Source of the DNA: a virus
Virus record (IMG/VR): IMGVR_UViG_3300007512_000101
Location: 1 to 37,479 of that record
Reading direction: 5' to 3' (one strand)
Length of the DNA stretch: 37,479 bases
Shown here: positions 1-37,479 of the stretch, piece by piece
Numbering within the stretch: position 1 is the stretch's first letter
Layout: every line of letters begins with the position of its first letter
Position numbers and translations under genes: made by a program
The notes under the pieces: model-generated
The model's database searches: none
What the model was told of the DNA's origin: nothing
What the model saw: only the letters and a program-made list of their open reading frames with translations

Positions 1-261
1 GAGGTTGTGGGCAGGCTGTGGAATGCGGCGGAAGCCGTACACGCGCGCGTCACCCTGCACTACCGCCGGGAGATACTCCGAGCCCTGGACGTCACAGGCA
101 AGGGCAACCGGGACGCTCTAGTGCGTCACCGGCTTATCGAGATGTGCGGAGGCACCCGAGAGGCGGCGGTGGGCACGAAGAAGACGCCGGGGCCGTTGTA
201 CGGGGTGTCAGGACACGCATGGCAGGCGCTGGCTGTGGCTATTGTGGCGGGGATGTCTTGA
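1..261 (+). CDS. RuvC-like Holliday junction resolvase, C-terminal part (cut by window start)
   Basis: The frame is open from base 1 to the stop at 259-261, so the 5' end lies outside the window. The visible 86 residues fit the C-terminal half of small phage RuvC-like resolvases: an EVVGRLW segment, an Arg-rich helix, then TKKTPGPLYGVSGHAWQALA near the end. Such enzymes cut four-way DNA junctions during recombination and before packaging. The N-terminal part with the IGIDPG catalytic motif is the open frame at 37399-37479, in a compatible phase, so both pieces probably belong to one gene split by linearisation. Joining them directly would lack about 40 residues, including the second catalytic acid. 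The stop overlaps the TTG start of the methyltransferase. Confidence 0.75.
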   Translation, partial: EVVGRLWNAAEAVHARVTLHYRREILRALDVTGKGNRDALVRHRLIEMCGGTREAAVGTKKTPGPLYGVSGHAWQALAVAIVAGMS

Positions 262-1316
262 ACGTCATCTACAACGAGATAGACCCGTTCGCGGTCAAGT
301 GGCTGGGTGAGTTGGTCAGCCGGGGCCACATCGCGCAAGGGAGCATACACAGTGAGTCAGTCGAAGACATCGAGCCCGAGTCCCTTGCAGGGGTCACTCA
401 ATTTCACACCTTCGCAGGAATCGGCGTGTGGTCCTACGCGCTCAGGCTCGCCGGCTGGCCCGACGACCGACCTGTTTGGACCGGAAGCTGCCCCTGTCAG
501 CCGTTCTCTGTCGCCGGCAGAAGCAAAGGCGCAGACGATGCGCGCCATCTCTGGCCCGCTTGGTTCACCCTCATTGAGCAGTGTCGCCCTTCAACGATCT
601 TTGGCGAACAAGTTATCTCTGAGGATGGCAGGCTGTGGTTCGACGCTGTATCGGCTGACCTGGAAGAACTGGGTTACACCGTCGCAGCGGCTGATCTGTG
701 CGCTGCGGGCGTCGGTGCGCCGCACATCCGACAACGGCTGTTCTGGGTGGCCCACACCGAAGACAACAGACTCGCACGGGTCAAAGATACCGCCGAACAG
801 AAGGGGCGGTCACGGGTTGCATACGGTGGCCCAGATGTCGGGCTGGCCCACACCACAGCACAGGGACAGCAAGGGAGCGCCGGGCGCAGGAGCGACGGAA
901 CGGGGCGGATTCGGGGCGAGCCTGCCGAGAACGGCGGGTCTGGCTGGGTGGCCCACGCCAAACGCGAGGGATCACAAGGACACCGGGCCCAATGTGGATT
1001 GGGAGAAGGTAGCCGCGCGTTCCAAACTGGCAGGGGTGGCCCATATGACGGACGGAGCAAGCGCCAGAACGGTGACTGTCAACAGCCTGTTAGGGCGTCA
1101 GGTGTGGCTAGCGATGGATCAGGCGCAGTACGTGGATTCTGGTCAGACGCCGAATGGGTCTACTGCCGAGACGGCGTCCAACGGCCGTTTGAACCCGGCA
1201 CACTCCCGCTGGTTGATGGGACTCCCGCCCGAGTGGGACGTCTTCGGGGATACGGAAACGCTATCGTAGCTCCGCTCGCCGCGATGTTTATCGAGACGGT
1301 CATGGAGCTGCTGTGA
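258..1316 (+). CDS. DNA (cytosine-5) methyltransferase
   Basis: This is a 352-residue m5C methyltransferase. Motif I (TFAGIG) is near residue 50. Motif IV SCPCQPFS has the catalytic Cys near residue 80. A GEQV variant of motif VI is near 115, IRQRLFWVA (motif VIII) near 157-165, and RLRGYGNAIVAPLAAMFI at the C-terminus corresponds to motifs IX/X. Between about residues 165 and 290 the sequence is polar and low in complexity, with recurring VAH or LAH segments, and a second frame is open over the same DNA. The TTG at 258 overlaps the resolvase stop and gives the usual phage N-terminus (NVIYNEIDPF); an ATG at 219 is the alternative. No cognate endonuclease is adjacent, so it is probably an anti-restriction or self-marking enzyme. 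Confidence 0.93.
   Translation: MNVIYNEIDPFAVKWLGELVSRGHIAQGSIHSESVEDIEPESLAGVTQFHTFAGIGVWSYALRLAGWPDDRPVWTGSCPCQPFSVAGRSKGADDARHLWPAWFTLIEQCRPSTIFGEQVISEDGRLWFDAVSADLEELGYTVAAADLCAAGVGAPHIRQRLFWVAHTEDNRLARVKDTAEQKGRSRVAYGGPDVGLAHTTAQGQQGSAGRRSDGTGRIRGEPAENGGSGWVAHAKREGSQGHRAQCGLGEGSRAFQTGRGGPYDGRSKRQNGDCQQPVRASGVASDGSGAVRGFWSDAEWVYCRDGVQRPFEPGTLPLVDGTPARVGRLRGYGNAIVAPLAAMFIETVMELL
352..1269 (+). CDS. Long alternate-frame ORF embedded in the cytosine methyltransferase gene
   Basis: A second plus-strand frame stays open over most of the methyltransferase. The GTG at 352 has an AAGGGAG Shine-Dalgarno at 337-343, eight bases upstream; a GTG at 307 is a longer option. The 305-residue product is rich in Ser, Thr, Pro and Arg. 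It has three evenly spaced GWPTP motifs (Trp codons at 748, 844 and 949), each followed by a D(S/H)(H/K) patch, and ends in SRWLMGLPPEWD. From memory, proteins with GWPTP repeats and a similar C-terminus are often annotated over or beside phage cytosine methylases, which suggests genuine overprinting; I could not run a search. The function is unknown. The alternative is a chance ORF caused by the codon bias of the main frame. Confidence 0.5.
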   Translation: MSQSKTSSPSPLQGSLNFTPSQESACGPTRSGSPAGPTTDLFGPEAAPVSRSLSPAEAKAQTMRAISGPLGSPSLSSVALQRSLANKLSLRMAGCGSTLYRLTWKNWVTPSQRLICALRASVRRTSDNGCSGWPTPKTTDSHGSKIPPNRRGGHGLHTVAQMSGWPTPQHRDSKGAPGAGATERGGFGASLPRTAGLAGWPTPNARDHKDTGPNVDWEKVAARSKLAGVAHMTDGASARTVTVNSLLGRQVWLAMDQAQYVDSGQTPNGSTAETASNGRLNPAHSRWLMGLPPEWDVFGDTETLS

Positions 1317-1323
1317 CTAACTA

Positions 1324-1388
1324 TGCTAAGATTGAGGTGGCACCCGGGCCGATGGACCAGCCCGGGGCCGCACATGGTCGAAAAGGAG
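1324..1388 (+). promoter_or_regulatory. Extended -10 promoter with stem-loop leader
   Basis: TGC-TAAGAT at 1324-1332 is an extended -10 element. It is followed by a perfect 7-bp stem (CCCGGGC 1343-1349, GCCCGGG 1360-1366, 10-base loop) near the predicted 5' end of the RNA. GGAG at 1385-1388 then lies nine bases before the ATG at 1398. The order extended -10, inverted repeat, Shine-Dalgarno recurs near 26184 and 35512. No convincing -35 is visible. Confidence 0.45.
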
Positions 1389-1397
1389 ATAGACCAC

Positions 1398-1664
1398 ATG
1401 CCTGAGAGAGACTTTACCACACAGGGACGCAGATTCACTCACCCTGTCATGGGTCATGGGGACATTCACCCGGACGGCGACAAGGTGACGTTTCAGGAGT
1501 CCGCCAACGGACCAGACCGCATGGAGGCCATGGCCCGCGTCTGTGCGTCATGGGCACCATCGGTGGTCGCTCAGGACGGGAGCGTTTCCATGGCTCACCT
1601 ACCCTGTCACTCGTACGTCATGGCACACGTCGCCCTGGAGCACTGCACGGAGGTGACGCCGTGA
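1398..1664 (+). CDS. Small hypothetical protein, 88 aa
   Basis: I do not recognise this 88-residue protein. ATG 1398 is chosen over an upstream TTG at 1323 because GGAG stands nine bases before it and because the upstream codons overlap the predicted promoter and leader hairpin. The sequence contains several His and Cys residues (GHGDIHPDGD, CASW, PCHSY, EHC), so metal binding is possible but no known motif is complete. Its stop overlaps the GTG start of the ERF gene, placing it first in the recombination operon. Confidence 0.7.
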   Translation: MPERDFTTQGRRFTHPVMGHGDIHPDGDKVTFQESANGPDRMEAMARVCASWAPSVVAQDGSVSMAHLPCHSYVMAHVALEHCTEVTP

Positions 1665-2269
1665 TTACCACCAGCGACCCCTCAGACGCCGTCTGCGCCG
1701 CTCATGTCAAGGCGTGTGCTGCGGCAGGCAAGGTAAGCAAGGGACGGAAGGGCCAGACGGGCAACCAGCGGTATGAGTACGCGAATATTTCTGACGTTCT
1801 GGTGGCGCTCCATGATGCACTGAAAGGCGCTGGTCTAAGCGTTGTGCAGTCGGTCGACGTTCAGACCATGTATACCCGTGTGGTCCATGAGTCGGGGCAG
1901 TGGATGCAGACGACCATGCCGATTCACATCGGGGAGTCCGGGCGCATGAAGGGTGCTAAATTGTGGGGTTCCGCCCTTACTTACCATCGGCGTTACGCGC
2001 TCCTAGCGCTCATGGGAATGGCTGCAGAGGACGACGACGGCAAAGCGGCGAGTCAGGGTCGGCAAGGCAACGACACCCCGTCACAAGCCATGCGCATCAG
2101 CGAGGCACAGGTCAACCGCATCATCGGGTTAGCAAAGCAACTCGGAGACGACACAGCAACGCTACACCGCAAGGTCAAAGAGGATTGGGGCTGTGAGTTG
2201 GCGTACCTGCACACTCGCGATGCTGCGAGCCTGATTACGACCCTTCAAGGGCTGGTGGACGGGCTATGA
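1661..2269 (+). CDS. erf: ERF-family single-strand annealing protein
   Basis: This is a 202-residue recombination mediator of the ERF type, which anneals complementary single strands during phage recombination and genome circularisation. The family pattern is visible: RYEYANISDVLVALHDALK near residues 30-48, then a GSALTYHRRYALLALMG segment near 105-121, followed by an acidic AEDDDG patch. The C-terminal helical region (SEAQVNRIIGLAKQLG) resembles the variable tail of these proteins. The GTG start at 1661 has a GGAGG Shine-Dalgarno and overlaps the previous stop. It sits just upstream of the PP-loop and YqaJ exonuclease genes, giving a Red-like exonuclease plus annealase pair. Confidence 0.85.
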   Translation: MITTSDPSDAVCAAHVKACAAAGKVSKGRKGQTGNQRYEYANISDVLVALHDALKGAGLSVVQSVDVQTMYTRVVHESGQWMQTTMPIHIGESGRMKGAKLWGSALTYHRRYALLALMGMAAEDDDGKAASQGRQGNDTPSQAMRISEAQVNRIIGLAKQLGDDTATLHRKVKEDWGCELAYLHTRDAASLITTLQGLVDGL

Positions 2270-3120
2270 AAGGTGACGAGTTACGCCAATATATGAGTTT
2301 CGGCGGCGGTGTGCAGAGCACAGCAATCGCGATGCTGGCGATCAATCGCGATGAACGACTGTTGCGCGTGACCGGCGGTGTGGTGCCTGAGTTGTACCTG
2401 TTTGCGGACACTGGCGATGAACCGCGCAGCGTGTACGATAACGTGCAATACGTGCGCGGCCTGCTGCTGGAGGTCGGGGCTGGCTTCAAGACCGTTAACC
2501 GACACGATGCGCCGCTGAGCAAGCACGTGTTGGACCTGGCCGAACAGGGCAAGCGGGGTATCAGCCTGCCGCCGTTCTTTGTGGAAAGCGACACTACACC
2601 CATGCCCGTGCGGCGCGGCTGCACGCGCGACTTCAAAGGGCGTGAACTCGACAAGGCGGCGCGGCTGCACTTCGGCTGCAAAGTCAAGGGTGCGCTGACG
2701 GCCCGTCAGTGGCTAGGTATGAGCCTGGACGAAGTGTCACGCATGCGCACGTCTAAGGAATCATGGCGTGAAACGTTCTATCCGCTCGTGGAGATGGGTT
2801 GGCGGCGCGGTAAGTGCATGTCGTACCTCGCAAGCGAGGGGATGACCATGGTGCAGCGTAGCGCCTGCGTGTTCTGCCCGTTCCGAAGCAACATCGAATG
2901 GCAGCGCTTGCGCGACATCGATCGCGATGGCTTCGTTGCCGCTGTGCAGTTTGAGCGCGACGTGCACGCCGCATGGGATAAGCACGGCACTGTCGCAGGA
3001 CTGAAGACGCGCCCATACCTACACCGAAGCCGTATACCGCTTGATCAGGTGGACTTTACTGGAGGTCAGATGGGCCTGTTCGACTGGAACAATGAGTGCG
3101 ACGGGGTGTGTGGAGTATGA
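2266..3120 (+). CDS. PAPS-reductase-like PP-loop protein
   Basis: This 284-residue protein belongs to the PAPS reductase/N-type ATP pyrophosphatase superfamily. The N-terminal SFGGGVQST (about residues 11-19) is the PP-loop that binds ATP pyrophosphate, followed by LYLFADTGDEP as in family members. Cysteines occur in RRGCTRDFK, in KCMSYLA and in a C-terminal ACVFCPF, which could hold an Fe-S cluster or zinc. The ECGLH redox motif of true PAPS reductases is not seen, so classical sulfate reduction is doubtful; sulfur or nucleotide modification is an alternative. It lies between the annealase and exonuclease genes with ATGA overlaps on both sides, suggesting a role tied to DNA or RNA processing. 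Confidence 0.82.
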   Translation: MKGDELRQYMSFGGGVQSTAIAMLAINRDERLLRVTGGVVPELYLFADTGDEPRSVYDNVQYVRGLLLEVGAGFKTVNRHDAPLSKHVLDLAEQGKRGISLPPFFVESDTTPMPVRRGCTRDFKGRELDKAARLHFGCKVKGALTARQWLGMSLDEVSRMRTSKESWRETFYPLVEMGWRRGKCMSYLASEGMTMVQRSACVFCPFRSNIEWQRLRDIDRDGFVAAVQFERDVHAAWDKHGTVAGLKTRPYLHRSRIPLDQVDFTGGQMGLFDWNNECDGVCGV

Positions 3121-4109
3121 CCGACCGCGAACAGTGGCTACAGTGGCGCAAGAAGGGCATCGGCGCATCCGACATCCCGATAATCATGGGCATGACGTCG
3201 TGGTCGTCTCCTACGCAGTTGTGGCGGGAGAAGCGCGGCGAGGGCGACTCAGACGAGCCTACAGACCGGATGATATTCGGGATTGAGGCAGAGGACGCCG
3301 TATCTCGCATGGTGGCGGCGCGCATGAACTGGGAGTTGGACACGTCCGAGGGCACAGAGCACCCTGAGCACCCTGAGCACCGATGCACACCTGACCGTAT
3401 CCGCATCGTGGCCCCTGGAACGGCCTTGATGTCGACGTTGACTGCCACGCCCAGGCTGGACCGCGAGCTCGTGGAGATCAAAATCTGCTGGCAGGACTAC
3501 CACAAGCACTGGGGCGATGAAGGGCCGGCCATCCCGCACAAGCAACCCGGCGGCAACGTCCCGGCCCACTACCACGCCCAGGTCAACTGGCAGTTGTACG
3601 TCACAGGGCTTCAGAAGGGCTGGCTCGCAGGCATGATCTGCGGCGACCTGAAGGTGTACCCCGTCGAACGCGATCCGGCGCTTATCGCGGTGATGGTCCA
3701 ATACGCTAACGACTTCTGGGAGTGCGTACAGACCGGCAAACAGCCGTGGGACCCGACAGAGAACCGCAGCAAAGAACTGACGCAGCAACACCCACAAGCC
3801 ACGGAAGACACCCCGCTGAACCTGCCAGACCTCGAGGACGCTGCAAGGGCTTACAGCGAAGCATCGGACGACTTCACAGTCGCGAAGAAACGCAAGCAGG
3901 CGGCGAGGAACGAGCTACAGGCGGCGATGGGTGACCACAGCAAGGCTAACGCAGGGGCGTATAAGGTCGCCTGGAGCAACCGAAAGGGCCGCGTGACCCT
4001 CGACTCCAAGCGCCTGAAAGAAGACCACCCGGCGCTATACGAGGAATACACGAAGGTCAGCCCGCCCACGAGGGCGATGCGCGTGACCCCTCCGAAGGTG
4101 CTACCATGA
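3117..4109 (+). CDS. YqaJ-type (lambda exonuclease-like) recombinase nuclease
   Basis: This is a 330-residue PD-(D/E)XK exonuclease of the YqaJ family, partner of the ERF protein in double-strand-end recombination. It begins with WLQWRKKGIGASDIPIIMG (GIGASD near residues 14-19), followed by FGIEAEDAV near 53-61. The catalytic segment LVEIKICW (EIK near 120-122) comes next, then the Gln motif HYHAQVNWQLYVTG near 152-165. The C-terminal third is helical and charged. The ATG at 3117 overlaps the upstream stop in an ATGA junction. Confidence 0.88.
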   Translation: MTDREQWLQWRKKGIGASDIPIIMGMTSWSSPTQLWREKRGEGDSDEPTDRMIFGIEAEDAVSRMVAARMNWELDTSEGTEHPEHPEHRCTPDRIRIVAPGTALMSTLTATPRLDRELVEIKICWQDYHKHWGDEGPAIPHKQPGGNVPAHYHAQVNWQLYVTGLQKGWLAGMICGDLKVYPVERDPALIAVMVQYANDFWECVQTGKQPWDPTENRSKELTQQHPQATEDTPLNLPDLEDAARAYSEASDDFTVAKKRKQAARNELQAAMGDHSKANAGAYKVAWSNRKGRVTLDSKRLKEDHPALYEEYTKVSPPTRAMRVTPPKVLP

Positions 4110-4225
4110 GCGATATGAGACGCCGACCCCACTATGCTCGGCGTCTGACAACCGCCGTCACGGCCGCTACGGGTCACATGCGAACCCGCTCCTTCGGTCT
4201 GATGGCGGCGGTTGTCGCCTTATGA
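4106..4225 (+). CDS. Very small Arg-rich protein, 39 aa
   Basis: A 39-codon frame begins at an ATG overlapping the exonuclease stop and ends in a TGA overlapping the ATG of the HNH gene, ATGA at both ends. That double coupling is the main evidence for a real gene; there is no strong Shine-Dalgarno. The product (MSDMRRRPHYARRLTTAV at its N-terminus) is basic and has no recognisable domain. It may simply keep ribosomes moving between its neighbours. Confidence 0.5.
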   Translation: MSDMRRRPHYARRLTTAVTAATGHMRTRSFGLMAAVVAL

Positions 4226-4620
4226 AGCGCACACCCCTCAAGCGAAAGCCGCGTAAGCCCAGAGGGTGGCGGGACTGCCCTAAGTGGCTCGCCGCCATCC
4301 GCTCACAAGCCTGCATCCACTGCGGCACACAGGGGCAGACGCAAGCGGCACACGTACGCACAAAGATGAGCGGGGCAATGGGTCAGAAGCCGTCAGATGA
4401 CTGGTGCGTCCCGCTGTGCGCTCCGTGTCACCACGAACAGCACCAGGGCAACGAACCCAGCACACGCACGCTCTACGCCTACCTCACACGCCTATGGTCC
4501 TTTGTAGGGGTAGACCGCATGCACGACCGCAAGCAACGCGCTGAAGCCGTCGAGGAGCGTGGACCGGACGCTATAGCAGGGGTTAGCCTGTACAGGGAGA
4601 TAGGAGGAGGGCTGCGGTGA
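4222..4620 (+). CDS. HNH-type nuclease-like protein (DUF968/Ref-like)
   Basis: This 132-residue protein has a basic N-terminus and a zinc-finger nuclease pattern: CIHCG near residues 31-35, AAHVR with the conserved His near 42-45, then VPLCAPCHHEQHQGNE near 69-84. This matches the HNH-like families seen in phage recombination regions, whose members nick or cut DNA during recombination or replication. Its position directly after the YqaJ gene supports that role. The start overlaps the 39-residue ORF and the stop overlaps the next small gene. Confidence 0.75.
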   Translation: MKRTPLKRKPRKPRGWRDCPKWLAAIRSQACIHCGTQGQTQAAHVRTKMSGAMGQKPSDDWCVPLCAPCHHEQHQGNEPSTRTLYAYLTRLWSFVGVDRMHDRKQRAEAVEERGPDAIAGVSLYREIGGGLR

Positions 4621-4787
4621 TGCACAACCACGCGAACTGCAACGCATGCGGCGCACTACGTCTCACAGATGACCTAAGAGCATTCGGGCCTAAGCGCCGG
4701 TCTATCTGGGTCTGTAGAGACAAGGGCGAGTGCGTGGCTATGGGCTTTACGTGGCTCAATGACGGACGGGAGAACGGACGAACATGA
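4620..4787 (+). CDS. Small Cys-rich protein, 55 aa
   Basis: A 55-codon frame starts at an ATG sharing one base with the HNH stop and ends in a TGA overlapping the ATG at 4784. The product has CNACG near residues 8-12 and CRDKGEC near 33-39, a spacing suggesting one zinc knuckle. No family is recognised. A GGAGG run at 4602-4609 is upstream but rather far. Coupling at both ends supports it. Confidence 0.6.
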   Translation: MHNHANCNACGALRLTDDLRAFGPKRRSIWVCRDKGECVAMGFTWLNDGRENGRT

Positions 4788-5356
4788 ACTGGACACCTAT
4801 CAAAGCAGTAGCATCCGCCGTCCTGGTAGACCCTGAGACGGTAGACCACGACGAGACGGAACTCACATTCCAAGGCCGCTCTCTAGGCATACACGCCAGC
4901 CCTATCGACCCTAAGACCGGGCTAGCCACATCACGAGAGATAGAGCTACACACAGGCCGCATCGTCTCCATAGGCCAAGAAGCTCGCCGGCAGCACCCAG
5001 AGCTACAGGTAGGCCAACTCATCGCGTGGCAGCGCGACAAGTACAACGAGGTGATCTACGACGGCGAGACGATCAACCGCTTGGAGACGATGACCGAGTG
5101 CAAGTGCGGCCGACGCATCCGAGCGGACACCATCATCGGCATCATCCAAGACGTACGCCCCAAAGACGCTACACCCGAGAACATCGCACGCCTAGAACGC
5201 CTGCGAGACGGGTACACGCTATGCGCTGTAGAGGCTCAAGAGGCCATAGACGCACTGACGGCCGATGTCATCACAGAGAGCGACCGCAACATGCTGGACG
5301 CATTCGGTATCGTTGGGCCGCAACAGCCATCAGACGAGACGTATGATACGAAGTGA
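4784..5356 (+). CDS. Hypothetical protein with GroES-like features
   Basis: I cannot assign this 190-residue protein firmly. The first 120 residues recall the GroES fold: an N-terminal IKAVASAVLVDP strand, then TGRIVSIGQEARRQHPEL followed by VGQLIAWQ, a YDGETI hairpin, and RADTIIGIIQDV at the place where GroES ends in a strand like EDDILAII. A CKCG pair sits before that last strand. The remaining 60 residues are helical and unlike GroES. If correct, it might act as a phage co-chaperonin for capsid folding; the alternative is an unrelated beta-barrel protein. Starts are coupled to the preceding gene by ATGA. Confidence 0.55.
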   Translation: MNWTPIKAVASAVLVDPETVDHDETELTFQGRSLGIHASPIDPKTGLATSREIELHTGRIVSIGQEARRQHPELQVGQLIAWQRDKYNEVIYDGETINRLETMTECKCGRRIRADTIIGIIQDVRPKDATPENIARLERLRDGYTLCAVEAQEAIDALTADVITESDRNMLDAFGIVGPQQPSDETYDTK

Positions 5357-6059
5357 AATAATATGCGACGGCTGCGGAATCAAAGGCGTGGCTGACTTTT
5401 ACCGATACAATAGATGGCTCGCCCACATTGGCAGGAATGAGATTCACGAACAGGGCTGGAAGGTGGGCGAGCCGCACGGCAAGGACTATTGCCCAAAGTG
5501 GGTTACAAACGATAGCGGGCCTAAAGAACTGGTCTTCCACTGGAAGAAAGCTGACGGCCAAAGCTGCCAGTTGGACTTACCGTTGTACGACGACAGCGTC
5601 CAACCGCTACTCGCCGTATCCCGCATGTTTGGCGACACCGCCGTGCGCGACCTACTAACGATTTACCTGCTGGCGTGGGGGCAGGGCGGCAAGCCTGACG
5701 GCATATGGTGGTGGCCCGACGAGCACTTGGAGTTGTGCGGTTTGTCTAACAGCAAGGACAACCGTAAGGCGTTGCTCAGCCGGTTCGCTAAGCTCCAGAA
5801 CACTCAACTGGTCGCGCACTACAAGGACGGTCCCTCATTGAAAGGCCCGTTGCTCTCAGCGCCGTTTTCACATGGCACAGCCAGGAGAGTTACGCTGCAC
5901 CCGGCATTGTACTGTGGAGTGCGCTTTCCTGAGAATGACGCGGGCAAGCGCACCTGGGTCAAGGACTATTGCCCAAAGTGTGTTGCAGAGGAAGCGGGCG
6001 ACTGTGGATGGATGGCTCGCCAAGGGTCCATGACTGAAAAAGAGCCAGGACGGACGTAA
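5343..6059 (+). CDS. Protein with two Cys-motif ends flanking a possible winged-helix core
   Basis: This is a 238-residue protein of unknown function. The N-terminus has ICDGCGIKG, then DYCPKW near residue 52; the C-terminus has a matching DYCPKC. The two copies are encoded by an identical 21-base stretch (5480-5500 and 5960-5980), so they arose by duplication or gene conversion. In the first copy the last Cys is Trp, so that zinc site looks incomplete. The central part (VSRMFGDTAVRDLLTIYLLA and later LSRFAKLQNTQLVAHYK) resembles winged-helix modules of replication proteins, weakly. The ATG at 5343 overlaps the upstream gene by 14 bases. Confidence 0.7.
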   Translation: MIRSEIICDGCGIKGVADFYRYNRWLAHIGRNEIHEQGWKVGEPHGKDYCPKWVTNDSGPKELVFHWKKADGQSCQLDLPLYDDSVQPLLAVSRMFGDTAVRDLLTIYLLAWGQGGKPDGIWWWPDEHLELCGLSNSKDNRKALLSRFAKLQNTQLVAHYKDGPSLKGPLLSAPFSHGTARRVTLHPALYCGVRFPENDAGKRTWVKDYCPKCVAEEAGDCGWMARQGSMTEKEPGRT

Positions 6060-6089
6060 AGCCGCGCAAGGCGGCTGGAGGTAGGTAGG

Positions 6090-6218
6090 GTGGTATACAA
6101 GGCGTACACGGCCGCACAGAGGGCGCTAGACACCCCTACCGGGGCCTGCCACGGGATGAACAGGGTCCCGCGTAAGCAATGGCCAATATTTTCGCATTTC
6201 CACCGTATATTAGGCTGA
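6090..6218 (+). CDS. Possible small protein, 42 aa
   Basis: A 42-codon frame starts with GTG at 6090, eight bases after a strong GGAGG at 6077-6081, and ends at TGA 6216-6218. The product (MVYKAYTAAQRALDTPTGAC at the start) is basic and unrecognised. It fills most of the 177-base gap before the packaging genes; its 3' end overlaps AT-rich promoter-like DNA. A short hairpin, GCCGC/GCGGC at 6061-6075, precedes it. The Shine-Dalgarno is the main support. Confidence 0.4.
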   Translation: MVYKAYTAAQRALDTPTGACHGMNRVPRKQWPIFSHFHRILG

Positions 6219-6219
6219 A

Positions 6220-6236
6220 TGAGATAATCTGACCGC
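6220..6236 (+). promoter_or_regulatory. Candidate late promoter before the packaging genes
   Basis: TGA-GATAAT at 6220-6228 is an extended -10 only eight bases before ATG 6237, inside an unusually AT-rich stretch (6183-6230). No Shine-Dalgarno precedes the ATG, so a leaderless transcript is predicted. A -35 box is not convincing. Confidence 0.45.
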
Positions 6237-6752
6237 ATGGCTAAAGGAAAACGACACGATAAAAAAGGCAACGCTCCCAGGCGCGCGGCGCTCGACAACC
6301 AGAAGCGGGCGAAAGCGGCATCGGGCGCTGTAGACGACGACACCCGGCTAGCGATGGCGCTGGGTTCGCTCGAAGAGTTGTACCCCGACCAGTCGCGCGA
6401 CTTCTTCGACCTGATCAAATCGCTTGCCCCGGCCGACGCGTTGAACGTCATGCAAGCGATGATGCTCACTCACGGGCACATGCTCTTGGATGCGTCCGTC
6501 TCTCTCAGAGACGCGGTGAAGGATGGCAGTCCAGCTAACCCGCGTATCGAGTTGCGTCGGGCGATGAAGATGGTCACGGACCTTCAGAAGTCCGGTAAGG
6601 CGCTAGCCACCATCAGCAAGGCAGTAACAGCAGCGGTCAAGGTCCGTGAACAGGTCGCCCTGGACTCGGCACCTAACCACGTACGGGTCACCGGAGCGGT
6701 GGCCGGCCGAAAGATGCTGACGACTCCAGCGCCAGAGGGAACGGTGCACTAG
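6237..6752 (+). CDS. Candidate small terminase subunit
   Basis: This 171-residue protein directly precedes the large terminase. It has a strongly basic N-terminus (MAKGKRHDKKGNAPRRAAL) and is otherwise predicted helical, including a long stretch at about residues 100-150 (IELRRAMKMVTDLQKSGKAL) that could oligomerise. Size, position and composition fit a small terminase, which recognises the packaging site and forms a ring with the large subunit. No clear HTH is visible, so the call rests mainly on gene order. Confidence 0.5.
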   Translation: MAKGKRHDKKGNAPRRAALDNQKRAKAASGAVDDDTRLAMALGSLEELYPDQSRDFFDLIKSLAPADALNVMQAMMLTHGHMLLDASVSLRDAVKDGSPANPRIELRRAMKMVTDLQKSGKALATISKAVTAAVKVREQVALDSAPNHVRVTGAVAGRKMLTTPAPEGTVH

Positions 6753-6790
6753 CGCTTTGCCTCTAAGCCGTTCACGCCTATCCTGAGTGC

Positions 6791-8224
6791 GTGGATCTAG
6801 TTCTCCCCCCATACGCAATGGTCGGCAGCGTTCCGTCTTCACCATCGGGACCGCAGGCCGAGTTTCACGAAGCGGCGGCTAAGCACACGTACACGTTCCT
6901 GTGTGGCGGTCTGGGCTCCGGTAAGTCGTGGGCCGGGGCCTGGGAGCTAATCTGGTCGGTACTCGAGAACCGCGAGGTGATGCAGGACGAGGGCAGAGAC
7001 GGCGAACTGCTCTACCTCGTAGGTGCGCCGACCTACCAACTGATTGACGCGGGGCCGTGGCGGCATATCCTGACCATCCTCGATGAGATGTCCCGGTTAT
7101 CGGGCTACAGCATAATCAAGGGCAAGCCACAGAAGACTCACCCACGACAGATACGGCTGACCACCGGAGACGTTATCCAGTTCATCAGCACCGACAGTGG
7201 CAGGTTTGCCGGCGCGAACGCGGTTGGTTGGTGGCTGGATGAGGGTGAAGAAAGCGAGAACCCGCTAGCGTCCTTCAACCTCTTAGACAACCGTAAGCGC
7301 GACCAGCGCGGACCCCGGATGTTCGGCATCACAACGAGCACCCCGACCATCGCAGGGACCGGGATAGCCCGTCTCTTTGAAGACCAGGAGGCCGCAGAGA
7401 ACCCGGACTACAAGATGGTTCGCGCGGCGACGAACTCTAACCCGGCGTTCGCAGACGGCAAGTATTACGCCCAACGCGCGGCGACCATGAGCGAACGTGA
7501 GCGGCGGGTGAAGCTCGACGGCGAGATACTACCTCCCGAGGGTTCGGTGTTCGGCCTGGAGTTCGACCCGTCTAAGAGCCTTGCCCACCGATGGCGGTTC
7601 GACCGCAACCGTAAGCGGGTTCAGTACAACCTCGCGATTGATTGGGGCGGGTCGTACCACGCCTTGCTCATAGAGCACGACGAGAAGACCGGCGTAGACG
7701 TGGTGATGGACGAGTTCATCAAAGACGGCGTCCAGGTCCGCGAGTTCTGTCAGTACGTCGTAGACCAGTGCAAGAGCCGGTGGCGCATCGACCGTGCCGA
7801 TATTCATCAGGTGGTCTGCGACTACAACCCGAAGGACTCCCGCACCGAGGCGTATAAGTGGTGGCGTGGCCGGGTGTCCCATCGCCGGGTTAGAAACCAT
7901 CAGGACCGCACCCGCCGGCTGAACGTGATGCGCTGGCGGTTGCTGGACTCGAACGGCAACCGGCGATTGCTGTTCAACCCGGCGTTGAAGCGCACCCGCA
8001 GCAACCGGCCTGTGCTGCTGTGCCTGACCAACTACAAGTTCCAGGATCGGAGAATCCAAGGTCAGGACGTGCTTACGGATAGACCTATTCAAGAGAGCCT
8101 GTGGAGCCATGGATGCGACGCCCTCTCGTACTTCTGCGACATCCGGTATTCGGGTATGCGTATTCACGAAGAGGTGCCGGGGGACGGTCCAGGCAGAAAG
8201 CCCGGACCGCAGCGAAAAATCTAA
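6791..8224 (+). CDS. terL: Terminase large subunit
   Basis: This 477-residue packaging motor has an ATPase domain with Walker A GGLGSGKS at about residues 39-46 and an acidic WWLDEGEE segment near 146-153 in the Walker B region. The C-terminal RNase H-like nuclease domain has acidic residues in LAIDWGG (Asp about 284), VCDYNPKD (Asp about 344) and HGCDALSYF (Asp about 443). It cuts concatemers and pumps DNA into proheads. The start is uncertain: GTG 6791 is used, while ATG 6818 would remove nine residues; neither has a good Shine-Dalgarno. Confidence 0.95.
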   Translation: MDLVLPPYAMVGSVPSSPSGPQAEFHEAAAKHTYTFLCGGLGSGKSWAGAWELIWSVLENREVMQDEGRDGELLYLVGAPTYQLIDAGPWRHILTILDEMSRLSGYSIIKGKPQKTHPRQIRLTTGDVIQFISTDSGRFAGANAVGWWLDEGEESENPLASFNLLDNRKRDQRGPRMFGITTSTPTIAGTGIARLFEDQEAAENPDYKMVRAATNSNPAFADGKYYAQRAATMSERERRVKLDGEILPPEGSVFGLEFDPSKSLAHRWRFDRNRKRVQYNLAIDWGGSYHALLIEHDEKTGVDVVMDEFIKDGVQVREFCQYVVDQCKSRWRIDRADIHQVVCDYNPKDSRTEAYKWWRGRVSHRRVRNHQDRTRRLNVMRWRLLDSNGNRRLLFNPALKRTRSNRPVLLCLTNYKFQDRRIQGQDVLTDRPIQESLWSHGCDALSYFCDIRYSGMRIHEEVPGDGPGRKPGPQRKI

Positions 8225-8258
8225 TCGCGCCACTGTAAAGCCCTACACGATATATAAA

Positions 8259-8308
8259 ACACTCAGTGTAAGAAAAAGCTACTGTTGGTCGTCGGATGTT
8301 CCTATGGT
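8259..8308 (+). promoter_or_regulatory. Palindrome and leaderless-type -10 before the small gene cluster
   Basis: The 90-base gap after terL holds an 11-base palindrome, ACACTCAGTGT (8259-8269), a plausible operator half-site pair, and TATGGT (8303-8308) six bases before ATG 8315. The -10 to ATG spacing matches other promoters in this genome that predict leaderless mRNA. No good -35 is seen. Confidence 0.4.
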
Positions 8309-8314
8309 GTAGGC

Positions 8315-8476
8315 ATGAAGACGAACAAAAGAACGCCCCTTCGATTCACGGTAGCCGCGCGCCGGTCAGTTGCTGTTGGTTCATGCACGGGTTGTGGTCG
8401 TCACGTTGGCACCGGCGCGATTCTCAATAACGTCAGCAAGGTTGCCCTTCATATCGCCGTCGAGTGCGGACGCTAA
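8315..8476 (+). CDS. Small Cys-containing protein, 53 aa
   Basis: This is a 53-residue basic protein of unknown function with CTGCG in the middle and a single Cys near the C-terminus. ATG 8315 is preferred to an upstream start at 8285 because TATGGT lies six bases before it. First gene of a four-gene cluster inserted between terminase and portal. Confidence 0.55.
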   Translation: MKTNKRTPLRFTVAARRSVAVGSCTGCGRHVGTGAILNNVSKVALHIAVECGR

Positions 8477-8509
8477 ATGACGAGCAACACGAACCAACGG
8501 AGCGAAAGC

Positions 8510-8704
8510 ATGAGCGCGCAGTCCATTGAAAACTTTGTCTGCCAGATTAATCGGATACCCACCTTCGGCATGACGCGTCAACAGAAGAGGCAGCTGACAC
8601 TGTGGAAGATCGCGGCAACGGCATTACTTGCCAGGAGCGGCTTTAGCTACAGGCAGAAAGTCGCACAGTTTAACGCGATACTGCACGACAGTCAGGGACT
8701 GTAG
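8510..8704 (+). CDS. Small hypothetical protein, 64 aa
   Basis: This is a helical, basic protein of unknown function. ATG 8510 has GGAG (8499-8502) seven bases upstream. An in-frame ATG at 8477, immediately after the previous stop, would add 11 residues. The central part contains MTRQQKRQLTLWKIAATALL, an amphipathic helix. Its neighbours suggest a small regulatory or accessory role, but nothing in the sequence proves it. Confidence 0.6.
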   Translation: MSAQSIENFVCQINRIPTFGMTRQQKRQLTLWKIAATALLARSGFSYRQKVAQFNAILHDSQGL

Positions 8705-8715
8705 TTGGCGTGGCT

Positions 8716-8901
8716 ATGACCCGCACCGCCCGATTCATCACCGCCGCCACATCCCTGGGACTGAAGCAATACGAGCTTGCCGACCTCCTGGGGCTGGGCA
8801 ACACAACCTACGTAAGCCGAATCATGACCGGCAAACAGACGCCGTCTGAACCGCTTGTGAGACTGATTGAAGAACTAGCAAAGAAGGAGCAAAACGCATG
8901 A
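8716..8901 (+). CDS. Small Cro/XRE-type helix-turn-helix regulator
   Basis: This protein of about 61 residues is a single HTH domain: FITAATSLGLKQYELADLLG is the first helix pair, followed by NTTYVSRIMTGKQTPSEPLV as recognition helix and wing-side helices, then a Lys-rich end. Such proteins bind operators as dimers. A GTG at 8710 would add two residues. There is no clear Shine-Dalgarno. The 11-base palindrome at 8259-8269 is a candidate target. The stop overlaps the next ATG. Confidence 0.75.
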   Translation: MTRTARFITAATSLGLKQYELADLLGLGNTTYVSRIMTGKQTPSEPLVRLIEELAKKEQNA

Positions 8902-9014
8902 ACCCAACAGTTACTCTCATCAGGGTAGAACACGACGGCGCGATCCGGGTCCGAGTGGTGGGCGGTGACCTTGCTAACGCGGACGCAGGCAGGGTGTTTC
9001 TTCAAAACCTCTGA
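8898..9014 (+). CDS. Very small protein, 38 aa
   Basis: A 38-codon frame with a very good Shine-Dalgarno (AAGGAG, eight bases before ATG 8898) overlaps the HTH stop by ATGA. The product (MNPTVTLIRVEHDGAIRVRV at its start) looks like a small beta structure; no family is recognised. The ribosome site and the overlap make it likely to be translated. Confidence 0.6.
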   Translation: MNPTVTLIRVEHDGAIRVRVVGGDLANADAGRVFLQNL

Positions 9015-9106
9015 AAAACGTACACCGTCACCGTCGTGCGATTAGTCACGATCGCTCACCGGCGGGTGACCGCCCCTATCCTACCTCTTCCCAGAATCTG
9101 AAAAGG

Positions 9107-9133
9107 TTGACTTTCTGCGCCGTGTGCTAACCT
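9107..9133 (+). promoter_or_regulatory. Promoter for the head genes, leaderless type
   Basis: TTGACT (9107-9112), a 15-base spacer and TAACCT (9128-9133) lie seven bases before ATG 9141. No Shine-Dalgarno is present between them, so the portal mRNA is probably leaderless. The 126-base gap also has a TCACC/GGTGA hairpin (about 9055-9068) without a T run. Confidence 0.55.
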
Positions 9134-9140
9134 ACGCGGC

Positions 9141-10688
9141 ATGGCACACCCGCTCTCAATCTACCCCACATGGCAGAACGCTCCCGAACTGTGGGAGTCC
9201 ACCGCTAGACGCGTAGTTGTTCAGGGCTTCGAGTTGGCTAAGCAGAACGCCGACCTGGACCGCAGGGCGCTACAACAGGCGTTACACGGCTTCTTAGACG
9301 GCGACCACCGATCCGAATTGGAAGCGCGGCTAGCGGAGTTGTACCCGAAGACCGCTCCAGCGTGGAACAGCAACGAGGCGGGGCATCGGTACTTCCCGCT
9401 CGTGTCGATGTACGCCGACCGGCTGAGCGTCGTCTTTCACAGAGAGCCCGAGACGTTCATCGTCGGCCCCGATGGTCAGCGACTGCCCGACACCCACCCG
9501 CAGCAGCTCCAGTGGAAGTCGGACCGTAAAGCGCTGAACCTGGGCATCACGCTTCAGACGGTGGAGCGCTGGATCAACAGCGGCATGCGCCAAGTCCTTC
9601 TAAGCCCGTGTATCCGAAAGGACCGCATCAAGTGGGAGGTCATCGCGCCTTATCAGGCGTACGTCACCCAGGACGTCGAGGAACCCGGAGAGATTGAAGG
9701 TGCGGAGCTCGTGCAGATTTCGCTCCCCCAGCCTAACGACTCTCACGGCAATCAGGTTGAAGACCTCCTGCTGACGTGGCAGCGGGTGGACGTCCGAGAC
9801 GAGCGCGGGGTTATCTCGGGTACGCAGTGGTTCACGTGGCTGCACGAAGAATCCGGGGTCCTGAAGCAGAACCCGCTGTTTGCCGACAACGTCAACCGCT
9901 ACGGTCTTCACCCGTTCAGCGTATGGCGCGATGGTCCGGTGGCACCGGGTGACTTCTGGTTGGACCCGAAGAAGGGCTGGTATCATCAGCAACTGGCGAC
10001 CGACATCAAATTTTGTGACATGGACCACCATCTGCGCCACCAGATCCACAGCACACGGCTTGTGAGGGGTGTCACCGATGCGAAGGTCCTAGAGCACGGA
10101 CCCGACGTCAGCATCACCACCATGGAGACAGACGCATCGGTAGAGTTCTCGACACCGGACCCACGAATCAACCTGTTGATTGACGCCATCAACTTCGATC
10201 TACGGGCTAGCGCGGTGGCGGAAAATCTCCCCGCCGACACATTTGAAGCCAGATCTTCGACCAGAAACCTCGCCGCGAAACAACTCGAACAGGCAGCGTT
10301 GGAGGTACGCCGAGAGAGGGTTGTGCCTTTCTACCTCACGGCCTTAGAACGGACATTCGAGATCCACAAACGGGTTAGCAACTACTGGGCATCGAGCCTG
10401 AAGCGCACCCGCTACGACGAAGGCGTTACGTTGGGAGTCGAGTTAGCGCCGATTCCGAAAGTCGTGGACCGCTTCCAGGACACGCAAGCGAACACCGTGG
10501 ACATCCAGCACAACATCACAAGCCCCGTCGATGTGGTCATGCGCCGAGAGGGCGTCACCCGTAGCGAGGCAGAACGACGACTGGAAGCGCGTAAGGCCGA
10601 CAACGAACGGTTTGGCGCTAAACGCGAGTCATTCTCTGAGAGCGCTGCCGGCGAGGGCGTCTCGCGTCCTGCTAGCGTAGAGGACTAA
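9141..10688 (+). CDS. Portal protein
   Basis: This 515-residue protein sits after the terminase and before the scaffold and capsid genes, the expected place and size for the portal that forms the dodecameric DNA channel. It has a mixed N-terminal region, an acidic and aromatic middle (FSVWRDGPVAPGDFWLD), a helical stretch with AAKQLEQAALEVRRERVVPFYLTAL near residues 375-400 that could be the crown or stem helix, and a charged C-terminal tail (VTRSEAERRLEARKADNERF). Individual motifs of a named portal family are not obvious to me. Confidence 0.82.
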   Translation: MAHPLSIYPTWQNAPELWESTARRVVVQGFELAKQNADLDRRALQQALHGFLDGDHRSELEARLAELYPKTAPAWNSNEAGHRYFPLVSMYADRLSVVFHREPETFIVGPDGQRLPDTHPQQLQWKSDRKALNLGITLQTVERWINSGMRQVLLSPCIRKDRIKWEVIAPYQAYVTQDVEEPGEIEGAELVQISLPQPNDSHGNQVEDLLLTWQRVDVRDERGVISGTQWFTWLHEESGVLKQNPLFADNVNRYGLHPFSVWRDGPVAPGDFWLDPKKGWYHQQLATDIKFCDMDHHLRHQIHSTRLVRGVTDAKVLEHGPDVSITTMETDASVEFSTPDPRINLLIDAINFDLRASAVAENLPADTFEARSSTRNLAAKQLEQAALEVRRERVVPFYLTALERTFEIHKRVSNYWASSLKRTRYDEGVTLGVELAPIPKVVDRFQDTQANTVDIQHNITSPVDVVMRREGVTRSEAERRLEARKADNERFGAKRESFSESAAGEGVSRPASVED

Positions 10689-11362
10689 TGTACAAAGGCG
10701 TCCAGGTGAAGATGACGCCGAAGAGGTGGCGCCTACAGGGACACGTTGATAAGCGGCTATGGAACCTCGCCGCGCTACGAGCAATGATGCTCCTTCGCCG
10801 CAGGGTCACGGTCAAGAACGTAGATGCTGACGGCAAGAAGATACCTCCACTCCCCCACAAGAAGGGTTGGTACTTCGAGTCCAAGAACGCCCCGCGCAGC
10901 AAGAACCAACCCGGCGCGGTGGATCGCCATGCCCCAGGCGACCCATCAGGCAAGCCATCGCTCGCCGTAGTCAAAGGCGGATACGGCAGGGCCAAGACAC
11001 TTAGGGGCAAGAACGACAGACGAGACGGCGACTTCACCGGCACCATGTGGGACAGCCTGACCCCGCAGATCAAAGTAGGCGGGAAGAAGGGAAACAAGCG
11101 CATATCGCTACGGCTGTACTTCGCCAAGAACGACAAAGGCACCGCGCTGACACGAGTGAAACAAAAAGACGGGTCATTCAAACGCACGAAGACCGGCAAG
11201 TTCTCAAAGCGGCGGATGCGCAACCGTGACAAGGCGTCTTACATGCAGACGTCCGGGGCAGGGCTTCAAGGAAGGGTTCTGTTTATGCTGATGGAATTCT
11301 CACAAGACGAGTTGTTCGCCATCCGAAATATCGTCCTGAAAAACATCCGCCTCCGAGGTTAG
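10688..11362 (+). CDS. Basic head or tail-completion protein
   Basis: This 224-residue, very basic protein starts in a TAATG overlap with the portal stop. The segment DFTGTMWDSLTPQIKVGGKK (about residues 115-134) resembles the DLTGxMxxSL pattern of virion-morphogenesis and tail-completion proteins, followed by beta strands and a C-terminal helix (SQDELFAIRNIVLKNI). A role in connector assembly or head completion is likely. It could equally be a minor capsid protein packaged with DNA. Confidence 0.55.
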   Translation: MYKGVQVKMTPKRWRLQGHVDKRLWNLAALRAMMLLRRRVTVKNVDADGKKIPPLPHKKGWYFESKNAPRSKNQPGAVDRHAPGDPSGKPSLAVVKGGYGRAKTLRGKNDRRDGDFTGTMWDSLTPQIKVGGKKGNKRISLRLYFAKNDKGTALTRVKQKDGSFKRTKTGKFSKRRMRNRDKASYMQTSGAGLQGRVLFMLMEFSQDELFAIRNIVLKNIRLRG

Positions 11363-11389
11363 CGCAGACGCAATTTTTCAACGTCGTTG

Positions 11390-11419
11390 TTTACATGGTT
11401 GGAACAGTACCCTTATACT
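11390..11419 (+). promoter_or_regulatory. Promoter for the scaffold gene, leaderless type
   Basis: TTTACA (11390-11395), an 18-base spacer and TATACT (11414-11419) stand six bases before ATG 11426, with no room for a Shine-Dalgarno. This is the best-matching promoter in the window by eye and should drive high-level capsid gene transcription. Confidence 0.6.
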
Positions 11420-11425
11420 TTCGCC

Positions 11426-12052
11426 ATGTCCGACGAATCTACGACCACCACGACCGCAGCAGAGACGGTTGTTGTGGAGACGCCAAAGACGACCACGGCC
11501 TCGCCTCCAGTCGCACAGGTGCACATTCAGAAGGTCGCAGCCGACGCAGCCGCAGCGGCACTCAAAGCCAAGGCCGACGCCGACGACGCAGCGGCACAAG
11601 AAGCCGCGCGAGTAGCAGCGGGCGAGGAACAGACCAAGGCTCTTGATAAGGCGAATAAGCACGCAGCCGATCTGGAAGCGAAGCTGGCATCGGCTCAAAA
11701 GGCGGCGCAGAAACAGGCAGCGTTGGCGGCGCTACCGGGCTTGAAGAACGCCGATACCTTCCTGCCGCTGGTCATGGACAAGATCGCTTTGGGAGACGAC
11801 GGGACCCTTACCGAAGACGCTAAGACGGCGTTGGGTTCCTTCCGCGAAGAGTACTCATACCTGTTCGACGCGGACACCGCCACCGGCACGACGCCGGGTA
11901 GCGCGGCCGGCCACAAGACGGCGGCGGGTCAGTTCTCCAAAGAGGACGAGCAGATCCTTGGGATGATGAACATCCCGACCAGTACAGCCAAGAACCACTT
12001 TGAAAAGCACCCGGCCCGCAAGGCGATCGGCTGGGTCTTCGGGATGAAGTAA
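11426..12052 (+). CDS. Capsid scaffolding protein
   Basis: This 208-residue protein is rich in Ala, Glu, Lys and Asp. It has a Thr-rich N-terminus, a predicted coiled coil at about residues 35-105 (KADADDAAAQEAARVAAGEE and following) and a short basic C-terminus (FEKHPARKAIGWVFGMK) as in scaffolds that bind capsid subunits. Its position just upstream of the capsid cluster agrees. ATG 11426 is six bases from a -10 box, so it is probably translated without a leader. Confidence 0.82.
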   Translation: MSDESTTTTTAAETVVVETPKTTTASPPVAQVHIQKVAADAAAAALKAKADADDAAAQEAARVAAGEEQTKALDKANKHAADLEAKLASAQKAAQKQAALAALPGLKNADTFLPLVMDKIALGDDGTLTEDAKTALGSFREEYSYLFDADTATGTTPGSAAGHKTAAGQFSKEDEQILGMMNIPTSTAKNHFEKHPARKAIGWVFGMK

Positions 12053-12531
12053 TGGCTAAGGTCAAGAAACAGAGCAAGATGCGCGAGTTCTTCGAGTCCC
12101 GAGGTGTGGATACGTCGGTATTCGACAAGCCCGTTCCAAGCGTTTCAGACGTCATTCAGGACCAGGACAGCCCGTTTGACTACATCGGTGAAGATGCCGC
12201 GATGGCTAAGTCTGAGATGCACGTGTGCACCGTCTACAGCCCCGGCGATATCGACCGAGTCAAGCGCAAAGGTGGGACGATCCTCGCAGACCATCGCGAA
12301 GGTTCCAACACCATGCTGGACATCAACCAGCGCGGCGGGGACACACAGGGCGTCGTGATGGGTATCCCACACAAAGTTCAGGCGGTACGCAAGGCGGCGC
12401 AGACCAAGCGCATCAACGAGCGCAGAACACGGAAGAAGGCAAAGACACGTGAGTCCTTTACGGAAGGTAAACACACCGGCCGACTGGTTCACGAAACCGA
12501 TTACTCGCACGCCAGCGTGCGTGACAACTAA
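12052..12531 (+). CDS. Hypothetical head protein, 159 aa
   Basis: Starts in a TAATG overlap with the scaffold stop. The N-terminal half is acidic with VSDVIQDQDSPFDYIGEDAA; the C-terminal half is basic (KRINERRTRKKAKTRESF). No known domain is recognised. Location between scaffold and capsid suggests a minor head component or assembly factor. Confidence 0.65.
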   Translation: MAKVKKQSKMREFFESRGVDTSVFDKPVPSVSDVIQDQDSPFDYIGEDAAMAKSEMHVCTVYSPGDIDRVKRKGGTILADHREGSNTMLDINQRGGDTQGVVMGIPHKVQAVRKAAQTKRINERRTRKKAKTRESFTEGKHTGRLVHETDYSHASVRDN

Positions 12532-12543
12532 GGGGGTTACCCG

Positions 12544-13230
12544 ATGGCGATGCAGGGATCAGTACTAGGCGCAGACCAGTACTTCATTGTGAACGAGGAT
12601 TTTCTCCTTGACGCGGGCGACACGCTTCCCGCGCCGTGGGCAACGGCAGACACCAGCCTGAACGGGTCGCCAACTCTGGACTACGTGGCCAACGCTAAGG
12701 GTGGTCAGTTCAACATGCTGCACGACTCCCAGAGCGAGCAGCAGTTGGTTACGCTGTACTTCGGAGATGACGTCTACATCGACCCGACGAAACAGCCGGT
12801 GTTCGAGTGCCGTCTGCAGATCAACCACGACGGAAGCACAACGAACTTCACCGCCGATCAACGGCTGGCGTTCGGCCTGGGAAGCGCGCGAAGCGACACG
12901 CTGGACAGCGTGGCCGACCATTGCTGGTTCCTCATCGAGGGCGCGAACAACAACGTGCAGATCGAAGGCGACGACGGCACCACGGACACCAACAACCTCG
13001 ACACCACGATCGACTACGAGGACAGCACGTTTCACACGTACGTCATCGACATGACCGACCTCGCGGCGGTCCGGTTCATGGTGGACGGCGTGCAGGCGAC
13101 CAGCACCATCGACGTCAGCGCCATGGCCGCCGGCGATCACCTTCAGCCGCTGTTTGAGTTGCAGCGGGACCTTGGAGCGGAAGAGGATTCCGTTCTCATC
13201 GACTACTGCCGAGTGCGGGTCAACCGCTAA
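12544..13230 (+). CDS. Beta-rich head protein, possible jelly-roll decoration protein
   Basis: This 228-residue protein has a good Shine-Dalgarno (AAGGGGG upstream of ATG 12544). It is rich in alternating hydrophobic strands and Asp/Asn/Thr turns, with an arrangement resembling concanavalin/LamG-like sandwiches: FECRLQINHD, RLAFGLGSA, CWFLIEGANNNVQIEG, THYVIDM-like YVIDMTDLAAVRFMVDG, and a terminal DYCRVRV. Its place immediately before the capsid gene suggests a capsid decoration or receptor-facing protein. The fold is inferred from sequence pattern only. Confidence 0.6.
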   Translation: MAMQGSVLGADQYFIVNEDFLLDAGDTLPAPWATADTSLNGSPTLDYVANAKGGQFNMLHDSQSEQQLVTLYFGDDVYIDPTKQPVFECRLQINHDGSTTNFTADQRLAFGLGSARSDTLDSVADHCWFLIEGANNNVQIEGDDGTTDTNNLDTTIDYEDSTFHTYVIDMTDLAAVRFMVDGVQATSTIDVSAMAAGDHLQPLFELQRDLGAEEDSVLIDYCRVRVNR

Positions 13231-13239
13231 GGGGACATC

Positions 13240-14124
13240 ATGGTAGCTACTCTCTCAGTCAACATCCCTTCAGCGCTAGACCCGGCGATGTCCGCAGTCA
13301 TGCTGGACGGGGCTATCCGCGTGTCGGGCATCGATGCGTTTACGTGGATTCGGGTCCGACCGGCGACCACGAAGACGATTCAGAAGACTGACATCAACCC
13401 GCCGGGTGCACCGTATGCAGCCGTCGAGGGTGATGACTACGTGTTCAGCGCGATCACCGCCGGCAACGACAAGACCTACACGCAGGCCGAGTCTCGGATT
13501 GCGTTCGAGGTCGCAGCGTTCGCGGACCTGTTTCTGGACCGCACGGCCAAGATGGAGTTTGCCTCACAGATCGGCGCTTCCATGGCCCGAAAGTTGAACT
13601 CCGACGCGTACGCCGTTCTCTCTGACGGCTTTGGGGACACTGGGCCTGACGGCGTCTCCTTGTTCTCCGCCGCCCACCCGGCTGAGACTGGAGGCAACCA
13701 GGACAACCAGGCGACCACGGCGTTGACCGAGGGCAACCTTCAGGCTGCGTTGACGATTCAGCGGCGCATGAAGACGCCTGACAACATCCTCGCCGGGGTC
13801 AACCCGAGCCTGCTCATCGTCCCACCAGACCTGGAGTACACCGCGCGTGAACTCGTCGGGGCACAGATCGGCACCAACACGCAGGCTAACATTCTTGCGA
13901 CCAAGGGGCTGGGCGTTCTTGTGACGCCAGAGTTCTCCGACGCAACGGACTGGTTCCTGCTCGACCCGCAAGTCTTCCGCGCCTACCAGTACGTGGCGAA
14001 GGGTTCGAGCCCGCAGCAGTGGATCGACATGGACTCCGACAACTGGCGCGTCAAGGACCGGATGTCCTACACCCAGGGCTACGACGGCTGGCGCGGTGCT
14101 TGGGGCGCTCAGGTCGCCGCCTAA
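13240..14124 (+). CDS. Major capsid protein
   Basis: This 294-residue protein resembles Mu gpT-like major head proteins with the HK97 fold. It has an acidic N-terminal segment, FEVAAFADLFLDRTAKMEFA as long spine-helix region, the characteristic LFSAAHP near residues 143-149, an LQAALTIQRRMKTPDN helix, and LLIVPPDLEYTARELVG near 188-204, then a C-terminal domain ending in DGWRGAWG. AAGGGG precedes the ATG. Order scaffold, accessory head protein, capsid supports the call. Confidence 0.87.
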   Translation: MVATLSVNIPSALDPAMSAVMLDGAIRVSGIDAFTWIRVRPATTKTIQKTDINPPGAPYAAVEGDDYVFSAITAGNDKTYTQAESRIAFEVAAFADLFLDRTAKMEFASQIGASMARKLNSDAYAVLSDGFGDTGPDGVSLFSAAHPAETGGNQDNQATTALTEGNLQAALTIQRRMKTPDNILAGVNPSLLIVPPDLEYTARELVGAQIGTNTQANILATKGLGVLVTPEFSDATDWFLLDPQVFRAYQYVAKGSSPQQWIDMDSDNWRVKDRMSYTQGYDGWRGAWGAQVAA

Positions 14125-14125
14125 A

Positions 14126-14398
14126 GTGGCTGATATTGCTAACGGCGCTCGCGGAGCATACCGGATTTGCGTCACTGTCCTATGTGGACGGTGCGCAGAG
14201 GAGCTGGTGTGCCCGCCCGAGGTCGATAGCAAGAAGGACGCGAAAGACTACGCTATCCGTGCTGGGTGGGGTTACACGAAAGAGTATGGCTTTCTGTGTC
14301 CACCTACGGCGTATATCTACGACAAGCGGATCAGTTCTCAGGGTGAAGTGCAGAAGCCCAAGAAGAAGAAACGCAAGCCTAAGAGCGCTGACGCCTAA
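14126..14398 (+). CDS. Small Cys-containing protein, 90 aa
   Basis: GTG 14126 begins one base after the capsid stop. The product has CGRCAEELVCP and a later FLCPP, suggesting one zinc site, and ends in a run of Lys (KPKKKKRKPKS), which could bind nucleic acid or an acidic partner. No family is recognised. It may be a small neck or capsid-associated protein. Confidence 0.6.
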   Translation: MADIANGARGAYRICVTVLCGRCAEELVCPPEVDSKKDAKDYAIRAGWGYTKEYGFLCPPTAYIYDKRISSQGEVQKPKKKKRKPKSADA

Positions 14399-14413
14399 CG
14401 GAGGTGTCCGCTC

Positions 14414-15328
14414 GTGAACCAACAGATACAGCTCGATGTAGGCGGCGACGTCACCTTTGATTGTCCGCAGGGGCAAGCGACGGGCACGCCTACGGCTACG
14501 GTCTTCGACTCCAGCGGTACGTCTGTGGGTACTCATTCAGTCACGAATGACACGGTGGATACGACGATCAACGATACCGAAGCGGCCGGGTCGACGGCGC
14601 TGACGCTCACAAGCACCACGAACGTAACGGCTGGCCGGCGGTACCTGATAGACAACGGGACCAATGAGCCTGAATGGGTCCATGTCAAGAGCGTCGATAG
14701 CGCAACCGTGGTGACCCTTCACGAGCCGATCGCTTATGGGTACGCTGCAACGGACACCTTTCAGGGCACACGGCTTACAGTGGCGATTACGGCCGGTCAG
14801 GCGGATGCTCTCGAAGAGGGCAACGAAGTGCGATGGGTCTACGCTGTGGGCGGGGTGACGTTCCGGCCTATTAGTCAATACGACATCGCTCGCGTTCTGT
14901 GGCCACCCGAGGGTCAGATCGTCGCCACGTGGGAGTTGAAGCGTTACGCACCCGGCATGGCCGACGACGAGGCAGAGGGCGACGACGGTGCGGGGCTGGA
15001 TTACAGAGAGGCGTTGATCGTCGCAGACGAAGACGTCAGGCGGGATGTGGTGTCCCGTGGTTACTTCGTAAATCGGTTCCGTTCACATGACGAGTTCAAG
15101 AACCCGATCATGGAGCGGGTGCTTTATAACTGGGCCGTCCAGGGCGTTCACATTCCCAGCGTGTGGCAGGATGACCCGCGCGAGTGGGTAGACCTGAGAC
15201 GCATCGCCTACTCGGACTCTCTGACGGATGCCCTGAATACGGCCCGTAGTTACGACGCTGACGAGACGGGCGTTCTAAGCGGGTCTGAGAAAGCGGCGAA
15301 GCTCGGCTATGCGCGGATGAGTCGATGA
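14414..15328 (+). CDS. Putative neck / head-tail connector protein
   Basis: This 304-residue protein has GTG 14414 with GGAGGTG seven bases upstream. The first 150 residues are Thr/Val-rich and beta-like (STALTLTSTTNVTAGRRYLI), the last 150 are mixed and charged with DVRRDVVSRGYFVNRFRS and a C-terminal helix (GSEKAAKLGYARMSR). It lies between the capsid gene and the tail terminator, where connector proteins normally lie. The assignment is by position and size. Confidence 0.5.
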   Translation: MNQQIQLDVGGDVTFDCPQGQATGTPTATVFDSSGTSVGTHSVTNDTVDTTINDTEAAGSTALTLTSTTNVTAGRRYLIDNGTNEPEWVHVKSVDSATVVTLHEPIAYGYAATDTFQGTRLTVAITAGQADALEEGNEVRWVYAVGGVTFRPISQYDIARVLWPPEGQIVATWELKRYAPGMADDEAEGDDGAGLDYREALIVADEDVRRDVVSRGYFVNRFRSHDEFKNPIMERVLYNWAVQGVHIPSVWQDDPREWVDLRRIAYSDSLTDALNTARSYDADETGVLSGSEKAAKLGYARMSR

Positions 15329-15329
15329 C

Positions 15330-15815
15330 ATGGCGCAGGAATCAAGCAAGATTCTGGACAACACCATTACGCGGATGGAAGCCGTGACGGCGCGCACTGC
15401 GATCGGCGGGCGAACGACGTTCAGTCACTATGACAAGGCGTGGGACGGGGAGAAACTAGCCACTCTCTCTAAGCCGACCCGCCGCTTTGCTATCGTCATC
15501 AGCGGTGAGCACGCGGACTCGGAGTTAGAACGGTTGCCTCAGACGGCTGAAGGCTTCCCAACGGCTATGACGTTCGATGTGGTGATCGGGTACAAACAGG
15601 GCGGCAACGCCTATACGCTGTACAAGGCGATCTCCGAAGACATCGATGAAATCAAGTATGACCTGGGGCGTACGGACGGCGATCGGTACGACCAGTCAAA
15701 CACAGGGATGTGGCGGCGCACTGTCGGTGAGTCGTCCATGGAACTAGACGAAGGGTCAGGTGGTACGCTGCTGGTAACATTGCCGGTGACGTGTGACTAC
15801 CTGCCGACATTCTAA
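15330..15815 (+). CDS. Putative tail terminator protein
   Basis: This 161-residue protein stands directly before the tail tube gene, the usual place of the tail terminator that caps the tube and joins it to the head. It has an N-terminal helix, then strands such as TRRFAIVISGEHADSE and MTFDVVIGYKQGG, a helix (TLYKAISEDIDEIKYDLG) and a terminal strand (GTLLVTLPVTCDYL). This alternation fits the alpha/beta fold of known terminators. Confidence 0.65.
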   Translation: MAQESSKILDNTITRMEAVTARTAIGGRTTFSHYDKAWDGEKLATLSKPTRRFAIVISGEHADSELERLPQTAEGFPTAMTFDVVIGYKQGGNAYTLYKAISEDIDEIKYDLGRTDGDRYDQSNTGMWRRTVGESSMELDEGSGGTLLVTLPVTCDYLPTF

Positions 15816-15824
15816 GGGGGCGAG

Positions 15825-17075
15825 ATGAGCAGCACAGCGCCAAAACTTGCAGGTCTGGGCAAGGTTCAGATCGGCGGTGAAACCGCGTTCGGCACCGAGG
15901 CGGCAGCGGCGGATCTGGTGGATATGCGCGTTATCAGCGTAGACCGTTCAGGGTTGACCCACGAGGCCATCCCGAACGAGTTTCAGCGTCAGGACTTCTA
16001 CGAAGTGGAGCCGATCCTTGGGCGCAAGAATGGCACCATCACCACGGAACACTACCTGCACGGGTTCAACTCGTCGGTTCCGTCGGCTGCATCTACCCAC
16101 CTGACGCCCGAGAACGACGCAGCTACCGGGTTCGATATGCTGTTTGGCATCATCGCGTCAGCGTTCGGTGACCAGATCACGCAGGGCTATGTGGATGGCG
16201 ACTCTCTGAGTTGGGGCTCGCCTGACATTACGCTCACCACTGCCACGTCGTTTGACTCAGGCCAACTGGTAACATGGAAGATTGGAACGAACCCGGAGAC
16301 GTATGCCAGCGGGTGGGTGACGAACAACACCGCAACCGTGCTCACCATGGTACACACGACCAACGCGAACGATCCGCAGGGTGACACGCTGTGGGGTTCG
16401 TACACGGCCGGTGCCAAAGCTGGCGACACGTATCGCAACGCCTTTGGTACGTCCTTCAGTATCAAGATTTTCGGCCACGATGCCGATGACGTGACCACGT
16501 GTTTGGGTTGTGCTGTGACGGGTCTTCAGATGTCCTTTGAGATGGGCATGCCGCCCAAAATGACCGTGACATGGGGCGTGGCTGATTGGGACGAAGACAC
16601 CAGCGGCGGCGCTCCTGCGGTTATCACATGGGCTTTTCCGGCACCGGAAGCCATCAAGGGCGCGCAAGTGGTCTACGGGCTGGACACCAGCAGCACGCAG
16701 TTCATCTCGAACCTAACCTTTGACCTAGGTTTGGATGTCCGCCCTGTCTTGGACTACAACGCCATTGAGACAATCGGACAGTGGCAGACCGTGGACATCA
16801 AGCCACGCATCACCTACAGCGTGTTGCGTGACGTCAGCGCAGAGCCGACCACCTTTGCAGCGTTGACCACGACCAACCCGTTTGTGGCAACTTTTGGCGA
16901 CACCCCTGGCAGAATCATCAGCCTGATTTTCCCTTCTGCCATCATCGCGGAGTTCCCGTCATTCGAGGACGGGGACGGAAGCATCATGAGCCCTGTCACC
17001 CTCTTGGCCGGGTACAACACTGATAGCGGTTCCAGCAGCGTGACGGACACCATCTGTCGCGTGGCGTTCGGCTGA
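15825..17075 (+). CDS. Major tail tube protein
   Basis: This 416-residue beta-rich protein is followed by the tail chaperone pair and tape measure. It contains a GKVQIGGETAFGTEAAAADL start, typical of phage tail tube proteins, many Thr/Ser-rich strands, and a TVTWGVADWDEDTSGG segment. At 416 residues it is longer than a minimal tube subunit (about 150-250), so it may carry an extra Ig-like surface domain. GGGGCGAG precedes ATG 15825. Confidence 0.75.
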   Translation: MSSTAPKLAGLGKVQIGGETAFGTEAAAADLVDMRVISVDRSGLTHEAIPNEFQRQDFYEVEPILGRKNGTITTEHYLHGFNSSVPSAASTHLTPENDAATGFDMLFGIIASAFGDQITQGYVDGDSLSWGSPDITLTTATSFDSGQLVTWKIGTNPETYASGWVTNNTATVLTMVHTTNANDPQGDTLWGSYTAGAKAGDTYRNAFGTSFSIKIFGHDADDVTTCLGCAVTGLQMSFEMGMPPKMTVTWGVADWDEDTSGGAPAVITWAFPAPEAIKGAQVVYGLDTSSTQFISNLTFDLGLDVRPVLDYNAIETIGQWQTVDIKPRITYSVLRDVSAEPTTFAALTTTNPFVATFGDTPGRIISLIFPSAIIAEFPSFEDGDGSIMSPVTLLAGYNTDSGSSSVTDTICRVAFG

Positions 17076-17089
17076 TAGGAGCCTGACCC

Positions 17090-17692
17090 GTGGCGATGCC
17101 TCCGATAACCCTTACACGGGAGACAGCACGGCTTATCCACCCGCTGGATACGGCTATTGACGTCAAAGCCACGGGTGAAAAGGCGCTGATGGCGTATGCG
17201 TCGTGTGATGACCTGGACGTCGGAAACCTCGTTCTAAAGCCCGACGTCGAACCTACGTGGTACGAGGTCCGCGCGCTGAACGACCGCGAGTCTCAGACGG
17301 TAGACGGCCTGTTAGGCGCATCGGTGGACGCCGATGACTCAGACCGCATCATGCTCCAGGCCGAGTGGATCATGCAGACCATCCGCGTAGGTCTGGTGAG
17401 CGTCGATAACCTGGAAGGATGGGACGACGACAAGCGCTCCAAAGAGTTCGGCATCATGGTGTGGGACGCGGAGCTCGTTTCAGCGTTGGGCATCGCGGCC
17501 ACATTCCTCTTCAAAGCCATCCGAGCGCTGACCATGGGACCCATCGAGGATAAAAAAAAATCCTCTGGCTCATCGGAAGACAAGCCCAGTGGAACCAGCG
17601 AAGTAAAGGAGCCAAAGGCCACCGAGACGGCCCGCGACCCTTTGACGGTTGTAACCACGCCAACGAAGAAGACGGGCGGTCGTGCCGCCTAG
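17090..17692 (+). CDS. Tail assembly chaperone (zero-frame product)
   Basis: This 200-residue protein lies between tail tube and tape measure, equivalent to lambda gpG. GTG 17090 has TAGGAG eight bases upstream. The first 155 residues are a mixed alpha/beta domain (LMAYASCDDLDVGNLVLKPD; LVSALGIAATFLFKAIRALT). The last 45 are a low-complexity Ser/Lys/Thr tail starting at the A9 run. A fraction of ribosomes is expected to slip to -1 at 17552-17560 and make a longer product ending at 17943. These chaperones coat the tape measure during tail assembly. Confidence 0.75.
   Translation: MAMPPITLTRETARLIHPLDTAIDVKATGEKALMAYASCDDLDVGNLVLKPDVEPTWYEVRALNDRESQTVDGLLGASVDADDSDRIMLQAEWIMQTIRVGLVSVDNLEGWDDDKRSKEFGIMVWDAELVSALGIAATFLFKAIRALTMGPIEDKKKSSGSSEDKPSGTSEVKEPKATETARDPLTVVTTPTKKTGGRAA
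17552..17560 (+). other. A9 slippery site for programmed -1 frameshift
   Basis: Nine A residues read as three Lys codons in the zero frame, containing the heptamer A AAA AAA at 17554-17560. A -1 slip continues as ATC CTC TGG and stays open to the stop at 17941-17943. Its position between tail tube and tape measure is where lambda-type G/GT frameshifts occur. Polymerase slippage is also possible on so long a run. Confidence 0.7.
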
Positions 17693-17943
17693 TAGGGGCC
17701 GCTAAGTGGTCAGGCACCTTCAATGCCATCGACGGATTAGACGTCTGCCCTACCTACCTGATGAATCAGTACGACCCTTGGACCGATGCGGTGGTTGGTT
17801 TGTACAACGACTATGACGCGGGCGTTATCGAAGGGTGGCCGAATGACTACTCGGCCGGGGTGTGTCGTGCGGTAAGATACCTGCGTACGGAGGTAAACCG
17901 TACGGTGAACGAGCTACAAGAGGCGGCGTATGGCGGGCGGTAA
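17560..17943 (+). CDS. -1 frame extension of the tail assembly chaperone
   Basis: The -1 frame is open without a stop from the A9 run to 17943, 127 codons. The distal half reads as real protein: WSGTFNAIDGLDVCPTYLMN followed by an Asp/Tyr/Trp-rich region and a C-terminal helix (TEVNRTVNELQEAAYGG). The first 45 codons overlap the zero-frame tail and look less constrained. There is no ATG, GTG or TTG in this frame before ATG 17761, so the fusion (17090-17943 with one slip) is the likely product; independent translation from 17761 is the alternative. It overlaps the tape measure start by 14 bases. Confidence 0.7.
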   Translation: MLWLIGRQAQWNQRSKGAKGHRDGPRPFDGCNHANEEDGRSCRLVGAAKWSGTFNAIDGLDVCPTYLMNQYDPWTDAVVGLYNDYDAGVIEGWPNDYSAGVCRAVRYLRTEVNRTVNELQEAAYGGR

Positions 17944-19957
17944 AAAGCGGGGACAGGTCGAAGCGCTCATCCGTCTGGTCGGTGAGGACGGGGTAACCAA
18001 ACTCATCGAAGACACGCAGAAGCGCTTGACGGGTCTGGACAAGCAGACCAAGCAGACCGGCAAAAGCACGGACGACATGGGCGTGTCATGGGGCAAGGTA
18101 ACGATGGGCATTGCGGCTGCCGGTGCAGCGGTGGGCGCAGTCGTGCTCGCGGCCAAAGCAGCCAATGACGCCATCCTGTCAGCCGCGCAGGACGACGCGA
18201 TAGCGCGCGGTTTCAACCGTCAGTTCGCACACCCACAACAGTTCCTGATGGAGTTGCGCGAGGCGTCCGCAGGGCTCGCTGACGACCAGTCGCTTCTGAA
18301 GTTCGGAGCGCTCGCTAAGCGTGCTGGGCTCGACATGAAGACCACCAGCCGCCTCTTTGAACTGACAGCCAAAGCGGCCACAGACACCGGGATGGAGTTC
18401 ACAGAGAGCCTAGAGCAAGTTCTTGAGGGCGTCATCGGTCGGTCAAGCGGTTTCTTCGAGGACCGCTTAGGCATGGCGGTTGACTTCGGGCGAGACGTGT
18501 CAGAGGCCAACGCCAAACTGAAAGATCTCGGCGTTGAACTGACGACACAGGAAGAGATAGCACTCGCCACTGAGGTGGCCATCCGTGAGATGGGTAAGCA
18601 GTTTGACAATGTAAAAACAGCGGGTGCGGTAGGTCAGGTGCAGGCGCTGAACACCCAGTTGGCCAACCTGCAGCGCGACGCCAAGCAGGCGGCTGCGGAT
18701 GTGGCCACGACATTCCTGAGGTTGGGCGGCGCGGTGAAGACGAATGCCGATGTGATGAACAGCAACTTCGACGCCACGAAAAAGGTGTTCGACGGCATCA
18801 AGGACCTTAGCAGAGTAACGACAGACTACGACGACCATCTGCAGTCGTTGACCGTAATGATGGAAGACAGCGCGGGCGTGACGATGTCCCTGAAGGGGTT
18901 GATTCAGAAGGAGGCTGAATCCCGTGTCACGCTGGCTGACGCCCTGGGCGACGAAGAGGAGTGGCGTCGCCTGGTTGATATAGAGGTCGTCAAGCTGACC
19001 GCTCACACGGGCCTGCTGTCGCGAGAGATCAAGATTGAAGACCAGGCCCACGCCAGCCTGACCAAGCGGCTGTGGGCCGAGGTCAAGGCTCGTCAGGAAC
19101 TGGCTGGCTCGTTTGATTCGATAGACAAGCCGATTGACGTGGGACTGCTAGGCAAGCCAAAAAGACCTAGAGGCGGCAGGCGGGCGGCGCGGCTAGCAGC
19201 GGCAGCGCAGAAGAGGTCGGAGGAAACGCGCCGCGAGATGGCCGCCCTTTTTGCGCAAGGCCCGGGTGATCACGAACGGCTGGCAGCGAAACAAGCCCAG
19301 GTGGACGCCACACTGAATCAGGCTGAAGCACAAGGCAAGTTGAACGACGCCGAGGTTCGGCTGATTGAGACGCAGATTCAACTGGGTGACTCGTTTGAGG
19401 GCATGTTCACAGGCACAGGCGGCATCGAAGGGTTCGCGTCCGAGATGCTTACCATGGTCGATGCCGTAGACGAGTTCACAAAGGCGGGCCGATCCGCTGG
19501 CGATGCATGGAAGAAAGCCGCGCCGGGTATGGTAGCCGCATCCGCTAAGGTCGCTGCGGGCTTCATAGACGACCAACGCATCCAGGCTATCGTGATGGCC
19601 GCAATCGAGACGGCACACAGCATTGCGTCGTTTGCATCCGGCAACATCAAGGGCGGGGTCATGCACGCAGCAGCCGCTGTCGCGTTCGGCGTGGCAGCGG
19701 CTAAAGCGGGTGGGTCTGCTGGCGCGGGTGCAGGCGGTGGCGCGGCACGGGGCACACCGCAGTCACAGCGCAACACGCTACAGGGCGCACAGCCACCTCC
19801 GGGGCAGGGAGGCGGGACTAACAACATCGTCATCAACATGCGCGGGGCGATGCTTCACGGAGGCAACCAGCAGCAGTTCATCCGCACACTCGGCAAGAAC
19901 CTCGAGGACGAGACACGCCGTCGTAGCGCGGTCAACCCGGAGTTCGCACACGGCTAA
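17930..19957 (+). CDS. Tape measure protein
   Basis: This 675-residue protein sets tail length. It has an N-terminal helical segment (LIEDTQKRLTGLDKQTKQTG), a hydrophobic Gly/Ala stretch near residues 60-85 (GIAAAGAAVGAVVLAAKAAN), extended coiled-coil-like regions rich in Ala, Lys, Glu and Gln, a second Ala/Gly hydrophobic region near 560-605, and a Gly/Gln-rich C-terminus. At about 0.15 nm per residue the tail would be near 100 nm, a standard siphovirus length. Position after the two-frame chaperone confirms it. Confidence 0.9.
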   Translation: MAGGKKRGQVEALIRLVGEDGVTKLIEDTQKRLTGLDKQTKQTGKSTDDMGVSWGKVTMGIAAAGAAVGAVVLAAKAANDAILSAAQDDAIARGFNRQFAHPQQFLMELREASAGLADDQSLLKFGALAKRAGLDMKTTSRLFELTAKAATDTGMEFTESLEQVLEGVIGRSSGFFEDRLGMAVDFGRDVSEANAKLKDLGVELTTQEEIALATEVAIREMGKQFDNVKTAGAVGQVQALNTQLANLQRDAKQAAADVATTFLRLGGAVKTNADVMNSNFDATKKVFDGIKDLSRVTTDYDDHLQSLTVMMEDSAGVTMSLKGLIQKEAESRVTLADALGDEEEWRRLVDIEVVKLTAHTGLLSREIKIEDQAHASLTKRLWAEVKARQELAGSFDSIDKPIDVGLLGKPKRPRGGRRAARLAAAAQKRSEETRREMAALFAQGPGDHERLAAKQAQVDATLNQAEAQGKLNDAEVRLIETQIQLGDSFEGMFTGTGGIEGFASEMLTMVDAVDEFTKAGRSAGDAWKKAAPGMVAASAKVAAGFIDDQRIQAIVMAAIETAHSIASFASGNIKGGVMHAAAAVAFGVAAAKAGGSAGAGAGGGAARGTPQSQRNTLQGAQPPPGQGGGTNNIVINMRGAMLHGGNQQQFIRTLGKNLEDETRRRSAVNPEFAHG

Positions 19958-20733
19958 TGCCAGCACCGCACACCACGTATCTGCAAGGGTCCTTTCGCGT
20001 CACAGCGAACGCCACTATCCGTTTCACGGACGACCCGACAGGTACGCCCACAACCAGCGATTGGGTAGTCACCGCAGGGACCACGTACAACAGCGTTGAC
20101 CAGTTGCTATCCGCCTGGACAACGCAACTCGTCTCAGACCTGGGGGCCAGGTTCAGCGTCACGGCGATTGACTACACGGCCACCATCAACACCGCAGGCA
20201 TCTGTCAGGTAGACACCGCCGGAAGCAACTACTCCATCACGTGGAGTCAGGCGGGTGACGGGACGGACCTTCGAGATTGGCTTGGGTCTACGGGGGACAT
20301 CACCGACAACGCAGACGGCGGATTCTTTCAAACGCCCATCCCTGCGGCGTGGTATCCACAACAGGCGGGGCGTATCGTACGCAGGGCGGCTAGCACACGG
20401 CATAGAGGGGTGAGCCTAGCCCTGGACGGGACCGTAGCCTCACAGGGCCACACAAGCCCGTCTGATACGGACGTTGTCACGATGGCGATAACCCTATGGT
20501 TTGGGGCGGCTAACAACTACCACAGCCACCAGTACCTTGAGTCCTTCATAGACGCGGTGTTCGATGAGGACGGCGGCGGTGAACCGTGGTCTATCTTCGA
20601 TGACGGCGACCAATGGGTGTGCCGGTGGACCGATAGCCCGCTTACCGTCGTGCCCGAGCGCGTACCGGGGGCCACTGATGACGGGCTGTGGGAGGTCACC
20701 TTCAACGCGGTCGCAGAGGTGGCGGCATGGTAG
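19957..20733 (+). CDS. Distal tail / minor tail protein (paralogue A)
   Basis: This 258-residue beta-rich protein follows the tape measure with a TAATG overlap. It shares an organisation with the 21038-21739 protein: TVTAGTTYNSVDQLLSAW-like strand-helix (here VVTAGTTYNSVDQLLSAW), then SITW followed by LRDWLG. The two are probably tandem duplicates. Location suggests a distal tail ring or minor tail protein. Its C-terminal region (WSIFDDGDQWVCRWTDSPLT) looks like a Dit-type sandwich, by pattern only. Confidence 0.65.
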   Translation: MPAPHTTYLQGSFRVTANATIRFTDDPTGTPTTSDWVVTAGTTYNSVDQLLSAWTTQLVSDLGARFSVTAIDYTATINTAGICQVDTAGSNYSITWSQAGDGTDLRDWLGSTGDITDNADGGFFQTPIPAAWYPQQAGRIVRRAASTRHRGVSLALDGTVASQGHTSPSDTDVVTMAITLWFGAANNYHSHQYLESFIDAVFDEDGGGEPWSIFDDGDQWVCRWTDSPLTVVPERVPGATDDGLWEVTFNAVAEVAAW

Positions 20734-20735
20734 GT

Positions 20736-21011
20736 CTATTTCGCAGCCAATCTCTCAAGCGCATCAGCAATACGCCCAAGGCTATGCGCAATAGATCCCT
20801 CCGTTTCTTTGAGGGCGTTGTGCACAGCCGCGTCCTTCACGGATTTAATCCATGGAGTGAGTTGATCCTGTCGTCCGCTCGATATCGGCTTCTCGTGGTT
20901 TTCCCACCTAAACCACGTCAGACGACTGACATTGAACAGGTCAGCGGCCTGAGCCTGCGTGAGCCCAAGATCCTTTCGGCATGCCTTGATATTTTCAGGG
21001 GTTGCTTTCAT
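20736..21011 (-). CDS. Reverse-strand XRE-family HTH regulator inside the tail module
   Basis: This 91-residue protein is encoded against the direction of all neighbouring tail genes. The N-terminus is a clear helix-turn-helix: IKACRKDLGLTQAQAADLF then NVSRLTWFRWENHEKPIS. The last 35 residues form a helix (IAHSLGRIADALERLAAK) that could dimerise. Its stop lies 3 bases past the stop of the upstream tail gene, and its ATG lies seven bases after a TACATT box on the minus strand. It may be a moron-type gene expressed independently of the late operon, for example as a repressor. Confidence 0.8.
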   Translation of the reverse strand: MKATPENIKACRKDLGLTQAQAADLFNVSRLTWFRWENHEKPISSGRQDQLTPWIKSVKDAAVHNALKETEGSIAHSLGRIADALERLAAK

Positions 21012-21018
21012 TGGACAG

Positions 21019-21026
21019 AATGTAAC
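21019..21026 (-). promoter_or_regulatory. Leaderless-type promoter for the reverse HTH gene
   Basis: On the minus strand TGT-TACATT (extended -10, hexamer complement of 21019-21024) is followed by seven bases and the ATG at 21011. The -10 to ATG distance matches other leaderless promoters here. The -35 is weak. It sits just before the ATG of the rightward gene at 21038. Confidence 0.5.
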
Positions 21027-21037
21027 ACAGGTGAGGA

Positions 21038-21739
21038 ATGGCAGACCATCGCATAGACGTACATCTGCGGGTGGCCGACTCTAACGAGGACATCACCGTC
21101 AACTACAACGCGGGCGGAAACAACACGGTCACGTTGACGGCAGGGTTGTACAAGTCGCTTGCACTCCTGTGTGCCGAAGTGCAGACACAACTCCAGACGG
21201 TGCACGCATCGCTGACGTGTACGGAGTCAGACGGCGTGGTGACGATCGCAGGCACTGCCACGTTTACGATCACATGGGACCACCCGTCTCTACGTGATTG
21301 GCTTGGGTGGGCTACCAACCTGAGCGCCGCTAACTCATACGTAGCGCCGTCTCAAAGCCCTGGAACGTTCGTAGCTACCCTGCCGTGGGAGACGCTAAAC
21401 TACGGCTGGATGTGGACGACGAAACGGTGGGAGGGTCATCACCAGACCGGCGGGTCTATCAAGCTCGGCAAGGTGTCGATGTGGCAAGTCAACGCCAGGT
21501 TGACGCAAACGGAGTTAGACGACGAGTTTAGAAACCCGATGTCGTATCTTCTACAGGGCAAGGCCGCGCGATGGTGGCGGAACGACGCCGACAACACGGC
21601 GTGGAGTTACACTAACTGGGATGGGTTCGTAGACGTGATTCTAGCGGGGGACATGGCAGACTACGCAGAGCAATGGTTGAACCCGAGCAACATCGTGCTC
21701 TCTGCGATGGTGCCGCTTCGGTTCGTGGTGCACGGCTAG
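21038..21739 (+). CDS. Minor tail protein (paralogue B)
   Basis: This 233-residue beta-rich protein shares with the 19957-20733 product a TLTAGLYKSLALLC strand-helix, a TITW strand and an SLRDWLGW motif. The C-terminal half has repeated Trp/Tyr/Asn-rich strands (LNYGWMWTTKRWEGH; DADNTAWSYTNWDGFVDVIL). A GAGG lies very close to ATG 21038, so the ribosome site is not ideal. Probably part of the distal tail or tip. Confidence 0.65.
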   Translation: MADHRIDVHLRVADSNEDITVNYNAGGNNTVTLTAGLYKSLALLCAEVQTQLQTVHASLTCTESDGVVTIAGTATFTITWDHPSLRDWLGWATNLSAANSYVAPSQSPGTFVATLPWETLNYGWMWTTKRWEGHHQTGGSIKLGKVSMWQVNARLTQTELDDEFRNPMSYLLQGKAARWWRNDADNTAWSYTNWDGFVDVILAGDMADYAEQWLNPSNIVLSAMVPLRFVVHG

Positions 21740-24586
21740 ATGGCTACCACCTTCACGGCAGCAATCGCTAACCCGGATGTCGGTGTTCGGTTCTACCTGT
21801 ACATCGAGGGCATCCCGCACATCTTCATAGACGGTGCAAAGCCTGTAGGCCCTAACAACGGGGCATGGGCCGCTCCCACGTCTGGCGGTCGTTCCTACGC
21901 AATCAAAGAGCACATGCTCGACGTGTCCAACGGCGTCAAGGATGTCGGCCCCGAGATAAGCCGGCGCACGGGCGAAGTCTCTCCGAGTTCGATGACTGTC
22001 ACCCTTCAAGAGAACCGGGCAGGTGACCTCCTGGACATCATGGCCCGCGAGAAGTCGGACGGTGCGCTGACCAACCTCGATACGTCTTTCGGCTACGACA
22101 CCGGCGGCGGGCCTACGACCATCGGCGTAGAGGACACGTCAGACTTCGGCACAGGGGTAACGCTCTACTTCGGGCGGGAAACGATTTACGCCACCGGCAA
22201 GACAGATGCCACGTTCACGGGACTTACCCGCAACCTGTTCGACGTGGACGACGGGGCGTCTAACACCTACGGCGATACAAAGTACGTCCACAACGAAGAC
22301 CTCGCCATCGGGCAGGGCTTCAGCACTATCACCGATTACCCGGCGGTCTGGCATGGCCGACACGTTCGGCTAATAGCGTTCATCGTCGGGCCGGATGGGA
22401 GGGCGTACGATACGGCCTTTGACGGGTCGGCCAGCCGAGAGATATGGCGCGGAATCATCCAGGGCAACCCGCGCCCGTTGAACGACTGGCAGCGGTGGGC
22501 GCTGCGGTGTGTCTCTATCGAGTCGATTCTACAGACCGAGGTGGGTAGGGATTCGGTGCAGGCGCGGCTAATCAAGTACCCCGGCGGGGCCAAGGCTAAC
22601 AATGAAGGATGGAAAGGGGTTGATGGCAACGGGGATGGCATACAGGACGAGATAACCGATGAGTACGCATTCACGTACTACATGGACGACAACACGCGGT
22701 TTCTGGACATTCGCATCTTTGAATACGCCAACGTAACCGACTATGAGAACGGCACCACCAGCGACTATCAAGACCTGACCGGCGCGGATAGAATTGCCCT
22801 GAACCCATCTCCGACTCTTGCCGCTAAGGCTGCTTTCACGGGGGCGTTCAACGACGCAATAGAGACGGCGATTGATGCCGCGTTGACCAATGATGACCTG
22901 AAAGTGCAGTTCGTGTCGCAAGACAATGAGGGGCGCTGGCGTATTCAGGTATGGTCGGAGTCGGGTCGGGTTTACAAGGTACAGTTTCTTTTTGATATCG
23001 CTGGTTCGGTCGGACCGCTTCTGAGTTACTCGGGCAGCCCTGAGATTGACACGTTCGCGATCGATCTGGTCGCTAACGATGAGCCGCTGGCGGTCTACAT
23101 TCACCCTGACTCGCTGGTGATTCCGTTCTATTACGCAGAGTCCGAGGGCATTAACCCCGATACCGCACCAGCGTCTGGGTTCGCGCGCATCGGCAACAGT
23201 GAGGTGGTGGAGTACACAAGCATCACGGACGTCGGCAGTAGCCAGAGCGCCGGTCTGTTTCAGATGAACGTGAAGAAGCGCGGGGCGATGCACACATCCC
23301 GCACCGAGCACAAGGTACGACTGAACCCCGACTGGACCACCGATGCCGAGGACGTGAAGATTATCTTCGGCTACGGCATCGACGGTGACGATCCGATTAC
23401 TGCTGTGTTGAAACTGGCGGTGTCTACGGGCGATGCGTCCCATCACACCACATACGACACGCTGCCTTATGGCATCAGCGCCCCGTTGAACCCTAACCAC
23501 TTCGACATCCCTCAATGGGAGAACGAGATTGACCAGTTGCCTGGACCCATGCAGGCCATCCGCTACTTCAGCAGTAAGACGCAAAGCCTATCAAGCCTGA
23601 TGTCCATGTGGTTCGCGCCGTTCGGCTACTACGTATACGGGGGCGTGAACGCGGACGGTAAGTACCTCATTCAGTTAGGGCAGGTTCTGCCGCCGCTGGA
23701 GTCCGAAGCGAACACCACGGTAGGCACGTCAGTGCTAGACCTGTCAGACCCGGCGCAATACGAAGCGGGCGTTAGTCGGGTGGTCAACCAGATCAAGGTC
23801 AACTACCGATGGGATAACGCCCGAGAGAAACAACTCGAAGACAGCATCACGGTCAACGCCTACGACTCACAACGGGAGTACGGGACCAAGGGCAAACTGA
23901 CGTGGAACATGAAGGGGCTCGGGCTCGACGGCGCTACGGCGGTGGCCATCGCGACCGACGCCGCTTACGGTGCGTTCGCCAGGTTCGCTCGTGTCTACGA
24001 TGTGTTTCGTTTGAGCATGGACCGCACCGGATGGGACATTGAGCCCGGCGATGTAGTTGATCTAACGCTTCCAGGGGCACCCAACACAAGCGGCACACGC
24101 GGGTTTACCAACGTTGAAGCGGTGGTTCTTCAATGCACTAAGACGTACCAGACACCGATGGGCGCGGTTGAAGCGACGGGTGCTGAAGTACTGGTCATTC
24201 TTGAGCCGCATACACGCCAGACAACATACAGCCCATCAGGCAAGGTGGCGTCTAAGAGCGGGTCAGACATCACCTTGGAGGCGAACCACTTCACAAAGTC
24301 CGGGTTCTCTACAGACGCGGCGCACTTTGCTGTGAACGACGTGATAATCGTAATGCAGGCGGGTGACTTCAGCACACGCGAGGTCAAGACAATTCAGAGC
24401 ATCAGCGGCAACGTGCTTAGGCTGAATAGCGCGGTGACGCTTACCGTCGGCACGTCTACGTACATCGTGCCGGATGACTACGCTGCTGTGGTTGCCGACC
24501 AACGTAAGCACGCCTTCATCGCAGACAACTCCGACCCGGCTGTATTGAGTGCACCCGGAGACACTGACGCGTATAACTACATCTAA
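21740..24586 (+). CDS. Large tail hub / tip protein
   Basis: At 948 residues this is the largest gene in the window, directly following the distal tail proteins. Size, position and mixed beta structure fit the tail hub or tail-associated protein of siphoviruses. Segments such as RRTGEVSPSSMTVTLQENRA, a YFGRETIYATGKTD repeat-like region, and YEAGVSRVVNQIKVNYRWDN near the last third suggest a multi-domain baseplate-like hub. No peptidase motif is evident. Starts directly after the preceding TAG. Confidence 0.72.
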   Translation: MATTFTAAIANPDVGVRFYLYIEGIPHIFIDGAKPVGPNNGAWAAPTSGGRSYAIKEHMLDVSNGVKDVGPEISRRTGEVSPSSMTVTLQENRAGDLLDIMAREKSDGALTNLDTSFGYDTGGGPTTIGVEDTSDFGTGVTLYFGRETIYATGKTDATFTGLTRNLFDVDDGASNTYGDTKYVHNEDLAIGQGFSTITDYPAVWHGRHVRLIAFIVGPDGRAYDTAFDGSASREIWRGIIQGNPRPLNDWQRWALRCVSIESILQTEVGRDSVQARLIKYPGGAKANNEGWKGVDGNGDGIQDEITDEYAFTYYMDDNTRFLDIRIFEYANVTDYENGTTSDYQDLTGADRIALNPSPTLAAKAAFTGAFNDAIETAIDAALTNDDLKVQFVSQDNEGRWRIQVWSESGRVYKVQFLFDIAGSVGPLLSYSGSPEIDTFAIDLVANDEPLAVYIHPDSLVIPFYYAESEGINPDTAPASGFARIGNSEVVEYTSITDVGSSQSAGLFQMNVKKRGAMHTSRTEHKVRLNPDWTTDAEDVKIIFGYGIDGDDPITAVLKLAVSTGDASHHTTYDTLPYGISAPLNPNHFDIPQWENEIDQLPGPMQAIRYFSSKTQSLSSLMSMWFAPFGYYVYGGVNADGKYLIQLGQVLPPLESEANTTVGTSVLDLSDPAQYEAGVSRVVNQIKVNYRWDNAREKQLEDSITVNAYDSQREYGTKGKLTWNMKGLGLDGATAVAIATDAAYGAFARFARVYDVFRLSMDRTGWDIEPGDVVDLTLPGAPNTSGTRGFTNVEAVVLQCTKTYQTPMGAVEATGAEVLVILEPHTRQTTYSPSGKVASKSGSDITLEANHFTKSGFSTDAAHFAVNDVIIVMQAGDFSTREVKTIQSISGNVLRLNSAVTLTVGTSTYIVPDDYAAVVADQRKHAFIADNSDPAVLSAPGDTDAYNYI

Positions 24587-25614
24587 TGGCACGCACTGCA
24601 CCGACTGAATACCTCGTGATACCGAACAGCGCACTAGCGCAGAACCGTCCGATCCGTGAGGGGTCTGATGGTGGTACACACTACGGCGAACTGGACATCG
24701 CAGAGAACTGCAACGAACGACACTGTAATACGGTGCCACAGGTCGTGGATACGTCCTTTGTGAACGGCGGATACATCGAAGCGCTCACCACATCCTACGT
24801 GCTTCGGGCGTTGTGGATACGGCGTCCGTTCGTGGACCTTTCCCGGTGGGAGGTGTCGGCGCTTGCGAGCCATTCCGGGGCCAACGCATCGAACATCAAG
24901 GTGGAGATGGCGAGCGATTCCGCGAACATCGAGATAAGCGTTAGCGGTACCGTGACGGCCTGGACAGAACAGACCGGCACCGTTACGTATGACGCGGCGC
25001 AGACGGTGGATACGATTGAATTGTGGGTTAAAAAAGGCACCTCGTCCACGTTACGAGTCCATGCAATGGAGATTCGCCCGTTGGCGTTGACCACCATTAG
25101 CGCGGGGATATCCACCGCCGGATTCATCCCATTCGATACGTCGGAGTTTGCTGCTGATGAACCTATGCCGACCGCCTACCGCCAATGGATGCACGACAAT
25201 CTAGAGGTCATTCGCAAGACGCGTATGGACACCATCGTTGGATGGTCTGAAGACTTCGCCCGCGCGGCTGCGTCTGCATTCGAGACGACGAGCAGCACCT
25301 ATGTGCTCGTGGCAGAAATACCGTTTCGATCCACGCACGGGCAGACATCCGTGGAGTGGGGTCTTGCCGGGTACCTCGACGCGGGAGGTGCTGGTACGGT
25401 CAAGCTGGAGATAGGAGAGAACGACGTAGAGGTCACGCTAGGCACTACGTGGACAAGCCCCTACACGGCAGCACAGTACGACTTTGACGCGGATGGAGGT
25501 GCCATCACGTGTATTGAGAACCAACCCCAATACCTGAACGTCTACCTGAAGGGGAATGGCGTCAATAAGGCGTACCTGATGAGTCTGACTGCTTGGTTCG
25601 CGGACATCGCCTGA
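24586..25614 (+). CDS. Tail tip protein
   Basis: This 342-residue protein starts in a TAATG overlap with the hub stop. It is beta-rich, with two similar-looking sandwich halves: one around RWEVSALASHSGANASNIKV and VTYDAAQTVDTIELWVKKG, a second around VEWGLAGYLDAGGAGTVKLE and ENQPQYLNVYLKGNGVNKAY. The duplication of a carbohydrate-binding-like sandwich would suit receptor contact. The assignment rests on position. Confidence 0.6.
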   Translation: MARTAPTEYLVIPNSALAQNRPIREGSDGGTHYGELDIAENCNERHCNTVPQVVDTSFVNGGYIEALTTSYVLRALWIRRPFVDLSRWEVSALASHSGANASNIKVEMASDSANIEISVSGTVTAWTEQTGTVTYDAAQTVDTIELWVKKGTSSTLRVHAMEIRPLALTTISAGISTAGFIPFDTSEFAADEPMPTAYRQWMHDNLEVIRKTRMDTIVGWSEDFARAAASAFETTSSTYVLVAEIPFRSTHGQTSVEWGLAGYLDAGGAGTVKLEIGENDVEVTLGTTWTSPYTAAQYDFDADGGAITCIENQPQYLNVYLKGNGVNKAYLMSLTAWFADIA

Positions 25615-26159
25615 TGAACTGGCCACCAGTTGGATGGACACCCGAGAAGACGATCCCGAACTACTACAACGGGACGGCAACAAAAGGCGCGCACGTTCGT
25701 GATATCGACCGCGAAGCGACCTACCTTGCCTGCTACAAGCACAACATCCCTGTCATTCTGGCTAACTACTTCGCCGCCGGCACGACGTATGAGGCGGTCA
25801 TCAACATCCCGCCGTTCACTGAACACGTGGCTTTCTGGTTCCACTGCACAGGCAGAGGTACCATCACCGTTACCAACGATGATGACACCTACAACAGCGT
25901 CATGGAGGTTCATGTGGGCGGCGGTGTAACGCATACGTTCGCGGATGCCGAGTGGGTCAAGAGCGGTGAAGGGCTGACAGTACCAGCAGCAAACGGCAAA
26001 CACCGCGCTCTCAACTCATCATTCGAGGCAAACAACCACAAGGATACGTACACGTGGGCCATCACCGATTTAGGCGGTGGTGCAACCCTGCGGATATACG
26101 GTGTCCGCTTCAAGCCGCTGTGGCCAGGCGAGGTACAGGCACTGAGCGCGGCAACCTAA
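25614..26159 (+). CDS. Tail tip / fibre-like protein, 181 aa
   Basis: ATG 25614 overlaps the previous stop (TGATG). The protein opens with MNWPPVGWTPEKTIPNYYNG and continues as Thr/Gly/Asn-rich strands (FWFHCTGRGTITVTNDDDTY, GVTHTFADAEWVKSG), typical of small tip or fibre proteins. The C-terminal TWAITDLGGGATLRIYGVRF resembles the sandwich halves of the upstream gene. No enzyme motif is visible. Confidence 0.6.
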   Translation: MNWPPVGWTPEKTIPNYYNGTATKGAHVRDIDREATYLACYKHNIPVILANYFAAGTTYEAVINIPPFTEHVAFWFHCTGRGTITVTNDDDTYNSVMEVHVGGGVTHTFADAEWVKSGEGLTVPAANGKHRALNSSFEANNHKDTYTWAITDLGGGATLRIYGVRFKPLWPGEVQALSAAT

Positions 26160-26161
26160 CC

Positions 26162-26222
26162 GGCAACTAAGTTGCCACCTGTGTGCTACAATGCGCGCGT
26201 AACTTGTAGCAGGCGTAAGGAG
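26162..26222 (+). promoter_or_regulatory. Stem-loop, extended -10 and inverted repeat before the last tail genes
   Basis: A perfect GGCAAC-taa-GTTGCC stem-loop (26162-26176) is followed by TGC-TACAAT (26184-26192, extended -10). A 7-bp inverted repeat, GCTACAA 26185-26191 and TTGTAGC 26204-26210, overlaps that -10. AAGGAG at 26217-26222 is eight bases before ATG 26231. It looks like an internal promoter with an operator or structured leader. Confidence 0.45.
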
Positions 26223-26230
26223 CCCAGGTT

Positions 26231-26563
26231 ATGGCGATTAGTAAGCAAGGTCCCAACAAGTTAGTTGACGAGATCAGCGCCACCGCACAAACGACGGTTG
26301 GCCATGGCGATAACTTCAAGCGGTTTCAGTTCTCCTGCGTGGCCACTAGTGGCGCATGGACGATCACAGTAGAAGACAGCGGTGACAGCGGCACCACCTT
26401 CTATGAGGTGTCTGACACTCTGAGTTTGGCCAGCGGTGACAGCGGTACGATCTACCTGGGTCCCGCTGCGTTCACCGACAACCTGCGCCTAAACATGACG
26501 CGAACGGGTGGCACTCTGAGCGTTTGGGAAACGGCGTCAGACGCACACCCTTTGAGGTACTAA
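26231..26563 (+). CDS. Small beta-rich structural protein, 110 aa
   Basis: A strong Shine-Dalgarno (AAGGAG, eight bases) precedes this 110-residue protein. It consists of alternating strands with two SGDSGT turns (VEDSGDSGTTFYE and LASGDSGTIYLG), suggesting an internal repeat of a small beta-sandwich. It may be a virion surface or tail-tip protein. It has its own predicted promoter, unlike most tail genes. Confidence 0.65.
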   Translation: MAISKQGPNKLVDEISATAQTTVGHGDNFKRFQFSCVATSGAWTITVEDSGDSGTTFYEVSDTLSLASGDSGTIYLGPAAFTDNLRLNMTRTGGTLSVWETASDAHPLRY

Positions 26564-26565
26564 TC

Positions 26566-27432
26566 ATGCCTATCGTTGTCTCAGGCTTTGGCTTCTACAA
26601 CAATCAAGCCATCCAGCAACTTACGTATGACCTGGCATCTGACACGCTTGAGATCGCGGCGGATGTGGATCTCAAGGGCAATGACCTGACGGACTCCACC
26701 GGCGGAGGGTCGGTCAACGTACCTCAGTTGCTGACGGCTGAAGCATTCAATACGACATCCATCCCGGCGCTTTGGAAAGAGATGAACGGGGATGAGGACT
26801 CTGCCGGCGCGGGTGTCTCCTACGCTGCGGCAGGGTGCACTCTGGCAACCCGTGACGCGCAGGATTACAAGACCGGCATCGTCTACGCCCCTGTGGGTAT
26901 CTGCAGACCGCACCAGAGCAGTTCATACGTGGCGACTGTGGAGTTCGATAACTTTGATGTAGACGCCTACATCACCGGCGCTAACAACTGGCTTCTTGCC
27001 ATCGGCCACTATGACGGACCGATACCCCATGGCGCGCTGGCCGAGGTGCTGCTGTGGTACGACCCTGATGGTGGTGCTGGCGCTAAGTGGCAGGTTTACA
27101 AGACGCTACGGGTCAGCGGTGATGTGGCGCTCAATGACTCTGCGCCTGCCAACCTGGGTGACACTGAGCCCACTGGACTGCGACTGCGCCTTGACTGGAC
27201 TGAGGCCGGTTATGAGGCGTATTACGACGTCGATACAGGCGGCGGCTTTTCTGAGTCCTTCACTGAGATCGGGTCTGGCAGGTTCAACATCAGCAAGTCA
27301 GCAGGCGATACGTCTGAGGTGAGCCCACCAGCGATTGGCCAGCGCTCATTCGGCATCATTGCCGCGCAGAACCAGGCTACGGGATCTGACGCCACTGTGC
27401 GTATCAAGGCATCCTCGATGACGGTTACCTAA
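26566..27432 (+). CDS. LamG/concanavalin-like tail protein
   Basis: This 288-residue protein begins at ATG 26566, two bases after the preceding stop. The N-terminus (DLASDTLEIAADVDLKGNDL) resembles a fibre-anchoring segment. The rest has a jelly-roll pattern: LATRDAQDYKTGIVY, VATVEFDNFDVDAYI, LAIGHYDGP, VLLWYDPDGGAGAKWQVY, LRLRLDWTEAGYEAYYDVD, and QRSFGIIAAQN. Such domains bind sugars, consistent with receptor recognition. Confidence 0.6.
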   Translation: MPIVVSGFGFYNNQAIQQLTYDLASDTLEIAADVDLKGNDLTDSTGGGSVNVPQLLTAEAFNTTSIPALWKEMNGDEDSAGAGVSYAAAGCTLATRDAQDYKTGIVYAPVGICRPHQSSSYVATVEFDNFDVDAYITGANNWLLAIGHYDGPIPHGALAEVLLWYDPDGGAGAKWQVYKTLRVSGDVALNDSAPANLGDTEPTGLRLRLDWTEAGYEAYYDVDTGGGFSESFTEIGSGRFNISKSAGDTSEVSPPAIGQRSFGIIAAQNQATGSDATVRIKASSMTVT

Positions 27433-27633
27433 GTGACGTTCGGGTCCAAGCGAGTTGGCACCGCGCTGGGAGGTGGGTTTGTCTCATCTAACTCGGCCAT
27501 TACCGTCAACCTGGACAACACCCGCCTAATTGGCAGCGCTATCGATGGCACGCCTGATGAGTTGTATCTAGGTGCGCGTCCTCTGACGGCCAACGCAAAT
27601 ATCGACGGAGGCATCCTGTGGCGCGAGAACTGA
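27433..27633 (+). CDS. Small hypothetical protein, 66 aa
   Basis: GTG 27433 follows the previous stop without a gap. The 66-residue product (MTFGSKRVGTALGGGFVSSN at its start) is Gly/Asn/Ser-rich and likely a small structural protein. It overlaps the endolysin start by 16 bases. No domain is recognised. Confidence 0.6.
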   Translation: MTFGSKRVGTALGGGFVSSNSAITVNLDNTRLIGSAIDGTPDELYLGARPLTANANIDGGILWREN

Positions 27634-28496
27634 GCCTAGGCGCACGTGGGCCGGAAGTGGAGCGCTTGCAACTGGCGCTAGACCGTCTGGGCTACCCGGA
27701 GCCTCGCTACGGTGCCGATGGCATCTTGGGTAGGTTGACCCTGGATCTGGTAGACCAGTGGGGTTTAGACCGTGATGTAGGGGTGGACTGCACACCTAAC
27801 GATTCAGTAGACCGCCGGGTGCATGAGAACATCCTCAATGAGGCAGCGCCTAAGATCAGCGGCGCAGGCTACCCTCTGGTTATCGATGGGCGTTCTGAAG
27901 CCTGGGAACGCAGGCGCAGACGCAAGAACCCGATTGGGCGCATTGATACCGTCGTGCTTCACCAGATGGCCGTGAAGGACTCCGACAACATCGGATGGAA
28001 GCGCTGGCGCAAGTTGGCGATTCACTACGTTGTGACCTGTGGCCCTGGCGCTCAGACTGTACAACTCCACGATCTGGATTGGAGACAGGGGCATGCTCAA
28101 GGGTGGAACAGGCGCTCTGTAGGCTTTGAGTTAGAGGGCTACTTCGCTGGCATCCACGGTGTTAACAAGACATTCTGGCGACCAAAGAGCCGGCCCAACC
28201 GCCAACCTATGGTGCCCGACCCGATGCAGATTGAAGCCGCCTTGCAGGGCGTCAGACACGCGATAGAGACGATAGCCGCCATGGGTGGCCATATCAGTTA
28301 CATCGCCGCTCACAGGCAGTCATACGGCATCAAGACGTCGGATCCGGGTCAACTGATATGGCAGGGTGTGGCGCTGCCGTTGATCGCAGAGGGTTTAGTT
28401 GAAGAGTACCCCGGCGTGCTTCATCACCCGAAGTACCCGGGACGACCGATACCAGAGGCCTGGAACCCAGCCAACGCAGGGGTCCCGTACCGATGA
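27618..28496 (+). CDS. Endolysin: peptidoglycan-binding domain plus N-acetylmuramoyl-L-alanine amidase
   Basis: This 292-residue lysis enzyme starts with a peptidoglycan-binding type 1 domain (LGARGPEVERLQLALDRLG, then GADGILGRLTLDLVDQW). An amidase_2-like zinc amidase follows: VVLHQM with zinc His near 115, GFELEG with acidic catalytic residues near 171-173, AAHRQ with zinc His near 232, and SDPGQ with the third ligand near 242. It cleaves the bond between muramic acid and the stem peptide. GGAGG lies six bases before GTG 27618. No signal peptide is seen, so a holin or similar should release it. Confidence 0.9.
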   Translation: MARELSLGARGPEVERLQLALDRLGYPEPRYGADGILGRLTLDLVDQWGLDRDVGVDCTPNDSVDRRVHENILNEAAPKISGAGYPLVIDGRSEAWERRRRRKNPIGRIDTVVLHQMAVKDSDNIGWKRWRKLAIHYVVTCGPGAQTVQLHDLDWRQGHAQGWNRRSVGFELEGYFAGIHGVNKTFWRPKSRPNRQPMVPDPMQIEAALQGVRHAIETIAAMGGHISYIAAHRQSYGIKTSDPGQLIWQGVALPLIAEGLVEEYPGVLHHPKYPGRPIPEAWNPANAGVPYR

Positions 28497-28557
28497 AATC
28501 TAACTTTCTGCGGGACGCGACCCACCTAATGACAGATAGTCAGAGCAAGATGCTGAC

Positions 28558-28998
28558 ATGGATAAGAAGAACGGTCAGCAAAAGGGCAAGGTCATATACA
28601 TGAGCGTAGCGACACCACCACCGGAACCATCGGGCATCCATCCGGTCGCGCCACCGCAGGCACCCGTGCCAGCACCTCCGTTGCCCACAACGTGGTCAGG
28701 GCTCATCCGCAACCCGGTAGCGCTGCTGTTCGTGCTCGTCATCGGCGGTGGTGGTACCTACGGCGGGCTCAGCCTGCACGAGTGGGCCGAGGCGGCTAAG
28801 AGCCTGCCCGAGGTCGTGGTCGAGATGAAGGCGATGCGCGAAGAGATCAGCGCCTTTCGTGCCGAGATGCAGGCCGAGCGGCGAGACAGGCGCGCGGCAT
28901 CCGCTGTGATTGAGGATGCGTTGGGTGTGGAGCCCGTGGACCGTAAGAACGTAGACGTGAAGATGAAGTCCGAGGACGATGGGGAGCCCGACTCATGA
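28558..28998 (+). CDS. Single-pass membrane protein with coiled coil (holin or spanin candidate)
   Basis: This 146-residue protein has a Lys-rich N-terminus, a Pro-rich segment (residues 18-45), one hydrophobic helix (NPVALLFVLVIGGGGTYGGL) and a charged coiled coil (VEMKAMREEISAFRAEMQAE). A second in-frame ATG at 28600 would remove the Lys-rich 14 residues, a dual-start layout known from some holins. Position after the endolysin suggests lysis. An inner-membrane spanin is the alternative, given the lipoprotein gene immediately downstream. Confidence 0.6.
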   Translation: MDKKNGQQKGKVIYMSVATPPPEPSGIHPVAPPQAPVPAPPLPTTWSGLIRNPVALLFVLVIGGGGTYGGLSLHEWAEAAKSLPEVVVEMKAMREEISAFRAEMQAERRDRRAASAVIEDALGVEPVDRKNVDVKMKSEDDGEPDS

Positions 28999-29216
28999 GG
29001 CAGTTCGGATTAGTCATCGTCGCACTGACCGCCGGCACCTTGATATGGGGATGCTCTAGCCTGCGTATCGAGACAAAGCCTACGGACGTCGAGTCTCTGC
29101 GCCTGGTCTGCGGCCCGCCGTCTGTCATTGAGTACCGCGTCAACGGCAAGCTCCGCTTTGAACGTGTCTCCACGGTCGAACTGCCAGCCATTCTCAAGCC
29201 CCTGTGTGCACCATGA
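28995..29216 (+). CDS. Small lipoprotein, possible outer spanin
   Basis: This 73-residue protein begins with a short signal (MRQFGLVIVALTAGTLIWGC) ending in IWGC, a fair lipobox with Cys at residue 20, followed by a mature region of about 50 residues. It overlaps the preceding coiled-coil membrane gene by ATGA. A membrane coiled-coil protein followed by a small lipoprotein is the arrangement of two-component spanins, which would imply an outer membrane. Actinobacterial lipoproteins are also possible, so the function is open. Confidence 0.6.
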   Translation: MRQFGLVIVALTAGTLIWGCSSLRIETKPTDVESLRLVCGPPSVIEYRVNGKLRFERVSTVELPAILKPLCAP

Positions 29217-29548
29217 GCCGACGAAAGAAGTTCGATCCGATAGCCAGCGCCATCGACCATACGCCCATCGCTCTCAGCGCTGACGCTCTGCGTATCCTTA
29301 CGACGGCGGCTACAGCCGCGTCAGAAGCCTTCAAAGACGGCAGCCCTACCCCTGACACCGCTGAAGCGCTTATCAGGGCTTCTGTAGGCGTAGGGATGGG
29401 GCTAGTGCCTACGAACATCAGCAAAGAACTGAGAACGGCTGTGGAGGTGGGTCTGGTTGCTGCGCTGGGTGGGCTGTGGCGGTCGCTTCAGGTGAAGTCA
29501 GTCCGTGTCAGGTCGAAGTCCGCTATCGATGTCACGGTGGAGAAGTAG
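29213..29548 (+). CDS. Small protein with two weak hydrophobic segments, possible holin
   Basis: This 111-residue protein starts in an ATGA overlap with the lipoprotein stop. Moderately hydrophobic stretches lie at about residues 55-70 (ALIRASVGVGMGLVP) and 75-95 (TAVEVGLVAALGGLW), and the C-terminus is basic. It may be a small holin or another lysis-region accessory. It is the last rightward late gene; its end overlaps the convergent gene by 17 bases. Confidence 0.55.
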   Translation: MSRRKKFDPIASAIDHTPIALSADALRILTTAATAASEAFKDGSPTPDTAEALIRASVGVGMGLVPTNISKELRTAVEVGLVAALGGLWRSLQVKSVRVRSKSAIDVTVEK

Positions 29549-29840
29549 ACCACAGCCACAGCAGGGCGCTGGCGACGCTGCTGTGGTCGTGGCGACCGCG
29601 CTGATCGTCGTATGTTTCCACCAGCCCGTTGCGACCTGTTAGCACAGCCCAGCCATGCGGCAGCGACTCGCACAGCAGGTGCCATAGACAGCCCTGCGTC
29701 GCCGGATCGGTTAGATCGGGGATGTGGTCGCCTTCTGGCGTTGTGTACCATATGCCGATTCTTACGCTGTCCAAGGTGTTCCAGTCCCAGTTACTGTGCA
29801 CCGCCAGCCGCCGCGCGAGGTCTGTTTGTTCAGGTGTCAT
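29532..29840 (-). CDS. Hypothetical protein, last gene of leftward operon
   Basis: This 102-residue protein has an Asp/Trp/His-rich sequence (LAVHSNWDWNTLDSVRIGIW, then GDHIPDLTDPATQGCLWHLL). Its ATG overlaps the upstream leftward gene by 11 bases, and it meets the rightward late operon head to head. No domain is recognised. Six genes are probably transcribed together from the promoter at about 31727-31755. Confidence 0.65.
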   Translation of the reverse strand: MTPEQTDLARRLAVHSNWDWNTLDSVRIGIWYTTPEGDHIPDLTDPATQGCLWHLLCESLPHGWAVLTGRNGLVETYDDQRGRHDHSSVASALLWLWSTSPP

Positions 29841-30441
29841 TGATCGACTCCAGTGCGTCGTCTAGCTCGATGTTGCACCTGACCTGCTCGTCTATGTCGT
29901 CACCTGTCTCAATGTTGCCGTGCCAGTAGCGGACATTGCGCGCCGCTTCGGCCACCCGCCTCAGCGACTGCAACTCCTTGAGGATGGCGGTACCGGCGTC
30001 GGGGGCGAGGGCTTCCATGTACTTTTCGACAACAGGTTCACGCCCTGTGCCCTGCAACTCACCGTATGTGAACTCCAGCCCGTATTCCGCCGCTTCCCGC
30101 AAAGCAGCACACGCCGCCCACGCTTCATCGCGTTCTTTTGTTCGCGCATCCACCACGACCGTCATCCCATACGCCATGGTCAGGTCGGCGTCTTCGATCA
30201 GATTTAAGACGTCCTGCGCCAACAGCAGCATCAGGTCGAAAGCGCGGCCGTTCTGATCCAGGATTGCACCTACATCCGGCAGGGGCTTCTCGTCTGCCAT
30301 CGCCAGCGCCCGCTCAGCGCGGCTTTGCGGTGTGTCAGTCAGCGCCACGCCGGCCGCCAGGCTCGCGCCGCCCAGGCCGGCCACGACCCACGGCCGCCAC
30401 GGCGGTTTCGGCCCAGGCTTCGCCTCCCATGCCGCGCGCAT
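29830..30441 (-). CDS. Hypothetical membrane-anchored protein, 203 aa
   Basis: ATG at 30441 (minus) gives MRAAWEAKPGPKPPWRP followed by a hydrophobic segment (WVVAGLGGASLAAGVAL), so the protein is probably anchored by its N-terminus. The rest is helical: ILDQNGRAFDLMLLLAQDVL, then a charged region and LKELQSLRRVAEAARNVRYW. A GTG at 30480 would lengthen it by 13 residues. Function unknown; it might modify the host envelope or exclude other phages. Confidence 0.6.
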   Translation of the reverse strand: MRAAWEAKPGPKPPWRPWVVAGLGGASLAAGVALTDTPQSRAERALAMADEKPLPDVGAILDQNGRAFDLMLLLAQDVLNLIEDADLTMAYGMTVVVDARTKERDEAWAACAALREAAEYGLEFTYGELQGTGREPVVEKYMEALAPDAGTAILKELQSLRRVAEAARNVRYWHGNIETGDDIDEQVRCNIELDDALESINDT

Positions 30442-30454
30442 GATGCGCAGTCGC

Positions 30455-30829
30455 TTAGGTCGAGCTTGGACATGTGGCACGTCGTCCGGCAGCGAGCCCG
30501 CCAGCGGCCTCCTGACAGCACACGCAGGTCAGCGGATCGTGCGCAGTGAGCGGTTGGGACACGTTTTGTCCCAGGGCTCGGAGCGCGTTCTCGGCCTTCA
30601 CTGCTCGGTCTTGCAGGGCGTTCTCACGCCAATCGGCGTTGTCGCAAGTGCATGTCGGTGGACGCTGGTACGTCGGCGACCGGCTCTCTGCGAGGTAGGT
30701 CACGATGCGGATGCACTCGCGGGTCGGCAACCCGGCGTCTTCGGCGTCGCGGAACGCGTCGTTCACCAGCCCGGACAGCCAGAGCGCCACGTCGCCGTCT
30801 TTCGGTGGTCGTGATCGGTTGATGTCCAT
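30455..30829 (-). CDS. Hypothetical protein with two Cys clusters, 124 aa
   Basis: The ATG at 30829 overlaps the stop of the preceding leftward gene (TGATG) and has AAGGTG just upstream; a GTG at 30850 is less likely. The sequence contains PTCTCDNADW near residue 60 and a C-terminal CVCCQEA, with a helix between (ALQDRAVKAENALRALGQN). It could bind one zinc ion. No family is recognised. Confidence 0.6.
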   Translation of the reverse strand: MDINRSRPPKDGDVALWLSGLVNDAFRDAEDAGLPTRECIRIVTYLAESRSPTYQRPPTCTCDNADWRENALQDRAVKAENALRALGQNVSQPLTAHDPLTCVCCQEAAGGLAAGRRATCPSST

Positions 30830-31245
30830 CACATCACCTTCCCGTTCCACGGGGCGTTGCCGAACGCCAGCGGAGCCAGTTCATCGGGGGTCGGACGCCG
30901 GAACGTCCCGCCACACAGCCACTCCCACTCGCCGTCGTCTTCGTCGGTCACCTCGTCCGGGTGGTACTCGACCTCGTACACCCACAGCCCGTTGGGCGGC
31001 TCACCGTCGAACGTCTGGAGCCCGCCGCGCTGGCCGATGGCCTCGAAGAATTGCTCGGGGTCGGTAGTCGCCTCCCACAAGGCGTGGAAGCCCGCTTCGG
31101 CGGTCTGGCTGCCCTCGCCGTCTTCCGGGCGCCACGACGGGTGGCTGACGGCGATCGGCAAGCAGTGGTGGTTCATGTAGATGCCAGCGGGGCGCGAACC
31201 GACCGAGCCTCGGTGGAGCACCAGCAGCAATTTTTCGTCAATCAT
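30829..31245 (-). CDS. Hypothetical acidic protein, 138 aa
   Basis: ATG at 31245 has GGAG eight bases upstream; a GTG at 31278 would add 11 residues. The protein starts MIDEKLLLVLHRGSVG and has a central FHALWEATTDPEQFFEAIGQ segment and an acidic middle (EVTDEDDGEWEWLCGG). It has no recognised domain. It belongs to the leftward operon. Confidence 0.6.
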   Translation of the reverse strand: MIDEKLLLVLHRGSVGSRPAGIYMNHHCLPIAVSHPSWRPEDGEGSQTAEAGFHALWEATTDPEQFFEAIGQRGGLQTFDGEPPNGLWVYEVEYHPDEVTDEDDGEWEWLCGGTFRRPTPDELAPLAFGNAPWNGKVM

Positions 31246-31363
31246 CAGTCGTTCTCCGTCTTGCTCAGCTACGCTCACCCGCCCGTGTGCGTCGCCGTGG
31301 TGTTCAAGTGCTTTCAGGCGTTCGCGTCAGGCGGGTCGGTCTGCTGCGCGGGGTTCCAGCGGA

Positions 31364-31519
31364 TCATTCACACACACAGAAAGCCGAAGGACCGCCGCAT
31401 CCGTCGCACGGTTCACTGCACTGGTCGCACAGCGGCTGGTCGTTCGTGTCATCGGTCGGCCATTCACAGACGATGCAGATGAAGGGCAGTCGGTCGGCTT
31501 CGTAGGGGCTTTGAATCAT
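31364..31519 (-). CDS. Cys-rich small protein, 51 aa
   Basis: A 51-codon minus-strand frame starts three bases after the stop of the first leftward gene. It has eight Cys in four pairs (CIVC, CDQC, CDGC, CVC), enough for two zinc sites, with Asp/Pro-rich linkers. Small multi-CxxC phage proteins often modulate host transcription or translation, but no family is recognised here. The downstream 120 bases hold only a 17-codon frame. Confidence 0.6.
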   Translation of the reverse strand: MIQSPYEADRLPFICIVCEWPTDDTNDQPLCDQCSEPCDGCGGPSAFCVCE

Positions 31520-31522
31520 CGG

Positions 31523-31720
31523 CTATCCGTCCGTCTTTCCTAGCGACTCGTAGCGTTTGGTCAGCGAGTCAACCCCAGCCTTCAAAGCCGTGTGATGGAC
31601 GAAAGCCCGGGTGAGCTTCCTGTAAGGGAGATCCAGCGTGCTGCACATGACATCCCGTAGAGCGTCCAGGAGGTCTAATTCGTCAGCGTTCAGGCGTACT
31701 ACTTGGGCATTCCGTTTCAT
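31523..31720 (-). CDS. Putative ribbon-helix-helix regulator, 65 aa
   Basis: This first gene of the leftward operon has the layout of ribbon-helix-helix proteins: an N-terminal strand (AQVVRLNADEL), a first helix (DLLDALRDVMCSTL) and a second helix (RKLTRAFVHHTALKAG) before a short charged tail. Such proteins bind palindromes as dimers and often repress their own divergent promoter, which fits its position beside the 83-base divergent region. The resemblance is by pattern. Confidence 0.55.
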   Translation of the reverse strand: MKRNAQVVRLNADELDLLDALRDVMCSTLDLPYRKLTRAFVHHTALKAGVDSLTKRYESLGKTDG

Positions 31721-31726
31721 AAGCGA

Positions 31727-31755
31727 ACGGTAACAACATACAACCGCACACGCAA
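31727..31755 (-). promoter_or_regulatory. Leftward early promoter, leaderless type
   Basis: On the minus strand TTGCGT (complement of 31750-31755), a 17-base spacer and TACCGT (complement of 31727-31732) lie six bases before the ATG at 31720. The layout mirrors the rightward promoter 14 bases away. Confidence 0.6.
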
Positions 31756-31768
31756 CAACAGAATTTAT

Positions 31769-31797
31769 TTGCGCGGTGGGTAGGCGGGTGCTACGGT
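31769..31797 (+). promoter_or_regulatory. Rightward early promoter, leaderless type
   Basis: TTGCGC (31769-31774), a 17-base spacer and TACGGT (31792-31797) lie six bases before ATG 31804. It is back to back with the leftward promoter; the -35 boxes are 13 bases apart, so one bound regulator could block both. Confidence 0.6.
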
Positions 31798-31803
31798 CTG
31801 GCT

Positions 31804-32115
31804 ATGAGGTACGCAACTAACACCGCTAGCGCTCGTTCACACGCCGTCTACGGCCCTGTGCTACGCGCGTTGTGCGGGCTGGCCGTCGATGATGTGGACG
31901 ACTTCACGGTTACGGTAGAGCGCCCGATCAACGCGGCGATGTGCGGGACCTGTCTTCACAAGATGCGGATGGTTGCCAGTGGCCACGAGATAGCCATCCG
32001 GCTGGAGAACGGCGCGACCCTCAAAGAGGTATCGTACGACATGGGCATGTATATAGACGCCGTCGCGAACCGATACAGGCTCGCTATGGAGGTGGCTGGT
32101 GAAGTGGTTCGATAG
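31804..32115 (+). CDS. Small zinc-type protein, 103 aa, first rightward early gene
   Basis: This 103-residue protein has ARSHAVYGPVLRALCG near its start and MCGTCLHKMRM near residue 46-56, giving a His/Cys set of the kind seen in small zinc-binding phage and actinobacterial proteins. The C-terminal half is helical (LKEVSYDMGMYIDAVANRYR). The mRNA is predicted to be leaderless. Its role is unknown; early position suggests host takeover or regulation. Confidence 0.6.
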   Translation: MRYATNTASARSHAVYGPVLRALCGLAVDDVDDFTVTVERPINAAMCGTCLHKMRMVASGHEIAIRLENGATLKEVSYDMGMYIDAVANRYRLAMEVAGEVVR

Positions 32116-32221
32116 GTGCCGGTGGTTCGGCTGTCAGTGGGTGGATTGGCCTACCGGCAGCGCTCAGATTCGGGTCGAAAAGTGCTCCAGGTGCAACGCA
32201 GAGAGGCCGAAACATGCCTGA
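32099..32221 (+). CDS. Small Cys/Trp-rich protein, 40 aa
   Basis: GTG 32099 begins inside the end of the previous gene. The product has CRWFGCQWV near residues 7-15 and CSRCNAERP near the end, a four-Cys zinc ribbon like other very small phage proteins. The frame, though short, has a convincing motif. It overlaps the next tiny ORF by eight bases. Confidence 0.55.
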   Translation: MKWFDRCRWFGCQWVDWPTGSAQIRVEKCSRCNAERPKHA

Positions 32222-32285
32222 CCTGCTCCTCATCTTAGCCTTTGTCGCCGTCGTGTGGTGGCGTGATGGGTGTCCACTTGTCTAG
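32214..32285 (+). CDS. Possible 23-aa membrane peptide
   Basis: A 23-codon frame (MPDLLLILAFVAVVWWRDG and four more residues) is almost entirely one hydrophobic helix. It overlaps the genes on both sides (8 and 20 bases). There is no strong ribosome site. It is either a tiny membrane peptide or a chance frame. Confidence 0.25.
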   Translation: MPDLLLILAFVAVVWWRDGCPLV

Positions 32286-32517
32286 CATCTGGCTAAGAGT
32301 GACGCATCCAGGCGGCGCACCGTGGCACCCGGGGTTGAACGACATCCAGCACGCGGCCGAGATGCGCTGCTATGTCAACGGCCGGGGTTACTTCAAGTGT
32401 CACGGTAACGAGCAGGGTTTTCGCAGTTGGGTTACAGGCAAGGGCTTAGAGGTAGGGCTTTCACCCGCTCCTGAGCCTGTTGACGTGGGCTCTGTACTGC
32501 GTCTAGGGGTGGAGTAG
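32266..32517 (+). CDS. Hypothetical protein, 83 aa
   Basis: ATG 32266 gives an 83-residue protein with WHPGLNDIQHAAEMRCYVNG and YFKCHGNEQGFRSW. A TTG at 32242 would add eight residues. It has a few His and Cys but no complete motif. The stop overlaps the GTG of the next gene. Confidence 0.55.
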   Translation: MGVHLSSIWLRVTHPGGAPWHPGLNDIQHAAEMRCYVNGRGYFKCHGNEQGFRSWVTGKGLEVGLSPAPEPVDVGSVLRLGVE

Positions 32518-32729
32518 TGTTCGAGCCTATGACCGCCATAGAGCGGGGCGTCTACGACCTTCTGCTACCGCGCTTCATGCACGGCACGAGCAACGTCACT
32601 CTAAGCCGGGTCGCCGGCAAACTCAGCCTCGAACCGTGGCAGGTAGGCAACGCCCTGTCATCGTTGGAGCGTAAAGGCTTCATCGTCTACAGCAAGGGCG
32701 ATGGGTACACGCTGGCGGTGTGCCGGTGA
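32517..32729 (+). CDS. Small winged-helix DNA-binding protein
   Basis: This 70-residue protein starts at a GTG sharing one base with the preceding TAG. The sequence fits a winged helix: VYDLLLPRFMHGTSNVTLSR (helix 1 and turn), VAGKLSLEPWQVGNALSSLE (helices 2-3) and RKGFIVYSKGDGYTLAV (wing). It probably regulates early genes or assists replication. Confidence 0.6.
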   Translation: MFEPMTAIERGVYDLLLPRFMHGTSNVTLSRVAGKLSLEPWQVGNALSSLERKGFIVYSKGDGYTLAVCR

Positions 32730-32851
32730 CCTTCAATGAGTTCTGGCTAGACCTGGGCCGCTACCTCATGGCCTGCCGTGCCTATGCTCAGTACAGGCGC
32801 AGGAGAGACGGGTTTTATGAGTACGTCGATAGTGAGGATATGCCGTTTTGA
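32726..32851 (+). CDS. Very small protein, 41 aa
   Basis: GTG 32726 overlaps the stop of the winged-helix gene. The 41-residue product is Arg/Tyr-rich (RYLMACRAYAQYRRRRDG) with an acidic C-terminus. No family is recognised. Coupled start and stop position support translation, but there is no strong ribosome site. Confidence 0.45.
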   Translation: MTFNEFWLDLGRYLMACRAYAQYRRRRDGFYEYVDSEDMPF

Positions 32852-32860
32852 AAAGAGGGG

Positions 32861-32888
32861 TTGACATGGCTGCGCGGACAGATAGAGT
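32861..32888 (+). promoter_or_regulatory. Promoter for the HTH/replication operon, leaderless type
   Basis: TTGACA (32861-32866), a 16-base spacer and TAGAGT (32883-32888) lie seven bases before ATG 32896. The -35 is a consensus match. Confidence 0.6.
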
Positions 32889-32895
32889 CAGACGC

Positions 32896-33096
32896 ATGAC
32901 AGTTCAAGACCTTCGAGAATCGCGCGGTTGGAGTCGGACAAAACTCGCCGCTGAACTGGGTGTTTCTGAGCGCGCAGTGTACCGCTGGGAGTCGGGAACT
33001 ATCCCGTACACGGACATGCGTAGAGACATTGCGTTGCTGTTTGACACGACGCCGAATGACATCGACTGGCACGGGCCGCAGCAAGCGTCTGCCTGA
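32896..33096 (+). CDS. XRE-family HTH regulator
   Basis: This 66-residue protein is a clear HTH: VQDLRESRGWSRTKLAAELG, then VSERAVYRWESGTIPYTDMR, followed by a short C-terminus. ATG 32896 is preferred to starts at 32848 or 32866 because the promoter elements occupy the intervening DNA. It probably controls the replication operon that it heads; its stop overlaps the initiator ATG (TGATG). Confidence 0.8.
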   Translation: MTVQDLRESRGWSRTKLAAELGVSERAVYRWESGTIPYTDMRRDIALLFDTTPNDIDWHGPQQASA

Positions 33097-34088
33097 TGTG
33101 GGTAAAACTAGACGACGGCTTCTGGTGCCACCCAAAGGTGGCGCTGTGCTCGCTCAGCGCCATCGGCCTGCATGCTAAGGCGATGTCCTACGCAGGGCAA
33201 CAACTCACGGATGGACTGATACCAGAACAAGTGCTCTCCATGTTTTGTGCGGGCGTCGAAGGTGCGAACATTCTGCAAGAACTATTAGACGCCGGGCTGT
33301 GGCTGGACGCGGCGGACGGATACCGAATAAACAACTTTTCCAAGTACAACCCGAAGAAGTCGGCCGTCCAAAAAAAGCGCACTGCGGCCCGAAAGCGTAT
33401 GCAGAATGTTCGCGCGAACAAACGACGAACAGACAACGAAGTTCACACGAACAAGCCGCGAAGTTCGCAAGGTGTTCGCTCTACCTCGCGCGCGCGTTTT
33501 CCCGACCCGACCCGACCCGACCCGACCCTAAATAAAGAGAAGGACGCGCGCGAGCGCGCTGGTGTCTCTGCTGGGAAGGGCAAGCGCAAGAGCGGTCCGT
33601 TCACAACAGATGCTTACGGTGCTCTGATGCGGTTCAACGAGGTACACCGCCAGGGTATGCGTGAATTGAAGAGCGCGGCGTACCTATCGATGGCCGATGC
33701 CCTTCTCAAGACCCATGCACTGGCCGACTTGCACGTGGTCACGGGTTGGTCTTGGGCTGTGGGCAATCTCGATGTCGCCGACCCGGCGCACGATCATCAG
33801 GCTAAGTGCTGCCTCACCAGCAACCCGGCGGCGCTGTGGAGGCCGTCAAAGTTTCAGGAGAAGCTCGACAAGGCGCGGGATTGGGAGTCGTCAGATTCAC
33901 TGACGCTTACCAACGCTCTCAAGAGTTGGACTCACGTAGGGCTCAGGGACCAACAACCAGACGGCTGGTTCGATGAATTATGCCGGCGCAAACCCATCAC
34001 CGAATGGGGCGACGTCTTCATGGCCGACATCGCAGACCACCCGCAAGTCGCTGTGGAGATAGCGCGGCGCAACGGGGTAGCGGCATGA
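33096..34088 (+). CDS. Replication initiator / helicase loader
   Basis: This 330-residue protein precedes the DnaB-type helicase. The N-terminal 85 residues resemble replisome-organiser winged helices (WVKLDDGFWCHPKVALCSLS, then GYRINNFSKYNPKKSAVQKK). A basic, Pro/Arg-rich linker follows (residues about 90-165, including a PDPTR repeat), then a helical C-terminal domain with YLSMADALLKTHALADLHVV and FMADIADHPQVAVEIARRNG. The domain order matches lambda O-like proteins, which bind origin iterons and recruit the helicase. A candidate origin lies in the linker-coding DNA. Confidence 0.72.
   Translation: MWVKLDDGFWCHPKVALCSLSAIGLHAKAMSYAGQQLTDGLIPEQVLSMFCAGVEGANILQELLDAGLWLDAADGYRINNFSKYNPKKSAVQKKRTAARKRMQNVRANKRRTDNEVHTNKPRSSQGVRSTSRARFPDPTRPDPTLNKEKDARERAGVSAGKGKRKSGPFTTDAYGALMRFNEVHRQGMRELKSAAYLSMADALLKTHALADLHVVTGWSWAVGNLDVADPAHDHQAKCCLTSNPAALWRPSKFQEKLDKARDWESSDSLTLTNALKSWTHVGLRDQQPDGWFDELCRRKPITEWGDVFMADIADHPQVAVEIARRNGVAA
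33408..33535 (+). repeat. Candidate replication origin inside the initiator gene
   Basis: Six CGAAC/GTTCG pentamers lie at 33408, 33415, 33426, 33448, 33463 and 33474, several 11 or 22 bases apart; the first two form the palindrome GTTCGCGCGAAC. They are followed by five tandem CCCGA units (33501-33525) and an AT-rich stretch (TAAATAAAGAGA, 33529-33540). CG-alternating tracts flank the repeat (33487-33496 and 33545-33552). This resembles the lambda arrangement of iterons plus AT-rich DNA inside gene O. The function is inferred from layout only. Confidence 0.45.
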
Positions 34089-35410
34089 CCGTCACCGCTC
34101 TCGACTTCACCATGCCGACCGGCAGCAAGGACCACGAGCAAGCCACCCTTGCGCTGTTCTTAGCCTTCACCGAGTCCGATCGGGTGCTAGAGCATATCGA
34201 CTTGCTGGAGCCTGAAGACTTCGCGGATGGCGTTCACCAGGAGGTATTCCGCGCAATCAAGACGGTTCACGATTCGCACGACTTCCCGACAGTGCCTAAC
34301 GTCGGAGAACATCTGCACACGATAGGCAAACTTGAAGCGGTCGGCGGCGTGCAAAAGCTCATGCGCATCTGGGAGCAGGCGGATACGTCCTACGCTGTCA
34401 ACAAGCGGGTGGGCCGTCTCAAGAACCAGTCCATGAAGCGGGATATAGCCCGTAAGGCCCTGGCGCTGGCCAACAAGGCCCAGAGGCGGGACAGCACGGT
34501 AGAAGACCTTATGGACGACTTAGCTGCGTTCTCAGCGGCTACAGTGGCCCAGAACAAGTACAGCCACGAGATGTCCGAGGCTGTGGCCAAGATGGTAGAC
34601 GGGGTGGAGCGGCGATCTCGCGGTGAGGACATGGCCCTTGGTACGGGCATCATGGCCATTGATCGCAAGGTCTGCATGATGGACGGCGATCTGGTCATCC
34701 TTGCTGGTGAGTCGTCGTCGGGCAAAACGGGCTTAGCGATGGACATCGCCGCTAATGTGGCGTCCACCGGCAAGCGCGTTGCCGTGTTCAGCGTCGAGAT
34801 GAGCGCCGAGTCCATCGCGATGCGCATGGTGTCCAGGCACGCGGGGCTATCGCTGTTCCGGCTGCGGTCCGAGCGGCTGTCTGATCATGAGGTGTTCAGG
34901 CTCAAGTCCGCTGCTGCGTCCATCGAGTCGTACAACGTCATGATCGACGACAACGGCTCAGCGTCTCTGAATTACGTCCAGAAGGTGGCGCGGCGGATGC
35001 ACGCCAAGGAGCCGCTACAGGCGGTCATGGTGGACTACATCCAGCTAATGCGGCCGACCGATGCCAAGTTGAACCGAGAACGACAGGTCGGAGAGATAAG
35101 CACCGGGCTCAAGGCGCTAGCTAAGGAGTTGGGATGTCCTGTCATCGCTCTAAGCCAGCTGAACCGAGCGCACGCATCGCGGACAGACCGACGGCCTGTC
35201 AAGAGCGATCTGCGGGACTCAGGGCAACTCGACCAGGACGCCGACGTGATTCTGATGGTCTACAGAGAGGCTCAGCACAACGACAAAGCGGACAAAACCA
35301 AGGCGCTGGTGAGGGTACAGAAGCAACGCAACGGGGAGATATGCGACGTCGAGGTGGCGTTCACAGGCAAATACGCCCATTTCTCCGACAGCAAGACAGG
35401 CGGATTCTAA
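34085..35410 (+). CDS. dnaB: DnaB-type replicative helicase
   Basis: This 441-residue hexameric helicase has an N-terminal helical domain (residues 15-110) and a RecA-like motor domain. Walker A GESSSGKT is at 208-215, AVFSVEMSAESIAMRMVSRH follows, Walker B VMVDYIQLM has Asp near 317, and LSQLNR and SDLRDSGQLDQDADVILMVY are the later DnaB motifs. It unwinds the phage DNA at the fork. The ATG overlaps the initiator stop (ATGA), so loader and helicase are made together. Confidence 0.95.
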   Translation: MTVTALDFTMPTGSKDHEQATLALFLAFTESDRVLEHIDLLEPEDFADGVHQEVFRAIKTVHDSHDFPTVPNVGEHLHTIGKLEAVGGVQKLMRIWEQADTSYAVNKRVGRLKNQSMKRDIARKALALANKAQRRDSTVEDLMDDLAAFSAATVAQNKYSHEMSEAVAKMVDGVERRSRGEDMALGTGIMAIDRKVCMMDGDLVILAGESSSGKTGLAMDIAANVASTGKRVAVFSVEMSAESIAMRMVSRHAGLSLFRLRSERLSDHEVFRLKSAAASIESYNVMIDDNGSASLNYVQKVARRMHAKEPLQAVMVDYIQLMRPTDAKLNRERQVGEISTGLKALAKELGCPVIALSQLNRAHASRTDRRPVKSDLRDSGQLDQDADVILMVYREAQHNDKADKTKALVRVQKQRNGEICDVEVAFTGKYAHFSDSKTGGF

Positions 35411-35423
35411 GGAGCAAGATCGC

Positions 35424-35498
35424 ATGACACCTACACCCGAACGACACTGCAATCAACCAGAGGCCGCCCGCTGGTGTGCGCAGGTTGGGTTGCTGTGA
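35424..35498 (+). CDS. Possible 24-aa peptide
   Basis: A 24-codon frame starts at ATG 35424, nine bases after an AAGGAG at 35409-35414. The product begins MTPTPERHCNQPEAARWCAQ. The ribosome site is good, but the frame is very short and may be a leader peptide or chance. Confidence 0.35.
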   Translation: MTPTPERHCNQPEAARWCAQVGLL

Positions 35499-35511
35499 GC
35501 GCTGTCGGATG

Positions 35512-35553
35512 TGGTAGAATGGATGCGCGCGGGGGAGGCAACCCCCGCAGCGC
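35512..35553 (+). promoter_or_regulatory. Extended -10 promoter with strong 5' stem-loop
   Basis: TGG-TAGAAT (35512-35520) is followed at once by a stem-loop: GCGGGGG 35529-35535 pairs with CCCCCGC 35542-35548, loop of six, and an outer GCGC pair (35525-35528 with 35550-35553) extends it past one bulged A. GGAGG then precedes ATG 35580. This is the strongest leader structure in the window. Confidence 0.55.
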
Positions 35554-35579
35554 AACACAGCGCCTACAACGGAGGCACC

Positions 35580-36782
35580 ATGCAAGACAACTATAGCACC
35601 GTTCTACCTATCGCCAGCATTCGCCTGGACGGCGGCACCCAACCCCGAGCATGTATGGACGCGGCTATCATGGCTGAATATGCGTCTGAGTTCGAGACAG
35701 GCGTTGCACTGCCACCAGTGGCGGTGTTCTTCGACGGCGAGGACCACTGGTTAGCGGACGGCTTTCACCGTCTCGGCGCGGCTAAAGCGGCAGGGCTGGA
35801 GACGATAGACGCGACCGTGAAGCAAGGTAGCCGTCGTGACGCGGTACTCTACAGCGTTGGGGCCAACGCTGAGCATGGTCTACGACGGACCAACGCGGAC
35901 AAACGGCGGGCTGTGGAGACGTTGCTCCGGGACCCGGAGTGGTCCCAGTGGTCTAACCGGGAGATAGCGCGACAGTGCGCGGTAAGCGAAGGAAGCGTTC
36001 GCAACGCGATCGTATCGCTATCTGCGCAACTTACGCAGATAGAAACGCCCCGGAAGGTCACGCGCAACGGCACTACCTACGACATGGACACCGCTGGGAT
36101 TGGTAAGCCTGTAGAGGCTGAACCGCAACTATTTGACGCGCCGAGTCATCCGCGTGTGGTTGCTGGCGAGGCTGACATTCTGGAGGCCGCAAAGCAGATA
36201 CGTGACGCCAAAGCGCAGACTCGCAGGGCTGAACGGGTCGAAGCCCTGAACAAGATTGAAGAAGGCAACGCGCCGATGCCTGTCGGGTCGTACCATGTGA
36301 TCTACGCTGACCCACCATGGCGCTATGAGCATGTCAAGACGGCCAGTAGGGCCATAGAGAATCACTATCCGACCATGACGCTAGAGGACATCTGCGCCCT
36401 GCCTGTGGGCAATCTGGCTCACGAGGACGCCGTTTTGTTTATGTGGGCGACATCGCCGAAGTTGGCCGAGTCCATGAGGGTCATCACGGATTGGGGGTTC
36501 ACCTATCGGACCTGCCTCGTGTGGGTCAAGGACCGCATAGGAATGGGTTACTACGCCCGCCAGCGCCACGAACTGTTGCTGGTCGCAGCTCGTGGTTCCC
36601 TCCCTGTCCCTGAGCCCGCTACACGCCGTGATTCGGTCATCACAGCACCCCGCGACGAGCACAGCGCAAAACCCGACGAAGCCTACGAGGCCATCGAGGC
36701 CATGTACCCCGGCATCAGCCGGATTGAGTTGTTCTGCCGGCGACCTCGTGACGGCTGGTCCGCCTGGGGGAACCAGGTATGA
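35580..36782 (+). CDS. ParB-like domain fused to MT-A70 adenine methyltransferase
   Basis: This 400-residue protein has an N-terminal ParB-like nuclease/CTPase-fold domain, with WLADGFHRLGAAKAAG near residues 57-72, and an HTH-like part (WSNREIARQCAVSEGSVRNA near 122-141). A second half is an MT-A70 methyltransferase with DPPW at 244-247, then ENHYPTMTLEDI, VLFMWATSPKLAESM and RHELLLVAARG. It probably methylates adenine N6 and protects phage DNA from restriction; the ParB domain may give site or partner specificity. ATG 35580 has GGAGG upstream. Confidence 0.88.
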   Translation: MQDNYSTVLPIASIRLDGGTQPRACMDAAIMAEYASEFETGVALPPVAVFFDGEDHWLADGFHRLGAAKAAGLETIDATVKQGSRRDAVLYSVGANAEHGLRRTNADKRRAVETLLRDPEWSQWSNREIARQCAVSEGSVRNAIVSLSAQLTQIETPRKVTRNGTTYDMDTAGIGKPVEAEPQLFDAPSHPRVVAGEADILEAAKQIRDAKAQTRRAERVEALNKIEEGNAPMPVGSYHVIYADPPWRYEHVKTASRAIENHYPTMTLEDICALPVGNLAHEDAVLFMWATSPKLAESMRVITDWGFTYRTCLVWVKDRIGMGYYARQRHELLLVAARGSLPVPEPATRRDSVITAPRDEHSAKPDEAYEAIEAMYPGISRIELFCRRPRDGWSAWGNQV

Positions 36783-37402
36783 GCGATATTGTTCACCGTT
36801 TTGACGAGTGCCTAAAGTGGTCGTCAGACCTATCCGACGAGCCCGCCTGGGTGGCGTTCTACAAAGAGCGGTGGCCCACGATGAGCCGGTGCGTGCAGGT
36901 TATCGAGGATGGCTGGGAGCAGCGGCACGGCATCGATCGGATCGTCACCTTGAGAACGGGTCAGCGGTTCACGATAGACGAGAAGAAGCGCGATACGACG
37001 TATGACGATGTGTTGCTTGAGATCGTTCATTCTCGGGGCTTCCAGCGCGGTCAGCCGTACAGGCGCGATACGACGGATAAGGTCGGGTGGGCCGTGGACA
37101 TGACGAAGCGCTGTGACTATATCGTGTACACGATCCACAAGCGAAACCTGGTCTACATGATGCCGTTTGATCTCTTGCGGCGCACGACACGGCGTATGTT
37201 TCAAACATGGAAGAAGGTCAGGGGCGCATGGCCCAACGCGTCAGCAAATGACGGCTACTGGTCACTGAACGTCAGCGTTTCTTGGGTTGAGTTGACCCGC
37301 GCTATGAACGAAGAAATGAAATCGACGTGGCAGCGCGCCACGCCTGACCTTCTTTGGACCGACCGATCAGACGACGGACAAATTGAAATGGTGTGGGAAT
37401 GA
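36779..37402 (+). CDS. PD-(D/E)XK-like nuclease
   Basis: This 207-residue protein has GIDRIVTLRTGQRFTIDEKK near residues 50-69, giving an Asp followed by an E-x-K, and YDDVLLEIVHSRGF next, as in small PD-(D/E)XK nucleases of phage recombination clusters. The N-terminus is helical and Trp-rich. It starts in an ATGA overlap with the methyltransferase and ends in one with the resolvase, so it belongs to the modification/recombination operon. Restriction-type or recombination nuclease are both possible. Confidence 0.65.
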   Translation: MSDIVHRFDECLKWSSDLSDEPAWVAFYKERWPTMSRCVQVIEDGWEQRHGIDRIVTLRTGQRFTIDEKKRDTTYDDVLLEIVHSRGFQRGQPYRRDTTDKVGWAVDMTKRCDYIVYTIHKRNLVYMMPFDLLRRTTRRMFQTWKKVRGAWPNASANDGYWSLNVSVSWVELTRAMNEEMKSTWQRATPDLLWTDRSDDGQIEMVWE

Positions 37403-37479
37403 CCGCGATTATCGGCATCGACCCCGGCCCAACACACTGCGGCATCGTTTGCCTTGAAGACGGCGCTGTGACGTTCGCT
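37399..37479 (+). CDS. RuvC-like Holliday junction resolvase, N-terminal part (cut by window end)
   Basis: ATG 37399 overlaps the nuclease stop. The 27 visible residues begin MTAIIGIDPGPTHCGIV, the first RuvC motif with the catalytic Asp in IDPG, and run off the window with complete codons. The matching C-terminal part is at 1-261 in a compatible phase. Together they make one resolvase gene interrupted by the window ends. Confidence 0.8.
   Translation, partial: MTAIIGIDPGPTHCGIVCLEDGAVTFA

Follow-up and report, generated by a model that had tools for sequence, protein, structure and literature searches.

The DNA analyzed in this study, referred to as the window, is a virus record of 37,479 bases with a methylase gene, designated alpha, at its left end. 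The open alpha frame spans nt 3 to 1316. Its start is most likely the TTG at 258, which overlaps the stop codon of the upstream gene, and an ATG at 219 is a possible alternative. Alpha is a cytosine-5 methyltransferase by its PF00145 score of 60 bits against a cut-off of 22. The alpha family profile also matches the PDB sequences of M.HhaI and M.HaeIII, and the P-C-Q of catalytic motif IV is invariant in the alphas. A second frame, designated beta, lies inside this gene. The +1 frame has no stop codon from nt 283 until the one at 1267-1269, and the GTG at 352-354 gives exactly 305 codons. The earlier note had described a 305-codon frame within the methylase gene with its own ribosome site, three GWPTP motifs and a patterned C-terminus, and each of these is real: AAGGGAG lies at 337-343, eight bases before the GTG, the GWPTP motifs are found at nt 745, 841 and 946, and SRWLMGLPPEWD is present at the C-terminus. 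Beta had no match among the Pfam and NCBIfam models. The features of the locus, all on the + strand, are listed below.

258 to 1316, + strand: alpha, cytosine-5 DNA methyltransferase catalytic subunit (phrog_363); PF00145 3.4e-16, phrog_363 1.1e-75
270 to 377, + strand: alpha motifs II and III, ahead of motif I (YNEIDPFAVKWL ... ESVEDIEP); from profile alignment to L005
337 to 343, + strand: Shine-Dalgarno-like site for beta, AAGGGAG, read directly, 8 bases upstream of GTG 352
352 to 1269, + strand: beta, +1-frame product (phrog_1008), 305 aa, GTG start, proposed target-recognition and motif IX subunit; phrog_1008 3.4e-39, conservation tests, fusion to alpha in single-chain relatives
352 to 744, + strand: beta N-terminal region; lies over alpha motifs III-VIII and includes the one part of beta that is predicted well; invariant G27, G96 and W104
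405 to 434, + strand: alpha motif I (HTFAGIGVWS)
486 to 509, + strand: alpha motif IV with the catalytic Cys (SCPCQPFS); invariant P-C-Q
714 to 758, + strand: alpha motif VIII (GAPHIRQRLFWVAHT)
745 to 840, + strand: beta cassette 1 (GWPTPKTTDSHGSK...); GWPTP motif, module analysis
798 to 1118, + strand: alpha linker read across the beta cassettes, predicted disordered; pLDDT < 50, alpha identity equal to third-frame identity
841 to 945, + strand: beta cassette 2 (GWPTPQHRDSKGAP...); GWPTP motif, module analysis
946 to 1140, + strand: beta cassette 3 (GWPTPNARDHKDTGPNVDWEKVAARSKLAGVAHM...) plus the linker after it; relatives in L383 and L386
1183 to 1239, + strand: beta motif IX-like segment GRLNPAHSRWLMGLPPEWD; near-invariant in beta, alpha fourfold sites frozen here
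1245 to 1292, + strand: alpha motif X (RGYGNAIVAPLAAMFI); G-N-A invariant in 65 alphas

The motif order of alpha at 270-509 is permuted to II-III-I-IV, with motif I inserted between III and IV. Methylase L005 was the reference for the canonical order, by profile alignment.

The open frame could be a by-product of base composition or of the alpha codons. High G+C DNA favors long open frames, and chance openness is high in some single loci; for example, the +1 frame of L251 is open in 60% of shuffles. In the window alone it stays open in 2.5% of the shuffles of alpha's synonymous codons. The test was applied to a sample of 80 viral loci, which were fetched with conserved alpha peptides only and are independent of beta. 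Loci chosen by the beta motif were omitted from the openness and synonymous tests to avoid circularity, and PACT201 (L025) was excluded for frameshifts in all frames, which are probably sequencing errors. In 71 of the 74 usable loci, the window among them, no stop interrupts the +1 frame from motif I to motif X, and shuffling alpha's synonymous codons gives an expected count of 4.7; not one of the 74 has an open third frame. The earlier note had named stops in the alternate frame of homologues as an observation that would count against dual coding, and almost none were found. The reciprocal test used beta-selected loci, in which alpha is stop-free through 118 of 119 cassette arrays, while shuffling the beta codons predicts 16. 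All 173 alpha-beta pairs are in the +1 register, as are 73 of 73 in the wider family.

Synonymous change in the methylase frame is depressed over beta, as the earlier note had proposed should be checked. Codon identity at identical residues was computed over 38 non-redundant alpha-selected loci, with the expectation taken from codon usage. In the alpha-only N-terminus it is 0.435, close to the expected 0.394. Over motifs I-VIII it is 0.574 against 0.372, and over the C-terminus it is 0.727 against 0.348, both far above expectation. The fourfold sites of alpha are nearly fixed over the LNPAHSRWLMG segment of beta (e.g., 33/33 CCC and 37/37 GTT) and become variable again from about nt 1254.

The region between motif VIII of alpha (to 758) and its C-terminal block (from about 1137) is of low complexity, as the earlier note had observed. 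Here the constraint was assessed with a frame-blind control, in which pairs of cassettes were matched by nucleotide similarity regardless of frame. All 909 of the resulting alignments are in the beta register. In pairs at 60-80% nucleotide identity, the identity of beta is 0.72-0.83, that of alpha 0.36-0.48 and that of the third frame 0.38-0.50, and the differences are concentrated at beta third codon positions. Alpha is conserved no better in the GWPTP region than a non-coding frame. Motifs I-VIII and the C-terminal block are therefore constrained in both frames and the GWPTP repeats between them in beta only, which agrees with the suggestion that the low complexity of alpha reflects constraint by the other frame. 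The low-complexity linker of alpha is thus in effect the shadow of beta. AlphaFold assigns pLDDT < 50 to alpha residues 181-287, in agreement with disorder in the cassette region. The openness and synonymous-site tests refute the by-product explanation, the frame-blind and reciprocal tests also count against it, and it retains almost no credibility. Dual coding of alpha and beta is strongly supported.

In the homologues, beta most commonly starts at an ATG that precedes motif I by about 15 codons and has a GGAG upstream. The GTG in the window lies five codons earlier than this usual start and has its own Shine-Dalgarno-like site. At the usual start, 78 of 159 loci have GGAG within alpha Arg-Ser codons, compared with 32 of 279 elsewhere, a difference whose significance is inflated by shared descent. 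Notably, the rare Arg codon AGG is used there in 50 of 159 loci, whereas it makes up 0.076 of Arg codons elsewhere. These positions bear on the possibility that programmed ribosomal frameshifting from alpha produces one fused chain and that beta is not initiated independently. In its favor, there are relatives that carry these parts in the same order on a single chain (below), so that a fused chain could in principle function. However, beta is conserved well upstream of motif VIII (invariant G27, G96 and W104), a region which a late frameshift would skip, GGAG is enriched at the usual beta start, and the shifted GTG of the window carries its own site. Frameshifting is accordingly considered very unlikely.

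The beta frames carry 1-6 units of about 30-40 residues, each starting with GWPTP or a similar motif, across 178 loci, in one of which no unit was recognized; the counts are approximate because 19 loci contain an extra NWVTP-like match. Single-linkage clustering merged nearly all cassettes, and tight clustering was adopted instead, which gave 31 cassette types with at least 4 members. Because tight clustering selects on beta similarity, the frame-blind control described above was run. Most types occupy several slots, in phages with diverged alphas, and their order is shuffled. For example, cassette 3 of the window (NARDHKDTGPNVDWEKVAARSKLAGVAHM) has 72% identity over 29 residues to a cassette in L383, and its relatives are recognizable in L004, L005 and L386, whose alphas differ in motif order. 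The relative in L386 is an in-frame part of a single-chain methylase. From their sequences, the GWPTP repeats are read as exchangeable cassettes. Their modularity and their reshuffling from phage to phage make it probable that each recognizes a target of its own, and the array suggests a multispecific enzyme whose activity and specificity are both predicted.

No motif IX-like segment was found between motifs VIII and X on reading the translation of alpha, and PF00145 covers only profile positions 66-173 of 324 in alpha. Alpha is therefore not of the monomeric kind, in which motif IX stands in the same chain. Beta, on the other chain, ends in a motif IX-like segment, LNPAHSRWLMGLPPEW. Its WLMGLPPEW aligns over 16 residues to L005, which itself matches DRM2-type enzymes at E 0.05-0.24. 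With modest confidence, based on its position in single-chain relatives and this short similarity, WLMGLPPEW may be identified as motif IX. Structure prediction added little: the AlphaFold model of beta alone has a mean pLDDT of 57.6 and is mostly of low confidence, and its residues 75-122 form a predicted helix and two strands, with pLDDT block means of 75-90 at 81-120. Neither the beta profile (at E up to 10) nor the C-terminal 30 residues of beta matched any PDB chain sequence, and a structure search with the mostly low-confidence model gave Z up to 3.0 for segment 70-129 and no meaningful fold match.

The relatives of this locus place the same parts in one chain or in two. First, contig L386 and mycobacteriophage Girafales gp77 carry motifs I-VIII, cassettes, a WMMG(L/W)P segment and motif X in a single frame. 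In PHROGs, an independent library, Girafales gp77 matches phrog_363 at residues 1-219 and phrog_1008 at residues 390-580 (9e-80), L386 likewise shows both families in one chain, and in both proteins the phrog_1008 part sits between methylase motifs VIII and X. The beta of the window aligns to residues 142-339 of L386 with 50 bits, against 38 bits for the best decoy of any of the sequences compared, and alpha also scores above shuffled decoys when aligned to L386. L386 and L391 carry tandem modules in frame after motif VIII and before motif IX, and in these single chains a motif IX-like segment stands just ahead of motif X. Secondly, Gordonia phage Upyo and Arthrobacter phage Andrew have two methylase genes, overlapping or adjacent, of which the second has the cassettes, motif IX and motif X. 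Third, L005, L382-L384 and L388-L390 have motif IX in the frame of alpha and the cassettes in +1. Lastly, the split seen in the window occurs in L004, in Paenibacillus phage Diva, in C72C1 and in 73 of the 73 classifiable contigs of L269-L348. Thus, there are at least four ways in which one enzyme has been split across frames. In L386 (472-1590) and L391 (385-2130) the cassettes are in frame, yet part of the beta N-terminal region is open in +1, at 743-1018 and 725-1228, respectively; these stretches are possibly a relic or a separate product.

The single-chain methylases are homologous to beta, which makes beta the probable specificity and motif IX half of the methylase itself. Judged by position and homology, beta most likely supplies target recognition and motif IX to a cytosine-5 methyltransferase made of two chains. 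The earlier note had taken beta for the uncharacterized product of an overprinted gene in an anti-restriction locus, and an accessory protein of that kind is not supported by this homology. The products of fully nested overprinted genes are usually unrelated, and this, together with the lack of a Pfam or NCBIfam match, would favor a separate protein (an anti-restriction factor, a regulator or a toxin) that overprints the methylase by happenstance. However, the beta family is found in frame in single-chain methylases and in second methylase genes that carry motif X, and alpha has no motif IX. A separate accessory protein is therefore very unlikely.

We propose that the overlapping frames of this locus specify the two chains of a single cytosine-5 DNA methyltransferase, with the cassettes and motif IX of beta giving specificity, and we place the probability of this reading at about 0.88. 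What the sequences show is conservation of both frames, homology between beta and the stretch of the single-chain enzymes that holds the cassettes and motif IX, and modularity of the cassettes. From this we infer that beta is translated, that a complex forms and is active, that each cassette has one target and that the phage is protected from host restriction. The alpha chain would provide motifs I-VIII, for cofactor binding and catalysis, together with motif X, and has no motif IX. The beta chain, initiated independently at GTG 352, would provide its N-terminal region, three GWPTP cassettes and motif IX. Both would be translated from one message and assemble into one enzyme, in which alpha would flip and methylate the cytosine and the cassettes of beta would form the target-recognition part, held by motif IX. 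Each cassette would probably read its own target, giving several targets as in the multispecific Bacillus phage methylases. The likely use would be shielding of phage DNA from host restriction, and a putative anti-restriction role is plausible for a phage methylase.

A narrower version of the two-subunit reading holds that only one cassette, or none, is a specificity element and that the other repeats are spacers. The number of cassettes ranges from 1 to 6 and their target specificity is a prediction, which leaves room for spacers. However, in the beta frame the cassettes remain under purifying selection, and they are swapped as whole units; on balance we regard the spacer version as possible and rather unlikely. 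Returning to the proposed enzyme with one target per cassette, we lean toward a wider statement, in which a large family of phage methylases would keep its specificity array and motif IX in a second frame, would be retargeted by shuffling cassettes that are open in both frames, and would show at least four divisions between frames.

Several known systems resemble this arrangement. The small polypeptide of M.EcoHK31I is reportedly read from an alternative frame inside the gene of the large subunit, and in the window the small chain does lie in an overlapping frame of the large chain's gene. According to PMC3404938, which cites Lee, Kam and Shaw 1995, M.EcoHK31I (YGGCCR) is a two-polypeptide cytosine-5 methyltransferase with motifs I-VIII and X in the large subunit and motif IX in the small polypeptide, and the predicted TRD is placed in the large subunit. 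Compared by description, the split in the window is the same, with motifs I-VIII and X on the large chain and IX on the small. Unlike the small polypeptide as described, however, the beta of the window also bears a shuffled array of cassettes, and the II-III-I-IV motif order of alpha sets the locus apart. A plasmid search for an EcoHK31I-like restriction-modification context returned 1 partial match with the L004 beta and 13 records with the window beta. One product, in L024, is named 'Mte8-like', which is only a lead to M.EcoHK31I-type kinship.

The multispecific Bacillus phage methyltransferases are single chains in one frame. According to PMC8936443, which cites the primary work, the phage-borne enzymes of SPR, SPbeta, phi3T, rho11 and H2 are cytosine-5 methyltransferases with multiple tandem target-recognition domains. 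The likeness to the window lies in the several tandem modules between motifs VIII and IX, whereas the window carries its array in trans, on a chain read from an overprinted frame, with a specificity that is predicted. M.AquI is a two-subunit cytosine-5 methyltransferase with its catalytic and specificity halves on separate chains (PMC3404938). Motif X is in the small subunit of M.AquI and in alpha in the window, and the actinophages Upyo and Andrew share the M.AquI split.

Dual coding has already been noticed in one phage group, and the beta family is already in PHROGs. In the GenBank record of Paenibacillus phage Diva, the beta-family gene DIVA_50 (L379 808-1512) is annotated as 'g49 internal gene' inside the methylase gene. 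This internal gene and phrog_1008 belong to the same beta family, which is listed as DNA methyltransferase or hypothetical protein and with no mechanism. Among open-licence papers, none was found that describes the beta family as overprinted specificity subunits or the shuffling of its cassettes. Under the present reading, a widespread family with no match in Pfam or NCBIfam acquires a probable function; its genes are often omitted by genome annotators because they are nested inside another gene. If it is true, hundreds of phage methylases can be read as two-chain enzymes with their specificity in an unannotated frame, and the locus is a case of overprinting in which the two products are halves of one enzyme and the modular evolution of the overprinted gene is visible. 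If, in addition, cassettes and targets correspond one-to-one, the resistance of a phage to host restriction would become predictable from its sequence.

Elsewhere in the window, three long genes (9141-10688, 17930-19957 and 21740-24586) had no PHROGs match at E 0.001, and the phage seems distant from those described so far. An Erf-like annealing protein, a phosphoadenosine phosphosulfate reductase-like protein and a RecE-like exonuclease are encoded one after another at 1550-4109, a short way downstream of the methylase gene. A second methyltransferase gene, at 35511-36782, combines a ParB-like N-terminus (phrog_1033) with a DNA methyltransferase domain (phrog_359, 5.7e-68).
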